Below, in pieces: positions 1-64,000 of a stretch of DNA of 64,000 bases. Under the pieces are notes generated by a model, which was not told the DNA's origin, did no database searches, and was given only the letters and a program-made list of their open reading frames with translations. A program made the translations under genes and the position numbers. The first letter of the stretch is position 1; every line of letters begins with the position of its first letter. This stretch comes from Candidatus Electrothrix aestuarii (lineage in GTDB: Bacteria > Desulfobacterota > Desulfobulbia > Desulfobulbales > Desulfobulbaceae): the NCBI GenBank assembly GCA_032595685.2, contig CP159373.1:2005001-2069000 (forward strand), given 5' to 3'.

Positions 1-72
1 TCTGATGATTCTGATGATTCGGATGATTCCGATAACGAAGAGGATATAGATGATGAAGACGATCTTCTTTGA
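1..72 (+). CDS. C-terminal end of an Asp/Ser-rich acidic protein (partial)
   Basis: The window opens inside a reading frame that ends with TGA at 70-72. The 23 visible residues are almost all Asp, Ser and Glu (SDD repeated three times, then a Glu/Asp cluster and a final Leu-Leu). The gene's start lies outside the window, so no function can be given. The composition resembles the Asp-rich protein at 25759-26700, but the repeat unit is different. Confidence 0.6.
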   Translation, partial: SDDSDDSDDSDNEEDIDDEDDLL

Positions 73-145
73 TTTATCCTCTTCTGTACGTTTTTTTGTT
101 TGATGTACCCTTATTCCAAGGAAACACCGTAGCTCTTGGTTTTGC

Positions 146-2305
146 ATGCACCTGACTGAGGAGCAGGAGGCTATCATCCGGCATGGCGATGGTCATGCCA
201 GGGTGAGCGCTGTGGCGGGCTCTGGCAAGACAACGGCCATGATAGGTCGGGTGAGACATCTCCTGCAGCAGGGTATTGCCCCGGAAAAGATCTTGGTCCT
301 GATGTTTAATCGCTCTGCCAGGGAAGTCTTTGCAGAGCGACTGCATCGATCACTCCAGGGGAGTGGTCTGCGTCCCCCGGCAGTTCGTACTTTCCATGCT
401 CTCGGGCTCCGCTTGGTGGAGAGCTTTACAGCCAAGCAGCATCTTCCTCGGTATCGGTTGGTTACGGAAGAGTTCCAGTTGGAGCGCTTGGCCAGAGAGG
501 CCATGAAAAAACATGCGGCCAAGGTAGATGGAGAGGAGAGCTGGGCCTCCAAAGAAGGGATTGAGGGTTTTCTTCTCTTCCTTGATAGGGTGAAGTCCGA
601 CATTGCTCCTCCCCAAGAGGTCTTTGCGGCTTGTGAGCTGGGGGAGCAGTTCTCACATTATATCGGGGCCTATAAGGTTTTTGAGTCTCTCCGTCGTGCT
701 GCCCGGATTCGATTTTATCAGGACCTGATCCACGAACCGGTTTTGGCTATGCAGCAACAGGAGGCCTTGGCTGACTGGGTTGCTAACCATGTGGGGCATA
801 TACTGGTCGATGAATACCAGGATATTAATGAGGTACAGCAACAGCTCCTGGTTCACATTGCCGGGCAACGTGCCCAGGTCATGGTTGTAGGCGATGTGGA
901 TCAGTGCATCTACGCATGGCGAGGGGCCAAGCCAGATTATATTGTCTCTCGTTTTGCCCATGATTTTTCCCGACCTTCCACCTACACCCTCAGCTATAGT
1001 TTTCGCTATGGCCATCGTCTCGCCCTAGCAGCGAATCATCTCATCGCCAATAACAGACTCCGAGACCGTAAACTCTGTCTGGCTTGGCCTGCTAATCCCG
1101 ATACCCGCATTTTTTGTCTTCCTGAGGGCAAAGTGCATCCTGTGGTCAGTGCATTGCTGGGCTGGCAAAAGGAGAACCGATGCCTTGACGAGGCTGTTAT
1201 TTTGGTTCGGATTTACGCCCAGTCCGTGCCTGTTGAGTTGTCCTTATTGGAGCATAATATTCCATATCGCCTCATGGGGTCTGATACGGTGTTTACCTGT
1301 CCCGAGGTCAGAGCTCTGCTCGGCTATCTCCGGCTTTGTCAGGGGACTTTGCAGGAATCAGAGGGGGAGGGAACTGGCTTTGCCACTGTCCTGGCCATGC
1401 TTATGACGCCTCATCTTTGGCTGAAGAAAGAGCAGCTCCACGCCTTGGCCCAGAAGATTATGCATAAGCCAGGAACAGCTGATACCTTGATTGAGAACTA
1501 TGCTGACGAGGCCAGTTCTCCCTATCTGTCCTCCAGAATATTGGACCTGGCCAAGGTCTGGCGAAGGATCAGAAAAATGTCCCCTACGATACGCGCTTCG
1601 ACCGTATTACATACCCTGATTGAGGATACAGGGCTGTATGAGCATTTCTTGTACGCCTCCCGCCCTGCGCTTGCTGAAAATAAGATCAAGACCTGCCAGG
1701 CCTTTGTCCGTTTTGCTCAAAAGACAGGGAAGAGCGTGGAGAAATTTTTGCTGGAAATTGAGGAGCTCGCAGTAAAAGGAGCGGGAAAGAGCCTTGGCGG
1801 CCAACATGAGGGGATTCTCATCACCTCCATTCATCGTGCTAAGGGCCTGGAGTGGCCTTTAGTCATCCTGCCTGGGCTGGAAGAGGGGATTGTGCCCTTT
1901 TGTCAGGATAAGGAAGGTAAGGCTGAACAGGAGGCAGGGGATATTGAGGACGAACGGCGCCTCTTTTACGTGGGCATGACCCGTGCAAAGGAGCAGCTTT
2001 GTCTGACCTATCCTCAGGACTCTCGTTTAGAGCGGCGGAAAAAGGCCGGTGATAGCCGCAGCCCGGTCAGTACGGAAAAAGGTGCCTACCCAGCGAGTTG
2101 TTTTCTTTATGAGGCTAATCTTGATTTTTCAGAACGCCTGGGAGGCGCTATCTTGGCGCCTGATGCTCAAAAGGAAGCGGTGGAAGGAGCTGATCTTACT
2201 CTTGGCAAGCTTTACCTGAAAGAAGTGCAGAGTGGAGTTCGTCTGAAGAAGAAAAAAAGGAGCGGGCAGGGCGTGAAGATACGGAAGAGGAGGAAGGAAA
2301 AATAA
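146..2305 (+). CDS. UvrD/Rep-type superfamily I ATP-dependent DNA helicase
   Basis: A 719-residue SF1A helicase that would unwind DNA 3'-5' using ATP, in repair or replication restart. Visible motifs in order: Walker A AVAGSGKTT at residues 22-30; motif II with VDEYQDIN near 230; motif III with GDVDQCIYAWRG near 255; motif V with SIHRAKGLEWP near 560; motif VI with RRLFYVGMTRAK near 610. The C-terminus is Lys/Arg-rich, possibly a DNA-contacting tail. The length fits the PcrA/UvrD/Rep group; which subgroup cannot be decided by eye. No clear ribosome binding site precedes the ATG. It converges on the atp operon. Confidence 0.92.
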   Translation: MHLTEEQEAIIRHGDGHARVSAVAGSGKTTAMIGRVRHLLQQGIAPEKILVLMFNRSAREVFAERLHRSLQGSGLRPPAVRTFHALGLRLVESFTAKQHLPRYRLVTEEFQLERLAREAMKKHAAKVDGEESWASKEGIEGFLLFLDRVKSDIAPPQEVFAACELGEQFSHYIGAYKVFESLRRAARIRFYQDLIHEPVLAMQQQEALADWVANHVGHILVDEYQDINEVQQQLLVHIAGQRAQVMVVGDVDQCIYAWRGAKPDYIVSRFAHDFSRPSTYTLSYSFRYGHRLALAANHLIANNRLRDRKLCLAWPANPDTRIFCLPEGKVHPVVSALLGWQKENRCLDEAVILVRIYAQSVPVELSLLEHNIPYRLMGSDTVFTCPEVRALLGYLRLCQGTLQESEGEGTGFATVLAMLMTPHLWLKKEQLHALAQKIMHKPGTADTLIENYADEASSPYLSSRILDLAKVWRRIRKMSPTIRASTVLHTLIEDTGLYEHFLYASRPALAENKIKTCQAFVRFAQKTGKSVEKFLLEIEELAVKGAGKSLGGQHEGILITSIHRAKGLEWPLVILPGLEEGIVPFCQDKEGKAEQEAGDIEDERRLFYVGMTRAKEQLCLTYPQDSRLERRKKAGDSRSPVSTEKGAYPASCFLYEANLDFSERLGGAILAPDAQKEAVEGADLTLGKLYLKEVQSGVRLKKKKRSGQGVKIRKRRKEK

Positions 2306-2306
2306 A

Positions 2307-2335
2307 AAAGGCCATAGCAAAACGCTACAGCCTTT
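2307..2335. terminator. Hairpin between convergent helicase and atpE genes
   Basis: An interrupted stem: AAAGGC, a CA mismatch, TAGC, an AAAAC loop, GCTA, CA, then GCCTTT. It begins two bases after the helicase stop and lies downstream of atpE on the other strand. An A-run precedes it, which is a T-run on the minus strand, so it could end atp operon transcription. Confidence 0.5.
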
Positions 2336-2411
2336 CAACGCGGTGTAACAAGTTGTTTATGAAAAATACTTGTTACACGATCCTGTTGCTTGATGAGTCT
2401 ATTGCAGGCTC

Positions 2412-2657
2412 TTACAGCATATCCTTGAACGGATTGGCAAAGAGCAGGATAAAGGCGATAACCAGACCATAAATAGCGATAGACTCAATCAGAGCCATAC
2501 CAAGAATCATGGTGGTGGTGATCGGTCCTTTTGCTTCCGGGTTGCGAGCGATACCCATACATGCGCTCTCAACACCACGACCCATACCGAGACCAGCACC
2601 TAAGCCGGTCAGTCCAATTGCTAGAGCCGCTGCTATACATATTATTGCTATGCCCAT
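2412..2657 (-). CDS. atpE: F0F1 ATP synthase subunit c
   Basis: An 81-residue proteolipid forming the rotor ring of F0 in the inner membrane. Two hydrophobic helices flank the polar loop ARNPEAKG (residues 37-44). The ion-carrying carboxylate is Glu58 in ALIESIAIY; Ser59 and Tyr63 match two ligands of the Na+ site of Ilyobacter subunit c, but the helix-1 Gln of that site is replaced by Met25, so proton coupling is likelier. Last gene of the leftward hemL-atpZ-atpI-atpB-atpE group. Subunits b, delta, alpha, gamma, beta and epsilon are not in this window, consistent with a split ATP synthase locus. Confidence 0.96.
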
Positions 2658-2742
2658 TGTTGTAAACCTCCAAATAGTTAAAAGATGAGTTGGCCTTCTT
2701 CTTTATATCGTATGATTTTTTCAGTTCTTTTTCCAGTTTTAT

Positions 2743-3465
2743 TTAATGGGCGTGTTCCATTGCTCCAACGCAGTAAACGACGGCGAGGAGAACAAAAACA
2801 ACCGCCTGAATCAGGGAGACGAGCACGCCTAAAGCGAGGATTGGCAGAGGGGCAAAGAGAAAACCAGCCAGCATGAACAGCACGGCGAGCAGGATCTCTT
2901 TTGCCAGAATATTGCCGAAAAGACGCATGGAAAGCGAAACAAGACGGGCAAAGTTGCCGATCAGCTCCAGAATAACCATGAAAGGAGCCATCCATATAAC
3001 CGGCCCGGTGAAATGCTTATAGTAGTTCCAACCATGATAGCGAAAACCCAGAACATGATGCATTATCCAGACGATAATGGTCATGGCCAGAGTGATATTC
3101 AAGCTGGAGGTCGGTGACATGAAGCCGGGCATTAGACCGATCATGTTGGCGAGCACTGTGTAAAGAAAAAAGGTTGCCAGGATAGGAAAGAGCATTTTGG
3201 CTTTTTCCCTGCCCATATGCTCGGAAAAAAAGTCCAGCATACCGCCGACGAGGGCTTCCCAAAAATTTTGTCCTGTGCCGGGAACCAATTCGAGTTTACC
3301 CAAGGTGAGCTTAGGTACAACAAAAAGAAAGGCCATGACCAGCCAGCTATAGGTCAGGTACGGCTCGCATATTTTTTCCAGAAAGGTTGCCCCTATAGGG
3401 CCATGCGGTACTGGTAGACCTATCCAGTCCAGAATAACCGAGATAAATAGTATTGGATGCTCCAT
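2743..3465 (-). CDS. atpB: F0F1 ATP synthase subunit a
   Basis: Stator subunit a, which forms the ion half-channels beside the c-ring. About 240 residues with five to six membrane helices. The essential arginine is visible in SMRLFGN, the family signature, followed by a Gln-containing last helix (SLIQAVVFVLL). I chose the ATG at 3465 over an upstream TTG at 3471 because AAGGGAG lies seven bases before it. It follows the atpI-like gene by about 12 bp and precedes atpE by 85 bp, in one operon. Confidence 0.95.
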   Translation of the reverse strand: MEHPILFISVILDWIGLPVPHGPIGATFLEKICEPYLTYSWLVMAFLFVVPKLTLGKLELVPGTGQNFWEALVGGMLDFFSEHMGREKAKMLFPILATFFLYTVLANMIGLMPGFMSPTSSLNITLAMTIIVWIMHHVLGFRYHGWNYYKHFTGPVIWMAPFMVILELIGNFARLVSLSMRLFGNILAKEILLAVLFMLAGFLFAPLPILALGVLVSLIQAVVFVLLAVVYCVGAMEHAH

Positions 3466-3477
3466 ACCCAAACTCCC

Positions 3478-3921
3478 TTACAAATTTTTCTGAAATATCA
3501 TTAGACTTCGCACGAGGCCAACAATAATTACGCTTAACATAACGGTGGATAACCCGATAATCAGTCCAATTGCATTTATGCTGAACTTTGAGCAAATCAG
3601 AAGCAGCAAAAAGCCGAGGATAAAGAGGCGGGTGACGAATTTTATTGTAAAACCGACCGTAAATGACTTACCGCTGATTTGTCCGTCAGAGCCTAATACT
3701 TCGGCATGCTGAATAAAACGTATAGTATTCCGTTTTTGCCAGAAAAAACTGCTGCTGACCAAGATCCCCCCTATCAAAACAGATTGGGCAAAGGGCCAGC
3801 CATAACGAATCCAGCTTTCTCCGGTGAGCAGAACGACCAGGATCAAGTTGCAACGCTCAACCGAACGCAAGAGGCTGATTTCGTCTTCGTTGCCAGTCTT
3901 GCTCTTCTTTGCGTCACTCAT
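3478..3921 (-). CDS. atpI: AtpI-like membrane protein (ATP synthase subunit I family)
   Basis: A 147-residue protein with about four hydrophobic segments (roughly residues 25-45, 45-62, 90-112 and 115-140). It lies between atpZ and atpB, the usual position of subunit I/AtpI, thought to assist c-ring assembly or Mg2+ supply. Its ATG overlaps the end of atpZ by eight bases, which suggests translational coupling. Assignment rests mainly on context and topology, because this family diverges fast. Confidence 0.75.
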   Translation of the reverse strand: MSDAKKSKTGNEDEISLLRSVERCNLILVVLLTGESWIRYGWPFAQSVLIGGILVSSSFFWQKRNTIRFIQHAEVLGSDGQISGKSFTVGFTIKFVTRLFILGFLLLLICSKFSINAIGLIIGLSTVMLSVIIVGLVRSLMIFQKNL

Positions 3922-4141
3922 CAGATATCTTTTTACTTAGGTCCCAGAGGTGCTTAAAGCCAGCAGTTATTCCGAATCCAAGAAAGATAAAGCTGAACCA
4001 CGGTGTGGTTCTTCCAGCAAAGAGCTTATTATCAAGCCACCAGCCGATGCCGAAGCCGACAAAGATGGAGGTCGCAAAGGTTGCCCCTATCTGACTGTAT
4101 CGAGCCAGATCTGCTAATATTCTACCTTCCTCCTTAGCCAT
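3914..4141 (-). CDS. atpZ: AtpZ/AtpI-family ATP synthase-associated protein
   Basis: About 75 residues with two membrane helices (GATFATSIFVGFGIGWWLD and WFSFIFLGFGITAGF), matching the AtpZ family (putative F0F1-ATPase subunit) found just before atpI/atpB. The frame is open to a TTG at 4210, but the ATG at 4141 has AGGAG eight bases upstream and gives the usual family length, so I prefer it. It sits after hemL and overlaps the atpI-like gene. AtpZ/AtpI pairs have been linked to c-ring assembly and to Mg2+/Ca2+ passage in Bacillus; that role is assumed here. Confidence 0.8.
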   Translation of the reverse strand: MAKEEGRILADLARYSQIGATFATSIFVGFGIGWWLDNKLFAGRTTPWFSFIFLGFGITAGFKHLWDLSKKISDE

Positions 4142-4224
4142 TTGTTCCGCTCCTGCATCGGATGCCCTTTTAAATTGCTCAGAAATAGCACGCAACAGCT
4201 GCGAGCGCAATGTTTTTTTATATC

Positions 4225-5510
4225 TCAGATTAATCTTGTCAGAGATTCTTTGATCGCTGTCAAAGCCGTATCTAAATGCTCTGGACTATGGGCGACAGAG
4301 ATGAACAGGGCTTCAAATTGAGAAGGAGCCAGCCAGACGCCGCTGGCTAACATTTGGCGGAAATGCTGTCCATAATATTCTGTGTTGGATTTCATGGCAG
4401 AATCAAAATCTGTTACCGGTGCATCGGTGAAAAAGCAGGTCATCATGGAGCCGATCCGGTTCAGAACTGTCGGGACCGGAGCATTTGCACCGATCTCTGC
4501 CAGGCGCTCGGCAAAGCGGTCGCTTTTTTCTTCAAGCTCCTGATAGAATCCGGCTTGCGCACAGTCTTGAGCATGGCCAGGCCAGCAGCCATAGCCAGCG
4601 GATTACCAGACAGGGTACCAGCCTGGTAGACAGGTCCATCTGGGGCGATTTGGTCCATGATTTCCTTCTTGCCGCCGTAAGCGCCGACTGGCAGGCCGCC
4701 GCCGATGATTTTTCCCAAGCAGGTCAGATCCGGCATGATGCCGAAACGCTCTTGAGCACCACCCAGGGCGAGACGAAAACCGGTGATAACCTCGTCAAAG
4801 ATGAGGACGATCCCCAGTTCCGCAGTCAGCTCCCGCAGTTTTTGCAAAAAGGCCATTTCCGGGACAATGACCCCCATATTGCCAGCAACTGGCTCAATGA
4901 TCACGCAGGCGATATCCAGAGTATTATCCCGGAGGGTTTTTTCCAGTACCTCTATATTATTATAGGGGATAGACAGGGTGTTCTTGACGATATCGTCCGG
5001 TACGCCGGGGCTGCCTGGGATGCCCAAGGTGGCAACACCGGAACCGGCCTTGACCAGAAAGGAATCTGCATGGCCGTGGTAGCAGCCGTCAAATTTAATC
5101 ACCATGTTACGACCGGTATAACCACGGGCCAGCCGGATTGCACTCATGGTGGCTTCGGTGCCGGAGCTAACAAAGCGTACCTTTTCTATGGAGGGTACAG
5201 AGTCACAGACCAGTTCCGCCATTTCCACCTCAGAGGCGGTGGGGGCGCCAAAGCTGGTACCGTAGGGCAGGGCCTCCTGAAGTGCCTTGACCACCTCAGG
5301 ATGACCGTGTCCCAGGATCATGGGGCCCCAGGAACCAACAAAGTCGATGAATTCATTGCCGTCTGCATCAATAACGGTACCGCCTTGGGCCTTGGCAACA
5401 AAGAGGGGATCGCAGCCCACGGATTTACAGGCACGGACCGGGGAATTCACGCCACCGGGGATGACTTGGCAGGCTTTCTGGAAAAGTGCAGCGGAGTTTG
5501 TCGTATTCAT
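4225..5510 (-). pseudogene. hemL: Glutamate-1-semialdehyde 2,1-aminomutase, frameshifted (probably intact in vivo)
   Basis: A PLP enzyme of the C5 pathway that turns glutamate-1-semialdehyde into 5-aminolevulinate for haem. The first frame (from 5510) carries the family sequence, including [10 protein letters not shown] and the region of the PLP lysine ([16 protein letters not shown] follows it), then breaks near 4550. The second frame resumes with [20 protein letters not shown] and ends at 4225 with LAPSQFEALFISVAHS. Adding one base to the CC at 4550-4551 restores 'KPGFYQEL' and gives 428 residues, the normal HemL length. No decay is seen elsewhere, so a sequencing undercall is more likely than a dead gene. 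It is the first gene before atpZ (gap 14-83 bp depending on the atpZ start). Confidence 0.9.
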
Positions 5511-5861
5511 AGGTGCTTATGCAGTAGATGCAGTGGTTAAGGGTTATAATAAAGTGTCTTTTTATAGCTCTGTACATGCTACATATTTTCTGCACAGAAT
5601 AAACGTAAGCTGCTGTCGCGTCAAGGGAGTGCCGCAAAGGAGTGGTAAAGGAGTGGCAAAGGAGTGTTGGTGAGGGATGGAAACAGGTGACAAAATTTTC
5701 ATCTTTCCTTCCCCTTCTTCGTCATTTTGCAGGGATATAAGGAAAGGAAGAAGGGGAACTGTTCTTCTTGTCAATCTTGCCAAGAAAGACTCTGCGGCTA
5801 ATCTCTCTCCCTGGGTTAGTCACTGGTAGTGGAAGAAAGGGGACTGTGTGAGGAGAATGCT
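5511..5861. other. Divergent intergenic region with a threefold 11-bp repeat
   Basis: The 351 bp between the divergent hemL and DUF1566 genes have no convincing gene. At 5636-5668 there are three head-to-tail 11-bp units (AAAGGAGTGGT, AAAGGAGTGGC, AAAGGAGTGTT), about one helical turn each, which could be a regulator-binding array. A TATAAT at 5545-5550 is -10-like, but no good -35 is paired with it. Confidence 0.45.
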
Positions 5862-7331
5862 ATGGAAAAGGTACAGATTCTTGTCTTTATTATGAATGTG
5901 TTGCTCTACTCTTTTGTCCTTCCTGCCTTGGGAGAAGCAAGGCCGGGGCCTCAGAATGGCCCGCCACCAGAGGCCTATACGGCCTGTGAGGGCAAGAAAC
6001 GTGGAGATACTGCTGAGTTTACCAGCCCCTTTGGTCATGTCATCACTGGAACCTGCGTGGCAGAACGGCGACGGCTCTTTCTGCGTCCCGACTCTCCGCC
6101 TGAGCGCGGAGGAGAGCTGAGGCGAGAAGCAAGGCAGGATGTAAGGCGAGGCTCAAGGCGGGATGAGAGGCAAGGTCAGGGACAGGTTGTAGTAACACCC
6201 TCACCACAGGGGAAACCGGGAAAATATCCGGTGGTGGATACCGGGGTGAAGACCTTCTACGGTAGTCGGTCTATTATTTCTGCTCCGAAACGAGGACAAC
6301 GCTTTTACGGCCAGGATGCTCAGTACAAGGGCAAGCAGCCTGCGTACAGAGATAACAGAGACGGCACCGTGACCGATGAGGTGACCGGATTGATGTGGGA
6401 GAAAGATATGGGAAAAAAGATGACCTGGGCACAAGGGATGGTCAAAGCCCGAAAATCTACACTTGCTGGTTATACAGATTGGCGAGTGCCCACTATCAAA
6501 GAGCTCTACTCTCTTATTCTTTTTACTGGCAGGCACGGGGGAAGGAGAGGGGAGGATACGGTGCCCTATATCAATACCAGGTACTTCAAGCAACCCCTGG
6601 GAAATCGGAGTGCCGGAGAACGGATTATTGATGCCCAGACCTGGTCGGCTACCCGGTACACTGGAAGAGGTATGGTGGGAGGGGCGTCCATCTTTGGCGT
6701 TAATTTTATTGATGGTCGTATTAAGGCCTATCCAGAACGACATCCGCGCTCAGGAGAGGAAAAAAAACTCTATGTCCGGTTAGTGCGAGGGAACAAGGAG
6801 TACGGCAAAAACCTCTTTCAGGATAACGGAGACGGCACGATATCTGATTTAGCCACGGGCCTGATGTGGCAGCAGACTGATGACGGTAAGGCGCGGGACT
6901 GGGAAGATTCTCTTTCTTATGCTGAGGGACTGAGGCTGGCTGGTTATACGGACTGGCGCTTACCCAATGCCAAGGAGTTGCAGAGTATCGTGGACTATAA
7001 TCGTTCTCCGGTAGCAACCTCTTCTCCAGCTATTGATCCTCTGTTTCAGACCTCCCGGATCAGTGCTCCAGACGGACAGCTACAATATCCCTATTTTTGG
7101 ACCAGTACCAATCATCAGGGTGGAAGGCGTTATTATGAACAGGCAGTGTACATCGCCTTTGGCAGGGCCTTAGGGGATATGCACGGCGGGATAATAGACG
7201 TACACGGGGCAGGTGCGCAACGCAGTGATCCCAAGACAGGTGCCCCAGATGATTATCCGAGCTATTTTGGACCGCAGGGCGATATGCGGGTGGTGTTTAA
7301 CTATGTCCGTTGTGTGCGGGATATACAATGA
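5862..7331 (+). CDS. Secreted protein with two DUF1566 (Lcl C-terminal-like) domains
   Basis: About 489 residues. I placed the start at the ATG at 5862, preceded by AGGAG, because it gives a clean signal peptide ending near LGEA; an upstream ATG at 5829 would not. After an Arg-rich linker come two DUF1566 modules, each with the DG(T)V/I-T/SD...TGLMW signature and the GYTDWR-(V/L)P-KEL signature (roughly residues 165-300 and 320-489). DUF1566 is a C-type-lectin-like fold often on surface or secreted proteins; the ligand is unknown. It shares this module with the genes at 37916 and 39851, but its C-terminus lacks their NNC-rich codon pattern. Confidence 0.85.
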   Translation: MEKVQILVFIMNVLLYSFVLPALGEARPGPQNGPPPEAYTACEGKKRGDTAEFTSPFGHVITGTCVAERRRLFLRPDSPPERGGELRREARQDVRRGSRRDERQGQGQVVVTPSPQGKPGKYPVVDTGVKTFYGSRSIISAPKRGQRFYGQDAQYKGKQPAYRDNRDGTVTDEVTGLMWEKDMGKKMTWAQGMVKARKSTLAGYTDWRVPTIKELYSLILFTGRHGGRRGEDTVPYINTRYFKQPLGNRSAGERIIDAQTWSATRYTGRGMVGGASIFGVNFIDGRIKAYPERHPRSGEEKKLYVRLVRGNKEYGKNLFQDNGDGTISDLATGLMWQQTDDGKARDWEDSLSYAEGLRLAGYTDWRLPNAKELQSIVDYNRSPVATSSPAIDPLFQTSRISAPDGQLQYPYFWTSTNHQGGRRYYEQAVYIAFGRALGDMHGGIIDVHGAGAQRSDPKTGAPDDYPSYFGPQGDMRVVFNYVRCVRDIQ

Positions 7332-7578
7332 AGGAGTGGTCTGTTAGCCTTTGCTTGGGGTTATGAGATGAGGTTAAAATATTTTAATATTGTTTGTTGG
7401 GTAGGATAAAAAATGATACTTTTTTTGTATACTCGTGTTTAATTGATTGCTTTTAAAAGGGAAAAGCAGTAGATCTTAGAAGCGGGAGGAAGTAAGTAGA
7501 TTGACAGACAGGATGAATGACATTTATCAATAACCTTTTGGGGTTATCTGATGGTCGGTGATCGGGAGGAAGCATGCC

Positions 7579-8109
7579 GTGAAGGATAAAGACCTATTCG
7601 TTAGAACGCAGTACCTCAGCATGTATGTCAGGGTACTTCCGGTGAGCTTGTTTTTCGGGATCATCGCGTGGGTCGTTTATGGTTGGTGGGCCTTCTGTCT
7701 TGCCATGATTGTTGGGCTTCTTTTCCCGCTGCCTGCTATGTACGCCACGGGGCGAATTGCTGATTTGTTCCTCTTTTGTTACAGCGGGGGAAGTGGTCAG
7801 AGTACTCTTAAGGATGAGCTTGCCGGTGATGTGGAAAAGATCAGAATCCTGAGAAGGGAGCGTCATTTTGAGGAGGCATTTGAGTTGGCCGAAGTGCTTC
7901 TTACCAAAGATCCAAAGCATGCGGAGGTTTTGTTCCTCAAGGCCCAACTTCTTTATGAGCCCTTTGCGCAATACAGTTCAGCCTCGGCCTGTCTGAATAA
8001 AATCCTTGCGATGGATCCTCCTCCCAGAGACGAGTTGGTGCAATGGGCAACCACCCTGCGCGAGGAAATTCAGGAGCGTATCCGGGAGCGGGCCTCATTC
8101 AATGGCTGA
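7579..8109 (+). CDS. Small membrane protein with TPR-like C-terminal region
   Basis: Not recognised. Start chosen at GTG 7579, eight bases after GGGAGGA; the nearby ATG at 7573 opens a frame that stops at once. About 176 residues: two hydrophobic helices near residues 18-58 (LPVSLFFGIIAWVVYGWW and CLAMIVGLLFPLPAMYAT), then a soluble helical part with a TPR-like pattern (FEEAFELAEVLLTKDPKHAEV, then a second helix pair ending in ILAMDPPP). This looks like an inner-membrane protein with a cytoplasmic protein-binding tail. A strong terminator follows. Confidence 0.7.
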   Translation: MKDKDLFVRTQYLSMYVRVLPVSLFFGIIAWVVYGWWAFCLAMIVGLLFPLPAMYATGRIADLFLFCYSGGSGQSTLKDELAGDVEKIRILRRERHFEEAFELAEVLLTKDPKHAEVLFLKAQLLYEPFAQYSSASACLNKILAMDPPPRDELVQWATTLREEIQERIRERASFNG

Positions 8110-8147
8110 TGTGGAATGGGAATTTGAGGGAATATTGAGATGTTGGA

Positions 8148-8190
8148 ACCGGGCTCATCCTCTCAGAGGAAGAGCCCGGTTTGTTTTTTT
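8148..8190 (+). terminator. Rho-independent terminator
   Basis: A perfect 9-bp stem ACCGGGCTC/GAGCCCGGT with a 15-base loop is followed by TTTGTTTTTTT. It ends transcription of the gene at 7579-8109, just before the convergent phosphate transporter. Confidence 0.9.
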
Positions 8191-9454
8191 AACCGAATAT
8201 CCCTTTGAGGATGAAGAAAAAGATCATCGCCAGAATCGCTCCAACTGGTAGGGTCACCAGCCAGGAGATGATGATGTTCAGTACCACTCGCAGGTCCAGG
8301 GCACCGATACCACGGGCCAGACCAACCCCAAGCACTGATCCCACCAGGATATGGGTAGTGGAAACAGGCAGGCCGGTCCGGGAGGCCAGCACTACGGTGG
8401 AGGCAGCAGCCAACTCAGCGCAGAAGCCACGGGAGGGGGTGAGCTCAGTGATCTTGGTCCCTACCGTGAGCATAACCCGATAGCCCAGAGTAACCAGGCC
8501 TGCCACGATACCGCCACCACCAAGGAGGAGGATCCAGAGTGGCATTTCGGATTTTTGCATGACCTCACCACCGGAAGAGACAATACTGACCACTGCGGCC
8601 AGTGGTCCGATACCGTTGGCCACGTCATTGGAACCGTGGGCAAAGGCCATCGAGCAAGCGGTAAAGAGCATCATAGGCGTGAAGACTTTTTCCACGCTGG
8701 CAAAATGGAAATCCCGGTCTGCTGCCGGATCTTCTGCTACCTTACGCACCAGGGACCAACCAAGCAGGGCCGTGAGGATACCGATGACCACAGCTGCGGC
8801 AAAGCTTTGACCAGCAGTCAAGTTGACGTGGAGATGCTTCAATCCTTTAAACAGGGTTACCAGGGAGATGATAAAGCCTACAAGAAAGATGTAGACCGGG
8901 GCATATTTTTTGGCATTCTTGAGCGGATTCTCTGTGTCGAAAATGAGCTTGCGGGTACTCATGACCAGGATAAAGGAGATGGTCCCGCCCACGGCAGGAG
9001 AGATGACCCAGCTGGCAATGATTGTCCCGATCTTTGACCAGTTGACAGCATCAGGTCCGATACCAACCAGGGCAAAGCCTACTAAGGCTCCTACGATGGA
9101 GTGGGTGGTAGAAACCGGCCATCCCTTTGCTGAGGCAACCATGAGCCAAATCGCGGCAGCCAACAGGGCTGCCAGCATACCGTAGACCAGGATCTCCGGT
9201 TTGTCCACGATACTGCTCGGGTCAATAATCCCCTTGCGGATGGTCTTGGTGACATTCCCTCCAGCCAAAACCGCACCGGCAAATTCAAAGATAATGGCAA
9301 TGCCGATTGCCTGTTTAACAGTGACTGCTCCGGCCCCCACTGAGGTTCCCATAGCATTGGCCAGGTCATTGGCCCCGACCCCCCAGGTCATATACAGGCC
9401 GAAGATCATCGCCAGGATGATCAAAATTGTTCCGTAGGCCGCTATTATTTCCAT
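8189..9454 (-). CDS. Inorganic phosphate transporter, Pit (Pho4) family
   Basis: A 421-residue inner-membrane symporter that would take up phosphate (as metal-phosphate) with cations. The family's duplicated signatures are present: GVGANDLANAMGTSVG near residue 27 with VSTTHSIVGALVG, and the second half GSNDVANGIGPLAAV with PVSTTHILVGSVLGVG. About ten hydrophobic segments and a central hydrophilic loop. I start at ATG 9454, which has AGGAG upstream; 17 extra codons to 9505 are open but unlikely to be used. The DUF47 gene upstream on the same strand is the usual PhoU-like partner of Pit transporters. Confidence 0.93.
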   Translation of the reverse strand: MEIIAAYGTILIILAMIFGLYMTWGVGANDLANAMGTSVGAGAVTVKQAIGIAIIFEFAGAVLAGGNVTKTIRKGIIDPSSIVDKPEILVYGMLAALLAAAIWLMVASAKGWPVSTTHSIVGALVGFALVGIGPDAVNWSKIGTIIASWVISPAVGGTISFILVMSTRKLIFDTENPLKNAKKYAPVYIFLVGFIISLVTLFKGLKHLHVNLTAGQSFAAAVVIGILTALLGWSLVRKVAEDPAADRDFHFASVEKVFTPMMLFTACSMAFAHGSNDVANGIGPLAAVVSIVSSGGEVMQKSEMPLWILLLGGGGIVAGLVTLGYRVMLTVGTKITELTPSRGFCAELAAASTVVLASRTGLPVSTTHILVGSVLGVGLARGIGALDLRVVLNIIISWLVTLPVGAILAMIFFFILKGIFG

Positions 9455-9554
9455 TTTACTGCTCCTTTCTGTATCTGTGTTCTGTCTTTTCTTTGTGTCT
9501 GCCAAGCCTTGGGACGCGGTCCTGAGCTTGGAGGGATGCTACTGTCTTGTGGTT

Positions 9555-10241
9555 TTATTTTGACAGGAACAACAGTAAACGATCTGACATGTTCTCAGCC
9601 ATATCTGACATGTTGCCAAGTAAATCTATAACCTTATACCAAAATATAACTGAGACAGGGGAAAGGTTGTCTTCCACCTCAAAGAGGCTACGGCGGATCC
9701 TGTGCATGTTTTGATCAATCTCATGCTCACTCTTTCGTAGGTTATCGATCATACTGATAACTTTATCATGTTCCCTGCCTGCAAAGCCAACTTCAACCAA
9801 CTCATCCAACTCTTCAATGATTGATTTAGCCTCAGCGCAGATACCTAAGGTATTCGTGAGCAGGACGTTGAGCTGGTCCTTGATGGCTTCTGGTACCTCC
9901 ATGTCGCGGCTGATCAGGATTTGACTAATCTCCTCTGTGTTATCAGCCAAGGAGTCCTGATCATGCAGGAGCTTGAGCAGATCCCGGCGATCAACCGGGA
10001 GAAACAATGTTTTCGGCATATTAAGACGAAAGGTGCTTTTCTGCTTGTCTGCTGCAGTCTCCAGTTCGTTGATCTGTTGAGCGATTTTTTGGACGCCCGC
10101 ATAATCCTTTGCCTGTAGAGCCGTGAACAGCGGTTCTAACAAAGATACACAGCTGAACACCGTCCGCATATGTTCCTGAATCGGCTTAAACGGTGATTTG
10201 TGCAGGAGCCCGGATAAGGGGCTGATCGATTTCAATGCCAT
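9555..10241 (-). CDS. DUF47/PhoU-like regulator of the Pit phosphate transporter
   Basis: A 228-residue all-helical protein of the DUF47 family (TIGR00153-type), structurally related to PhoU, with conserved acidic/His patches such as DSLADNTEEI and KSEHEIDQNMHRIRR that bind metal in related proteins. AAGGAG precedes the ATG at 10241. It lies 100 bp upstream of the Pit gene on the same strand, the standard arrangement, and would modulate transport or phosphate signalling. The P-loop/FHA/PPP gene upstream may be in the same transcript (63 bp gap). Confidence 0.9.
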   Translation of the reverse strand: MALKSISPLSGLLHKSPFKPIQEHMRTVFSCVSLLEPLFTALQAKDYAGVQKIAQQINELETAADKQKSTFRLNMPKTLFLPVDRRDLLKLLHDQDSLADNTEEISQILISRDMEVPEAIKDQLNVLLTNTLGICAEAKSIIEELDELVEVGFAGREHDKVISMIDNLRKSEHEIDQNMHRIRRSLFEVEDNLSPVSVIFWYKVIDLLGNMSDMAENMSDRLLLFLSK

Positions 10242-10304
10242 GTAATTTATCTCCTTAAAAAGGTTGCTTTGTATTCTACAATTCCTGTCTCTTCAAGAGA
10301 TATT

Positions 10305-12398
10305 TTATCTCTCATCGGTGTCGTCAATTTTTCCTATAAGCTTTATTAGGGGTTCAGATGGGTAACTGATCGGGATCATTTTGCTGTTGACCTCGATAAA
10401 CAGACTCGGGCCATCTGCATGACCGCTAAAAATAATATGATGTCCTTTGATGTCTGCAACATTTCGCCAAACGCCCCCAGATGGATCTATAGGGGTATGG
10501 CCGACAATAAAGGGAGTGTGTTTACTCAGCCCCATGTGTTTTCGGAATTGCTTGACATCGCCCTTGGTATATCCAGCCAGATAATGGGGACGTTTCAAAC
10601 GGCTATTGATGAGGTCATTCTGTATCTTGGGATGATTATGGATATTGATCAGTTTTGTTCGGGTAACTTTTTTTCCGCTCGGGCCAGCATGACAGGCGAT
10701 AAAAGAATCAGAACAGACGACATAGGCAAGCAGGTCGTAAAAACGCTCCATTTCCTTCACATATTCCTGCCCTCGCAGCTCCAGGAGGCATCGGCGCATT
10801 AATATGCCCTGGGAGATACCTGCTTTGCTGATACTTTCTGAAAACGAGTCATGGTTTCCCTTGAGATAAAAGAAATTCCTGGGGAAATGCTGTTTAAAAT
10901 GTAGAATCAGATCCATCATCAGGATGGATGTATCCATATCTTCCATCTCACCGTCCACCTCAGAATGGACTGCATCGCCGAGTATGATGACAGCGGCCGT
11001 ATCTGTTTCCAGGCCTGCCAGGAATCTGTTTTCCGTGATAATCTTGAGAAAATTATCTACCTGGGCATGCAGGTCGCCAATAATGATCGGGAGGAGGGTT
11101 TTGGGGAATTCTATCAAGCCACCGGGTTGTCCTTGGTTATTCTCCGGTCGGTAGACCTCTTGCTCCAGGATGGTGTTGACCTCCCTAATGAGAGCAAGGG
11201 CATGGTCTGGAGGTAAGGGGGTGATGTCTCCACCGTAGATGCGCCGTACCGTTCGCAGGGCCTGGTACCGGCGCTCTGTAACTCGATCAATTCGTTCGCT
11301 ATCCTGCACCAGGATGATTTCTATTGAGCGCTTTTCCGTCAGGGGCGTGATGATGATGTCGCCTTTGCTGTTGCTGAGCGTCAGATGGCGTTCAGCAACG
11401 TCCTGCTCAAAATGAAAGATGTTTTGGTACTCCTCATTGGCACGGCCCACCATGACGGTGTCGCCTGGACAGAGCCTGGTGAAACCACAGAGCTGCATGC
11501 CATAGGTCCTCGGATCGGTGACCAACCAGTTTCGACGGAGATATTTCCGCCGTACCCCTAAGGGTAATTCTGGGTAGAAGCGCAGGATGCGCTCACCAAG
11601 CTTGAGCTCAAAGGGATTGCCATCAAAGGAGACCCGACTTTCTTTGCTGATCTTTTGCCACTGATCAGTGATGGTCAACCAATTGCTGGGATCTCGGCGC
11701 AGGATGAGCCATTTCCAGCCATCCAGGGTGGTCAGGCTTGGTCGGGGACCAGAGGTGGCTGTGGCCCAGGCCGGAATCCCAGGCTCGCCTTCTTCCACAA
11801 TGCACAGGGGTGGTTGCTCCAGGGCTTCACGAATATAGACCTGCATTCTTACCCTGTGCAGGTAGAGCACAACTTCCTGATACACAGCCACCTGTCGCTT
11901 GATCATATCAAGGGTCATGACCTCATCCACCGGGAAATAGCCTTCTGCCTTACGTCCCAGGCGTTGTTGATAAATGACATCCGGTTTGGGGAGGAGGAAT
12001 TCAAAGATATAGCGCTGTCGCCAGTTGCTTTGCAAAAAACGATGTCCTTCGGGTGGAAGCTGAATCCGTTCCAGTTGCAGGGGGAGTGGTTTTTCTGCTG
12101 CGAGCCAATCCGGGTCAAATACGGTCAGGGCCTGGGGAAAGCCCTCAAAGGGGAGGCCGAGATGTACTTCACGGGGGCGGTAGATAAGGGTTTTGTCTTT
12201 CCACCAGCCCTTACGGGTCAGGTCGATATATCCCTCATTGGGCCATCCATGAATTGTGTTGATATAGTAGGTCTTTCCAGACCCTGGTGGGCCGGTAACC
12301 AGCAGCTGGACAAAGGTCAGGCCGATGGGAAGATCCACCCCACGAATATTTTGCAGGGTGTTGATTGGTACCAACTTTTTTCTAAACGGATCCGCCAT
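10305..12398 (-). CDS. Fusion of P-loop NTPase, FHA-like region and PPP-type metallophosphatase
   Basis: A 697-residue protein with an arrangement I do not recognise. Residues 36-43 are a Walker A motif (GPPGSGKT). Around residues 310-365 an FHA-like stretch reads DTVMVGRANEEY, then AERHLTLSN and GDIIITPL, matching the GR, SxxH-like and N-x-x-G positions of phosphothreonine-binding FHA domains. From about 445 there is a PPP-family phosphatase: GDLHAQ, ILGDAVHSE, YLKGNHDS, ACHAG and VGHTP, i.e. the GDxH, GDxV, GNHD and two further metal-binding His motifs. It could bind a phosphoprotein and remove phosphate, with ATP-dependent control. It is between a DUF262 nuclease and the DUF47-Pit pair, so either a defence or a phosphate role is possible. 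No ribosome binding site is evident. Confidence 0.8.
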   Translation of the reverse strand: MADPFRKKLVPINTLQNIRGVDLPIGLTFVQLLVTGPPGSGKTYYINTIHGWPNEGYIDLTRKGWWKDKTLIYRPREVHLGLPFEGFPQALTVFDPDWLAAEKPLPLQLERIQLPPEGHRFLQSNWRQRYIFEFLLPKPDVIYQQRLGRKAEGYFPVDEVMTLDMIKRQVAVYQEVVLYLHRVRMQVYIREALEQPPLCIVEEGEPGIPAWATATSGPRPSLTTLDGWKWLILRRDPSNWLTITDQWQKISKESRVSFDGNPFELKLGERILRFYPELPLGVRRKYLRRNWLVTDPRTYGMQLCGFTRLCPGDTVMVGRANEEYQNIFHFEQDVAERHLTLSNSKGDIIITPLTEKRSIEIILVQDSERIDRVTERRYQALRTVRRIYGGDITPLPPDHALALIREVNTILEQEVYRPENNQGQPGGLIEFPKTLLPIIIGDLHAQVDNFLKIITENRFLAGLETDTAAVIILGDAVHSEVDGEMEDMDTSILMMDLILHFKQHFPRNFFYLKGNHDSFSESISKAGISQGILMRRCLLELRGQEYVKEMERFYDLLAYVVCSDSFIACHAGPSGKKVTRTKLINIHNHPKIQNDLINSRLKRPHYLAGYTKGDVKQFRKHMGLSKHTPFIVGHTPIDPSGGVWRNVADIKGHHIIFSGHADGPSLFIEVNSKMIPISYPSEPLIKLIGKIDDTDER

Positions 12399-12522
12399 AA
12401 TTTTCTAACAAAGCAAGGTAACAGACCATCATATGGCTGTTTGTAGCAATCAACTGTATTAGAAGGAAAGAAATAATGCAATGAGAGTTATGGGGAAATG
12501 CGCAAGAAAGGGGAGGGGAGGC

Positions 12523-14214
12523 TTAAAAGGAGATGTTCCAGATGGTAGCGGCCTTGCCTGCCATCCAGTTTTGTCGGGAGGCAATACTTGCAGGTGTCCA
12601 TTCTTCATAACGTCTGCTGATTCCCTGGGTTATGGCAAACTCGCTTGCCGAATACACAGCTTTTTTCTCCTGAAAAGGGGCATTGCCCAAATCACGATTG
12701 GCGGCTGCGGTCAAGAGGGTCATGTTACCCAACTGATAGACGCCGTTCTCGTGCTGGCGATCATCAAAGGTATCCCAGCCCTGTTCCGGGGGATGTTCGG
12801 GCAGGATGTGCTCAATGGTATAGGTAGCGTCATCCAGGGCATAGCTTGTGTTGGAGCAGCAGCGTTCCAGCTCGAACAGGATATAGCGGACAACCTTTCG
12901 GTTCCGACTATTGCTTGTGCGTAAGGATTTGTCTGCAAAGGCGGGTTTGAAGACCTTGTCAAGCGGATAGATGGGATGAAGCTCCGTTATTACAGCTCGG
13001 GCAGAGAAGAGTCTTCCCTCACTGAGCTGAATGGCAATGGCATTAAACGTCCGTTCAAGTTCATTGCCCGGCATTCCGCAGATCACATTGTAACGGAAGG
13101 AGAGTATCGCCACGGCTCGGAGGATTTGCTGAAAGCTTTTGCGTTCTGTATCTCCGAAACGATCAAAAGCTGCCAGGAGCAGGGACAGCGGCTGGCGGAC
13201 ATTGAACATCTGGAGCTGTTGCAGCCAGTTTCGTTCATCCCGTTCCCAGGAGGTATCCAGGGGATTTCTCAGGGCTGCGTAGATTCGGGCATGATGGTCC
13301 AGATCTCGGATCAGGGCGAATGCCTGTCCCCGGTCGGACACGGCCTGACGAATGGTTTTGAACAGGTGGGTCTTACGAACCAGCTTATGACCGCTGTTCC
13401 AGAAGACACGCAGAAATTCAGGGAAATTATTACTACCGAGCAGGTCGATAATGGTCTCCCAGCGCTCTTCCAGGGTCTTCAACTCTGAGGAGTGGGCTCC
13501 CTCCTTGCTGATCACGGAAAAGAGATAATTTTTCAGGAGATCTGTGGCAGATAGGCGCACTCCACGGGCGTTGAGGGTCTCAAAGACCTTAAAGGCATTG
13601 AGTTCGTCGGTCACCGTGATGACCGTAAAGAAGAGGCGGTCTACGGTTTGGTCAACAAAGCCTGCAATCCCCTCACCATGTGCCTCAAGGTCTGCTTTCA
13701 CTCGTGCCTTGAACCAGAGAAAGGCCTTGCGCAGGAGATGTTCTGATGCATTCAGGCCCCGTTGGGGGAGTTGTTCGAGCGGAACAAGATAATCCTGATA
13801 GAAGCGGTCGTTATGCCGGTTCAGGGTGAGCTTGGATTTTGCTGTCAGGGTGACCGGGTCCAGGTAGCCGATATAAGAATTCCGCAGCTGCTCTGCCCGT
13901 TTATCGTTGATGGCTTCTGTCTTGGCAAGATCATGGAGCAGGGAGATGGCTGCCAGCAGGATGATACTGATGGTGGTGATGCGCTGCTGGCCGTCAATGA
14001 TGTCAAAGCGCTTGCTGTCCGAGGATTGCAGGACCAGATAGCCCATGTAATGGCTGGGTTCTTCATCGGTCGTGTGCAGCGTGAGGAGATCCTGCCAGAG
14101 ATCATCCCATTCGTCCGCAGACCAGGAATAATCGCGCTGAAAGGCCGGTACCCTGTAGAGCAGGCCGTTGCCCATGAGTTGGCGGAAGGTGTTATTGGCG
14201 GTGTTGAAGTTCAT
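12523..14214 (-). CDS. GmrSD-type nuclease (DUF262 + DUF1524)
   Basis: About 563 residues. The N-terminal DUF262 (ParB/sulfiredoxin-like NTPase) domain has the FQRDYSW motif and the diagnostic IDGQQR at residues 73-78. The C-terminal DUF1524 has an HNH-type core: EHILPEHP, then QLGNMTLLTAAANRDLGN. Single-chain proteins of this kind resemble GmrSD/BrxU type IV restriction enzymes that cut glucosylated or otherwise modified phage DNA. I prefer ATG 14214 (MNFNTANNTFRQL, a typical family start) to the TTG at 14235. It lies 10-30 bp after the ABC-3C ATPase, on the same strand. Confidence 0.9.
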   Translation of the reverse strand: MNFNTANNTFRQLMGNGLLYRVPAFQRDYSWSADEWDDLWQDLLTLHTTDEEPSHYMGYLVLQSSDSKRFDIIDGQQRITTISIILLAAISLLHDLAKTEAINDKRAEQLRNSYIGYLDPVTLTAKSKLTLNRHNDRFYQDYLVPLEQLPQRGLNASEHLLRKAFLWFKARVKADLEAHGEGIAGFVDQTVDRLFFTVITVTDELNAFKVFETLNARGVRLSATDLLKNYLFSVISKEGAHSSELKTLEERWETIIDLLGSNNFPEFLRVFWNSGHKLVRKTHLFKTIRQAVSDRGQAFALIRDLDHHARIYAALRNPLDTSWERDERNWLQQLQMFNVRQPLSLLLAAFDRFGDTERKSFQQILRAVAILSFRYNVICGMPGNELERTFNAIAIQLSEGRLFSARAVITELHPIYPLDKVFKPAFADKSLRTSNSRNRKVVRYILFELERCCSNTSYALDDATYTIEHILPEHPPEQGWDTFDDRQHENGVYQLGNMTLLTAAANRDLGNAPFQEKKAVYSASEFAITQGISRRYEEWTPASIASRQNWMAGKAATIWNISF

Positions 14215-14244
14215 GGGTACGAGGTCGTCTACCAATTCGACGAA

Positions 14245-16041
14245 TTACCAGCTCGCCATTTTAAAGAGCCGACCTTGTTCGTTTTCATCGTGTAGGGTCA
14301 GGATAATTTCCTGTTCGCCAAATACTTCTTTGTTTCTGTCGGATTTAGGCGGGAGATCTGAGTCAATCAGGGTAATAATGACCTGTATACCAAGATCGGA
14401 ATATCGACGAATAACGTTGAGCAGGTTTTCCTTTTTACGGTCATCAAGGGACTCAAACACACCATCATGAAACACAAAATGCGGGAATTTTTTGTCAAGG
14501 TAGGCACGTAATACTGCAAGATCAAAGGCGGTACATAACAATTTTTTGTATGTGGTTCCTGAATCTGCACTGGTTGCGTTGCCGGATTCATCGAGGATTT
14601 CATCTTTAAACTCTAAATGTCCTTCACGATTAAGAGCTACATTCAAAAGAGCCTTTCGATCAATAACTTCTTCAATAATTTCGTTGAAAAATAGTCGAAT
14701 TGAAGAAAATAAGCATGTTGGGTCGGCGTTCTGCTGCTCTACATCAAGTTCAATATCACTTTGTAAATGCTCAAGTTTTTCTTTTATCCTCCGTAAACTA
14801 GTTCGCAATTCCTGTAGGCGACGCAAAGAGTCTCGTTGACGCTCCAGAGAGGACAGATCTGCTTTGAGCGTTATGAGTTCATTGGAGAATTTTTTGTATT
14901 TGTTAAATACATTTGTTTCATTTAAAAAAGAAAGTGTTTCTGACCGCTGCTTGCCCAACGTATCTAACTCGGCATTGACCTCTTTCAATCTGTCGTCAAT
15001 TTCTCCCAGCTCCTCTTGAAGGTAGGCACAGCGTTCATCTGTTATGGCACGATTGAATGCAATCAGCTGCTGAAAATCTTTTTTTATCTGTCCGGCAAAG
15101 AGAATACCCGACTCTTTAAACAGACGCTCTGCATCATCCGGGTGAAACAGTATCTGCTCTTCCTTTAACGAATCTTTTATTTTTTTTTGATTTTTTTGCA
15201 ATGAATAGCGTTCTGCATTAAGTGTAGCAATACGCTCATCAATCATGTTCACTAACTGTTCAGTATGCTCTTTATCTTGAGAGCGAAAGTCAAATGCATC
15301 AAGAAATGCCTGCTTTTTTTCTAGTTCCTTCTGCTTGAGCAGAATAATCCCTTCAATTTTACTGATATCTTCAAGTGACCCACCGAACTCATTCTGGATA
15401 ATCTGTTCTTGCTTCTTTTTATCGTCTATCTGTTTTTCTTTTTCGTAATAAGAGGTAATCTGGTCAGCATTAAATCCTGTAATATGGGAAAGAAAAGGTT
15501 TCCAATCGGCATGTTTTCCCATAAATTTACGTAATTGAAATACGTCGCGATAGTCGTCTTGTGATCGTAGCTGATACCCTATGCCTTTACGAAAAGTCCA
15601 CGGTTTCAGTGAACGCAAATCAAGAAGGGCATCCAGAATACTCAGTGACCTTTCAAACGGTACATCATGATGGTCCCAGGTGTCCTCTGCTAAGTCTACA
15701 AAGTTTTGTTGAGCAAATTCATGTTTTTTGAAACTAATCTTAGTGGCATTTTGTACACCCCTACGAATCGTAATATACGAACCATCAAGGAGTTCCAGCT
15801 CAAGAAAAAAGATGAATTCTCGAAACAGGTCAAGGTGCTTGAAGAGGAAAAACTTGGGGTTTTTCTTCGCAAGGAGGAGAAAATTAAGCAAATGCCCAAG
15901 AGTGGTTTTGCCAAGGTTATGGGTGTCTTTTTTTTTGTTCTCAGGAAGACGTATTTCTGCAAGAACAACATTAAGTCCAGATTCAAATATGATGTCCTGA
16001 AAACATTCTGGCTTGTTGGAATAAAGTTTAGACAGCTTCAT
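14245..16041 (-). CDS. ABC-three-component system ATPase (DUF2326)
   Basis: A 598-residue SMC/RecF-like ATPase. The Walker A is the reduced form typical of DUF2326 (NLGKTTLGHLLNF, near residue 43). A long central coiled coil follows (about 200-450, heptad-rich KQKELEKK... and EEQILFHPDDAERLFKES). The C-terminal Walker B/D-loop region reads HFVFHDGVFESLDDRKKENL and IQVIITLIDSDLPP. In ABC-3C systems this ATPase is thought to act as sensor or regulator for a toxic effector. It overlaps the middle-component gene by 14 bp and is followed at once by the GmrSD gene. Confidence 0.88.
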   Translation of the reverse strand: MKLSKLYSNKPECFQDIIFESGLNVVLAEIRLPENKKKDTHNLGKTTLGHLLNFLLLAKKNPKFFLFKHLDLFREFIFFLELELLDGSYITIRRGVQNATKISFKKHEFAQQNFVDLAEDTWDHHDVPFERSLSILDALLDLRSLKPWTFRKGIGYQLRSQDDYRDVFQLRKFMGKHADWKPFLSHITGFNADQITSYYEKEKQIDDKKKQEQIIQNEFGGSLEDISKIEGIILLKQKELEKKQAFLDAFDFRSQDKEHTEQLVNMIDERIATLNAERYSLQKNQKKIKDSLKEEQILFHPDDAERLFKESGILFAGQIKKDFQQLIAFNRAITDERCAYLQEELGEIDDRLKEVNAELDTLGKQRSETLSFLNETNVFNKYKKFSNELITLKADLSSLERQRDSLRRLQELRTSLRRIKEKLEHLQSDIELDVEQQNADPTCLFSSIRLFFNEIIEEVIDRKALLNVALNREGHLEFKDEILDESGNATSADSGTTYKKLLCTAFDLAVLRAYLDKKFPHFVFHDGVFESLDDRKKENLLNVIRRYSDLGIQVIITLIDSDLPPKSDRNKEVFGEQEIILTLHDENEQGRLFKMASW

Positions 16042-16276
16042 CGGGTCCTGTATATTCTACAGCATCAGTTTTTGGTCGATATTCAACTAACCCTAATAGA
16101 TAAAGAAAGCTTAATGCGGGTAGGAACAAGACATCACCGCCAACAGTTTTCTCTTTGATCTTCCTGCGTAGTTTACCATATTCTTCTATTCGATATTTCT
16201 TGAGATAATCCAGTAGTAACAAAGAGACGTTAATCACTGTTCTGTCTGGATGAGAATGTTTAGTCGGTCTCAGCAT
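16028..16276 (-). CDS. ABC-three-component system middle component
   Basis: An 82-residue protein with the pattern RPTKHSHPDRTVINV, then PALSFLYLLGLVEY, which resembles the small middle-component family (MC6-like) of ABC-3C systems: a predicted winged-helix adaptor between ATPase and effector. Start at ATG 16276, with GGAG nine bases upstream; a GTG at 16279 is also open. It overlaps the effector by 17 bp and the ATPase by 14 bp, which supports coupled expression. The subfamily label is by eye. Confidence 0.75.
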   Translation of the reverse strand: MLRPTKHSHPDRTVINVSLLLLDYLKKYRIEEYGKLRRKIKEKTVGGDVLFLPALSFLYLLGLVEYRPKTDAVEYTGPDEAV

Positions 16277-17219
16277 CACCTAACTCTCCAATATCACAGC
16301 TCCAATACATATAAAACAACATGATGCGAGTTAATCGTTTATGGCCTCTCAGGATTGGATCTCGATGAAAAAGTAGATCAACGAGATATTCCAGTACCTC
16401 GTCAAATGCTTGGTAGTCTTTACGCTTTGTTATAATTTTTAATTGGAATTCCTCCACAACTGACTCGTACATACGCAGTAGATCCATATTTTCAGGAGCA
16501 GCCAAGAACGTACGAATTATTGGAGTTTCTTTCAGGTATCTTTTACGTTGAGCTTTAGCATATTCAACACTCATTTGGTTTATTTTATTCTTCTCTTCAT
16601 AGCTTATTCGTTGAATCGGTGGATCGTCAATGATATTTGGCAGTGTATTCTTTTGTCGGGCAAGTGCCTGGATAATATCAGATAGATCATCCGGGCTTAC
16701 GATTAACGGTGAATCAACAGGATCAAGATCCGCAAGTCTTGGCACATCCGGAAAGGTCTTGAGCCAGTTTTCAAGCTGCTCCAGTCCGCATAAGTAAATA
16801 GATTCTTGCTTGATATTACATTGTGTCGAGATGTAATATCTTATTTCGCTTTCTGCATTTCCCGCCAAGCGTCTGTTAGAAAACAGCATATAATGATCAA
16901 GTTGCTTGTTTAAGCGGAGTTTCTTTATGCGGGGGATTTCTTTTGCAAGAACAGAGGTCATGCTCTTGACGCTGTAGAAGTCAGGCTCAGAAAAGTTACG
17001 GTTGTAACCGTTTGTATGCTTGGCCTGAATAATAGTGGTTCCACTCCAAGGAGCTGTTCGGCTTGGATGCAGTTCTGCCGTTCCGACAAATTTAGCATCT
17101 CGACCGCCATCAGGTCCTTTGGCAAATCCCTGCACAGAGATACCAAGTAAACGTTGACATAAAAATACGATTAACTGCTCAAATTGTTCGTCGCTGAGAT
17201 CTTCGTATGCGTATTTCAT
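16260..17219 (-). CDS. ABC-three-component system effector with restriction-endonuclease fold
   Basis: A 319-residue protein. The N-terminal 75 residues show a PD-(D/E)xK/Mrr-like nuclease core: GPDGGRDAKF at 35-44 (Asp37 and Asp41) and IIQAKH with Gln65-x-Lys67. This is followed by a larger helical region, which in ABC-3C effectors is the conserved C-terminal domain that docks to the middle component. First gene of the leftward operon; its promoter should be in the 102 bp upstream of 17219. Inferred role: DNA cleavage on invasion, restrained by the ATPase and middle component. Confidence 0.82.
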   Translation of the reverse strand: MKYAYEDLSDEQFEQLIVFLCQRLLGISVQGFAKGPDGGRDAKFVGTAELHPSRTAPWSGTTIIQAKHTNGYNRNFSEPDFYSVKSMTSVLAKEIPRIKKLRLNKQLDHYMLFSNRRLAGNAESEIRYYISTQCNIKQESIYLCGLEQLENWLKTFPDVPRLADLDPVDSPLIVSPDDLSDIIQALARQKNTLPNIIDDPPIQRISYEEKNKINQMSVEYAKAQRKRYLKETPIIRTFLAAPENMDLLRMYESVVEEFQLKIITKRKDYQAFDEVLEYLVDLLFHRDPILRGHKRLTRIMLFYMYWSCDIGELGDAETD

Positions 17220-17321
17220 GGTAGCAATCTATCCTATGAGTTCACTACTGTAAAGTCTGCAAAAACAAAGGGGTCATAAATATCGACGTGGTTATTTATA
17301 TGAAGTTGGCAGGCTGATTTG

Positions 17322-17942
17322 TTAGCAGAATTCCGGCAACTGCAATATCTCCATAAAAGTATCCACATGATACGCCGCCTCAAGCTGCGGATTATTAAAA
17401 GCGATCAGCTTCATTCCCACCGACGCGCAATGATCGCGATCCACTGTGGAATCCCCGATAAAGATGGCTTCATCCACTGACAGGCCGAAATGCTTCAGGA
17501 TGATGTGCAGGGCATCCGGGGCAGGCTTGGGCCGGGGCGAGTTGGAGGCGGTCATGACGATCTCAAAGCTGTTTCGCAGACCAAAGATATCCAGGATCAT
17601 GTCCATAGTATTGGTCCGGTTGGTGGAAATAGCCCGGTGGTATTTCGGGGTGATGGTCTGGAGGAATTCCTTGAGATCAGGCGCGATGATCATGTGTTTG
17701 AGGAACGAACTGTAGTCAAGCTGCTGGCGGTATTGATCGACCTTATCCATATCAATATGGGCATGATTGCGGAATATATGGCTTATGGAATCAAAGACAT
17801 TATGGATGTGGACATAGCCGAGCTCCTCCTCATTCATGGGCGGGCAGGCAAAGGCCTCCAGCATATGATTATAGTAGGCCCGATTCGCCTCGCGGGACTC
17901 GAACATGACACCGTCGCAATCAAAAATAACCAGTTTCAACAT
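17322..17942 (-). CDS. HAD-family hydrolase (phosphatase-like)
   Basis: A 206-residue HAD hydrolase. Motif I is DCDGVMFES (Asp nucleophile near residue 8), motif II is STNRT, motif III Lys is in RPKPAPDAL, motif IV is GDSTVDRDHCASVGM. A helical cap lies between motifs I and II, as in the phosphoglycolate-phosphatase-like branch. The ATG at 17942 is chosen because it starts just before motif I; the open frame upstream runs through the dispersed repeat and is spurious. Substrate unknown. Confidence 0.85.
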   Translation of the reverse strand: MLKLVIFDCDGVMFESREANRAYYNHMLEAFACPPMNEEELGYVHIHNVFDSISHIFRNHAHIDMDKVDQYRQQLDYSSFLKHMIIAPDLKEFLQTITPKYHRAISTNRTNTMDMILDIFGLRNSFEIVMTASNSPRPKPAPDALHIILKHFGLSVDEAIFIGDSTVDRDHCASVGMKLIAFNNPQLEAAYHVDTFMEILQLPEFC

Positions 17943-17990
17943 GGGGTATTTCCTGATGGTTGTTTGAAAAAAGAGGGACAGGAGAATTAC

Positions 17991-18051
17991 GTAGGGGCAG
18001 GCCCCTGTGCCTGCCCGGAATGAAAGGGCAAACACAGGGATTTGCCCCTAC
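17991..18051. repeat. 61-bp dispersed inverted-repeat element (GTAGGGGCA family)
   Basis: The element starts GTAGGGGCAGGCCCCTGTGC and ends with TTTGCCCCTAC, so the outer 9 bases (GTAGGGGCA/TGCCCCTAC) are inverted. Internally it holds two related halves in opposite directions. Shorter relatives occur at 29198-29224, 31185-31212 and 34137-34165. Its right end supplies the TAG stop codon of the HD-domain gene on the minus strand. Confidence 0.8.
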
Positions 18052-18749
18052 TCAGAACCGTAAATTTCGCGATGCAGCTCGCTGAAAAAGGTTTCCATAA
18101 AGGCGTGCCGTCGCTCGGCGATCTGCCGTCCCAGAGGCGTGAGCATCTGCTCCCGAACCTTGGACATCTTGACCTGAAACTCACGGTAGGCCGTGTCCTC
18201 AGTGGAATAGGTTTCGGTATCTGCCGGATCAATTTCCGCATTATGGAGCCGGGCCCCGATCTGGCCAGCAAAGAGAAAGGCCCTGCCAATGCCGATGGCC
18301 CCGATGGAGTCCAGCTTGTCCGCATCAAAGAGGATCTTGGCCTCAATGGTCTCTGGTGCCGCATTATTGCGGAAGCGATGGGCACGGATGCAATGGCAGA
18401 TTGCAGCCCGGTCTGCTTCTGTATATCCGAGTTCCTGAAGAATCGGCTCTGCCATTTCCGCTCCCAGCTCAGCATGACAGACCTTACCCTTGCTGCTACT
18501 TTCCTGCTTGCGCCCGATATCATGGAGCAGGGCCGCCGGGGCGATAATATCCAGGCGGGCACCCATCTTTTCGCCGATACTCATGGCTGTGTGCAGGACC
18601 CGCTCGCTGTGGTCCGGGCCGTGAGAACCGCCTTCCTCCAGGCAGTATTGGGCGCTTATCCTGTGCAGGGTCTCCAGTAATTCCGCTGCAATAGTTGGAA
18701 TAGCTGGTTCTCCGGCAGCATCCCGGTTTTCTTTTTCCTTACTCGCCAA
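18048..18749 (-). CDS. HD-domain metal-dependent phosphohydrolase
   Basis: A 233-residue HD-superfamily protein of the YpgQ/YedJ type. The metal ligands are visible: HGPDHSERV (His) and ALLHDIGRK (His-Asp), then FDADKLDSIGAIGIGRAF with a late Asp. Enzymes of this group hydrolyse nucleotides or other phosphate esters; the substrate cannot be read from sequence. Its stop codon is formed by the terminal GTAG of the repeat at 17991-18051, suggesting that the element may have landed on the gene's 3' end. The start overlaps the YkgJ gene by 11 bp, so the two are co-transcribed. Confidence 0.87.
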   Translation of the reverse strand: MASKEKENRDAAGEPAIPTIAAELLETLHRISAQYCLEEGGSHGPDHSERVLHTAMSIGEKMGARLDIIAPAALLHDIGRKQESSSKGKVCHAELGAEMAEPILQELGYTEADRAAICHCIRAHRFRNNAAPETIEAKILFDADKLDSIGAIGIGRAFLFAGQIGARLHNAEIDPADTETYSTEDTAYREFQVKMSKVREQMLTPLGRQIAERRHAFMETFFSELHREIYGSE

Positions 18750-19476
18750 AGTATTCCTGGATCAGCCAACGGATGGCGATGAGTAGCAGAACATTATCGC
18801 TGGTCTCCATAGTCTGCTGTTCCATAGGTGACAAGGGCTTGTTCATCTTGATATAGCCGTTCTTGAGCTCCTGACGGAAAGTGTCCAGGTTATAGAGGGC
18901 CATGATGTACTGCTCAGCCTGCTCTTTGGTTGGACGAAATCCTGCTCTAATTTTGGGATGCTGGAGCAGTTCCGTCATCTTGTCGTTATAGCGGTTGTAC
19001 TCTTCCAGGCCTTGATCCTTGAAATACTCAGCAGCAGAGAATTGCTTGTCCGTCTCAAAGCCGCGACAGTGAGGTTCTTTGAGCAGAACAAATTGTTCCT
19101 GAATAGAGCCGTCCTGCTTGCAGGAAACGCCGCGTCCTATGGGGTAGGCTCGGCAGGCAGCTGGACGGTCTTCATAGACCCTGCAGCCGAAGTCCTTGAC
19201 AAAGACACAGCTGGCCTTGCCGTCATCAACCATGGTCAGATAGCAAGCCGGAAAGAGCATACCTTCTTCCCATTCAATGATAACGAATTGCTCCAGAAAC
19301 ATGCCGGAGTGGCGATGGAGCTTATTTTTCAGCCGCAGGACATCATAGGGGGTCAGGATGAGATCCAGTTGGTGGCAGCACTCGTTGAAGCAGGGGACCT
19401 CAGGATGGCAGGAAAAGCAGAATTTTTTCTTTTCGTCCAAGGCGCTGCAATGTTGGGGAAGATTATGATCGTTCAT
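18739..19476 (-). CDS. YkgJ-family cysteine-cluster protein
   Basis: A 245-residue protein of the YkgJ family (putative Zn/Fe-binding CxxxCxxCC proteins). It has CFSCHPEVPCFNECC near residues 20-34, GCRVYEDRPAACRAYP and a later PHCRGF, the ordered Cys clusters that define the family. Function in the family is not established. It overlaps the HD phosphohydrolase and has ordinary codon use. A second YkgJ protein is at 46966-48003. Confidence 0.88.
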   Translation of the reverse strand: MNDHNLPQHCSALDEKKKFCFSCHPEVPCFNECCHQLDLILTPYDVLRLKNKLHRHSGMFLEQFVIIEWEEGMLFPACYLTMVDDGKASCVFVKDFGCRVYEDRPAACRAYPIGRGVSCKQDGSIQEQFVLLKEPHCRGFETDKQFSAAEYFKDQGLEEYNRYNDKMTELLQHPKIRAGFRPTKEQAEQYIMALYNLDTFRQELKNGYIKMNKPLSPMEQQTMETSDNVLLLIAIRWLIQEYFGE

Positions 19477-19523
19477 GTTTTTGGAGTGGATATTTGCTTG
19501 GAGCGGGTAGCTAAAAAAATATT

Positions 19524-19554
19524 CGCCGTACCAGTCATGATGACCGGCACGGCG
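19524..19554 (-). terminator. Rho-independent terminator downstream of bamA
   Basis: Stem CGCCGT/ACGGCG extended through CC-GTCATGATGAC-GG. On the minus strand it is followed by AATATTTTTTT. It lies 48 bp past the bamA stop. Confidence 0.8.
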
Positions 19555-19602
19555 TATAGAGTGTTCTTGCGGGTGTTCTTGTGAATTAAAGGTGGGTTGC
19601 GT

Positions 19603-22299
19603 TTAGAAACTGCCGCCCATTGCGAAGTCCCATTGGGCATCCTCGTCGCCTTCCTGGGAATCCAGATTATACCCCCAGATCAGACGAAGCGGTCCCATAG
19701 GAGAGAGCCAGTTGATACCGAGTCCTGTTGATTTTTTGATGTTGCCGAAATCCCAGTCATCATCCATATCATAGACATTACCGAAATCAAGAAAGGCAAC
19801 GCCGCGAACACCAGCATCGGAGAGAAGTGGAAAGAATATTTCGAAGTTAGAAAACCACATTTTGTCACCACCATATTTTTCATCGTTGGTCGGATCAATG
19901 GGGCTCACTGATGAGGATTTAAAACCACGAATGGAATTCATGCCACCGAGATAGAAATTATCATAGACCGGTAGCTTGCCGTCTTCGTTCTCAAAGGCCT
20001 GGCCAGCAGCGAGCTTGGTATGGAAGACCAGATCCAGGGGCATGGGAAAGAACCAGCTGGTATAGGCCTCCAGCTTGGTGTATGCAGCTTCTCCACCCAG
20101 CGGACCACCGGCATATTTGATGCTCAGGCTATGCTTGGAACCGGAATTGGCATTGAAGCGTCGGTCCCTGGTGTCACGGACAAAGGAGAGACGAACCGCA
20201 CTGGTGATATTGATTTTAGCGGATTCGAGGATGTAATCTGAGGCGTCCTCGGAAATATCGCTCAATTCAGTATCTGTCCAGGTGTAGCCATAGTAAATAC
20301 GCCATTTCTCAACGAGATGGTGGCCGAAGCGCAGCCCGCCACCGGTTGCGCCCTTGGTGTAGTCGGTGTACTCCCGTTCCCAGTTAAAGGCGTCAATACC
20401 AGCGGAAACATTAGAGTCAAAGAGCCGGGGGTCGGTGTAAGAGAGATTGAACTTATTGCTCACCGCGCTGAGGTTCGCGGCAAAGGACAGGCGGGTACCG
20501 AGACCGAGGAAGTTATCCTCGGAGATTTCACCCATAAACATGAGCTTGTCCGATGAGGAGTAACCAGCACCAACGCTGAACTGGCCAGTGGGTTTTTCCT
20601 TAACAGCAACCATGACGTCCATCTGGTCGTTATTCATGGTCTCCTGGGGAATAACACTGACATCCTCAAAATATCCCAGCCGTTGCAGGCGATTGGTGGA
20701 GGTGCGGATGGCCTTGGAGTCATAGACACCGCCTTCTTTCACAGCCAGATCACGACGAATGACGTTATCTCGGGTGCGGGTATTTCCCTGTATCTTCACC
20801 CGGTTAAATTTTACTAACTCCCCTTTGTCGATCTGAAAGTTGATGTTTACTCGTTTTCCTGTTGCTGATTTATCGATTTTGGGGCGGACATTGGCAAAGG
20901 CATAGCCGTGTTCTGCGTAGAGGTCGGTGAGTTTCGTGACATCGTCACGCAAGATTTTTTTGTTGAGGAATCTTTGTTTGCGGATCTGTAAGAGGTTGAT
21001 CATCTTGTCCTTGTCTTCAACCAGATCGCCTTCGACCTCCACCGTGCCCACCTGATACCGGGGACCTTCCTGGACAGTAAAAGTAAGGTAGAGATCTTCT
21101 CCTGCTTCCTCAACCTCTGGTTCGCCAACTTTAGCCTCAATAAAACCTTGGTTATTATAAAAGGCAGCAAGTCGGGCTGCATCTTGCTCCAGGACATCCT
21201 GTTTCAGGGTACCAGACTCGGTCAACCAGGAGGAATACCATTTCCAGGTTGAGGTCTGAATCTCATCCTGCAGCTCTTCATCGGTAAAGGCTTCATTGCC
21301 GACAAAGCGAATGCCGGAGATGGACATCTTGTCCCCCTCATTGATGATAAACTGGACATCAACAGAGTTCTCACTAGGATGCTCCAAGGCAAATTTACTC
21401 CGGGCTGCGTAATAGCCCTTGCTTCTGTAGAGCCCGTTAATCCGTTTCACCGCATCATTGAGTTTTGCCGGATTAAGTATATTATTGGTCTTGATATTGG
21501 CTGCATCCCGCACGTCTTCTTCCTGGACCTTGTCGAGTCCGGTAAAGGAGACCGATTTGATCAGCGGTTTTTCCTCTACCCGAAAGATGACTTCCTTGCC
21601 TTCTCCACTGTCATTGACCTCAATCTCTACATTATCGAAATAGCCCATAGAAAAGACCTGCTTCAGGTCCTTGCGCAGGTTGTCCGGGCTATAGGTGTCA
21701 CCAGGTTTGGTGGAGATTTTGCGGCGAATCGCGCCGGAGTCGATCCGTTTATTTCCTTCTGGGATGATTTTAGCAATGATGAAATTGCGGTTGGTATAGC
21801 TGAGGATATCCACCAAGGTGTCGTTGAGCACGGAGTGGATTTCGGAGAGTGAGTTGCCTTCCCTGAAAGAGGAGTGGGGTGTTTCCGGTTTCAGAAGATC
21901 AATGACCTGCATATCCACAGAGATATGCTCACCAAGCATGGTCAGACTGCCCACGGCAACGTAATCAAGCCCGGCATTTTCTGCCACCTGGGACAGGACG
22001 GCGGCAGAGGGTGGCCAAGGGCCGTTATAGTCGACCTGCTCTGTTGCTTCGAGGCGCGAAAGCATGAGCAAGCCTTTGTCCCGTAGGGCACCCTCAAGGG
22101 CAAGGTCCACTCGTTGTCCCACAGATGCGCTGTTTGCAGCGTTGATTTTCAGAGGAAGGAACACCGTGTTTTGCTCAAGGGCAGAGGCCGTGTTGGCGAG
22201 AGCAAAAAGGATGAGCGATAAGAAGGTCGCGACAAAAGGTGAAACAAGATGTGACTGGAGCCGCTTCACCGTGCTTTGAGCTTGAGATGGATGATGCAT
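19603..22299 (-). CDS. bamA: Outer membrane protein assembly factor BamA
   Basis: An 898-residue Omp85 protein that folds beta-barrels into the outer membrane. Start at ATG 22299 with AGGA upstream; 18 further open codons to 22353 are less likely. A signal peptide ends near ANTASA. Residues about 30-170 form an extra N-terminal domain before the POTRA repeats. Five POTRA-like repeats follow (for example ISGIRFVGNEAFTDEEL and VKFNRVKIQGNTRTRDNVI). The barrel contains the loop-6 RGF motif (MNSIRGF) and ends in Phe (AMGGSF), the barrel-assembly signal. Confidence 0.95.
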   Translation of the reverse strand: MHHPSQAQSTVKRLQSHLVSPFVATFLSLILFALANTASALEQNTVFLPLKINAANSASVGQRVDLALEGALRDKGLLMLSRLEATEQVDYNGPWPPSAAVLSQVAENAGLDYVAVGSLTMLGEHISVDMQVIDLLKPETPHSSFREGNSLSEIHSVLNDTLVDILSYTNRNFIIAKIIPEGNKRIDSGAIRRKISTKPGDTYSPDNLRKDLKQVFSMGYFDNVEIEVNDSGEGKEVIFRVEEKPLIKSVSFTGLDKVQEEDVRDAANIKTNNILNPAKLNDAVKRINGLYRSKGYYAARSKFALEHPSENSVDVQFIINEGDKMSISGIRFVGNEAFTDEELQDEIQTSTWKWYSSWLTESGTLKQDVLEQDAARLAAFYNNQGFIEAKVGEPEVEEAGEDLYLTFTVQEGPRYQVGTVEVEGDLVEDKDKMINLLQIRKQRFLNKKILRDDVTKLTDLYAEHGYAFANVRPKIDKSATGKRVNINFQIDKGELVKFNRVKIQGNTRTRDNVIRRDLAVKEGGVYDSKAIRTSTNRLQRLGYFEDVSVIPQETMNNDQMDVMVAVKEKPTGQFSVGAGYSSSDKLMFMGEISEDNFLGLGTRLSFAANLSAVSNKFNLSYTDPRLFDSNVSAGIDAFNWEREYTDYTKGATGGGLRFGHHLVEKWRIYYGYTWTDTELSDISEDASDYILESAKINITSAVRLSFVRDTRDRRFNANSGSKHSLSIKYAGGPLGGEAAYTKLEAYTSWFFPMPLDLVFHTKLAAGQAFENEDGKLPVYDNFYLGGMNSIRGFKSSSVSPIDPTNDEKYGGDKMWFSNFEIFFPLLSDAGVRGVAFLDFGNVYDMDDDWDFGNIKKSTGLGINWLSPMGPLRLIWGYNLDSQEGDEDAQWDFAMGGSF

Positions 22300-22515
22300 A
22301 GGACGTTCCTGTGTATCTGAAAATATTATGCTGAAAAATTTCCCAATCCTCAATCCGTGGACAGAGGCGGAATGTAAAATGAGGATTTATCTCTTCTGCA
22401 TCTCGCAAGGAAAATCGCGAAACAGGAGAGAAAAAGGTCCAAGAAAAATGTCATTATGCCATGATCCTTTTTTTTTGCAAAGAAATTGTCGATGCAAAGT
22501 ACCTCGCTTGGCTAG

Positions 22516-23286
22516 CTAACCTTGGGCAGGAACAGGATCTTGTTCTGCTTCCGGTAGGGGAAGATGACATTCGTCCAGCAACTCGGCCACCTTCTGGTGC
22601 AGGAGTTCAGCCAGCATCTGTTTATCCTTGGCCTTAAAGTCCTTGGTTGCTATGGGCGTGCCGATCCTCAGGACGACCTCCCCTCCCCGTGACAGCAATT
22701 TGCCCTTGGGAAGGGCCTGGTGGGTGCCGTTAAATCCCACAGGAACAACATCCACACCAGCCTTGAGAGCCAGCATGATCGCCCCGGTTTTGAAGGGCTG
22801 GAGGTGGCCATCTATACTGCGGGTTCCTTCGGGGAAGAGAATAACCGAGGCCCCGCCAGCAATGCGTTTGGCAGCATCGTTCAGGCTTTTCACTGCCGCT
22901 CTGCCCCGGGAGCGATCAATGGAAATATAATCCACTGCCCGCATACCAGAACCGAAAATTGGAATAGCAAAAAGTTCTTTCTTGGCAATCCAGCGATAAT
23001 CATGGTCGATATAACCGGAAAAGGTCATGATATCTGCCATGCTGGCATGGTTACCGACAAAGATATAGGGTTTTGCCGGATCAAGGTTTTCTTTTCCTTC
23101 AACCCGGACGCTGATATTGGCAATGCGCGTAAGGAGTTTTCCCCAGGTTCTGGGGAAAATCTGGGCCTTGGCCTTTGATTTACGGAACCAGTGGACATCA
23201 ACGATGGCACTGAGGCAGACCGCAGCTGTCAGAGGCGGGATGGTAAGGTAGGCAAAAATGGCCCGAAAAAATTGAATGATAGACAT
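22516..23286 (-). CDS. plsC: 1-acyl-sn-glycerol-3-phosphate acyltransferase (PlsC family)
   Basis: A 256-residue lysophosphatidate acyltransferase in phospholipid synthesis. The catalytic HX4D motif is NHASMAD (residues about 78-84), and the acceptor-binding motif FPEGTRSIDG is near 150. An N-terminal hydrophobic segment (residues 8-30) anchors it in the inner membrane. Specificity between LPA and related acceptors cannot be fixed from the motifs. Confidence 0.93.
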   Translation of the reverse strand: MSIIQFFRAIFAYLTIPPLTAAVCLSAIVDVHWFRKSKAKAQIFPRTWGKLLTRIANISVRVEGKENLDPAKPYIFVGNHASMADIMTFSGYIDHDYRWIAKKELFAIPIFGSGMRAVDYISIDRSRGRAAVKSLNDAAKRIAGGASVILFPEGTRSIDGHLQPFKTGAIMLALKAGVDVVPVGFNGTHQALPKGKLLSRGGEVVLRIGTPIATKDFKAKDKQMLAELLHQKVAELLDECHLPLPEAEQDPVPAQG

Positions 23287-23346
23287 AGCAGGTTGTGTAA
23301 AATGAGTCGGTGATTTTTCGAAGCACCGCTTAGCATTTATGCTTTA

Positions 23347-23377
23347 CTGTCCGCCCCCCCTCAAGGGGGGCGGACAG
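23347..23377. other. Perfect 13-bp hairpin between telA and plsC
   Basis: CTGTCCGCCCCCC and GGGGGGCGGACAG flank a CTCAA loop. There is no T-run on either side, so it is a poor intrinsic terminator. It could be an mRNA-stabilising or processing hairpin between telA (stop 23394) and plsC (start 23286). Confidence 0.7.
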
Positions 23378-23393
23378 CATATTTATGAGAGAA

Positions 23394-24536
23394 TTATGAG
23401 AGAACTGATTCGTTGGCCGCTTTCAGGGCCTCTTTGAGTTTTTCTTCTGCTTGGGCAAGCTTCTGGATCCCCTCGGCTCGCTTTTGCTTGTTTTGCGTAT
23501 CCATTTGAATGCCCTGATCAATAGTTTGCACCAGTTTGTCAGTCATTTTTTGCAGGGTTTCAATCTTAACAAAACCTTCACCCTGGGCTTTTTTTACTGT
23601 GGTCTGGGTCTGACCCAGCATATCAGCTGTGGACATCATCAGATTATTGGTCATATCTCTGGTCTCGTTCACCATAGCCATAGCCCTTTTTTGATCGAAC
23701 AGGGAAATAGCGATAACCAGTTGTTTCTTCCATTCCGGAATCATCATCAGAATGGATTCCTGAATCATTTCCACAATGGCCTTGGAGCCTTCCTGAGCAA
23801 CCCGGATAGTGGGGCCGGAGGTAATGGCTGAGGCACGGGCCAGTTTCAGGTTATACAGGCGGCGATCCAGCGATTGAATGGTATCACCAAAATCTTTGAG
23901 AGACTGAAGCTCCTTGGCATCAACAGTATTTTGGCCAGCAAGGGCCTGCCGCTGCTGCTCGAATTGTTGCTCCATTTCGACCAGCTTCAATTCACCAGCA
24001 GCAATGGTGATTTCCAGCGCATCAAAATACTCTTCATTGCGTTCATACAAGGTGTCCAGTCGGTTGAGATGTTCTATCTGGTTGGTTCGTTCAGCTTCAA
24101 GCTTTTCAGTAATATCATCAATCTGGAGCTTGAGCACTTCGTAGCGACGGATAAAAGCACGGGCTTCATCAACTTTTGCCGCAAGCCAGCTGCCTATGAT
24201 CGGAATATTGGCTGCAATGTTACTTAATTTCCCCCCTGTACTGGTGGGCAGGCTACGGACGTCAAGGTCAAGAATTTTTCCTTTCAGATTAGCCATGAGC
24301 ATGCCTACAGGGCCTGCATCAGCGGATCGGATATTGGTCAGAACCGAGTCTGTAAAATCCACCAACCCTTTCTGATCGCTCGCCCCAAAGGCTAAAACAG
24401 ACTGGGTTCTGCTAAAGTCCAGCTCTGCAACCTGGGCCTTGGCCCGTTCCAGCCTGTCTGGCGATTTTTCAGCAAGTTTTGCATACAGTACATCGTTTTT
24501 CTGATCTGATAAGACCAAAACTGGTAAATTGTCCAT
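23394..24536 (-). CDS. telA: TelA-family toxic anion resistance protein
   Basis: About 380 residues, mostly long helices and coiled coil, matching PF05816 (TelA/KlaA). Typical stretches are LPTSTGGKLSNIAANIPIIG near 110, the central KLQIDDITEKLEAE and the C-terminal MIPEWKKQLVIAISLFDQKR. ATG 24536 has AGGAG nine bases upstream; the upstream ATG at 24554 has none. TelA proteins are linked to tellurite and envelope stress resistance, mechanism unknown. The gene upstream on the same strand is an XpaC-like protein, its usual partner. Confidence 0.9.
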   Translation of the reverse strand: MDNLPVLVLSDQKNDVLYAKLAEKSPDRLERAKAQVAELDFSRTQSVLAFGASDQKGLVDFTDSVLTNIRSADAGPVGMLMANLKGKILDLDVRSLPTSTGGKLSNIAANIPIIGSWLAAKVDEARAFIRRYEVLKLQIDDITEKLEAERTNQIEHLNRLDTLYERNEEYFDALEITIAAGELKLVEMEQQFEQQRQALAGQNTVDAKELQSLKDFGDTIQSLDRRLYNLKLARASAITSGPTIRVAQEGSKAIVEMIQESILMMIPEWKKQLVIAISLFDQKRAMAMVNETRDMTNNLMMSTADMLGQTQTTVKKAQGEGFVKIETLQKMTDKLVQTIDQGIQMDTQNKQKRAEGIQKLAQAEEKLKEALKAANESVLS

Positions 24537-24631
24537 TTCTCGTCTCTCCTGCATCGTTAAGAAACTATGATTGACAGGGGTATGTCTGTTTGGAAGCTGA
24601 GGGGATTATAACATAGTCTGTCATAACATAT

Positions 24632-25300
24632 TTAGTCAAAATCAAGTAAATTATCCAAAGTCTTTGCGCTGGTACTTAAGTCTATTGCGTCGTTTTCCAA
24701 TAGGCGATGGTGGAGTTGCTCAAATTTGGTCACAGACTTGGTTACAGCTTTTTCTGTATCTTGGATTGCACGCACGGTTTGAGGTGATTGACTTCTCTGG
24801 TTGGTCAATTCGATGTAACTACTCAGTATTTCATGAAGGCGTTGTAAGCGGTCGGGCAGGGCACGGGCCAGCAGGACATCCTGAGGGTCTTTTTCAAAGT
24901 TGATCAATAATTCATCACCTAGTCTACAGAGGGACAGTACAGTACTTCGGAAGGGCAGATTATTAATCAATTCTGCATCATTTCGCAGAAGGGAAAGGCC
25001 GTTCGTGCAGGCTGTAAGAAAGGTTGTGAAGGTATCCTGAGAAAGTCCTTCCGGGAGATGAACAGATACTTTTTTCGATGATAGGAGACGGAATGATAGG
25101 AGGCGGCATAAATGGCGAATTCCAAAATAGCTGGCCAGAGAAAAGATCGAAGCAAACCAGAAGTCGTTTTCACCCGGTAGTATAATCCAGAGTAGGGTAA
25201 AAATAAACGCTGCGCTTAGGCCAGATGTTATTTCTCGTATAACTGAGCATATACAGCCAAGAGCTTTTGACTTCTTTGTCGGAATTCGTATAGTGCTCAA
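24632..25300 (-). CDS. XpaC-like protein (5-bromo-4-chloroindolyl phosphate hydrolysis family)
   Basis: A 222-residue protein with two N-terminal membrane helices (about residues 27-43 and 48-64) and a helical cytoplasmic domain, fitting the XpaC family by topology and by position next to telA (95 bp gap, same strand). The only in-frame start near the expected position is TTG at 25300. No catalytic motif is evident and the hydrolase name is historical. Confidence 0.65.
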   Translation of the reverse strand: MSTIRIPTKKSKALGCICSVIREITSGLSAAFIFTLLWIILPGENDFWFASIFSLASYFGIRHLCRLLSFRLLSSKKVSVHLPEGLSQDTFTTFLTACTNGLSLLRNDAELINNLPFRSTVLSLCRLGDELLINFEKDPQDVLLARALPDRLQRLHEILSSYIELTNQRSQSPQTVRAIQDTEKAVTKSVTKFEQLHHRLLENDAIDLSTSAKTLDNLLDFD

Positions 25301-25568
25301 TGCTTAATTATACGTTTTAAACGTTCCTGATAGTTTTGTGCGGGAGGCAGATTGCTCCTGCTATGGTTCGTTGTGTTCACATCTCCCCGAGGAAAAGAGC
25401 TTGACTGAACTGCTTTATTTTCTTTCTTCGGGAGTGGTTGATGGAAGTGAAGAAACAATAAAAAAGAGATTGGCTCTGGTCCCGAATAGTAGGGGATGCT
25501 ATATTATAAGAAGTATATATTGATACTTTTGGATGTCAAGCACTTCGTCGACTTGTTTTGTTAGGAAA

Positions 25569-25769
25569 ATGTTAGCGTTTGCAGCATCTGATGAAATGCT
25601 CACCTGGTTTGTGGCAGGAGAAGATTCGAAATTTTACCTTGCTTTACGCGGTGAATCGTATTTTCGTCTTGATTTTTTTGAGCCCGATGTGTTTCTATTG
25701 TTAATAGAATTCATTGATTATTTATCTGATACTATCAGAATAACTGTAGGCAGGGATTATGCGCTGTAG
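25569..25769 (+). CDS. Possible small acidic/aromatic protein
   Basis: A 66-residue frame rich in Phe, Leu and Asp (FYLALRGESYFRLDFFEPDVF). AGGAAA directly precedes the ATG (short spacing). Its stop overlaps the start of the next gene by 11 bp, which would allow coupling. No family recognised; the 268 bp before it (25301-25568) hold nothing I can support. Confidence 0.35.
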   Translation: MLAFAASDEMLTWFVAGEDSKFYLALRGESYFRLDFFEPDVFLLLIEFIDYLSDTIRITVGRDYAL

Positions 25770-26700
25770 TAAATGTGATTACATCACCTTTGATCAACTG
25801 GATATATGCCCGAAATGTAAAAAGGATATCTCAAAATTTTCCAGAGCGTTGTTCGGTGTTACATATAAGACTCAGGTCCCTGACTTCTTGCAGTTGGAAA
25901 ATGACGAGTCAGAACCGGATGAAGATGAAATCGATGCCGGGATGGACTCTTATGAGGATGAAGGCACAGGGTCCGTGTTTGACGACGATATCGGGTTGGA
26001 TGGAGATGATGAGGAAGTAGATTTTGTCGTTGATGATGAAGAGGATGAGGATTCAGACGGGGAGATTGATTTTGACCTGTCCGGTGATGACGACTCTGCT
26101 GAGGAAGATAATACTGGTATAGATCTGGCAATGGATGATGCCGGTGATGATTCCAATGATGATGTCGATGGGGGTCTTGATCTGGGGCTTGACAGCGATG
26201 ACGATGAAGGCGGCATAGATTTCTCCCTGGATGATGATGACGGTGATGATGGTCTTGACCTGTCGCTTGATAGCGATGATGACGATGGTCTTGATCTCTC
26301 CCTGGATGGTGACGACGATGATGGGCTGGATCTCTCGCTTGATGGAGGCGATGATGATGACGGCCTTGACCTTGCTCTGGAGACAGAGAGTAGTAGCAAG
26401 AAAAATCCTGCCGACTCACTTGACTTAAGCGGGCTGGATATCTCAGACCTTTCTTCAGATGATGGGTTGGGTGGCCTGACGCTTGAAAGTGACAGCGGCT
26501 CAGCAGGGCTGGATGATGAGATCTCCGGTTTGGATATGGGAGGGCTGGGCCTTGAGAGCTCTTCTTCAGATTCTGGGTCCGGTTCCAGTGGTGGAGACAC
26601 AGATAAAGATAAAAAATCTGCTAAGACGGGAACAGCATTGGATGAATTTGATATTGATCTGGGTGATCTTGGTGACTTAGGCGATTTGGGCGATCTTTGA
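25759..26700 (+). CDS. Zinc-ribbon protein with a long Asp-rich repeat region
   Basis: A 313-residue protein. Residues 3-24 form a zinc ribbon (CSKC ... CPKC). From about 55 on it is extremely acidic, with repeats based on DDDGLDLSLD-GDD in about six copies at residues 130-215 and a Gly/Leu/Ser/Asp-rich tail ending in three GDLGDL-like units. It has no signal peptide or membrane helix. Charge and repeats suggest a cytoplasmic scaffold, nucleic-acid mimic or metal-binding protein; none can be chosen. The ATG has AGGGATT upstream and overlaps the preceding small frame. Confidence 0.75.
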   Translation: MRCSKCDYITFDQLDICPKCKKDISKFSRALFGVTYKTQVPDFLQLENDESEPDEDEIDAGMDSYEDEGTGSVFDDDIGLDGDDEEVDFVVDDEEDEDSDGEIDFDLSGDDDSAEEDNTGIDLAMDDAGDDSNDDVDGGLDLGLDSDDDEGGIDFSLDDDDGDDGLDLSLDSDDDDGLDLSLDGDDDDGLDLSLDGGDDDDGLDLALETESSSKKNPADSLDLSGLDISDLSSDDGLGGLTLESDSGSAGLDDEISGLDMGGLGLESSSSDSGSGSSGGDTDKDKKSAKTGTALDEFDIDLGDLGDLGDLGDL

Positions 26701-26722
26701 GTTAATAGAGTGAAAAAAAATA

Positions 26723-26752
26723 TTGACAGGCCAGTCTGAATTATGATATAAA
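26723..26752 (+). promoter_or_regulatory. Sigma-70 type promoter for tRNA-Phe
   Basis: A consensus -35 TTGACA (26723-26728), 18 bp spacing, then TATAAA (26747-26752), ending 20 bp before the tRNA. Confidence 0.75.
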
Positions 26753-26772
26753 TCTCCCACTCAACATTGAGT

Positions 26773-26848
<76 letters not shown>

Positions 26849-26857
26849 TGCATATTC

Positions 26858-26893
26858 AAGCGGTTATAGGTTCTGCCTGTAACCGCTTTTTTT
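26858..26893 (+). terminator. Rho-independent terminator after tRNA-Phe
   Basis: Perfect 9-bp stem AAGCGGTTA/TAACCGCTT followed by a run of seven T. Confidence 0.92.
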
Positions 26894-27228
26894 GTGTCTT
26901 CTTGTTTTTTCGTTATTCTGACATTTTTTTGTTGCAGGTGACATTTTCTGTCCACGGTTCTTGCGTCTGGCTCTCTTAAACATCCTTGTGGACGCTCTTT
27001 TATCTCATAATCTCTAGGGAGAATATGCGCTCAGGCATGTTTTCTTCTTTTTTATGAGGATGAATTTTCCTTGTTGAGGAAGGGGATAACAGCAATTTGT
27101 GAAGCGCTCGTTCGGGTATGTCGTAGGCCATTGGTATATTTCTTGCAAATATTTGCGCTAGGTTAGAAAAAATGGTACTCAGAAGAGCATAAGAGGAGTT
27201 CAGCGTTGTCGAGAGGAGGATGGGCGCG
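26894..27228. other. Intergenic region, no gene seen
   Basis: These 335 bp between the tRNA terminator and the PilZ gene contain only frames without a ribosome binding site or family resemblance. The PilZ promoter should be here, but I see no consensus match. Confidence 0.5.
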
Positions 27229-27666
27229 ATGGAAAATGCTATGGATAGACGGCGGTTCACCCGAATAGACATATTGCTTGATGTGCATCTTGATTTTGGA
27301 ACACGGAAATACAGGCATTTTGCCAATAATCTCAGTCTGAGTGGGTTGTATGTGAAAGGCTTTTATGAACAGAAAGCGGGAGATGCCTGTATTATCGAGC
27401 TGAAGCAGGCCAACTACGGGCAGATTGGGACCATACGGGCCCTTGCCTCCGCAGTCAGGGTTGATGAGACAGGGATGGCACTGAAGTTTATTTCGATGAA
27501 GATTGATAGCTTTTTACTGCTGCAAACGACCTTTTCCTCCTTTGCTGAGGACCCGGCACTCCTGGGAGGCGAGTCGCTAGAAGATATCTCCTTTACCCAG
27601 GAAGACGGGCTTATCATGTACGAGAATGCACTTCCTTTGGGGAGACACTCCTTCCCAATAGCCTGA
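27229..27666 (+). CDS. PilZ-domain protein (predicted c-di-GMP receptor)
   Basis: About 145 residues. The two parts of the c-di-GMP site are present: DRRRFTR (RxxxR-type) near residue 6 and NNLSLSGLY (N-x-S-x-x-G) near 33, on a PilZ barrel. The C-terminal 40 residues are outside the usual domain. AGGAGG lies nine bases before ATG 27229; the ATG at 27220 abuts it and is less likely. Single-domain PilZ proteins act as adaptors for motility or exopolysaccharide machinery; the partner is not indicated here. Confidence 0.85.
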   Translation: MENAMDRRRFTRIDILLDVHLDFGTRKYRHFANNLSLSGLYVKGFYEQKAGDACIIELKQANYGQIGTIRALASAVRVDETGMALKFISMKIDSFLLLQTTFSSFAEDPALLGGESLEDISFTQEDGLIMYENALPLGRHSFPIA

Positions 27667-27676
27667 ATTGTGGGGC

Positions 27677-27793
27677 TCAGCATCCCGCATCCGGGATAAT
27701 CCCGGCAACAGCAATCAAGGCGCGTTCGCGCCGTTCAACCTGGGCTGCATTGGCAGTCAGCCAGCCGATAAGAAAATGGGTCACAGGGCTCAT
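27677..27793 (-). pseudogene. Remnant: N-terminus of a YdjM-like membrane metal-dependent hydrolase
   Basis: A 38-residue frame, MSPVTHFLIGWLTANAAQ... ending IIPDAGC. It matches the beginning of the YdjM/PF04307 family, whose members start with a PVTHFL-WL-ANA pattern and an RRERAL-AG--PD motif. AAGGAG lies seven bases before the ATG. The frame stops after the PD motif, where full proteins run on for 130-170 residues, and the convergent PilZ gene begins 10 bp later. So this is a truncated gene with its start signals preserved. Confidence 0.6.
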
Positions 27794-28026
27794 AGGGATA
27801 CTCCTTGCCGTCTCATGGTAAGGGATTGATTGTCAAATCATATAAGTATTGACCGCGCTCCGCTCTTGTGTTTAATTTTGCTTTCGCGCTCCTATCCAGT
27901 TGTATACGCACTATTGTACCCGGAAATGCACCTGCTGTGGAGGGGGAATGATGGCCCGCCCTTGTGCAGGTTTATGGACATATACGGCGGGTGCCTGCTC
28001 TTATACCCGAAACTCACGATGGTAAG

Positions 28027-29013
28027 ATGATATATAACAAACGCAATGCCCTTGTTCTTCTTGTTTCTCTCCTCCTCTCGGCCTGCTCCGTCTTACCGCC
28101 GGTGCAGCCTCCGAAGACGAAGCTCGTCCTCTATACCCTTCAGGATGAAGAAACCCTCCTCAGCCGCTATGCTCCGGTCTTTGCCATTGAGGATGCCCAG
28201 GAGAGCTATAACCGGATCGGCACGCCCAGCGCCAAGCTTGGGCCGGGGAAAGAGGAGATCATTTATGTGGATCCGAAGACTCCTACGGTCTATGCCAGGG
28301 AGGATCAGTTCGTGACCAGGAAAGGGCATTACACCAACCTGATCTACCGCATCCATTTTGAGGAGGTGCCAGGTGGTTTCGCTCCCTACTACCTGGGCGC
28401 GGGCAAGAACGTGGGGCTGCTCTTCATCATCACCCTGAATAATGAGAACGAGCCGGTGCTCTACACCTCGGTCCATACCTGCGGCTGTTATCTGGCCTTT
28501 GTCCCGACCTCGTACACACCGGCGGATGTCCTGCCCAGGGGCTGGAAGAAAGAACGGCAGGATGTCTATTCCGAAAGCCTGCCTGGCCTGCTTGATCACC
28601 GAAGTGACGCCCCTGAGCAGGATAAGGTGGTGTTCGTCATCCGGGGCGGTAACCATCGGGTCAAGGATATCTGGCTGGCAGATGGTGGCTTTCTGCCTGA
28701 CTACAAGAAGATCACTGCTGATCTCCAGCCTTTCGGTGCCCTGGAGATGCTCCCGTTGGGGGACCTCTGGGCGACCTCCTTCTACGAGACCACCGGACCC
28801 AGGAAGGGCTATGTGAAGGGGAGCTATAAGTCGCGGGAGCGGCTGTACATGAGCTGGTGGGCCTTTGATTGGCAGATAGGGGAGGACAAGAAGCTGGGCA
28901 GGAATACGTTTGATGGGGTGACCTTCTACACCAGCCTGAAGCCCTGGGCCAGAGAGGCCTCGGACATGCGGGACTTCGTGACCTTTGCAGAGTATTGGGG
29001 GTGGGAGTTCTGA
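28027..29013 (+). CDS. Predicted outer-membrane or periplasmic lipoprotein
   Basis: About 328 residues. The N-terminus is a lipoprotein signal with lipobox LLSAC (Cys20), giving a lipidated Cys followed by SVLPP, without an Asp+2 retention signal. The body has no family I recognise; it contains HTCGCYLAF near residue 150, an internal Cys pair, and many aromatic residues towards the C-terminus (MSWWAFDWQ). ATG 28027 is preferred over 27964 because it begins the signal peptide. The 23-bp repeat array begins 17 bp after the stop. Confidence 0.75.
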   Translation: MIYNKRNALVLLVSLLLSACSVLPPVQPPKTKLVLYTLQDEETLLSRYAPVFAIEDAQESYNRIGTPSAKLGPGKEEIIYVDPKTPTVYAREDQFVTRKGHYTNLIYRIHFEEVPGGFAPYYLGAGKNVGLLFIITLNNENEPVLYTSVHTCGCYLAFVPTSYTPADVLPRGWKKERQDVYSESLPGLLDHRSDAPEQDKVVFVIRGGNHRVKDIWLADGGFLPDYKKITADLQPFGALEMLPLGDLWATSFYETTGPRKGYVKGSYKSRERLYMSWWAFDWQIGEDKKLGRNTFDGVTFYTSLKPWAREASDMRDFVTFAEYWGWEF

Positions 29014-29030
29014 ACAGGCTGCTACGATAG

Positions 29031-29168
29031 GAGTCAGCATGCTGGTACCAGGGGAGTCAGCATGCTGGTACCGGGGGAGTCAGCATGCTGGTACCTGGCG
29101 AGTCAGCATGCTGGTACCTGGCGAGTCAGCATGCTGGTACCTGGCGAGTCAGCATGCTGGTACCGGGA
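29031..29168. repeat. Six tandem 23-bp repeats with a 10-bp palindrome
   Basis: Six head-to-tail units start at 29031, 29054, 29077, 29100, 29123 and 29146. Each begins GAGTCAGCATGCTGGTACC and ends in a 4-base variable tail (AGGG, GGGG, TGGC three times, GGGA). The core CAGCATGCTG is a perfect palindrome, followed by GGTACC. There are no spacers, so it is not a CRISPR array; 23 is not a multiple of three, so it is not a coding repeat. Confidence 0.95.
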
Positions 29169-29197
29169 AATGGAGGGACACCACCCGGCGCGTTCCA

Positions 29198-29224
29198 GAG
29201 GGGCGACCGGCCAATCGCCCCTAC
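29198..29224. repeat. Short GTAGGGGC-type inverted repeat
   Basis: GAGGGGCGACCGG followed by CCAATCGCCCCTAC: arms GGGGCGA/TCGCCCC. Related to the element at 17991-18051. Its right end (CTAC) supplies the TAG stop codon of the NLR-like gene on the minus strand. Confidence 0.7.
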
Positions 29225-31173
29225 ATTTGCCGCTCGGCCCGCAGCAGCTCCAGGCCATCGCGGCATGTCTCCAGATTAGGATGATGGATGGCTTCCATAA
29301 TCTCCACAGCCAGGGCGATATATTCCTCGGCCTTGGCAAGGTCGCCCATATCGTAATAGGTGGTGCCAAGGTTCCAGCAGGACTCCGCCTCTCCGGCCCG
29401 GTCACCAAGCTCCTGCCGTATCGCTAAGGCTTGTTCATGATACTCCGCCGCCTTGCTGTACTTGCCCTGGGCATAATAGATGTTGGCGATGTTGTTCAGG
29501 GTGGTGCCTTCCCCGATTGTATCGCCCACCTCCCGCCTGATAGGCAGGCTCTGCTCATAATACGGCAGGGCAGTCTCGTTATCTCCTTGCGCCCTATAAA
29601 GCCTGCCGATATTATTCAGGGTCACGCCTTCCCCCTCCCGGTCGCCGACCTCCCGCCGGATGCTCAGGCTCTGCTCATATAGTTCCAGGGCCAGTTCGTA
29701 CTTGCCCTGTATCTGATAAATAATCGCGATGCCGTCCAAGGTTGGTGCTTGTCCCTTTTTCTCACCCAGCTCGCGCTTTATCGCTAGGCTTTGCTCATAC
29801 CAAGCGAGGGCCTCTTCATTCTCGCCGCGTTTCCAGCAGGTGTATCCTAACGTATGGAGGCACCATGCCTCATCCCTGCGGTCTTCAGCCTTGCGGGCCG
29901 CAGTCAGGCGCATCTCCAAGGCAGCCAGTTCCTCTGTCCAATAGCCTTGCCGCTCAAGGTAGATGTCAATTGCTCCGACCAAGCCTTGCACCTCCTGCCA
30001 CAGCTCCCCATCCAGGCAGGCCGCAATCAGCCGCAGGCAATGGGCCCGCTCATCATCCAGCAGGACATAGCCCGGTACCCCGGCAGCACTCTGTTCCCTG
30101 CACCACTCTCTATAATAGGCAGCCACCCGCTCCAGGGCCGCTTTGCTCAGGGGCAGGTGCTTGCGAGCGTAGGTATGGATCAGGGCGTGGCTTATCTTCC
30201 AACGTTTGCCCTGCCTTTCCAGGAGGCCGAAATTAACCAGCAGCCCAAGGGCCTTGCCTGCCCGGCGTTTATTGCCGTCAAGGAGCGCAGCCATTGGCTC
30301 ACGGGCCAGCGAGTGAAAGGCCAGGCAGCCTCCAGCACCCAATACAAGCCGAGCATCGTCGCTCATCCTGGTCATGCTGCGCTCCAGGAGCAAGGCTGCG
30401 TTCTCATTCTGATGCTTGCCGCTGCCCAGCTCCTCAAATGGCGCCTCCTCCAGCCATTCCAGATATTCTGCCGCATCTCCGACTGTACTGTGCAGATACT
30501 GCCCGGCAATGCGCAGGGCCAGGGGCCAGCCGTCCAGCAGCTTGCAGATGCCCTGCACGGTCGTGGCATCTGCGTCCGTGTTGCTGTGCAGCCGGAAGAC
30601 CTGCTCTGCGGGTTGCTCCTTCAGCGGCCTGACCGGCACCAGCGTGCCACGCGCATCCAGCCGATCCCTGGTGGTGATCAGCACCCCACAACCACCGCAG
30701 GAGCGGAACACGGCAGTCAGGTCATCGGCCTCCTCGGCCCCGTCCAGGATGATAAGCGCCCGCTTGTTGGTCAGCAGGCGGAAAGCCGCTGCCGGGCCGG
30801 TCTCCGGGGGGGCATCCGTATAGCTGTAGACCAGGTGATCAAAGGCCGGGTCAACAGCCGCTTGACCATAGAAGGAGTAGAAGATAATGCCGTCCGGAAA
30901 GGAGGCAGGGGGCTTGTCCTCAGGGGCCAGCTTCCAGGCGGCCTCAACAGCCAGGGCCGTCTTGCCCATGCCGCCGGGACCGCACAGGGTGACGGCCTTA
31001 CCCGGCTGGAGCATGGGCAGCAGCTCCTCAAGCATGTCATCCCTGCCTTTAAAGTGCTCGGCCCGTGGCGGTCGCTGGAGCGGGATGCCTTGGGCAGTGC
31101 GGGCGTAGTTATGGAAATGGATACCACCCTCTACATGGGCCTTGTCTCCATGTATGCCGGTTTGTTGGTTCAT
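29221..31173 (-). CDS. NLR-like STAND ATPase: N-terminal VEGGIHF motif, NB-ARC, TPR repeats
   Basis: About 650 residues. Residues 5-22 read TGIHGDKAHVEGGIHFHN, a short motif shared with the neighbouring membrane protein. The NB-ARC ATPase follows: Walker A CGPGGMGKTA near 64-73, Walker B ALIILDG, sensor GVLITTRDR and the LLDGWPLALRIAG (GxP) motif. A winged-helix region leads to about five TPRs from residue 430 (repeats of ALAWYEQSLAIKRELG type). Start at ATG 31173 with GAGGG upstream; the frame to 31194 runs into a repeat. STAND proteins oligomerise on ligand binding, and the short N-terminal motif in place of an effector domain suggests signalling to a partner with the same motif. Confidence 0.88.
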   Translation of the reverse strand: MNQQTGIHGDKAHVEGGIHFHNYARTAQGIPLQRPPRAEHFKGRDDMLEELLPMLQPGKAVTLCGPGGMGKTALAVEAAWKLAPEDKPPASFPDGIIFYSFYGQAAVDPAFDHLVYSYTDAPPETGPAAAFRLLTNKRALIILDGAEEADDLTAVFRSCGGCGVLITTRDRLDARGTLVPVRPLKEQPAEQVFRLHSNTDADATTVQGICKLLDGWPLALRIAGQYLHSTVGDAAEYLEWLEEAPFEELGSGKHQNENAALLLERSMTRMSDDARLVLGAGGCLAFHSLAREPMAALLDGNKRRAGKALGLLVNFGLLERQGKRWKISHALIHTYARKHLPLSKAALERVAAYYREWCREQSAAGVPGYVLLDDERAHCLRLIAACLDGELWQEVQGLVGAIDIYLERQGYWTEELAALEMRLTAARKAEDRRDEAWCLHTLGYTCWKRGENEEALAWYEQSLAIKRELGEKKGQAPTLDGIAIIYQIQGKYELALELYEQSLSIRREVGDREGEGVTLNNIGRLYRAQGDNETALPYYEQSLPIRREVGDTIGEGTTLNNIANIYYAQGKYSKAAEYHEQALAIRQELGDRAGEAESCWNLGTTYYDMGDLAKAEEYIALAVEIMEAIHHPNLETCRDGLELLRAERQM

Positions 31174-31184
31174 AGCCTTCCCTC

Positions 31185-31212
31185 GTAAGGACACGGCGCG
31201 CTGTGTCCCTAC
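31185..31212. repeat. Palindromic repeat between the paired NLR-like and membrane-protein genes
   Basis: An imperfect 28-bp palindrome: GTAAGGACACGGCG facing CGCTGTGTCCCTAC, centred on GCGC. It shares the GTA-GG / CC-TAC ends with the other dispersed repeats. It sits in the 53-bp gap between the two genes, where the hairpin could affect expression of the downstream NLR-like gene. Confidence 0.7.
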
Positions 31213-31226
31213 AGCTCTCTGTTTGC

Positions 31227-31556
31227 TTATTTGTTGTTGAAATGAATGCCGCCTTCCACCTTGGCATTCTCCCCCAGCACACCGATCTGCGCATCACGCA
31301 CGTTCTCCTGCTTAGCAATAGCCCCGTCGCCCTGGGCTATGTTCTGGTCACCAGTCCCGCTGTGCGTAAAGGTATTACTGACCGGTGGAGCAGAATCTTT
31401 ACCAAACAGCCGGGCAAACAGCTTGGTGATGAGAAAGTACAGGGCCGCAAGCCCGGTCAGTCCGGCACCGCTCCAGGTCACCTCGGGGTGATCCCACAAC
31501 CATTGCCCTGTGTCCGCAATCCATTGCCCAATCTGCCCAAGTAGTTCCAGTTTCAT
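31227..31556 (-). CDS. Small single-helix membrane protein with Gly-rich motif tail (VEGGIHF)
   Basis: A 109-residue protein. GGGGGGA lies four bases before ATG 31556. One membrane helix (about residues 32-48, GLTGLAALYFLITKLFARLF) is followed by a polar tail with GTGDQNIAQGDGAIAKQ and a C-terminal IGVLGENAKVEGGIHFNN. The last segment matches residues 5-22 of the NLR-like protein next door. The Gly/Asn-rich periodic tail resembles beta-arch amyloid signalling motifs. Inferred role: membrane-acting partner triggered when the NLR-like protein assembles and templates the tail. No homologue named. Confidence 0.75.
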   Translation of the reverse strand: MKLELLGQIGQWIADTGQWLWDHPEVTWSGAGLTGLAALYFLITKLFARLFGKDSAPPVSNTFTHSGTGDQNIAQGDGAIAKQENVRDAQIGVLGENAKVEGGIHFNNK

Positions 31557-31882
31557 CAATCCCCCCTTGCGTTGTTCCGGTCGCCGTCCTTGCTCTTGAA
31601 TCGGTTGTTCATAGCATCCCCTATGTGTACGGGCACGGTGCAGCTGCCCCTCCGCAGAATGATTCATCATTATCCCCATGAGATACCCTATTGCGCCGGA
31701 AAGGGCAAGGAGGAAGCAGGCGGCTCAGGTGCTGCAACCGGCCTGTTATGGGTTGCGGCAAGTGCTTGTTGACAGAACGAATTCATTCCTGTTACTAATA
31801 GCTGTGAAGCTCTTACTCCCTGAACCCTGTCTGCTGAGAGGGCAAGCCATCCTGCTTATCCTCACAGTACTACGGTGACGCA

Positions 31883-32734
31883 ATGACCCAAATCGATCAA
31901 TTTGAAAGTGTCTTCCGGGCAGCGGCCCACGATACCTTTGCCTACGAGGCCGTGGCCTTTCCTCGTGTACTGTTCGTCACGGATGCGGACACCGCCCGGA
32001 GCCAGTCCTTTATCCGGCACACCCTGGACTATGCAGCTAATCTCAGCACGGCAAAGGTCGAGCTGGTGCCTGGTGAGGAGTTCCGTACCACCACCGAATT
32101 GCTGGACAAGGTGGCTGCCCATCAGCCGGACCTGATCTGCACCTATCGGAACCTGCACAGCAGGGCCTGGCAATACCAGCACAGCCTGGGAGAGCACCTG
32201 GATGTGCTGCTCCAGCGAACCGCTGCGCCGGTCCTGGTCATGCCGCACCCGGAAGCCGGCTTTGCCAATGCCGATGTCCTCCGGGAGATCAAGATTGTCA
32301 TGGCCATGACAGATCAGCTGGCAAATAACCATGCGCTGGTCAACCATGCAGTCAGTTTCGCGGCAACATACGGAGAGCTCTACCTGACCCATATCGAGGA
32401 CAAGGCGGTCTTTGAGCGCTACATCAATGCCATATCCAAGATACCCAGCATTGACACGGATGAGGCCAGGGAACGGATAGCGCACCAGTTGCTCCAGGAC
32501 CCCTTTCATTACACCACCTCCTGCCGGGAGGTCCTGGAGGCGCAGGGGCTGTCCCTCAAGATCCGTCCTCTGGTGAGCTTCGGGCATCACCTGCCCGAAT
32601 ACCGGCAGGCCGTGGAGTCGCACGCGGTCAACCTGCTGGTCATGAACACCAAGGATAATGAGCAGCTGGCCATGCATGGGCTGGCCTATCCCCTGGCGGT
32701 TGAACTCCGCCAACTCCCTCTGCTGATGCTCTAA
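31883..32734 (+). CDS. Universal stress protein (UspA-like, two-domain)
   Basis: 283 residues comprising two Rossmann-like USP halves: the first has AFPRVLFVTDADTARSQ and PVLVMPHPEAG; the second begins at REIKIVMAMTD near 136 and ends VNLLVMNTKDNEQ then LPLLML. The ATP-binding G-2x-G-9x-G motif is not clearly present. It ends two bases before the permease gene, so both are made together, and USPs next to ion or acid transporters often bind or regulate them. Confidence 0.8.
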   Translation: MTQIDQFESVFRAAAHDTFAYEAVAFPRVLFVTDADTARSQSFIRHTLDYAANLSTAKVELVPGEEFRTTTELLDKVAAHQPDLICTYRNLHSRAWQYQHSLGEHLDVLLQRTAAPVLVMPHPEAGFANADVLREIKIVMAMTDQLANNHALVNHAVSFAATYGELYLTHIEDKAVFERYINAISKIPSIDTDEARERIAHQLLQDPFHYTTSCREVLEAQGLSLKIRPLVSFGHHLPEYRQAVESHAVNLLVMNTKDNEQLAMHGLAYPLAVELRQLPLLML

Positions 32735-32736
32735 TT

Positions 32737-34113
32737 ATGGAACATGCCCTTACCCATGCCTCCCATGGCACGACGCTCTTCTTTACCGGTGTACTCGTCC
32801 TGCTGATCGCCTCTCTGGCCCTGGAAGAAAAGATCCACGCCAGGAAGTCTCTGATCGTCGGCCTCTTTGCTGCGGCCCTCCTCTTCCTGGACGGGGCGCT
32901 GGGCCTGCTGCCCTTCGGCCCCATCACCCTGCCCGATGGGCATACGATGAACATGCCGGTGTATATAGAGTCCATTGACTGGGGCGTGATCGCCATTATC
33001 ATCGGCTCCAGTATCTTTGTCGATGTGACCTCCCGTTCCGGCCTCTTTACCTGGATTGCTATCAAGCTCACCAAGCTCTCCTGCGGTGATCCCCTCAAGC
33101 TGCTCTGGTACTACGGCCTGATGACCGTGGTATTCTCTGCCGTGCTCAACAACGTGACCGCCATGATCATTGTCGGTTCCCTGTCCGCCGTCTCCCTGAA
33201 ACGGCTCCAGCGGGAAGAACAGCTGCTGGGTTTTCTCCTGATTGAGGGCCTGCTCACCAATATCGGCGGCCTGCTGACCCTGATCAGTTCGGTGCCCAAT
33301 ATCATTATCGGAACCACAGCCGGTATCAGCTTTATGACCTTTTTCCTCAAGGCCAGTCCCTACGTGCTCGTGGCCACCTGTGCCACCATCTGGCTGGGTG
33401 CCCGTCTCTTCAGGATCAGCAAGTTGAGCGATGCCGAGGAGATTGCCGCTGCCAGGCAGCATGTTGCCGGGTTCGATGAGAACGACGGCATTGAGAGCCG
33501 GGGGTTCTTCTGGTTCGGTGCAATTATGCTGGTGGCGTTTATCCTGGTGATCGCCACCACCTCGGTTCTGCCGGTGGTCAGCAGTCTGGGCATGGGCTAC
33601 GTGGCCTTGACCTTCGCCCTGATTATGCTGATCCGCTTCAAGCATGAGGTGGAGCAATTCTATAAGGCCGTGGACTGGGACCTGATCGGCTTCTTCATGG
33701 CCCTGTTCGTGGTGATCCATATGCTGGAATACGCCGGGGTGCTGGAACTGATAGGGCAGGGCATCACCCGGATCATCGGTGAGGAGGAAAGCCGTTTCGG
33801 GGTCGGTGCGCTGCTCTTCTCTTCCGCCGCCTTCAGCAGTGTGACCGATAATATTCCGCTGGCCGCCATGCTCGGCAAGATCCTTGCTGCCCAGGGAACC
33901 GCCGCTGACTCACCGCTCTGGTGGTCGGTCATCTTCGGGGCCAACCTGGGCGGCAACCTGACGCCCATCGGCAGTGCCTCAACTCTGGTTGCGGTCACTA
34001 TTATTCATAAACACGAGCTCAAGCTGTCCTTTGGCGGCTTTGTCCGCAAGGCTTTACCCTTTGCGGCCTTGCATATCCTCCTTGCCACGGTCTATGTGCT
34101 GGTGTTTTTTTAA
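32737..34113 (+). CDS. SLC13/ArsB-NhaD (IT superfamily) permease
   Basis: A 458-residue inner-membrane transporter with about 11 helices and the two-fold repeat of the ion transporter superfamily: VFSAVLNNVTAMIIVG with LTNIGGLLTLISSVPNIIIG in the first half, and AAFSSVTDNIPLAAMLG with GANLGGNLTPIGSASTLVAV in the second. The NNVT/DNIP and NxxPxxS-like hairpins are the substrate and ion sites. Candidates are Na+/H+ antiport (NhaD), arsenite (ArsB) or dicarboxylate transport; sequence alone does not decide. Confidence 0.88.
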   Translation: MEHALTHASHGTTLFFTGVLVLLIASLALEEKIHARKSLIVGLFAAALLFLDGALGLLPFGPITLPDGHTMNMPVYIESIDWGVIAIIIGSSIFVDVTSRSGLFTWIAIKLTKLSCGDPLKLLWYYGLMTVVFSAVLNNVTAMIIVGSLSAVSLKRLQREEQLLGFLLIEGLLTNIGGLLTLISSVPNIIIGTTAGISFMTFFLKASPYVLVATCATIWLGARLFRISKLSDAEEIAAARQHVAGFDENDGIESRGFFWFGAIMLVAFILVIATTSVLPVVSSLGMGYVALTFALIMLIRFKHEVEQFYKAVDWDLIGFFMALFVVIHMLEYAGVLELIGQGITRIIGEEESRFGVGALLFSSAAFSSVTDNIPLAAMLGKILAAQGTAADSPLWWSVIFGANLGGNLTPIGSASTLVAVTIIHKHELKLSFGGFVRKALPFAALHILLATVYVLVFF

Positions 34114-34136
34114 GTCCGAAGCAAGAACAGAAACCT

Positions 34137-34165
34137 GCCGGGCAGGCACAGGGACCTGCCCCTAC
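34137..34165. repeat. Half-copy of the GTAGGGGCA dispersed repeat
   Basis: GGGCAGGCACAGGGACCTGC then CCCTAC, matching the right-hand half of the reverse complement of the 17991-18051 element with one difference. It lies between the permease and fic genes. Confidence 0.75.
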
Positions 34166-34194
34166 CAAGATGTTATCACGTAGAATCGACACAA

Positions 34195-35121
34195 ATGAAC
34201 AGTAAGCTCCTTCAAAGCATCCTTGGCAAGAAACAGGCCCTTGATCGCAAGCGCCCGCTTCCTTCGGCTGTTCTCAGGAAACTCGAAGAGGAGTTTGCTC
34301 TCGCATGGACCTATAACTCAAACGCGATAGAGGGAAATACACTTACCCTCCAGGAAACAGAAATAGTCCTCAACAGCGGGGTGACCATTGGCGGCAAAAC
34401 CGTCAACGAGCATTTTGAAGTTATCAATCATAAAAACGGTATCGACTTTGTCAAATCCTTGGTCGCTAAGAAAGAAGCTCTGACCGAGGACACGGTCAAA
34501 CAACTGCACGCACTCATCCTGCAATCCATTGACGACACAGAAGCGGGTGAGTATCGACGGCAAAATGTCCGCATCCTCGGTGCCCGGCATATTCCCCCGC
34601 AGTCTCTGAAAGTTCCTCGCCTTATGAGTGAATTCATTGCCTGGTTTCATGAAAATGAATACATCCTCTCGCCACCGGAACTTGCCGCAGAGATTCACTA
34701 CAGGCTGGTCATGATTCATCCCTTCATTGACGGCAATGGACGAGTTGCCCGGCTGTTGATGAATCTTATCCTGATGAAACACGGGTATCCTCCTGCCATC
34801 ATCCTCAAGGTCGATAGGAAAAGGTACTATCGGGTCTTAAACGAAGCCAATCTCGGTTCGCCCGAACCCTATGAAGACTTTATCGGCAGAGCAATAGAAC
34901 GGTCCTTGATGCTTTATCTCAGCACTATTGAACCGGACCAGAAAGAAGACAGGATGTTCATCTCTCTGAAGGAAGCGGCTGAACACTGCGATTACTCTCC
35001 AGAATACCTGTCTCTGCTCGCCAGAAAAGGAAGGATCGCAGCCGTAAAGATGGATAATAAAACATGGATGACCACGAGAGAGGCAATAGAAGAATATGTG
35101 CAACGCATGAAACGAGATTGA
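34195..35121 (+). CDS. Fic-family protein (predicted AMPylator)
   Basis: 308 residues. The Fic active site HPFIDGNGR is at 175-183 (His175 general base, GNGR for phosphate). The N-terminal inhibitory motif SNAIEG (Ser42-x3-Glu46-Gly) marks a class II Fic that blocks its own ATP site. The C-terminal 55 residues form a helix-turn-helix-like domain ([23 protein letters not shown]), suggesting DNA-binding autoregulation or a target domain. Substrate unknown; toxin-antitoxin-like or regulatory roles are both possible. No separate antitoxin gene is next to it. Confidence 0.92.
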
Positions 35122-35212
35122 TATTTCCTGGAAACAATCTTCTTCAGAACCTGGACGAATGCAATCCTGGAAAGTATTTTCAGGAACAGATAATTTTGGC
35201 AAAGCCCGATTT

Positions 35213-35482
35213 ATGAGTCAAGAACAACCTAATGAACCTAATGAACAACCCAATGACCCGTTGCACGGTGTAACCTTAAAGGACATCGTTAACTTCCTTG
35301 TTGATTGCTACGGCTGGGAAAAGCTGGGAAACTGGACAAGGATACGATGTTTTGTTAATAATCCCACTATGAACTCCAGCCTTAAATTCCTCCGAAAAAC
35401 ACCTTGGGCAAGGACAAAGGTAGAAAACCTCTACCTTGTCACGAAAAGGAATCAACAAAATAAGCCGAAAAGGGGAGGGTGA
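35213..35482 (+). CDS. VF530-family (DUF2132) DNA-binding protein
   Basis: About 89 residues. The family core is clear: [40 protein letters not shown] and [14 protein letters not shown]530 is a small helical protein with proposed DNA binding. Start at ATG 35213, where an Asn/Pro/Gln-rich leader begins; no strong ribosome binding site. It ends one base before the thioredoxin-like gene. Confidence 0.88.
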
Positions 35483-35483
35483 C

Positions 35484-35969
35484 ATGGACGCAGCAACCCA
35501 ACGCTTCATCCGCATCGGCACGGCCAGCATCGGGCTCATCGGTCTGGACATCGCCCTGAATACCATCGCCCGGAAAGAGGTGAACGAAACCGAGGCTGTG
35601 GATTTCCTCTTTAGCGAGATCAGCCGCCAGAACTATATTCCACCCGGTAATACTGAGAAATACAAGGAGGCCCTTCTGAAGGCCTATCGTAAGCATTGCA
35701 ATATCTCCACCGAGGAGGAAGGCTTGGTCATCCGTATTTTCGGAACCGGCTGTGTCACGTGTAACAGCCTCCAGATTCTGGTGATCGAAATCCTTGATCG
35801 TCTGAAACTAGCCGCAGATATCGAGCAAATTCATGATCCCGACGAGATCGGGCGAGCCGGTGTCACCATGACACCGGCCCTGATGATCAACGGAACCCTT
35901 AAAAGCACTGGCCTCATGCCCACCCCGGCCCAGGTCGAACAATGGATACAGGAAGCAAATAATGTCTGA
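35484..35969 (+). CDS. Thioredoxin-like redox protein
   Basis: 161 residues. GGGAGGG precedes ATG 35484. The N-terminal 80 residues contain a hydrophobic stretch (GTASIGLIGLDIAL) and a helical region; the C-terminal part is a thioredoxin fold with active site GTGCVTCNSLQ (CxxC) and the cis-Pro segment VTMTPALMING, as in the thioredoxin_3 / redox-active disulfide protein family. It overlaps the MscS gene by eight bp, so all three genes from 35213 form one unit. Confidence 0.87.
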   Translation: MDAATQRFIRIGTASIGLIGLDIALNTIARKEVNETEAVDFLFSEISRQNYIPPGNTEKYKEALLKAYRKHCNISTEEEGLVIRIFGTGCVTCNSLQILVIEILDRLKLAADIEQIHDPDEIGRAGVTMTPALMINGTLKSTGLMPTPAQVEQWIQEANNV

Positions 35970-37236
35970 TCAACCGAATCTTCTCATTGCCTGGCTTGAG
36001 CAAGCAGGTCTTTCCCATAGCCTTGCGGTCCCCCTGACCTATGCCCTGATCACCTTTGCGGTTTTTCTTACCGCTCTGCTGGCAACATGGTTTGTTCGCC
36101 GCACCTTGGTCAGCTCGCTGATTAAATTCATTCATAATAATCGACTCACCTGGGACGATGCCTTAACGGATTATCATTTTTTCACCCGGCTGTCCTGGTT
36201 TGTCCCGGTCCTTATTTTCTATGTTGCCCAGGACCTCCTTCTTCCCCCGGATTCGCAATGGCTGGAGATGGTTCCCCGTCTCATTTTCTGTGGTTTTATC
36301 CTGGCTGGAGTTCGGGTTATCAGCGCGTTACTCAAAGCCACAAACAGCATCTACCGCTCCCGGCACGTCCAAACCGGCAAAACCATCCGAGGGTATATCG
36401 ATGCCATCAGGATAGTTGTCTATCTTTTAGGGGCTATCTTTATGGTGAGCTCTCTTACCGGTCGTTCGCCCTGGGGGCTGCTTTCCGTCATGGGTGGTTT
36501 GACCGCTCTGACCATGCTCATTTTTCGCGATACCATCCTCGGTTTTATCGGGGCAATTCAGCTCACAACCAATGATATGATTCGGGTGGGGGACTGGATT
36601 GAGATGGAGTCACACGGCGCGGATGGCGATGTGATTGAGGTTTCTATTCACTCGGTCCGGGTACGGAACTGGAATAAGACCATCACCACCATTCCTACCT
36701 ATGCCCTGATTGCCAATCCTTTTAAGAACTGGCGCGGCATGAAAGAGTCAGGGGGGCGACGGATCAAACGGGCCCTGCATCTTGACATGACCTCAATCCG
36801 CTTTTTGAGCGAGGAAGAATTGGATAAGTTGGAGGAAATTCGTATCCTGCGGGACTATCTCCACACCAAGAGAGAGGAAATAAAGAAATACAACACGGCG
36901 CGTGGTGCAGAGGCGAGCGAGACAATCAATGGGCGTTGCCAGACCAACGTGGGGCTCTTCCGGGCCTATATTCAGGCTTGGCTCCGAGAAAACCCAAAGG
37001 TCCATAAAAAGATGACTTTCTTAGTTCGCCAATTGGCTCCAGGGGCAAACGGTTTGCCTATGGAGATCTATGTTTTTAGTAATGATCAGGTTTGGGCCAA
37101 TTACGAGGCTCTTCAGGCAGATATCTTTGACCATCTGATTGCTATTCTGCCCTATTTTCACCTCCGCGTTTTTCAGGAGCCTTCTGGGTACGATTTTAGA
37201 ATGCTCGGACATAGCCCGCAAAAAGTAGCGGAGTAA
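35962..37236 (+). CDS. Mechanosensitive ion channel, MscS family (YbdG-like)
   Basis: 424 residues, about five membrane helices then a cytoplasmic vestibule. The pore-lining TM3 region is WGLLSVMGGLTALTMLIFRD followed by TILGFIGAIQLTTNDMIRVGDWIEM, the MscS signature. The length, the insertion after the beta domain and ITTIPTYALIANPFKNWRGM place it with the YbdG/MscM subgroup. It opens on membrane tension to release osmolytes. A 63-bp copy of its 36704-36766 region recurs at 40366-40428. Confidence 0.92.
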   Translation: MSDQPNLLIAWLEQAGLSHSLAVPLTYALITFAVFLTALLATWFVRRTLVSSLIKFIHNNRLTWDDALTDYHFFTRLSWFVPVLIFYVAQDLLLPPDSQWLEMVPRLIFCGFILAGVRVISALLKATNSIYRSRHVQTGKTIRGYIDAIRIVVYLLGAIFMVSSLTGRSPWGLLSVMGGLTALTMLIFRDTILGFIGAIQLTTNDMIRVGDWIEMESHGADGDVIEVSIHSVRVRNWNKTITTIPTYALIANPFKNWRGMKESGGRRIKRALHLDMTSIRFLSEEELDKLEEIRILRDYLHTKREEIKKYNTARGAEASETINGRCQTNVGLFRAYIQAWLRENPKVHKKMTFLVRQLAPGANGLPMEIYVFSNDQVWANYEALQADIFDHLIAILPYFHLRVFQEPSGYDFRMLGHSPQKVAE

Positions 37237-37295
37237 GAGAGGGGAAGGGGCACCGTGTCCTTACCCTGCACCATCACCTACATTGAAGAAATATC

Positions 37296-37919
37296 ATGGC
37301 CGTCTCGACTGGATTTTTGATTTATACCACCTTGTATCGTCTGAGCATACTGGCAGTCGGTGCGCTGACTATATGGCTGGGATTTCGTTTGTTCAACAAA
37401 ACCGAAAGCAAGGCGTATGACGACACAGGTTCAGTCAGCGCAGAAGGCAAGGGCTTCAAGCTGGCTCTAACCAGTATTCTGCCCGGAACCTATTTCGCCC
37501 TGTTCGGCACGGTGATCATCAGCACCATGCTCTGGAAAGGCGAGCCGCCGCAGTTGAGCGAAAAGCAGGTTGTTGAACAGCCCGGTAAAGCAACCGTGTC
37601 TTCGGAACGATTGATGCGGAAGCCGGACTGCCGAGTTAATCTCGACGGCATGTCTGATGAATGGGAGACTCTGGGCAGGCCCGGCCTGCCCCTGACTGAA
37701 GCTGCAGGGCCGTTGCACAGGATTGCCTGTTCTTATTGGCACAAAAACCGCATCGGCGAGGCGGTGTCAATGGCAAAGCTGGCGGCTTTGTACGGGAAGG
37801 AAGAGGATAAGACGGAGCATCTTGCTCTGCTGGCCGAACTGCTTCGGGCGAACGGCGATGAGGAAGAGGCGGCCAAGACTGAGCGGGCCATTGAAGCGTT
37901 GCGGAGGCGGGGACAATGA
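37296..37919 (+). CDS. Two-helix membrane protein of unknown function
   Basis: 207 residues, not recognised. Hydrophobic helices at about 8-27 (IYTTLYRLSILAVGALTIWL) and 54-76; the C-terminal 110 residues are helical and Ala/Glu-rich with a TPR/SEL1-like spacing (GEAVSMAKLAALYGKEEDK, LALLAELLRANGDEEEAA). It overlaps the caspase gene by four bp (ATGA), so the two are likely translated together and may act together at the envelope. Confidence 0.75.
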   Translation: MAVSTGFLIYTTLYRLSILAVGALTIWLGFRLFNKTESKAYDDTGSVSAEGKGFKLALTSILPGTYFALFGTVIISTMLWKGEPPQLSEKQVVEQPGKATVSSERLMRKPDCRVNLDGMSDEWETLGRPGLPLTEAAGPLHRIACSYWHKNRIGEAVSMAKLAALYGKEEDKTEHLALLAELLRANGDEEEAAKTERAIEALRRRGQ

Positions 37920-39662
37920 AACGTGTGTTGCTGCTGATTGCGCTGACAGTTCTGCCTGCGGCGGCGCAGGCGCAAGAGAGCTTTGGTCGCTTTCATGCTT
38001 TGGTGATCGGTAACCAGAATTACCGTTATCTGACCAAGCTGAAAACACCGAAAGCTGATGCTGAAGCGGTTGCCAAGGTATTGCAGGACCAGTACGGCTT
38101 CACGGTGGACTTGCTGCTGGACAAGAGTCGGGCCGAGATCTTATTGGCGCTGGCCCGGTTGCGTAAGACCATGACCTCAGAAGAGGATAACCTGCTGATT
38201 TACTATGCCGGGCACGGTTACCTGGACGTGCCGACCGGCACCGGCTACTGGCAGCCCGTGGATGCGCAGACTGACAACACCGTCTATTGGATTCCGACCG
38301 ATGAAATCACCCGCCTGCTCAGGGCGATTCGGGCCAGGCATGTCCTGGTGGTGGCGGATTCCTGCTATTCCGGTAGCCTGCTGATGCGGGACTCCGGGGC
38401 GCGGTTACCCACAGGCGTGGAGCGGGATGAATGGTTGCATCGGATGCAAAAACGGCGGTCACGCACTGCCCTAACTTCCGGCGGCGAGGAGCCGGTTGCG
38501 GACGGTGGCGGAAGCGGCCATTCGGTCTTTGCCAAGGTCTTTCTGGAGGTGTTGCTGGAGAACAAGGGGATTCTGGACGGCGACAGACTGTTTGACCGGA
38601 TCAAAACGCCGGTTGCTGCCAATGCGGAGCAGACACCCTTCTATGGAATCATCCGCATGACCAATCATGATATGGGGGATTTCCTGCTGGTGCCCAAGGA
38701 GCTTCAGGAAGTGGTCTTGCAGCAGCAGACGGGTAAGGTGGATTTAAGCTGGTTACGGAGGGGAGGGCAGGAAGGTAGAAGAATCGGGAAATATATTAAT
38801 CATGGCGATGGCACGATCACTGACACGAAAAGTGGTTTGATGTGGAAACGTTGTTTGGAAGGTTTGTCAGGTGTGAAGTGTGAAGAGGGAAAGGTGAAAA
38901 AATATGAATATGATGAGGCTGTGCAGCGTTTCAAAGGTGTCGAATACGCAGGCTATACTGATTGGCGGCTACCGACTTTTGATGAATTAAAAAACTTGGT
39001 GCATTGCACTCACCATTCGCTCATTTCAAAACGCAGTTCGGAGAATTTCACCAAACCTGACTAAAAAATCCTGATTTCGATGTCAGAGACGGTGAAATTC
39101 GTTTTATGTGACAACAAATTTCTCGCCCTTCAACATGTGGAGCGAAAAACTATCTGAAATTGATTTTGCGCAAAAAAACGATTCACGCAATTACAGAGAG
39201 TTAAAAATTCCTCAAACTGCAAAAAAAATAAGCGAATGGGGAGATTGCAGCAAGGGAGTAAACAAATATGGTCAGTGCAACTATGATGAGTCAGAAAAGG
39301 TGACGATCAACCAGCAGGTTTTTCCAAATGCTGAGGCAGGCTACGCTGTCTGGGCGGGGTCACGGTATGCTGACCACCCTGACGGCCCGTGGTACGTTGA
39401 TTTCTTCTACGGCGAGTCCTTTATCAAAGGCCGCACCAACTACTATCCGGTCCGTTTGGTGCGAGACGGTCAAGTTGAGGATGCCATGATCATTAAGGAA
39501 ATACAGAAAGCACTGATGAGTTACGGATTTAATCCTGGTCCGGTTGATGGTAACTACAGCAAGCAGACCGAGCAGGCTCTGCGGGCTTTTCAGAGGGCCG
39601 CCGGTCTGCCGGAAGGTGGAGGCATGACAATTGAGACACGGGAGGCATTGGGCTTCTATTAG
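37916..39662 (+). pseudogene. Secreted caspase-like protease - DUF1566 - peptidoglycan-binding protein, split by a MITE
   Basis: Removing the 235-bp MITE at 39009-39243 and one 6-bp target copy leaves 502 codons in a single frame. Residues 1-19 are a signal peptide. The peptidase C14 (metacaspase-like) domain has the catalytic His100 in YYAGHGY and Cys150 in ADSCYSG. A DUF1566 domain begins near 295 (HGDGTITDTKSGLMW) and is interrupted after LVHC; beyond the MITE it resumes with SKGVNKYGQC and ends RLVRDGQ. A PG_binding_1 domain closes the protein (IQKALMSYGFNPGPVDGNY). As it stands the frame stops at 39064, giving 382 residues with the protease intact but half the DUF1566 and the wall-binding domain lost. 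Confidence 0.9.
39009..39243. mobile_element. 235-bp MITE inserted in the caspase-DUF1566 gene
   Basis: The ends are inverted: CTCACCATTCGCTCATTT on the left against CTCCCCATTCGCTTATTT on the right (reverse complement), 16 of 18 matching, with weaker pairing beyond (GCAGTT, GAATTT). It is flanked by the direct repeat ATTGCA (39003-39008 and 39244-39249). The uninterrupted site GTGCATTGCAGCAAGGG is present in the related gene at about 40088-40105, confirming the boundaries. It encodes no transposase. Confidence 0.9.
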
Positions 39663-39850
39663 AGATTATCTGCTGGCCAGCTGCTCAAATGCTGTTCCCG
39701 CAGGGTCTTTCGGAGAAACTGCGGCTTTTCTGATTACGCTCGCGAAAAGCCAGTCGCTCGGATGGGAGTGCTGAAATACATTGAGGACATCTTCGACGGC
39801 AATGGGCACAGTTTCAGTTTCCTATCAGCCCCTGCCTGGAGCTGAAAGAA

Positions 39851-40326
39851 ATGTCATCGAAAGACACAACTATCGGGCAATATATTGATCATGGCGACGG
39901 CACGATCACTGACACTGAAATCGATTTGATGTGGAAACGCTGTTTGGAAGGCCTTTCCGGCGTGAACTGCGAAGAGGGAGAGGTGGAAACATATACATGG
40001 GATGATGCGGTAACGCGTTTTAAGAGTGTTGAATATGCCGGTTATAAAGACTGGCGGCTGCCGACTATTGATGAACTGAAAACCTTGGTGCATTGCAGCA
40101 AGGGGGGGAAGACAAAAAGACCGGTCGCTGCAACGAAGGGTCGGAAAGACCGACGATCAATCAGAGGGCTTTTCCGAATGCTGAGGCATTCTACGTTGTC
40201 TGGTCCGGGTCGCCCTATGCGAACATCTCGGTCAGCGCGTGGGGCGTCAGTTTCTATGGCGGCAGTTCCTACCTCGACTCCCGCTACGGCTTTAACGCGG
40301 TCCGGTTGGTGCGCGGCGGACAGTGA
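39851..40326 (+). pseudogene. Single-domain DUF1566 protein, frameshifted in a G-run
   Basis: The first frame carries HGDGTITDTEIDLMW, the GYKDWRLPTIDELKTLVHC signature, then breaks at the G7 run at 40099-40105. The +1 frame resumes DKKTGRCNEGSERPTINQRA and ends RLVRGGQ at 40326. An eighth G gives 158 continuous residues. Start at ATG 39851 with GGAG upstream. About 80% similar to the DUF1566 domain of the upstream caspase gene, so a tandem duplicate. No signal peptide is seen. G7 is either a sequencing undercall or a phase-variable tract. Confidence 0.8.
40189..40326 (+). other. Candidate variable region of a diversity-generating retroelement target
   Basis: In the last 45 codons of the DUF1566 gene about 20 positions end in C or T (TAT, AAC, ATC, GTC, AGC, GGC, AGT, TAC, CTC, GAC, CGC ...), mixed with invariant TGG, GCG and TCG codons. 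This is what adenine mutagenesis of an AAC/AAT-rich template produces, and it lies at the 3' end of a C-type-lectin-like domain, the usual target. No reverse transcriptase or template is in this window. Confidence 0.45.
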
Positions 40327-40365
40327 TTTTGTTTTTTGCCTTTCTCGAAATGCCCCGGTCATCCC

Positions 40366-40428
40366 ACCTCTGCCCTGATTGCCAATCCCTTGAAGAACTG
40401 GCGCAGCATAAAAGCGTCAGGGGAACGT
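40366..40428 (+). pseudogene. 63-bp fragment of an MscS (YbdG-like) gene
   Basis: Reading TSALIANPLKNWRSIKASGE, it matches TYALIANPFKNWRGMKESGG of the MscS gene at 36704-36766, also at DNA level. No start or frame extends beyond it. It appears to be left over from the duplication that created the second DUF1566 gene. Confidence 0.75.
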
Positions 40429-40431
40429 TTT

Positions 40432-41478
40432 TTATATGAAAAACTCCTGCAAATGAGGTGCGGTGTGGAGCATCTTGCCTAACTGCTCTACTTTCTCCGG
40501 CTGCGAGAGGATGGTGTAATAATCATCCTTGATTGTAGGCGCAAGGAGGCAAGCTTCCTGCCATTCTGAGCGGGAAAATGGTTCCTGCCGAAGAGCATCC
40601 CAAAACCCGGTGACCTCAAAGAGCTGGTTAATCCGCTCGGTGCCTTTTCCATAAAGATGGCTGACCAAATAGGTTGCCATTCCTACCTGGAGACCATGCA
40701 GACGTGGTTTTTCACAGATGCGATCAAGTGCGTGAGAGATCAAATGCTCGCTGCCACTGGCAGGGCGGGAAGACCCGCAGATTTCCATAGCAATACCATT
40801 GAGCATTAACGCCGTTGCGAGAAGCCTCATGCCTTCCAGGTCATGTTCAGGTTTGGCCATCAATTGGAAGACTGTTGCGTCAGACAGGAGTGCCGCAAAA
40901 TCGTCAACTTGAGCTCCCTTGATTTTGAAAGCTAATTTCCAATCCTGAACCGCTGTAATCTTGGAAACAAGATCGCCAATACCGGAAAGCCAGAGGATTT
41001 TAGGTGCCTGCAAACAGACCTCCGTGTCCACAACCACTCCATAGGGCATAGCTGCCGGGAAGCTTCGTTTTTTGCCTTTCAGATCAAGGCTACATTGTGG
41101 ACTGCAAAACCCGTCATTGGACAATGCTGTGGGAAGAGCGATATAGGGAATCCTTTGCAGGAAGGCGACATATTTGGCCATATCAAGAGCTTTTCCGCCG
41201 CCGCAGCCGATGATCAAATTAATCTTGGCCATGTCTTCAAAAATATCCTGGGCCTGCTCAAAGCTGGAGTCTACAACAGATATTTCCTGGACAAGATGGA
41301 TCTCTTCATTCTTGAGCGCATATCGGATGCGGGCCATAAAGCTTTCATCAAGCCCTTCACTAGAGATGCAAAGAACCTTTGTGAATTGCCCTCTGGCTGC
41401 ATACACTCCGATGCGGTCAAGAGCGCCTGGCTTAATCCGTACCAGTGGCGGGATATTTATCGAGGTGTTTCGTATCAT
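40432..41478 (-). CDS. Glycerol-1-phosphate dehydrogenase-like iron-containing dehydrogenase
   Basis: 348 residues of the iron-containing alcohol dehydrogenase superfamily, closest by eye to the sn-glycerol-1-phosphate dehydrogenase (EgsA/AraM) branch. NAD binding: LIIGCGGGKALDMAKYVA; then ALPTALSNDGFCSPQCSL, typical of that branch; metal ligands in GIGDLVSK, SGSEHLISHALD and PRLHGLQVG. It would reduce dihydroxyacetone phosphate to G1P, the archaeal-type glycerophosphate. It shares an ATGA overlap with the upstream HAD phosphatase. A different polyol-phosphate substrate is possible. Confidence 0.82.
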   Translation of the reverse strand: MIRNTSINIPPLVRIKPGALDRIGVYAARGQFTKVLCISSEGLDESFMARIRYALKNEEIHLVQEISVVDSSFEQAQDIFEDMAKINLIIGCGGGKALDMAKYVAFLQRIPYIALPTALSNDGFCSPQCSLDLKGKKRSFPAAMPYGVVVDTEVCLQAPKILWLSGIGDLVSKITAVQDWKLAFKIKGAQVDDFAALLSDATVFQLMAKPEHDLEGMRLLATALMLNGIAMEICGSSRPASGSEHLISHALDRICEKPRLHGLQVGMATYLVSHLYGKGTERINQLFEVTGFWDALRQEPFSRSEWQEACLLAPTIKDDYYTILSQPEKVEQLGKMLHTAPHLQEFFI

Positions 41479-42152
41479 GATGCGGGACCTTCTTTGAGCA
41501 AGGTCTCAGCCACCTCTGACCACTGTTCAAAAGGGCGAAACTCTTGGTTCATTGTATGCAGTTTATTTGCAAGCCAGCTTTTTGCAAAACGCTTATCTGG
41601 TTCAACGAGCAAGGCTGCCGCCAAGTCAGGTTTTCCGTCTCCGGCAAAAGCAACTTGGCTGTAGTTTTGTTGCGCATGTTTGACAACAGCAGCTTTATCA
41701 ATGCCAATCTCTTTGCAGAAAAAAGGAGAGTGGAGCGGCAAGGTCATTTCTAATCCTTTGCCGGGAATAAAATGGCCTGGATTCGAATGAACCGGGATAT
41801 CAACATCCTTTTGGGAGAGGAGCTTGGTGATGTACCAGGCACAGCCCGCTGAAGCAACAGCGACCTCCCAGCCTGCCTGGGCAAGCTTGTCGATAAGCTC
41901 TTTAAGGCGTGGCTCTATCCTCATCTTATCCATCAGGTCCAGGAGGGTGCTCTCATCCGTTTTGAGAGAGGAAAACATGCGCTGGAGCGCTTCAAAATGA
42001 GTAATTTCATTGTTTTCATACTGCTCCCATGCCCCTAATTGGAGAATGTGTGGGAACTTCTGACAGAGCAGCTCGTAAAAGTCGCGCTGCGTCATGGTGC
42101 CATCAAAGTCGCTGATAAGTATGGATGCCTTTTGTTGTTGATCGATACTCAT
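41475..42152 (-). CDS. HAD-IB phosphatase (phosphoserine phosphatase/MtnX-like)
   Basis: 225 residues. Motif I SDFDGTMTQRD (Asp15 nucleophile, Asp17), motif II ASAGCAWYI, motif III/IV FAGDGKPDLAAAL. The small helical cap and length fit the MtnX/SerB-like group. The ATGA overlap with the G1P-dehydrogenase-like gene means the two are translated together, so its substrate may be the dehydrogenase's product or a derivative. Upstream, 42153-42272 has no gene. Confidence 0.85.
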   Translation of the reverse strand: MSIDQQQKASILISDFDGTMTQRDFYELLCQKFPHILQLGAWEQYENNEITHFEALQRMFSSLKTDESTLLDLMDKMRIEPRLKELIDKLAQAGWEVAVASAGCAWYITKLLSQKDVDIPVHSNPGHFIPGKGLEMTLPLHSPFFCKEIGIDKAAVVKHAQQNYSQVAFAGDGKPDLAAALLVEPDKRFAKSWLANKLHTMNQEFRPFEQWSEVAETLLKEGPAS

Positions 42153-42272
42153 AAAAAGAAGTTCTTGAATGTATTCGGGAGCACAAAAAAATAAGCGTGA
42201 TAAGCGTGGCAGAGTCAGGGCAAAACCACGCTTGAGCAGTATCCTCTTGAGGGAGGCAATATCCAGCTGGCT

Positions 42273-42500
42273 TTACACTTCCTGCACCATATAGCTGCAC
42301 TCCGCAATAATATCCTCACGGTCATGAGGACAGTCTTCCGGTTGTACATTGGGGCATTCTGCATCATACCACCTCTTGCCCGCCAGTGTCATAGCCTCAT
42401 CCTTAGATGCAGCTTCCACGGTGTATCTCTGCTGCTCCATCTTGCAGGTGCAGGTCTCGGCTCGTTTTCCTGGTGTAACTTTTACCGTGTATTTTGGCAT
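42273..42500 (-). CDS. Small cysteine-rich protein of unknown function
   Basis: 75 residues with an AAGGAG nine bases before the ATG, so probably real. Cys residues come as CTC, then AECPN, EDCPH and AECSY; the middle reads YTVEAASKDEAMTLAGKRW, like the small DUF-type domains with an alpha-beta fold that modify or bind RNA or metals. No signal peptide or family recognised. Confidence 0.65.
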   Translation of the reverse strand: MPKYTVKVTPGKRAETCTCKMEQQRYTVEAASKDEAMTLAGKRWYDAECPNVQPEDCPHDREDIIAECSYMVQEV

Positions 42501-42803
42501 AATAAGGGTCTCCTTGCTTGTATTTCTACTCTAGAGAACAAGAATCGCTTTGTAGCGGATTCGAAAAAATGACCATAATAAGAAATATTTCAACATAACA
42601 CGCTCTTTAAGAAAGAAAAGCAAAAAAGGGCATGAAGGTACAGAGATATATTGTTTGTATGTTCGGGCGATATATATGGTAGGTGCGGAAAAACCGGAGA
42701 AAATATTTGCTTTCGTGAGTTGATTCGCTATCCTTATCTTAGGATAGATCTTGCTATCGTACCTTCCTGATTTTTCTCTGGCCCTGAATAGCCCGGAAAT
42801 ACT
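42501..42803. promoter_or_regulatory. Divergent intergenic region with a 7-bp-arm dyad
   Basis: 303 bp between divergent genes; no gene seen. At 42728-42747 CTATCCT and AGGATAG form a perfect dyad around TATCTT, 57 bp before the phosphotransferase-like start, a plausible operator. No clear -35/-10 pair was identified. Confidence 0.4.
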
Positions 42804-45449
42804 ATGAACAAGTCCTACACCCGTATTTTTTCTTCTCTGAGGAAAGAGGATATCGCTGAGGTTGGCGGGAAAGGGGCCAATCTGGGTGAACTCACCGACG
42901 CAGGCTTTCCTGTCCCTCCTGGGTTTGTTATCACTGCCCAGACCTATAAGGATTTTTTCACCGCACTTGGTCTGAAAAACGAGCTGGAGCAATTATCCAA
43001 AGCCCAAGGAGATAAACTGGAACAGTATTGTGCCCCCATCCGTGAGGCCATTACCTCGACCCCGCTTCCCCTCCTTCCTGCCCAAGCCATTCTTGCTGCC
43101 TATGAACAGCTTCTGGAGGAAAGGGGAGCTGAGCTTCTCTGTGCTGTGCGCAGTTCCGCAACCACTGAGGACCTTCAGGATGCCAGCTTTGCCGGACAAC
43201 ACGGGACCTATTACTATGTTGATCGGGTAAATCTACTGCGTATGATCCGCCTTTGTTGGGCCTCGCTGTGGAATGCCGAGGCGGTGAGCTATCGCCTTGC
43301 CCGGGGCATCGAACATACTGAGGCACAGATGGCGGTGGTGGTGCAGGAGATGATCCGGGCTGATGTGGCAGGAATTACCTTTACGGTTAATCCTGTTTCC
43401 GGGGCTGAGGAGGTTGTGACCGAGTCCTCCTGGGGTATGGGGGCTGCTATTGTGGACGGGCGGGTAACGCCGGATCGCTACATTTTTGATCGTAACACCC
43501 TGCAACTGCGTGAGCGTCGGATTGCCTGTAAGCGCTTTATGGTTTCCTCCACCTTGCAGGCCGGTGCAACATCCCGTCTGGAGGAAATTCCCCAGGCAAG
43601 ACAGCAGGAGGAGACCCTACCACCGGAGTTGCTCTGTCTCGTCGCAAATTGGGCAGTCCGGGCAGAAGAGCATTTCGCTTCTCCACAGGATCTGGAATGG
43701 GCCATAGCTGATGGCAGATTTTATCTGCTCCAGTCTCGCCCCATTACCGCGATGGGGGGCAAGAAACGTCCGAAAGACCCTGCGGGGCAGTATGTTCTGT
43801 TTAAACCCTATGCCGAGAATATGACAGATGCCCTGACTCCTATGATGATGTCTTTGTTCTCTCGGGGAGTGCATCCTTTCATCTGTTTTCTTGAGGGGCG
43901 GGCCTATTTGGATCTTAAATTTTTGCTGCCGCTTCTCCCGTTCAGGCTTTCTGGACAGGATGTGGCTGCTCTCTTCTATGATCTTCGTCTTGACTCGAAG
44001 CTCACATTCGCCCATCTTTCCTGGAAAAAGCTCCTTTATTATCTTCCAGGGCTGTTTGTGGGTTATTTGTCGTGGGGTGTTTTTTTAGCTCGCTCTCGGA
44101 ATGTGCCGGATGATTTTATGGAGCATTTTCGAGATGTTTGTAAAAAGATAGAAAGCACGCCAAATTATGGTCCAGAGGAAACCCTGCGGCGTCTCTGGAT
44201 CATATCGGGTCTCTTGGATCCCCTGGGGACCTACCCTCTCATGGTGAATGTTGCGGCCGCCAGCGGTGCATTACTTCCTCCTCTCTTGACAGCACTTTTG
44301 CAACGATGGTGGCCTGATGCACCTGCTGATGCTATACCTCTTCTTTGCTCTGGTCAGCGGGGTGTGCTTTCCGCTGAAATGGGCCGGGAAATAAAAGTTC
44401 TTGCCAAAGAAGCAGTTCGTTCTCCTGCGGTGAAGAATATTTTCCTCCAATCTGCAATAGACGAGGTGCTGACTGACCTCAGCCACTGCCCGGAGGCTGA
44501 GTATTTCCTTCAGCTTTTTAATGCTTTCTTAGAGAAACATGGTCACAGGGCCGTTCGGGAATTGGAACTGCAATCTCCACGCTGGGAGGAAAACCCGGCC
44601 CAGCTGATCACTATGATCCGTAATTACCTGCTGGCAGAGACAAGGCCAGGGGTAGCGGGAAAAAAACAGGAAGGACAGCATGACGTAAAACGCGAAGTTA
44701 AACGAGCGGAACTTATGACGCAGGTCCGGGAAAAGCTTGCTTTGCTTCCTCTGGAACGTTTTTTTCAACCTCGCCAACGTTTTTTCAATGTCCTTGTTAC
44801 CCGAGCCCGATACCTGATTAAGCTCAGAGAGAATTCTCGTTTTTATCATATTATGGGCCTATATTTTGTCCGCAAAAAACTGCTCAGTCTTGAGAACGAG
44901 TTTATTGCTCAAGGCTCTTTGAAATGCAAAGATGATATCTTTTTTCTTCATCTTGATGAGGTTCGGCGCATGCAGCAAGGTGAGTTGCACTGGGCTGATG
45001 TTGAGCAATGTCTTCGACGTCGCCGCCTTGAACATACCCGTTTCTCTCGGAAGAAATTGCGAAAAACTGTGGGGATACAATTGCCGGAATCGTCTTGTAG
45101 TCCAGGCTTTTCTCGTGGAGGAAATATGGTTCTGCAAGGACAATCTGCCTCTCCGGGCGCCTGTGAGGGAATTGCCCGAGTCATCCTGGATCCAGGTGTT
45201 AACGCGGAACTACAGCCCGGAGAGATCCTGGTGGCCCCGTATACAGATCCGGCCTGGACTCCTCTCTTTCTGACCGCAGGCGCAGCTGTGGTGGAAGTGG
45301 GGAGTTATCTCTCCCACGCTGGCACCGTGGCCAGGGAATATGGTCTACCCTGTGTGGTGGATGTTGCAGAATGCACCAAGCGCATTCAAAGTGGTGATCG
45401 ACTTTATGTTGACGGCGATCAAGGAATCGTGCAAATTCTTGGAGAGTAG
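42804..45449 (+). CDS. PEP-synthase-like / rifampin phosphotransferase-family protein
   Basis: 881 residues. The N-terminal PEP/pyruvate-binding ATP-grasp domain (about 1-315) has VGGKGANLGEL, VRSSATTEDLQDASFAGQ and LEWAIADGRFYLLQSRPI. A long helical central domain follows. The C-terminal mobile PEP-utilising domain has GQSASPGACEGIARV, then GSYLSHAGTVAREYGLPCVV with the phospho-carrying His. This ATP-domain, linker, His-domain order and length match rifampin phosphotransferase (Rph) rather than true PEP synthase, which has a C-terminal PEP-binding TIM barrel. The natural substrate is unknown. Confidence 0.85.
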   Translation: MNKSYTRIFSSLRKEDIAEVGGKGANLGELTDAGFPVPPGFVITAQTYKDFFTALGLKNELEQLSKAQGDKLEQYCAPIREAITSTPLPLLPAQAILAAYEQLLEERGAELLCAVRSSATTEDLQDASFAGQHGTYYYVDRVNLLRMIRLCWASLWNAEAVSYRLARGIEHTEAQMAVVVQEMIRADVAGITFTVNPVSGAEEVVTESSWGMGAAIVDGRVTPDRYIFDRNTLQLRERRIACKRFMVSSTLQAGATSRLEEIPQARQQEETLPPELLCLVANWAVRAEEHFASPQDLEWAIADGRFYLLQSRPITAMGGKKRPKDPAGQYVLFKPYAENMTDALTPMMMSLFSRGVHPFICFLEGRAYLDLKFLLPLLPFRLSGQDVAALFYDLRLDSKLTFAHLSWKKLLYYLPGLFVGYLSWGVFLARSRNVPDDFMEHFRDVCKKIESTPNYGPEETLRRLWIISGLLDPLGTYPLMVNVAAASGALLPPLLTALLQRWWPDAPADAIPLLCSGQRGVLSAEMGREIKVLAKEAVRSPAVKNIFLQSAIDEVLTDLSHCPEAEYFLQLFNAFLEKHGHRAVRELELQSPRWEENPAQLITMIRNYLLAETRPGVAGKKQEGQHDVKREVKRAELMTQVREKLALLPLERFFQPRQRFFNVLVTRARYLIKLRENSRFYHIMGLYFVRKKLLSLENEFIAQGSLKCKDDIFFLHLDEVRRMQQGELHWADVEQCLRRRRLEHTRFSRKKLRKTVGIQLPESSCSPGFSRGGNMVLQGQSASPGACEGIARVILDPGVNAELQPGEILVAPYTDPAWTPLFLTAGAAVVEVGSYLSHAGTVAREYGLPCVVDVAECTKRIQSGDRLYVDGDQGIVQILGE

Positions 45450-45506
45450 CAGGCAGGAGAAACCAACAGCACAAGTTGAAGTGCCGCAAGGAATGGAGAA
45501 AACAAG

Positions 45507-45836
45507 ATGTTGCTTATAGGAAAAATTATCGTCTTTCTCGTGGGGGTGGGGCTCGCTGTTCAGGTCGTGGCTGCTTTCTACGGCATTATTGATCTCTGGT
45601 ACAGTATCCGTACTGAGTATCCGAGGGTCCTGCGGGGCATCATATTTTGGTGTGGTCTCAGCGGCTTTATCGCTTTTTTGCTGGGAGGTCAGCTCCGCCC
45701 TGCCTTTCTTTGGGGAATGCTTTTTTACCTGCCTTTCTATCTTGTTCAGTTCTATCTCTTTCAGGGGATTGTCCGATATCGCTATAGGAAGGGAGGAGAA
45801 GTAATACCTGAGGATCTCCAGGACGACTCTTATTAA
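45507..45836 (+). CDS. Small multi-pass membrane protein
   Basis: 109 residues, three hydrophobic helices (about 4-26, 42-60 and 66-90), with AGGAAT-type sequence upstream. Follows the Rph-like gene by 57 bp on the same strand. No family recognised. The C-terminus is charged (RYRYRKGGE, EDLQDD). Confidence 0.6.
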   Translation: MLLIGKIIVFLVGVGLAVQVVAAFYGIIDLWYSIRTEYPRVLRGIIFWCGLSGFIAFLLGGQLRPAFLWGMLFYLPFYLVQFYLFQGIVRYRYRKGGEVIPEDLQDDSY

Positions 45837-45868
45837 TTGGGCCGTCGAGTCTTGAGCTGCGCCTGGAG

Positions 45869-46873
45869 TTATTCTTCTTTGCAGATCTCTGGATACAGCT
45901 TTGCCGCACAGTCCGGGCAAATGCCGTGACTGAACTCAGCTTCAGAATGTTTCCGTATATAGGATTCAATCTGATTCCAATATCCTTTGTCGTCGCGGAT
46001 TTTTTTGCAGGAGGCGCAGATGGGCAGGAAGCCACTGAGAACTTTTACCTGGGAGACTGCTTCCTGTAATTTCTCTGTTCGCTGCTCAACCAGCTCTTCC
46101 AGTTCTTCCTTGTATTGGTTGAGCTCCTTTTCCGCAGCCAGCCGTTTTTTCATTTCATCAAGAGAATTTATAACGATATACAGGGAAAGCAAGAGGGTGA
46201 TCGTTATAATCACAACAGAGATGCAGAGCAAGCCCTTGGTCAGATGGCCGATTTCCTCGTTGATTTCCTCGTAGTAGACACCAGTACCGATAACCCAGCC
46301 CCAGGGCTTGAAGAGCTTGACGTAGGAGAGCTTGGGGATAATGCGTACAGGTGTTTTTTTCCATTTCCAGTAATATTGAACATATCCTCCGTCCTCTTCC
46401 TGAGCCAGGGCAACAAATTCTTTAAACAGATACCGGCCTTCTGAATCGGTGTAACTGGACATATCCTTGCCCTCCAAGTGCTTCAGGCGAGGATGCATGA
46501 CCATGGTCGGGTGGGTATCGTTGATCCAAAAATATCCTCTTCCGGCAGAGCCATAGCGAATTTCCCGTATTTGGTCAACTGCCAGTTTTTGTCCGACCTC
46601 TCGGGAAAGCTCGCCAGATGCGATCATTTGCTCATAGTGATGTAACATGCTGAGAACGGTTTGGACTTCAGCAGAAATGAGGGCTTTTTTTTGGGAGAGA
46701 AGGTTGCTTTTAAAGACGGGTAGGGCAATGGCAAAGAGGGTGACCACGAAAAGAAGGATGGTCAGAGCAGAGGGCAGAGCAATGCGGGCGACCTCTTTTT
46801 TGTAGAGCCGCCCTGTTTCATTTATCATGACGCGCTCACGTATTTTTTCTACTACCTCTATTTTTTTGGGCAC
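45869..46873 (-). CDS. Cache-domain sensor with Cys-rich HGICPxC output module
   Basis: 334 residues. TM helix at about 34-54, then a periplasmic single Cache domain (GYFWINDTHPTMVMHP and FKPWGWVIGTGVY are sCache_2 hallmarks), a second TM near 215-238, a coiled coil, and a C-terminal module with LPICASCKKIRDDKGYWNQI and EFSHGICPDC. The four Cys look like a zinc site. There is no kinase, cyclase or methyl-accepting domain, so the Cys module must be the output. The same module ends the GAF protein at 58494. Start GTG 46873 with GGAGGAGG upstream (spacing 11). Confidence 0.82.
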   Translation of the reverse strand: MPKKIEVVEKIRERVMINETGRLYKKEVARIALPSALTILLFVVTLFAIALPVFKSNLLSQKKALISAEVQTVLSMLHHYEQMIASGELSREVGQKLAVDQIREIRYGSAGRGYFWINDTHPTMVMHPRLKHLEGKDMSSYTDSEGRYLFKEFVALAQEEDGGYVQYYWKWKKTPVRIIPKLSYVKLFKPWGWVIGTGVYYEEINEEIGHLTKGLLCISVVIITITLLLSLYIVINSLDEMKKRLAAEKELNQYKEELEELVEQRTEKLQEAVSQVKVLSGFLPICASCKKIRDDKGYWNQIESYIRKHSEAEFSHGICPDCAAKLYPEICKEE

Positions 46874-46965
46874 TGTCTTTTTTACCTCCTCCAGTTTTGC
46901 TTACTGGTTGAAGGGAAATCCTCAGAGAGCATAGGATGTTGGGGTAAAAAGAGGATGTAGGTCTC

Positions 46966-48003
46966 TCAGCCTTTATTTGCTTTCAGGATACAGTCAAGCT
47001 CACATGCTGCTGCATAGGCGTTAATCTCCTCTTGGAGGAATTGTACATAAGGACAGTCGCTTACCGCAAGGAGAGAATTTCGAATCATATATTTTCTGTC
47101 CTGCTCCAGGGGCTCAAGAATATAACTGAAGATCTGTGGACGGCGGCAAACCTGCGGGCGTTTGCTGTACACCGTGCAGCGGCCATTCTCCTCCAGGGCG
47201 GGGCAGGAGGAGTCTTGAGGCAGAATCATGCTCCAGCCATTGCGCCAATGGATAAGTTCCGGGGAGGAGCATTGATAAAAGGGGCGTCCCTCTACCAGGA
47301 GCGGTGTGTTGTCAGCCTTTGCATCAAGGGCCCGTCTGTTTCGGCTTTCCGGTGTGTCATGGCAGGGGAGGGGAAAAAGTTCGGTTTCCATACTCTGTAA
47401 AGGGATTTCAAAGAACTCCTGTTGCATTGCCTTGTCCGGTCCGATGCAGCAAAGTCGACAATGACAGGGCGCGCAGAGCAGAGAATTGATCTCTTCCAAT
47501 TCCATTTCCAGGATGCGCTGATTAATCAAGGCGGTGGCCGCAGTTACTTCATCCACGGCTTGGCCGGATGCATCCACTACTTTTCCAGCCACTCCAGCGA
47601 GCTCTTTCGCTTGTTGCTCTGTGCCGAGTGTTTCCAGAAGCTGTAACTGGTCAAGATAAGGACGGAGTAAATTTTCCGGCTCAGGGTAGACAGTGTAGGC
47701 GGTCTCAACCGGTTCTGTCATGGCCGAAATAATTTCTTCGACCTTTGTTCCGGGGCCGCTGAGTTGGTACATGAACTGCACCATAGAGACCAGTGGTAAT
47801 ACCGGCTGTTTCAGCAAAGCTATGCCGTCCTGGAGATCTTCTTTTTTCACCTTTTTGCGCTCCTGTTTTTCTGCATAAATCTGAAATTCCTCCTCAACGT
47901 ACACAAAATTCAAATCTAAAACAAGCAGGAGCGATATTTTTCCATGCACCTGAAATTGCCTTTCTCCTTTACAGCAGGCAAGAAAATTATTAGTTATCTG
48001 CAT
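46966..48003 (-). CDS. YkgJ-family cysteine-cluster protein
   Basis: Up to 345 residues; the true start is uncertain because no ribosome binding site or internal ATG is convincing, and the proposed 5' end crosses into the region upstream of the divergent def gene. Cys clusters: CAPCHCRLCC near 190, PQDSSCPALEENGRCTVYS, RPQVCRRPQ and DCPYVQF. The N-terminal half (about 60-170) is helical and specific to this protein. Function of the family is not established. Confidence 0.78.
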   Translation of the reverse strand: MQITNNFLACCKGERQFQVHGKISLLLVLDLNFVYVEEEFQIYAEKQERKKVKKEDLQDGIALLKQPVLPLVSMVQFMYQLSGPGTKVEEIISAMTEPVETAYTVYPEPENLLRPYLDQLQLLETLGTEQQAKELAGVAGKVVDASGQAVDEVTAATALINQRILEMELEEINSLLCAPCHCRLCCIGPDKAMQQEFFEIPLQSMETELFPLPCHDTPESRNRRALDAKADNTPLLVEGRPFYQCSSPELIHWRNGWSMILPQDSSCPALEENGRCTVYSKRPQVCRRPQIFSYILEPLEQDRKYMIRNSLLAVSDCPYVQFLQEEINAYAAACELDCILKANKG

Positions 48004-48057
48004 ACGGAAACAAAAGACACAGTTACCCGATATAATCTTCCAAGTTTACTTCCGATA

Positions 48058-48564
48058 ATGGCTATCAGAGAAATAGTAACTTATCCTGCTCCGGTTCTCC
48101 GGGAAAAAGCAGTAAAAATAGAAACATTTGATGAGGCACTTCGCGAGCTGGCTGATGATATGGTTGAAACCATGTATGCGGCCCAAGGTGTCGGACTAGC
48201 TGCAAACCAGATCGGTATTGCTGAACAAATCGTAGTTGTTGATACCTCAACTCAGGAAGACGAACGAAAACACATCGTTCTTATTAATCCGGTTATCTCT
48301 GAAGGTGAGGGAAATGTCCCTGATCTGGAAGGCTGCCTGAGCGTTGTGGAGTACAGTGCTAAGGTGGACCGCTTCAGGAAGATCAGGGTGACGGCCCAGG
48401 ATCTGGACGGGAAAGATTTGGACTTCATTGCGGAAGATCGTTTTGCCCGTATCATCCAGCATGAGGTGGATCATCTGCTCGGTACGTTATTCATTGATCG
48501 GATAAGCAGCCTGAAACGAAGCTTGTACAAGAAAAAACTGAAAAAAATATTAAAAAAACAATAG
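48058..48564 (+). CDS. def: Peptide deformylase
   Basis: 168 residues; removes the formyl group from new N-terminal Met. All three signatures are present: GVGLAANQIG, EGCLSV and QHEVDHLLG (Cys and two His bind the metal, Glu is catalytic). ATG 48058 gives the standard MAIREI start; the longer upstream frame is spurious. Basic C-terminal tail (Lys-rich), possibly for ribosome contact. Followed after 12 bp by fmt. Confidence 0.97.
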   Translation: MAIREIVTYPAPVLREKAVKIETFDEALRELADDMVETMYAAQGVGLAANQIGIAEQIVVVDTSTQEDERKHIVLINPVISEGEGNVPDLEGCLSVVEYSAKVDRFRKIRVTAQDLDGKDLDFIAEDRFARIIQHEVDHLLGTLFIDRISSLKRSLYKKKLKKILKKQ

Positions 48565-48576
48565 GGATAACAGAAT

Positions 48577-49518
48577 ATGAGTGAGCCTCTGCGTATTATC
48601 TTCATGGGTACCCCCGATTTTGCCGTGCCCAGTCTTCAGGCCTTGCTGGACTGCCCTGACCAGGTGGTAGCTGTGGTCTGTCAGCCAGATCGCAGGCAGG
48701 GACGGGGGAAAAAACTCTGTCCGCCGCCTGTAAAAGTCCTGGCAGAAGAGGCAGAGATTCCTGTTTTTCAACCCACCTGTATTTGTGATGATGAGTTCAT
48801 GGGAACGATCAGCGACCTTCAACCAGACCTGATTGTTGTCACGGCCTATGGGAGAATTCTGTCAGGTCGTTTGCTCAACCTGCCTCGCTTCGGGACTATT
48901 AATGTACATGGCTCGCTCCTGCCCAAGTACCGAGGGGCAGCACCTATTCAATGGGCCGTCATTAATGGAGAAACTGAGACTGGGGTGACCATCATGCAAA
49001 TGAATGAAGGGGTCGACACCGGTGATATCCTGCTTTCAATCAAACTCTCCATCAGTGAGGATGACACCAGCGGCACCCTGTTTCCCAAGCTGGCAGATCT
49101 GGGAGGGCAGGCCTTGCTTGAGGCCCTGTCCCGGGTTAAGCGGGGGGATCTGAGTCCTGTGGCCCAGGATGATGCGCTGTCTTGTACTGCTCCCATGTTA
49201 AAAAAAGAAATGGGGCAACTGGATTGGACGAAATCAGCAAAAGAGCTGCATTGTCTGATCCGGGGGCTTGATCCCTGGCCTTCTGCCTATGGTTTTATTG
49301 ATGAGCGGCGCTTTCGTTTCTTCAAGCCACAGGTCATTCCCGGCGAGGTCAAGGAAAAGCCCGGCACCCTTTGTCGAGCGGATAAGAACGGTGTGTTGAT
49401 TGCCACAGGTAAGGATTATCTCCTGATCCGGGAAATCCAACCAGAGGGTAAAAAACGGATGTGCGTCCAGGCCTGTATCTGCGGAATGAAGCTGCCCATC
49501 GGGGAGCAGTTCACTTAA
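48577..49518 (+). CDS. fmt: Methionyl-tRNA formyltransferase
   Basis: 313 residues; formylates initiator Met-tRNA with 10-formyl-THF. Seen: RIIFMGTPDFAVPSLQAL at the start, NVHGSLLPKYRGAAPIQWA (Asn-His catalytic) and the GVTIMQMNEGVDTGDIL block, then the C-terminal tRNA-binding domain. The def-fmt pairing is classic. Confidence 0.97.
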   Translation: MSEPLRIIFMGTPDFAVPSLQALLDCPDQVVAVVCQPDRRQGRGKKLCPPPVKVLAEEAEIPVFQPTCICDDEFMGTISDLQPDLIVVTAYGRILSGRLLNLPRFGTINVHGSLLPKYRGAAPIQWAVINGETETGVTIMQMNEGVDTGDILLSIKLSISEDDTSGTLFPKLADLGGQALLEALSRVKRGDLSPVAQDDALSCTAPMLKKEMGQLDWTKSAKELHCLIRGLDPWPSAYGFIDERRFRFFKPQVIPGEVKEKPGTLCRADKNGVLIATGKDYLLIREIQPEGKKRMCVQACICGMKLPIGEQFT

Positions 49519-49560
49519 TTCACCTCATCACCTTATCACCTCAGCTCGCAGAACTGCTGC

Positions 49561-50802
49561 ATGTCGTTTTTGGGTAAGAAGACCTGTTTCCTGGATTGTT
49601 TTTCCGGGATCAGCGGTAATATGTTTCTGGGAGCTCTGCTCAATGTCGGGCTGCCCCTGAAAACCCTGCTGGAGAGCCTTGAGCAGCTCCGGCTTCCAGG
49701 CTGGGAGCTGAGCAGTGCCCCTACGGTGCAATCCGGTTTGCAGGCCACTGGCGTGCAGGTTCATACTGACGAAGCCAGCCCCCATCGCCATTTATCAGAT
49801 ATCCGGGCCATCCTGGAGCAATCTGCCGTAGAGCCGATCATTGTAGAACGATCCCTTGCCGTGTTCACCCGGCTGGCTGAGGCCGAGGCCCATGTCCACA
49901 ATACGACTCCTGAAAAGATCCATTTTCATGAGGTAGGTGCCTTAGATGCGATTATTGATATCGTCGGGACCGTCGCAGGCCTGCACCTCCTCGGTATAGA
50001 AGAAGTCATCTGCTCACCTTTGCCCATGCCTGGTGGCGGCTGGATGCATTGCCAACACGGGGATATCCCCCTGCCAGCCCCGGCAGTCTGCGAATTGCTC
50101 AAAGGCATTCCCGTGTATGGGGAGCGTTTGCAACAGGAACTTGTCACGCCCACAGGTGCGGCCTTGGTCGCTGAGTTGAGTAGCTCCTTTGGTCCGCTAC
50201 CTCCTATGACCCTGGAGCAAACTGGTTATGGTGCTGGTACCATGCAACGGCAGGATGGTCGTCCAAATTTGCTCCGTCTGCTCATCGGGCGTCAAAACAC
50301 GGTGGCAGAGGCACAGCAAGTGGAGGTCATTGAGACCCATCTGGATGACTGGAACCCGGAACTCTGGCCCCATGTTGCTGCCAAGCTGATAAAGCAAGGT
50401 GCCCTCGACGTCAGCCTTGTACCCATTCATATGAAGAAAGGCCGCCCAGGGTTTCTCCTCCGTCTCCTTGCTGATCCGGCCCAGGCCCTACATCTCAAGG
50501 ATGTCATTCTCAACGAGACCTCTGCTATCGGTCTCCGTTTTTATACGGTCCAGCGCATGACCCTTCCCAGAACCAGTGTTGATCTCATGACCCCTTGGGG
50601 AAGGGTGCAGGCTAAGCAGGTGGAAACCTCTGAGGGGATCAGGGTTACACCGGAATACGAGGATTGCGTGCGTCTGGCAGAACAACAGAATATCCCCTTG
50701 CAAAACATCTACGCGGCAGTCGCAGCTTTGAGCGGTCCAGCCTCCGTTCATACACACAAAAAAAGCAACCAACTTAAGTCAAGACAAAAGTTCGGGTTCT
50801 GA
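49561..50802 (+). CDS. larC: Nickel-pincer cofactor biosynthesis protein LarC
   Basis: 413 residues of the LarC (DUF111) family, which inserts nickel into the pyridinium dithiocarboxylate cofactor of lactate racemase-type enzymes. Hallmarks: LDCFSGISGNMFLGALL, HFHEVGALDAIIDIVG (metal-binding His and Asp) and PTGAALVAEL. No larA, larB or larE is in the window. The first IS copy is inserted 55 bp after its stop. Confidence 0.93.
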   Translation: MSFLGKKTCFLDCFSGISGNMFLGALLNVGLPLKTLLESLEQLRLPGWELSSAPTVQSGLQATGVQVHTDEASPHRHLSDIRAILEQSAVEPIIVERSLAVFTRLAEAEAHVHNTTPEKIHFHEVGALDAIIDIVGTVAGLHLLGIEEVICSPLPMPGGGWMHCQHGDIPLPAPAVCELLKGIPVYGERLQQELVTPTGAALVAELSSSFGPLPPMTLEQTGYGAGTMQRQDGRPNLLRLLIGRQNTVAEAQQVEVIETHLDDWNPELWPHVAAKLIKQGALDVSLVPIHMKKGRPGFLLRLLADPAQALHLKDVILNETSAIGLRFYTVQRMTLPRTSVDLMTPWGRVQAKQVETSEGIRVTPEYEDCVRLAEQQNIPLQNIYAAVAALSGPASVHTHKKSNQLKSRQKFGF

Positions 50803-50857
50803 GGTCTCCGAATTTGGCAAAAGCCCCCGCTATGAACAGTCTGCGGTTATTTACGTA

Positions 50858-52513
50858 GATTGTCCTTAAAAACTCTCAGTACGCTGATTTTAAATGAAAA
50901 AGCTGTAAAAATATTGTAAAATATGCATGTTTTTGACGTTCACCCCCTCATAAGGCATGCACATGATCAGGTACACCAGTGACAGACAGCTTACACTTGA
51001 AGGATTCAGCCTTCCGTTTGGAGGCAAACTGAACCCTGAAAACAGATGGATCAAATGGCATAAAGTTATTCCGTGGGATGAGTTCGCCATCAGGTATTAC
51101 CGAACATTGGACCCGCGTCAGGGGCGACCTGCCAAAAATGCCAGATTGGTGATCGGCGCGTTAATCATTAAACATAAGCTGACGCTCAGTGACGAAGAAA
51201 CCGTACTCCAGATTCAGGAGAACCCCTATCTTCAGTATTTTGTTGGGTTTTCTTCTTTTCAAGACAAGCAACCTCTAGCTCCCAGCCTGTTTGTTGAGAT
51301 TCGAAAACGGATGGGAAAGGATGTCTTTTCTGCGTTTGAAGAAGTGATTTTGGAAAAACTTGCTCTCTCAAAGAAAAGTACGACAAATGAAGATGAAAAA
51401 GAGGATAAGGGTGAGGAAGAGCCCGTTGAAAATAAGGGGAAAATGCTTGTCGATGCAACGGTTGCTGAGCAAGCGATTCGTTACCCGACTGATCTGAGTT
51501 TACTCAACGAAGCTCGTGAGATTTCCGAGCAGCTGATTGATGATCTGTACAAACAGAGTGGCTACCCCAAAAAGCCCAGGACATATCGGAGAGTTGCTCG
51601 CAAAAACTACCTGAATCTGGCTAAAAAAAGAAACCAGGCAAAAAAATCTGCGGCGCGGACTTCGGCAGCAATTACAGTACGTCCGAAGAAATTTACGATA
51701 TATTGATGAGTTGCTTGATAATGTTGGATCGGCACCTTTTCCACTTCCCCATCAGCAACAACGACAGTATTGGATCATTCAGCATGTGTATCGCCAGCAG
51801 GATGAGATGTACAAAAAACGAAAACGACGCTGCGATGACCGAATTGTTTCCATTGCCCAACCTCATGTACGACCAATAGTTCGTGGGAAAGCAGGTGAAA
51901 ATGTGGAGTTCGGTGCCAAACTCAGCGTGAGCATGGTCGATGGTTTGGCTTTTGTTGATTATATCGGTTGGGATGCCTTCAACGAAGGCACGGATTTGCA
52001 GGCGCAGGTGGAAAACTACAAACGCCGAAATGGCTACTATCCTGCAGCAGTACTTGCTGATCAGATCTACGGAACAAGAGAAAATCGTAAATATCTCAAA
52101 GAGAAAGGTGTTCGATTTGGTGGTAAACGAATGGGCAGGTCCCCGAAAGAGACAGAAGAAAACAAAGAACGTCTTCGGGAACTGAAAGCACAACGGATTC
52201 GGGATAGTCGAGAACGGATCCCCATTGAGAGGAAATTTGGCCAAGGAAAAAACGGCTACCGACTCAACTACATCCGGGCAAAACTTCAGAGAACCTCTGA
52301 AGCATGGATTAACTGTATCTTCCTGGTCATGAATCTGATGGTTCTGCTCAGGAAGTTGCAGGAACAGCTTGAAAATTTATATCTTTCACGGTTTTTACTT
52401 TTACGCAGCCAGCTGAATCATATTATCGCTCGATTTTTTGCGTTCTTTGAGCAAATGCCAAGGCAAGTCCTGCAGTATTGCCTGTATGAGAGGTTGGCTT
52501 TTTGAGGATGCTC
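50858..52513 (+). mobile_element. Insertion sequence, copy 1 (IS5/IS1182-like, 1656 bp)
   Basis: Boundaries were set by comparing the two copies. Left end GATTGTCCTTAAAAA, right end (reverse complement) GAGCATCCTCAAAAA, an imperfect inverted repeat. Flanked by a 6-bp direct repeat TACGTA (50852-50857 and 52514-52519). It carries one DDE transposase interrupted by a frameshift. Copy 2 (54309-56105) has the same length once its own insertion is removed. Confidence 0.93.
50957..52505 (+). CDS. DDE transposase of IS copy 1, in two frames
   Basis: Frame one (50957-51706) has the DUF772 N-terminal domain (LDPRQGRPAKNARLVIGALI, YLQYFVGFSSF) and the first catalytic Asp in MLVDATVAE. Frame two (open from before 51711 to 52505) has the second Asp (VLADQIYGTRENRKYL) and the Glu (RIPIERKFGQGKNGYRL). 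The joint lies at the A-runs at 51622-51628 and 51640-51646. A7 in the first run is one less than in copy 2. Either frameshifting or slippage on the A-run joins the frames (about 515 residues), or the run is miscalled; otherwise all three catalytic residues are intact. Confidence 0.85.
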
Positions 52514-52617
52514 TACGTAATCGTCTAATTCTACAGAATGTCCTGTCTTGAATAGCAGCTACCGACAGATAGGAATTAATATCATTTTGCAGCAGTAACA
52601 TCTATGGAAATTTGGAT

Positions 52618-53688
52618 ATGAATAAATTTTTAAAAAGTAGGAACGTTGGCATAGATTTACTTAGAGGATTAAGTATCCTTTACATAGTAGGGTTTTGGCA
52701 TATGTCTAATTATACAAGCTTTCCACATATGCACAGTAATTTTCTTACTAACAGGGTTACTCAAATTGTTCTGTCCACTTTTGTTTTTATATCTGGATAT
52801 TTTATTGGAAATAAAAAGATATTATTCAATTTTAAAGATTTATTTAATTTCTACAAAAAAAGAATAATCAGAATTTACCCCCTTTATATAGTTTCTGTAT
52901 ATTTATTTATGATTTTAAAATTATCAGATCCAATAACATTATTTAAAGCCGGGGCGTTATTATCTATGTTTATAAAGCCTGTCCCGCCGACGCTTTGGTT
53001 TGTCACTATGTTATTTTTATTTTATATGATTTCTCCGATATTAATTTATGCTTCTAGAAAATTCAACAAAACTCGTTTAGTAATTTACTATCTGTTCTTT
53101 ATCTCTTTGTTGATAGCGTATTCAGATGCTACAAATCTACTTGATATTAGAATTGCAATATATTTTCCTTTATTCGCTTCAGGTGTATTTGTCGCCAATA
53201 GCAATAGCATATATAAATCAAAAAGTAATTGTACTTTAAAAGAGATTCTTACCATGTCTATATGCTTTTTGTTTTCTTTTTTACCAACACCTGATGAACC
53301 AATATATGTACTAAAATTTATTCCAATGATGTTGTCATGTTCATATTCTTTATTTAGATCGGCAGAACAATTAGACATCTCTTCAAAACTACTTCGTAAA
53401 ATTATTATTACCCTTAGCTATTCAAGTTACTGCATGTACCTGTTTCATCGGCCTATTTATACTCTCCTGAAAGGGGTATATTTTCCTAAACTATTTTTAT
53501 ACGAAATTGGATACCTGCTTCTTTTTTGCTTGCCTTGTATTTTATGCTGCTCTTTCATTATTCAAAAACTATATGATGTTACGATAGATACACTAGCGAA
53601 TCAATATGATCCAGAGCATACGAAGAGTCAAACTAACTCTGAACCGAGTACTGCAGCTAGGGCTACCAACACAAGATCCTCTCGATAA
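52618..53688 (+). CDS. Acyltransferase 3 family membrane protein
   Basis: About 356 residues, ten or so membrane helices. The family N-terminus is seen (NVGIDLLRGLSILYIVGFWHM, with the conserved Arg and His), TLWFVTMLFLFYMISPIL in the middle and SYSSYCMYLFHRPIYTLL near the end. It would transfer acyl groups to surface polysaccharide or lipid. It is strikingly AT-rich compared with the genes on both sides, indicating recent transfer. ATG 52618 is preferred to a TTG at 52612. It starts 98 bp after IS copy 1's target duplication and ends two bases before pgpA. Confidence 0.88.
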   Translation: MNKFLKSRNVGIDLLRGLSILYIVGFWHMSNYTSFPHMHSNFLTNRVTQIVLSTFVFISGYFIGNKKILFNFKDLFNFYKKRIIRIYPLYIVSVYLFMILKLSDPITLFKAGALLSMFIKPVPPTLWFVTMLFLFYMISPILIYASRKFNKTRLVIYYLFFISLLIAYSDATNLLDIRIAIYFPLFASGVFVANSNSIYKSKSNCTLKEILTMSICFLFSFLPTPDEPIYVLKFIPMMLSCSYSLFRSAEQLDISSKLLRKIIITLSYSSYCMYLFHRPIYTLLKGVYFPKLFLYEIGYLLLFCLPCILCCSFIIQKLYDVTIDTLANQYDPEHTKSQTNSEPSTAARATNTRSSR

Positions 53689-53690
53689 TA

Positions 53691-54149
53691 ATGGATAAAC
53701 TCTTTATGTTCATCGCCACCGGGGCCTATAGCGGCTATCTGCCCAAGGCGCCCGGCACCTGGGGTTCTCTGGTCGGGGTACTGCTCTGGACCCTGGGTTT
53801 GTATCGACTTCCCCCTACGATCTATGCCGGAGTATTGGCTGGAATTTTAGTGGTCGGCACGGCAGCGGCTGGTGCGGCCGAGAAAATCGTCGATCGTGGT
53901 GATCCTGGTTTGGTGGTTATTGACGAAATCCTCGGTCAGCTGATCGCCCTGGCTCTGGTCCCTTGGCATCCTCTGGCTGCTGTTGTCGGATTTGCCCTGT
54001 TTCGCTTTTTCGATATCCTCAAACCCTTTCCGGTGAGCTGGTTTGATCAGCATATTCATGGTGGTTTAGGGATTATGCTCGACGATGTCATGGCGGGAAT
54101 CTATGCCTTTCTGGTCCTGCAGGGGCTGATTTGGCTGGTGGGGAGCTGA
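53691..54149 (+). CDS. pgpA: Phosphatidylglycerophosphatase A
   Basis: 152 residues; removes phosphate from phosphatidylglycerophosphate to make PG in the inner membrane. Signatures: SGYLPKAPGTWGSLVG, DPGLVVIDEILGQ and FRFFDILKPFPVSWFD with LDDVMAGIYA. Three to four helices. GC content is like the chromosome, in contrast to the acyltransferase just upstream. Confidence 0.94.
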   Translation: MDKLFMFIATGAYSGYLPKAPGTWGSLVGVLLWTLGLYRLPPTIYAGVLAGILVVGTAAAGAAEKIVDRGDPGLVVIDEILGQLIALALVPWHPLAAVVGFALFRFFDILKPFPVSWFDQHIHGGLGIMLDDVMAGIYAFLVLQGLIWLVGS

Positions 54150-54227
54150 AAAATAATGAACAATGCTGTTAGGAATGCAACAGGAAGAGGTCCCTGCCTT
54201 GATCGCGCCACACCGGGGCTCATAAGG

Positions 54228-54308
54228 TACAGGTATTTAGAGATGTAGAATACAAGTATTTAGAAATGTAGAATACAAGTATTTAGATCCTCAAAATACA
54301 TATATTTA
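54228..54308. repeat. 23-bp-pitch repeat array, interrupted by IS copy 2
   Basis: Units of 23 bp start at 54228, 54251, 54274 and 54297; consensus TACAAGTATTTAGAAATGTA then GAA. The fourth unit is cut by the IS and continues at 56112, followed by units at 56123 and, degenerate, 56146. Each unit junction forms a short dyad AATAC-NN-GTATT. Removing the IS restores exact 23-bp spacing. Confidence 0.88.
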
Positions 54309-54407
54309 GATTGTCCTTAAAAACTCTCAGTGCGCTGATTTTAAATGAAAAAGCTGTAAAAATATTGTAAAATATGCATGTTTTTGACGTTCACCCCCTC
54401 ATAAGGC

Positions 54408-55979
54408 ATGCACATGATCAGGTACACCAGTGACAGACAGCTTACACTTGAAGGATTCAGCCTTCCGTTTGGAGGCAAACTGAACCCTGAAAACAGATGG
54501 ATCAAATGGCATAAAGTTATTCCGTGGGATGAGTTCGCCATCAGGTATTACCGAACATTGGACCCGCGTCAGGGGCGACCTGCCAAAAATGCCAGATTGG
54601 TGATCGGCGCGTTAATCATTAAACATAAGCTGACGCTCAGTGACGAAGAAACCGTACTCCAGATTCAGGAAAACCCCTATCTTCAGTATTTTGTTGGATT
54701 TTCTTCTTTTCAAGACAAGCAACCTCTAGCTCCGAGCCTGTTTGTTGAGATTCGAAAACGGATGGGAAAGGATGTCTTTTCTGCGTTTGAAGAAGTGATT
54801 TTGGAAAAACTTGCTCTCTCAAAGAAAAGTACGACAAATGAAGATGAAAAAGAGGATAAGGGTGAGGAAGAGCCCGTTGAAAATAAGGGGAAAATGCTTG
54901 TCGATGCAACGGTTGCTGAGCAAGCGATTCGTTACCCGACTGATCTGAGTTTACTCAACGAAGCTCGTGAGATTTCCGAGCAGCTGATTGATGATCTGTA
55001 CAAACAGAGTGGCTACCCCAAAAAGCCCAGGACATATCGGAGAGTTGCTCGCAAAAACTACCTGAATCTGGCTAAAAAAAAGAAACCAGGTAAAAAAATC
55101 TGCGGCGCGGACTTCGGCAGCAACTCCAGTACGTCCGAAGAAATTTGCGATATATTGATGAGTTGCTTGACAATATTGGATCGACATCTTTTCCACTTCC
55201 CCATCAGCAACAACGACAGTATTGGATCATTCAGCATGTGTATCGCCAGCAGGATGAGATGTACAAAAACGAAAACGACGCTGCGATGACCGAATTGTTT
55301 CCATTGCCCAACCTCATGTACGACCAATAGTTCGTGGGAAAGCAGGTAAAAATGTGGAGTTCGGTGCCAAACTCAGCGTGAGCATGGTCGATGGTTTGGC
55401 TTTTGTTGATCATATCGGTTGGGATGCCTTCAACGAGGGCACGGATTTGCAGGCTCAGGTGGAAAACTACAAACGCCGAAATGGCTACTATCCTGCAGCA
55501 GTGCTTGCTGATCAAATTTACGGAACAAGAGAAAATCGTAAATATCTCAAAGAGAAAGGTATTCGATTTGGTGGTAAACGAATGGGCAGGTCCCCGAAAG
55601 AGACAGAAGAAAACAAAGAACGTCTTCGGGAGCTGAAAGCACAACGGATTCGGGATAGTCGAGAACGGATCCCCATTGAGGGAAAATTTGGCCAAGGAAA
55701 AAACGGCTACCGACTCAACTACATCCGGGCAAAACTTCAGAGGACCTCTGAAGCATGGATTAACTGTATCTTTCTGGTTATGAATCTGATGGTTCTGCTC
55801 AGGAAGTTGCAGGAACAGCTTGGAAATTTATATCTTTCACGGTTTTTACTTTTACGCAGCCAGCTGAATCATATTATCGCTCTATTTTTGGCGTTCTTTG
55901 AGCAAATGCCAAGGCAAGTCCTGCAGTATTGCCTGTATGAGAGGTTGGCTTTTTGGGTGCTCACCCGCTAATACTTTGG
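54408..55979 (+). pseudogene. DDE transposase of IS copy 2, multiply interrupted
   Basis: Frame one runs 54408-55289. A second frame (RYIDELLDNIGS..., from about 55142) breaks at 55262-55268, where AAAAA replaces the AAAAAA of copy 1. The last frame then runs from about 55330 to a stop within the MITE, which replaces the normal end LAF with LAFWVLTR. The A-run in the middle is A8 (copy 1: A7), and a C-to-T change nearby puts TAA in one possible joining frame. Probably inactive, although one defect may be a sequencing undercall. Confidence 0.85.
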
Positions 55980-56088
55980 TTTAGATAATATGCTGAATTA
56001 ACAATCCGTTATAATGCACAAAAGAGTTGTTGTAACCTTCTGATTTGTTATCGATTTTTCATAATCAAAGTACTAGCGGGTGAGCACC
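55956..56088. mobile_element. 133-bp MITE inserted in IS copy 2
   Basis: Terminal inverted repeats GGTGCTCACCCGCTAATACT and GGTGCTCACCCGCTAGTACT (right end reverse complemented), 22 of 23 over the full arm. It is flanked by the 8-bp duplication GCTTTTTG (55948-55955 and 56089-56096). The empty site is preserved in IS copy 1 at about 52495-52504. No coding capacity. Confidence 0.94.
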
Positions 56089-56122
56089 GCTTTTTGAGGA
56101 TGCTCTATTTAGAGTTGTAAAA

Positions 56123-56153
56123 TACCTGTATTTTGATTCACCAAATACAGGTA
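56123..56153. other. Hairpin upstream of livG
   Basis: TACCTGTATTT and AAATACAGGTA, a perfect 11-bp inverted repeat around TGATTCACC, 45 bp before the livG start. It is made of the last two units of the 23-bp array. No T-run follows; may be regulatory. Confidence 0.6.
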
Positions 56154-56197
56154 CCGTAAACTATGAATTCCCTGACATAACCTGAAGGAGACAGGTG

Positions 56198-56971
56198 ATG
56201 CCCTCTCTGCTTGAAGTACAGAACATGACCCATTATTTTGGAGGATTGCGGGCCGTACATGGCTTCAACCTCCATATAGACCCGGGCCAGATCCACGGTC
56301 TGATCGGTCCCAACGGGGCTGGCAAGACCACGGTCTTTAACCTGATCACCGGGGTGCATATACCCACCGAGGGCACCCTGGCTCTTGCGGGGGAAAATAT
56401 CCGGGGCAAGGAGCCCCATCGTATCGCCTCAATGGGCATCGGCAGGACCTTCCAGAATCTGCTCCTTTGGCGGCATCTGAATGTGCTGGATCATATCCGG
56501 CTCGCCCATTATTCCCAGCTCAGCTACGGCCTGTTCGGTGCCTTCTTCGGTACCCCGGCCTGCCGACGGCAGGAACAAAAGGTCAAGGAGCATTGCTACC
56601 GGCTCATGGAGACCTTTGACATCAGTCAGTTTGCTGACCAGATCGTGGACAGCTTGCCCTACGGGGCCCAACGCCGGGTGGAAATGGCCCGTGCTATGGC
56701 CACCAATCCCAAAATCCTCTTTCTTGATGAACCCACTGCGGGTATGACCCCGGACGAGCTGATCCGAATGATCGAGATCATCCGACAGGTTCACCGGGAA
56801 TTCGGGGTGGCTATCTTCCTTATTGAGCATCGGATGAAGTTTGTCATGGAACTCTGCGACAGTATCCAGGTCTTGGTCTTTGGCGAGGTCATCGCTCAGG
56901 GGCCACCGGAGTCCATTCAGAACGACCCCAAGGTCATTGAAGCCTATCTGGGTACGGAGGATATTCATTAA
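56198..56971 (+). CDS. livG: Branched-chain amino acid ABC transporter ATPase LivG
   Basis: 257 residues. Walker A GPNGAGKTT, the LivG-type long insertion after Q-loop (GIGRTFQNLLLWRHLNVLDH), Walker B ILFLDEPTAGM and the H-loop IEHRM. The ABC signature is degenerate (SLPYGAQRRVEMARAMA), as usual for LivG. Start ATG 56198 has AAGGAG seven bases upstream. The stop overlaps livF (TAATG). The partner permeases livH/livM and binding protein are not next to it; an IS lies directly upstream. Confidence 0.92.
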   Translation: MPSLLEVQNMTHYFGGLRAVHGFNLHIDPGQIHGLIGPNGAGKTTVFNLITGVHIPTEGTLALAGENIRGKEPHRIASMGIGRTFQNLLLWRHLNVLDHIRLAHYSQLSYGLFGAFFGTPACRRQEQKVKEHCYRLMETFDISQFADQIVDSLPYGAQRRVEMARAMATNPKILFLDEPTAGMTPDELIRMIEIIRQVHREFGVAIFLIEHRMKFVMELCDSIQVLVFGEVIAQGPPESIQNDPKVIEAYLGTEDIH

Positions 56972-57684
56972 TGCAGCTTGTCGTTGAAAATCTTACTGTT
57001 TCCTATGGCAATATTCGGGCCCTGCACGGAGTCAGCTTTTCTGTGGAGCAGGGCGAGATCGTAACCATCATCGGGGCCAACGGGGCAGGTAAGAGCACCA
57101 CCCTACGGGCCATCTCCCGGATGATCCCGGCAGAACCGGGCTCCAAGATAGACTTTATGGGGCATAACATCCTCACGTATCCGACTGATAAGGTGGTGTC
57201 TCAGCTCGGGATTTCCCATGTGCCTGAGGGGCGAATGATCTTTGGTAATCTCACCGTGACCGAGAACCTCACCCTGGCTGCTTTTGCCCGCAAGGATAAG
57301 GAGGCAGTGGCCAAGGACCGTAAGTGGGTTTTTGATCTCTTTCCCCGCCTGGAAGAACGAAAGGACCAGCTGGCCGGAACCATGAGCGGTGGAGAGCAGC
57401 AGATGCTGGCCGTGGGCCGGGCCTATATCAGCGGTCGGAAGATCATGCTCCTGGATGAGCCCTCTATGGGGCTTGCGCCTCTGCTGATGCTGGATATGTT
57501 CGAGTCCCTCAAGGAAATCAATCGGACCGGAACCACCATCCTGCTGGTGGAGCAAAACGCTCGGCTGGCCCTGAAGTTTGCTAAGCGTGGTTATGTGCTG
57601 GAGAACGGGAAGTTGGTGCTGGAGGGCAAGGCCGAGGATCTGCTGGATGATCCGGCGGTGAAGAAGGCGTATTTGGGGGCGTGA
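56971..57684 (+). CDS. livF: Branched-chain amino acid ABC transporter ATPase LivF
   Basis: 237 residues. Walker A GANGAGKSTT, LivF-type SHVPEGRMIFGNLTVTENL, signature TMSGGEQQMLAVGRA, Walker B IMLLDEPSMGLAP and VEQNARLALKFA. It would form the heterodimeric motor with LivG at the inner membrane. Confidence 0.94.
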   Translation: MQLVVENLTVSYGNIRALHGVSFSVEQGEIVTIIGANGAGKSTTLRAISRMIPAEPGSKIDFMGHNILTYPTDKVVSQLGISHVPEGRMIFGNLTVTENLTLAAFARKDKEAVAKDRKWVFDLFPRLEERKDQLAGTMSGGEQQMLAVGRAYISGRKIMLLDEPSMGLAPLLMLDMFESLKEINRTGTTILLVEQNARLALKFAKRGYVLENGKLVLEGKAEDLLDDPAVKKAYLGA

Positions 57685-57771
57685 GCTGTTTTACGCACGA
57701 ATTGCTTTCTCACTGCTTATCCGCTATTATCCCTATATACTATCGTTAATCTAACCAGATAGAGAAGTATT

Positions 57772-58248
57772 ATGGACTGGGCAGGAGTTATCAATAATCC
57801 TTTTCTTCGGGATCTTCCCTTTAAGATTGAGCTGAATAAATGGGGCAAGATTCTCATGAGTCCTGCCAGCAATCATCATGGGATGCTCAAGTCCAAAGTC
57901 GCCTTTTTTCTCCACAGCAAGCTCTCCGGTGGTCAGATTATTATGAGTTGTTCCATCCAGACCGAAGACGGGGTAAAGGTTGCGGATGTTGCCTGGGGCT
58001 CAGATGATTTCATGCAACGTAATGGAATCGCCACCCCCTATCAGGAAGCCCCGGAAATCTGCATCGAGATTGTCGGTCCCTCCAACAGCCGGGGGGAAAT
58101 GGAGGAAAAGATTCAGCTCTATCTGACTGCCGGAGCTCAAGAGGTCTGGATTTGCCGGGATGACGGAACGGTCAGTCATTTCACTGCTGAGGGCCAGCGT
58201 AGCCAGTCACGGTTTGTTGAAGAAGAGGTCTCTCTCAAATGCGCCTGA
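57772..58248 (+). CDS. Uma2-family (DUF820) putative endonuclease
   Basis: 158 residues with the PD-(D/E)xK-like core of Uma2 proteins: GVKVADVAWGS (Asp), APEICIEIVGPSNS (Glu) and a downstream Lys in EEKIQLYLTAGAQEVWI. Role unknown; the family is often amplified in genomes rich in mobile DNA. AGAGAAG lies upstream of the ATG. Confidence 0.85.
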   Translation: MDWAGVINNPFLRDLPFKIELNKWGKILMSPASNHHGMLKSKVAFFLHSKLSGGQIIMSCSIQTEDGVKVADVAWGSDDFMQRNGIATPYQEAPEICIEIVGPSNSRGEMEEKIQLYLTAGAQEVWICRDDGTVSHFTAEGQRSQSRFVEEEVSLKCA

Positions 58249-58280
58249 GCAAGAGCTCAGTTGAGAGTTTGTAGCCTGCC

Positions 58281-58394
58281 TCACCACTCCAAGAGTTGCT
58301 CCATATCTTTTTTCGCCTCCTTAATCTGATGCTTCAGCTGAAATTTCCTTGCTGCATCTGTTTCCACAGCGCGTTGCTCTCGCAGTAGCTTCAT
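58281..58394 (-). pseudogene. Short helical gene remnant
   Basis: A 37-residue frame, MKLLREQRAVETDAARKFQL... ending MEQLLEW, a charged amphipathic helix pair like the small effector-associated domains seen in front of NACHT/TIR proteins. The frame continues upstream without a Met into TSTLLTKN, and the adjoining frame (FEDIDNLRRTSHILKK) looks like its earlier part, so this may be a broken gene. Weak evidence. Confidence 0.3.
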
Positions 58395-58493
58395 ATTCTT
58401 TGTCAGTAATGTCGAGGTTAGCTCATCTGGGGGCAATACTTTTTCAGTATATGAGATGTTCTTCTCAGATTGTCTATGTCCTCAAAGCTAAGC

Positions 58494-59246
58494 CTAAGAG
58501 CGCTCCTCCGGCTCATGAAACTCTGGATAGAGCGTCTGCATGCAATCAGGACAGATCCCGTGGGAAAAATCAAAATCAGCCGATGAAAGCTGGCTGATAT
58601 AGACTTCCACCTGGTGCCAGTACCCTTTGTCATCGCGGATTTTTTTACAATGGGCGCAGATAGGAATCATGCCCTCCAGAGTCTCGATGAGACTGAGAGC
58701 CTCTTGCAGCTCGGCGATGAGGGCCTCCTGTTTTGTGTTAGCCTGCTGTAATTCTGAAGATGCGCGACGCAGCTCCAGTTGCGAGATAACTTGGCGGGAT
58801 AAGGCCTCCAGAGCCTGGAGTTGGTCAGGGCTGAGCTCGCGGGGCTTTTGATCAATCACGCAGAGCGTGCCGAGCGGGTAGCCATCAGGGGTAACAAGCT
58901 GGGAACCTGCGTAAAATCTGATATTCGGGTCGCCGGTGACGAGCGGATTGCCTGAAAAACGTTCATCCCTGCGTGCATCCTCAATGATGAGCATTTCAGA
59001 CTGGTTCAGGGCGTGATTGCAAAAGGCGACCTCGCGCGGGGTTTCGGAAACCGCAAGCCCGACCTTTGCCTTAAACCACTGCCGGGTTTCATCAAGCAGG
59101 GTAATAAGGGAAATCGGGGTCTCGCAGATAAAAGAGGCCAGTAGGGTTATGTCGTCAAATGCCTGCTCCGGCGTTGTATCCAGGATATTATACTACTTCA
59201 GGGCCTTGAGTCGCTCCGGTTCATCATCAGGAAGTGAAAGAGTCAT
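58494..59246 (-). pseudogene. GAF-domain sensor with HGICPxC module; in-frame TAG near the start
   Basis: From ATG 59246 (AAGGAG nine bases upstream) the frame reads MTLSLPDDEPERLKALK, then TAG (59193-59195), then YNILDTTPEQAFDDI and onward without break to 58494, 251 codons in all. The GAF domain spans about 20-165 (CNHALNQSEMLIIEDARRD, GYPLGTLCVIDQKPREL), then a coiled coil and the Cys module MIPICAHCKKIRDDKGYW and DFSHGICPDC. Only the TAG disrupts it. A restart at Met 58994 would keep half of the GAF domain. Recent nonsense mutation or base-call error. Confidence 0.82.
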
Positions 59247-59551
59247 AGCTGCCTGCTCCTTGTTGAGGATAACCTGCTCTGTGAATTTTCTCTGTATTCC
59301 AGATCAAGTATAACCGATTGTCAGAGAGAGGGGAGGGAAAAGCGTTATTGCAGCGTCGCCAGCAGAGATAATTTCGTCCCTCTCCATTCCTTTTCGTCTC
59401 CCGCCATCTCCTCATCCTCATGTGACAAAGTTTTCATTCTTCTCCATCCTTCCCTGTCATCTTGCTCGATTAGATAAAGGACAGAAGGGCGTTCTTGAAG
59501 TGCAGTGTACGCACTGGGTCACAACGCTGAAATTCAACGCAAGAGGAAAAT
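59247..59551. other. Intergenic region, no gene seen
   Basis: 305 bp between the divergent GAF and outer-membrane genes. No frame with family resemblance. Promoters for both genes are expected, but no consensus pair is evident. Confidence 0.45.
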
Positions 59552-60217
59552 ATGAAGAAGATAACAACAGGTGCCATTCTCCTGCTGATTGGCGGAGGCG
59601 CTCAGGCCTTGCACGCAGAGGAGGCGCAGCTGAAAACACAGGTCCGTGACTGGGCCTTGAGCGGCTATATCGGGGTTGCAAGTTTTGATGACGAGGATAA
59701 ACCGGATCCCTACCAAGCCGGACTCACACATGAAATGAGCTCTGATGAAGCGTATACCGTTGGGTTTATTGTCAGTAAGTATTACAATGACTTCTCCTTC
59801 AATCTCGGAGTTGAGTTCATACAGGAGGCAACGGTGCATGATGAAGAAGACTATGAACTCGCACAGCACAGTCATATTCCGGTTTCTCTGGGCGTGAATT
59901 ATCATTTCAACACCAGTTTGTTCGATCCTTATATCGGTGCAGGTGTCGGCTACTCCTTTAATGACAGCTCTGAAAGTGAATTTATCAACGGTCAGGGGAT
60001 GGAAATGGAGATGGACGACAGTGTCTTCTACTACCTGACAGCTGGTGTTGAATATCCTCTCAGCGATACCTATGCCCTTTTTCTTGCTGGTCAGTATGTC
60101 ATCGGTGATGCCGATGTGACAGGGGCTATTCAGACACCCAAGGGAACGATAGTACTCGAAGATGAAACCTCTCTGGATCGTTATGAGGTGAACCTGGGGC
60201 TCAAGTACTTTTTTTAG
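59552..60217 (+). CDS. Outer-membrane beta-barrel protein (OmpW/OmpA-barrel-like)
   Basis: 221 residues. Signal peptide to about residue 22 (QALHAEE). The rest alternates polar and hydrophobic residues in eight or so strands, including VPVSLGVNYHF-like segments and FDPYIGAGVGYSF, and ends LGLKYFF, the C-terminal aromatic of barrel proteins. GAGGAAA lies upstream of the ATG. Small-molecule passage or adhesion is possible; not defined. Confidence 0.82.
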   Translation: MKKITTGAILLLIGGGAQALHAEEAQLKTQVRDWALSGYIGVASFDDEDKPDPYQAGLTHEMSSDEAYTVGFIVSKYYNDFSFNLGVEFIQEATVHDEEDYELAQHSHIPVSLGVNYHFNTSLFDPYIGAGVGYSFNDSSESEFINGQGMEMEMDDSVFYYLTAGVEYPLSDTYALFLAGQYVIGDADVTGAIQTPKGTIVLEDETSLDRYEVNLGLKYFF

Positions 60218-60666
60218 GCAAGCCTGTTGTAACCCGGCCTGTTATAAACGTAAACGGGAATGCTGACTTTCTCTGTGTCGGAGTAATCCCGTTTATTCAA
60301 CGAGAAGCAGAAGGAGAAGAGGTGATGGTATAACATAATTTTTTTAGGGTCTTGATGCCGGGTACGTGCCTTTGCTGAGCGTAACCCGGCTTCTTTTTTT
60401 TCTTCTTTCTTTGCACCTCTTCTTTGCTTTTTCTCCCTCCCCTGTCGATATAATTTTTTATTCAAAAAAACGTCGGGTGTTTACTTTTTATACAAGTTTT
60501 GATTGTATAGTTAATAGAAGAGATAAATTTCAGATAAGGTAAGTACTAGCCCCACTGCTTTCACAGGGAAAAACGTGGCAGCAGGGGAGGGGCAGGCGTT
60601 TAAGCGAAAAATAGGTGTGAGGCAACGTGTTGTATCTCATGTTTAATGGAGCCCGAGGGAATTGCT
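60218..60666. other. Intergenic region with two hairpins
   Basis: 449 bp without a gene. One hairpin TAAACGGGA/TCCCGTTTA is at 60251-60295 with no T-run. The second, at 60357-60400, is a terminator listed separately. Confidence 0.55.
60357..60400 (+). terminator. Rho-independent terminator
   Basis: GCCGGGTACG... pairing with ...CGTAACCCGGC, followed by TTCTTTTTTTT. Ends the outer-membrane protein transcript at some distance. Confidence 0.75.
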
Positions 60667-61608
60667 ATGAAGGATTTTTTTTCCTGTAAAGTTAATTTAT
60701 TATTTACTGCTGTTATATGCTTGTCCATTTTTTCCTCGGTTCAGGCAGCTGAGTTGAGTATTACAACTGGAGGGGAAAAGGGGACATATTTTCGGATAGG
60801 TTCTGATATTTCTACACTCGTGCGGCAACATGGACTGGGATTGGATGTGATGGCCTCAAAGGGTTCTCTGGATAATATCGATAAGCTCTACGAGAGGAGA
60901 TATAGCAGACTGGCTATTGTTCAATCAGATATTTTAGAGTATCTGCGTTCATCCAATGATCACAGACTACGGTCAAAAGCGGAGAATATAAAAATGATTA
61001 TTCCGCTGTATAATGAGGAAATACATATTCTGGCCCACAACTCTATCAGGGACCTTGCGAGCTTAAAAGGGAAAAAGGTTGCTATCGGTCCCATGCAAAG
61101 TGGTACGGCAATTACGGCCTCTCTTTTATTCAAGAAGTCCGGGGTGAAGCCAGGACAGTTTGTCTATAGTGGTGCTGAAGAGGCCTTGAGGTCACTCCGG
61201 TCAAGGGCTATTGATGCGATGGTTTATGTCTCAGGATATCCGGTGAGCCTGTTTTCACAAATTACTCCTGCTGATAAGTTGCAGCTCGTTCCTATCATGG
61301 ACCGGCGGATTGGCGGCTCATATATCATGTCCTCTATTCCAGAAAGAACGTATACCTGGCAAAAGGGGATTGTCCCGACTATTGCTGTGAAGGCGGTCCT
61401 GGCAAGCTATGATTACGATGAGAAGCAGCAGGCGTCAAAAGATGTGTGTGAGGTGGGTAAAATTATTTACACTAATATTGATTGGCTGAAAAGAAATGGT
61501 CATTCGAAATGGGGCAATGTGCGTTTGAATGATAGCTTGGACGGGTGGGAGAGAAATGGATGTATTAAGGATGCGCTAATGTCCATGAGTATCGCTAATT
61601 TTTATTAA
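60667..61608 (+). CDS. TAXI-family TRAP transporter solute-binding protein
   Basis: 313 residues. Signal peptide ending SSVQAAE. TAXI hallmarks: LSITTGGEKGTYFRIG near the start, ASKGSLDNIDKL and LKGKKVAIGPMQSGT, then a long C-terminal part. Family members bind glutamate-like or unidentified solutes and feed a DctQM-type permease; none is adjacent. Start ATG 60667 with GAGGGA upstream. Followed by a strong terminator. Confidence 0.87.
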   Translation: MKDFFSCKVNLLFTAVICLSIFSSVQAAELSITTGGEKGTYFRIGSDISTLVRQHGLGLDVMASKGSLDNIDKLYERRYSRLAIVQSDILEYLRSSNDHRLRSKAENIKMIIPLYNEEIHILAHNSIRDLASLKGKKVAIGPMQSGTAITASLLFKKSGVKPGQFVYSGAEEALRSLRSRAIDAMVYVSGYPVSLFSQITPADKLQLVPIMDRRIGGSYIMSSIPERTYTWQKGIVPTIAVKAVLASYDYDEKQQASKDVCEVGKIIYTNIDWLKRNGHSKWGNVRLNDSLDGWERNGCIKDALMSMSIANFY

Positions 61609-61664
61609 AATCCCGTCGTTCTGCCCCTGGAGTATGGGGTGAAAAGTCCTCTCTTGTCCTTGTG

Positions 61665-61700
61665 CCGGGTTATGCTTTCCATGCATAACCCGGTTTTTTT
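61665..61700 (+). terminator. Rho-independent terminator
   Basis: Perfect 11-bp stem CCGGGTTATGC/GCATAACCCGG with a 7-base loop, then seven T. Ends the TAXI-protein gene. Confidence 0.93.
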
Positions 61701-61944
61701 GTCCCTCCTTGTTATGTTTTCTTCCTGTGCTGCTCTTGCCTAATGGTAAAAAGCACGCTGTATCAAAAATATGTCGCTTTCTTTTTGTGTAAAAAATTGT
61801 ACTTTGTTGTGTGCTGTGCTATTCTAATAAAGAAGGATTATCATTTGCTGGTGCCATGTATTTGCAGGGTATTCTACTCTGTAAGAGGAAAACGATGGAA
61901 TTGTCTTGTGTTTTTTAGGTAGGCTTGAAGTGCGGGAGTGCGGG

Positions 61945-62340
61945 ATGGGTGAAAATATAAAAAAGCGTCGACAGCGGCGGGTTGATTTGACAGACTATAT
62001 TGCCGTTTTTATGGAGCGTAATTGTCATTATAATGGCGTGCTGAAAGAGATATCTCTCAATGGGCTGCGGGTCGATATCTGTCCGGTCGGTTCACAGCTG
62101 ATGGCCGCTGCGTCTTCATTGCAAAAGAGAGAGTTTTGTATTGTTATTTCTGAAGATCTGGTCAGTAAGGAGTATAGGTTAGATATGACGCCCAATGGAA
62201 AAAACAAGCTGTATACTCTGAGGGCATATCCGCGTTGGCAGCGTGAGCAAAATGAGAGAATAGAAGTTGGTTTTGAAATTTCAGAGAGTTCTGATGATTG
62301 GAAGCTCTTTGTTCAGCAAAGAATGCAGGAGCCAAATTAA
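61945..62340 (+). CDS. PilZ-like protein
   Basis: 131 residues. RQRRVDL near residue 9 and EISLNGLRVD near 35 match the R-x-x-x-R and S-x-x-G parts of the PilZ c-di-GMP site, though the first motif is short. ATG 61945 is preceded by GGGAG-type sequence. Converges on the metallophosphoesterase gene, overlapping its end by four bp. Confidence 0.75.
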   Translation: MGENIKKRRQRRVDLTDYIAVFMERNCHYNGVLKEISLNGLRVDICPVGSQLMAAASSLQKREFCIVISEDLVSKEYRLDMTPNGKNKLYTLRAYPRWQREQNERIEVGFEISESSDDWKLFVQQRMQEPN

Positions 62341-63514
62341 AGAAGAGCGTTTGTCTCCTTGCTGCTCTGTTGAGATGGACTACGTAGGGTAATCAGGGCA
62401 ATCTCGCCCCGCTGCCAGAGGCGCATGCGTGGTCCCCAAGTTCCTGTTCCCCGGGAAACAAAGAGCTCCATTCCCTTGACCAAGTATTGCCCGCCAAGAA
62501 AGGGATAGCGAGTACGGGTCAAATAATTAAAAGGCCAGATTTGTCCGTTATGGGTGTGGCCGGAAAGCATAAGGTCTACACCAGCACTTGCGGCCTGTTC
62601 AACCAGCCAAGGGGTGTGGGAAAGGAGGATGGTGGTCCCTTCGGGGCGGTCAGTCAAGGCGCTGCTTAGGTTCTTTTGTCCATCTTCTCCTCTGCGTTGG
62701 GCGGTGGTTAGGTCATCAATCCCCGCTAGCAGCAATCCATCATTGAGTTGTACCCATTCATTATTGAGAAGACGGATACCTGCGTCAGCAAGGATTTCTC
62801 CAGTGGTATCTGGTCGGTCTGGCCGAAGGGCGTCGTGATTGCCTCGTACCGCAAAGACACCCAAGGGGGCGGAAAGCTGCTGGAGAGCCTGGGAAAGCAG
62901 GACCGGATAGCCGTTCCGGGAAAAAGATCTCCGACCAGAACAATGCAGTCCGGTTTTAAAGCCTGAACCTGTTGAACCCGATCATGTAACCAGGAAGCAT
63001 CTAAAAGCATTTCTCCGATATGCAGATCAGAGAGAACAGCGACCGTGGTGCCGTCTGCTTGGGCAGGAAGATGGTGAACAGGGATTTGGTATTGTTCAAC
63101 AGCTGGCGAGCGTAGGCCCTGGATATGGGCAATAAGGACAAGAAGTGCGCCGAGTCCCAAGGCCGCTGTGCGGATGTGAAGGGTGATTTTTTGAGAAAGA
63201 AGGAAGCCGAAGCCTGTAATTAATTCAGATCCAAGTAAAGGTACTGCAAGAAGAAATAGTATCCCCATCCACTGCATTCCCAGAAGCTCAAGCAGTTCAA
63301 GGAACATACCGCTTTCCTGGTTGTGAAAGATTCGTCCCAAGAAAAAAAAGACCCAAAGCGCTCCGCCAGTAATTGCCAATACCTTAAGCCCGTTTCCCCG
63401 ACGGAGCTGCGGCAGAGAAGCGAGTCTGACAAAAACATAGAGGTGTAGCGCGGTGACCAGGCTGGTTAATATGATGCCGAAAAACGAAATGGCGTCCTCC
63501 TTTCTGCTGAGCAA
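62337..63514 (-). pseudogene. Membrane-anchored metallophosphoesterase (YkuE-like), frameshifted
   Basis: First frame (from 63514): four hydrophobic helices in residues 8-130, then the phosphoesterase start VAVLSDLHIGEMLLD and IVLVGDLFPG. It shifts near 62914; the second frame continues GYPVLLSQALQQLSAPLGVF, then RGNHDALR, LLSHTPWLVEQA and SGHTHNGQIWPFN, ending at 62337. One extra T on the plus strand at 62914-62915 restores 392 residues with all five metal-binding motifs. Family members (YaeI/YkuE) act on phospholipid or UDP-linked substrates. Likely intact in the cell. Confidence 0.88.
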
Positions 63515-63582
63515 AGGTGTTTTCTGGGATAATTCGGGTAAAGATGGGAATTATACCCGTAATAATATGATCCTGCCACAAA

Positions 63583-63627
63583 ACAGAACGGGCCGGAAGG
63601 ATTTTTCCCTCTGGCCCGCTCTGTTTG
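63583..63627 (-). terminator. Terminator downstream of fhs
   Basis: A 15-bp near-perfect stem (ACAGAACGGGCCGGA with TCTGGCCCGCTCTGT) followed on the minus strand by TTTTGT. It lies 64 bp past the fhs stop. Confidence 0.75.
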
Positions 63628-63690
63628 TTCAGCATAACTCAGGTAGAGGGTAGCTTGTAAAGAACCCTTGCACCGAGATCTTAGGAGGTC

Positions 63691-64000
63691 TTAGAAGACG
63701 CCTTTTACCTTGCCTGTGTCGGTGTCTACATCAATGCGGCGGTAGGCCGGATCAGAGGCTGTGCCCGGCATCAGGCTGATAGCACCAGCCACCGGCACAA
63801 CAAAACCAGCACCCTTGTAGGTTAGGATGTCCTGTACCGGCAGGGTCCATCCCTTAGGCGTTCCTTTGAGTTTGGGATCATGGGACAGGGAGAGGTGGGT
63901 TTTGACCATACATGTGGTCATCTCCTTCATCTCCGGATCTGCCTCAATACGCTTCAGCTTGGCAGCTGCTTCCGGGCTGTAGCTTACGCCGTCACCGCCG
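63691..64000 (-). CDS. fhs: Formate--tetrahydrofolate ligase, C-terminal end (partial)
   Basis: The frame runs off the window edge at 64000. The visible end reads [20 protein letters not shown], then [20 protein letters not shown], matching the C-terminus of formyl-THF synthetase (ICMAKTxYSLSDDP ... GAGF-VP-TG-I--MPG). It ligates formate to THF with ATP, the first methyl-branch step of the Wood-Ljungdahl pathway. Confidence 0.93.

What the first reader, a model, noticed from the sequence alone, without database searches (positions are those of the whole stretch)
39003..39249. Precisely delimited MITE breaks a secreted caspase and removes its wall-binding domain
A 235-bp element with inverted ends and a 6-bp ATTGCA duplication lies inside the DUF1566 domain. 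Excising it restores a 502-codon frame exactly, and the paralogue downstream preserves the empty site. The disrupted protein keeps its signal peptide and caspase domain but should no longer bind peptidoglycan, so this could alter where the protease acts.
Basis: seen in the sequence. Interest (0 to 1): 0.62.

Follow-up and report, generated by a model that had tools for sequence, protein, structure and literature searches.

The report
Small transposon splits cable-bacterium caspase gene
A 235-base non-autonomous transposon, a known kind of selfish DNA, has landed inside a gene for a caspase-like protease in a cable bacterium and cut it in two; it is a clean but ordinary example of transposon damage.

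Summary
A 235-bp element (39009-39243) with 18-nt inverted ends and a perfect 6-bp duplication (ATTGCA) interrupts a 501-aa frame. It is a MITE: 7 full copies and 1 split copy lie in this genome, and matches occur in 6 of the 8 genomes held from its genus (Candidatus Electrothrix, cable bacteria) but in 0 of 49 other relatives. Thirteen of 17 full copies have 6-bp, AT-rich duplications. The likely mobiliser is an IS1634-family insertion sequence with the same ends; its best copy, in a sister genome, is itself split by another MITE. Only a broken relic was found in the window's genome, so this MITE is probably stranded. Thirteen homologues (12 loci plus the local paralogue) pass the site without the insert. 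The 'loses wall binding' reading is weak: two syntenic orthologues with open frames end at the Lcl_C domain, without a peptidoglycan-binding tail, and the insertion also cuts Lcl_C. Simple gene disruption is the best reading. New member of a known kind; modest interest.

The parts
37296..37919 (+). Upstream ORF (207 aa), conserved neighbour of this caspase gene
   Evidence: ORFs similar by eye lie directly upstream of the orthologues in G001 (L162), G007 (L163) and G003 (L165); no Pfam match
37916..39064 (+). Truncated ORF, 382 aa: hydrophobic N-terminus, caspase domain (Peptidase_C14, residues 27-241), first part of Lcl_C (299-368); 364 native codons, the last 18 residues read wholly or partly from the MITE
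39003..39008 (.). Left target-site duplication ATTGCA
39009..39243 (+). MITE, 235 bp, ends shared with an IS1634-family IS
39009..39026 (+). Left terminal inverted repeat, with a private C-to-A change at its 4th base
39226..39243 (-). Right terminal inverted repeat
39244..39249 (.). Right target-site duplication ATTGCA
39108..39662 (+). Orphaned 3' part of the gene: rest of Lcl_C plus PG_binding_1; its mechanical ORF begins with a GTG inside the MITE, with no clear ribosome-binding site at the usual spacing (by eye)
39851..40326 (+). Lcl_C-only paralogue that keeps the empty site (ATTGCA 40092-40097), itself frame-broken near a run of seven G

Best explanation
A non-autonomous MITE whose ends match those of an IS1634-family insertion sequence was moved in trans by that kind of transposase into the Lcl_C domain of a caspase-like gene (probably secreted) of a Candidatus Electrothrix (cable bacterium), duplicating 6 bp of target. 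A stop codon inside the element ends translation after 364 native codons plus 18 residues read wholly or partly from the element; the 3' part (rest of Lcl_C plus PG_binding_1) is orphaned. The gene is most likely a fairly recent loss-of-function or truncation allele in a redundant, changing family of caspase and Lcl_C proteins. The MITE is probably no longer mobile here, because no intact partner transposase was found in this genome and this copy's left end is mutated. Shown: structure, copies, duplications, empty sites, an IS with the same ends. Inferred: that this IS's transposase moved it, that the product is lost or impaired, and that the element is stranded.
For: Copies and boundaries. 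Duplications: 13 of 17 full copies, GC 0.18 in the duplications against a mean of 0.46 in the flanks. IS with the same ends: G007:40143-42306, CTCCCCATTCGCTCATTT at both ends, duplication ATTGAA, transposase pieces matching NF033559 IS1634. Published IS1634 features are 5-6 bp AT-rich duplications and 1500-2000 bp length (PMC2266710, passages); the G007 IS is 1940 bp without its nested 224-bp insert, counting that insert's repeated flank. Frame and empty sites. No intact partner found in G000.
Against: The MITE shares only about 18-22 end bases with the IS; the interior gave no other substantial match, so mobilisation by this IS is inferred. Intact IS1634-type transposases with other ends exist (two in G003, 55% identical; five near-identical copies in the window's genome), and whether they could act on these ends was not tested. 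Four of 17 full copies lack the duplication; one abuts sequence identical to an IS91-type end, the other three are unexplained; of three split copies one lacks it. No expression or read data.
Confidence: 0.88

Rival explanations
1. Functional truncation: the MITE yields a stable, shorter caspase freed from its C-terminal binding domains, and this form is selected.
For: The caspase domain is complete and the truncated frame is open. The G001 orthologue has an in-frame stop between caspase and Lcl_C, so truncation between or in these parts occurred twice, if that MAG is right. Precedent: a Microcystis sbp gene split by a MITE, with the MITE transcribed within the gene (PMC11448079, passages).
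Against: No selection or expression evidence. The downstream paralogue is also broken, which fits decay. The orthologues in G007 and G003 keep Lcl_C in an open frame (43-free frames).
Confidence: 0.08
2. Reversible switch: precise excision restores the full gene in some cells of the population.
For: Exact duplication and an exact frame on joining.
Against: No intact partner transposase was found in this genome; the left end of this copy is mutated; no reads were available to look for excised molecules.
Confidence: 0.02
3. Assembly artefact: the repeat was misplaced into this gene.
For: Repeats can be misassembled; a frame break near a run of seven G in the next gene could be a sequencing error.
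Against: A perfect 6-bp duplication of this gene's own sequence and two private substitutions in this copy are not expected from misplacing another copy.
Confidence: 0.02

Closest known systems
IS1634-family insertion sequences and their non-autonomous derivatives
   Same: 6-bp AT-rich target duplications; ends shared with an IS whose transposase pieces match NF033559
   Different: No transposase; interior not shared with the IS; the published family end pattern C-----YT (PMC2266710, passages) is met at C1 and T8 but not at Y7 (A here)
187-bp ISL3-type MITE in the sbp gene of Microcystis (PMC11448079, passages)
   Same: A MITE splits the later part of a gene for a binding protein; the partner IS was found by shared ends and duplication length
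   Different: Other IS family, host and gene; there transcription was shown, here nothing experimental
MITEs of prokaryotes in general (review PMC10969869, passages)
   Same: 50-500 bp, inverted ends, mobilised in trans; insertional inactivation is a listed effect
   Different: A family in cable bacteria; searches for MITEs or mobile elements in these bacteria gave no paper that describes one: none; two papers and none, listings only; four papers, passages of two seen; only 10 of 3,737 listed

Membership tests
MITE | Short (about 50-500 bp), repeated, no transposase gene | tested here: met
   232-236 bp in 17 full copies; no ORF of 60 aa or more lies wholly inside the window copy
MITE | Terminal inverted repeats | tested here: met
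   18 nt, 89% complementary
MITE | Target-site duplication | tested here: met
   6 bp in 13 of 17 full copies and in 2 of 3 copies split by another element
MITE | Ends match an autonomous IS | tested here: met
   G007:40143-42306; that copy of the IS is itself interrupted, and no intact copy with these ends was seen
MITE | Movement by that IS's transposase | not testable with these tools
   needs a transposition assay
IS1634 family (partner IS) | Transposase of the IS1634 family | tested here: met
   NF033559: 451-aa piece E 9.4e-57, 193.1 bits, above the cut-off of 100; 150-aa piece E 2.4e-22, 79.6 bits, below it. Pfam DUF4277 matched the larger piece only below its cut-off
IS1634 family (partner IS) | 5-6 bp AT-rich direct repeats, 1500-2000 bp | tested here: met
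   ATTGAA, 6 bp; 1940 bp without the nested insert, counting its repeated flank (criteria from PMC2266710)
IS1634 family (partner IS) | End pattern C-----YT | tested here: inconclusive
   C1 and T8 met, position 7 is A; the paper calls the ends poorly conserved
Structured RNA element | Covarying base pairs | tested here: not met
   Folds better than 200 shuffles (z -5.78 and -7.06), but 0 of 54 predicted pairs show a kept change on both sides (one strand only); the inverted ends probably explain the fold

The most novel reading that the evidence does not exclude
Breaks at the border between the caspase and its C-type-lectin-like (Lcl_C) part repeatedly free the protease from its binding half in cable bacteria, making the protease/binding split a selected, variable trait of these filaments.
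Probability: 0.04. Interest if true: 0.5.

Novelty: new member of a known kind. Interest (0 to 1): 0.2.

Why it matters
It documents a genus-level MITE family and a likely IS1634-type partner in cable bacteria, whose closed genomes have been screened for IS elements but, as far as the searches here show, not for MITEs. The published Ca. E. scaldis study used ISEScan and a repeat screen above 250 bp (passages of PMC10926707); by length that repeat screen would pass over a 235-bp element. The effect on biology is probably one damaged member of a redundant gene family.

Tried and rejected
RNA element: the only Rfam match in the window is a tRNA elsewhere; strong single-strand folding but no covariation. 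IS91-type parent: the split copy at G000:4934254-4935821 first looked like an autonomous parent, but its IS91-family gene is a nested insertion, since the interrupted MITE resumes where it stopped; two other split copies carry an ISKra4-like gene (109 bits, below the curated cut-off of 205) and an IS1380-family gene. Diversity-generating retroelement target: the Lcl_C half after the site is more variable than the half before it (51% against 78% identity to the local paralogue), but a DNA search of the whole genome with that stretch found only itself and the paralogue; motif prints from the reverse-transcriptase loci (9 of 12 loci printed one) showed none I would call DGR-type (motif knowledge recalled), which is a weak test. 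Independent translation of the 3' part: no clear ribosome-binding site at the usual spacing before its GTG, by eye. Plasmid or phage carriers: no match. A general literature search listed 15 of 1,692 papers, all on unrelated eukaryotic or tool topics; the pair caspase and DUF1566 gave one Leptospira paper, listing only.

Other MITE copies in genes: joining flanks for the 17 copies gave the 501-codon frame here; for the other 16 the longest printed frame that starts before the site was 223 codons. Which of those are real genes was not examined.

Full report
What is there. The window lies at 2005001-2069000 of a single-contig 5.11-Mb genome. Its genus is Candidatus Electrothrix: contigs of same-genus handles have the lengths and match positions of named records of Ca. 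E. aarhusensis MCF (G004) and Ca. E. gigas AU1_5 (G002). The species of the window itself was not determined.

The element. 39009-39243 is 235 bp, begins CTCACCATTCGCTCATTT, ends with the near-complement, and is flanked by ATTGCA on both sides. A search of the same genome gave 9 matches: 7 full copies and 2 halves of an eighth copy split by another element. Among 57 genomes (own included) 6 have matches: 6 of 8 in the genus, 0 of 49 outside; the two without are one 69%-complete genome and one 95%-complete single-contig genome. Seventeen full copies (7 from the window's genome, 10 from relatives) align with mean column identity 94%; three split copies and two cut-off or partial ones were left out. 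Thirteen of the 17 have an exact 6-bp duplication; re-pairing right flanks among copies reached at most 6 matches in 2000 trials. The duplications are 18% GC against 46% in the flanks. Of the 4 without, one (L002) abuts 30 bases identical to the end of the nested IS91-type element; the other three are unexplained. Of the three split copies, two have a 6-bp duplication. No match was found in the plasmid or phage collections.

The partner. An exact scan of the genome collection (one genome for each of 84,980 species) for the end motif gave 51 stretches. Besides Electrothrix, several from Desulfobacter and Desulfamplus resemble the IS beyond the end motif, or its transposase; many others are single hits in scattered taxa that look like chance. 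In the sister genome G007, 40143-42306 has the motif at both ends in inverted orientation, the duplication ATTGAA, and two pieces of a transposase matching NF033559 (IS1634 family): a 451-aa piece above the cut-off and a 150-aa piece below it. The pieces are separated by a 224-bp insert with other ends and a 9-bp repeat of its own, so this IS is broken too. In the window's genome the only match to the larger transposase piece is a relic with three stops; a DUF4277 search found that relic and five near-identical copies of another IS1634-type element, which lack these ends within three mismatches at their borders. G003 has two open 55%-identical transposases whose ends differ. So the MITE shares ends and duplication length with an IS1634-type IS, and no intact partner with these ends was seen in this genome or in the other seven of the genus.

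The gene. With one ATTGCA kept, the flanks form a 501-aa frame: hydrophobic N-terminus (signal peptide by eye), caspase domain, Lcl_C (DUF1566) and PG_binding_1. With the insert, translation ends after 382 aa, 364 codons of them native. Twelve homologous loci picked from those fetched, plus the local paralogue, pass the site without the insert (13 of 13); in one of them (L165) the first aligned piece goes only 7 bases past the site before a small gap. Three of the twelve (G001, G003, G007) have an ORF directly upstream that is similar by eye to the window's neighbour. The G007 orthologue (467 aa) ends just after Lcl_C with no PG_binding_1, and the G003 frame ends at the same place (not Pfam-scanned). 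The G001 orthologue has an in-frame stop at codon 295, between caspase and Lcl_C. The local Lcl_C paralogue is frame-broken near a run of seven G. The same genome has 20 Lcl_C matches, counting the pieces of the interrupted gene and of the paralogue, and two other relatives of the caspase part by tblastn (L046, 60% over residues 1-308; L158, 35% over 4-359). This pattern fits damage to one member of a redundant, changing family better than a new location for the protease.

Age. This copy differs from all 16 other full copies at two columns, one of them in the left end. The orphaned 3' part stays in frame to its stop over 413 bp. Both suggest a fairly recent insertion, not dated further.

Literature. 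All papers were seen as passages or listings only. PMC2266710 (passages) gives IS1634 features; PMC11448079 (passages) is a close precedent in Microcystis; PMC10969869 (passages) reviews MITEs; PMC10926707 (passages; the words MITE and caspase do not occur in its main text) and PMC10030654 (passages) report IS elements in cable bacteria. Searches for cable bacteria or Electrothrix with transposon, insertion-sequence, MITE or caspase terms (only the top of long lists) showed no description of this element; subscription journals are mostly not held.

Noticed in passing
L138:2990-3213 (G007); matches in G000 and G007: A second MITE-like family (224 bp here, ends GGGTGCGGCTCTT, 9-bp duplication in this copy) is nested in the IS1634-type IS; one search gave 14 matches in G000 and 30 in G007, matches on both strands of one place counted apart. 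An ISKra4-like IS with the same ends sits inside a copy of the first MITE in G003.
   Followed up: partly
L010:1255-2822: An IS91-family element lies inside a copy of the MITE with no duplication evident at its junctions by eye; the same end sequence lies directly beside another MITE copy (L002).
   Followed up: partly
window 39250-39480 and 40098-40323: The Lcl_C half after the insertion site is more variable than the half before it (51% against 78% identity between the two local copies), as in hypervariable lectin-like proteins; no template repeat was found in the genome by DNA search.
   Followed up: partly
L162:1489-2889: The caspase orthologue in G001 has an in-frame stop at codon 295 between the caspase and Lcl_C parts.
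   Followed up: no
window 40098-40110: A run of seven G in the downstream Lcl_C paralogue coincides with a frame break: a real mutation or a sequencing error.
   Followed up: no
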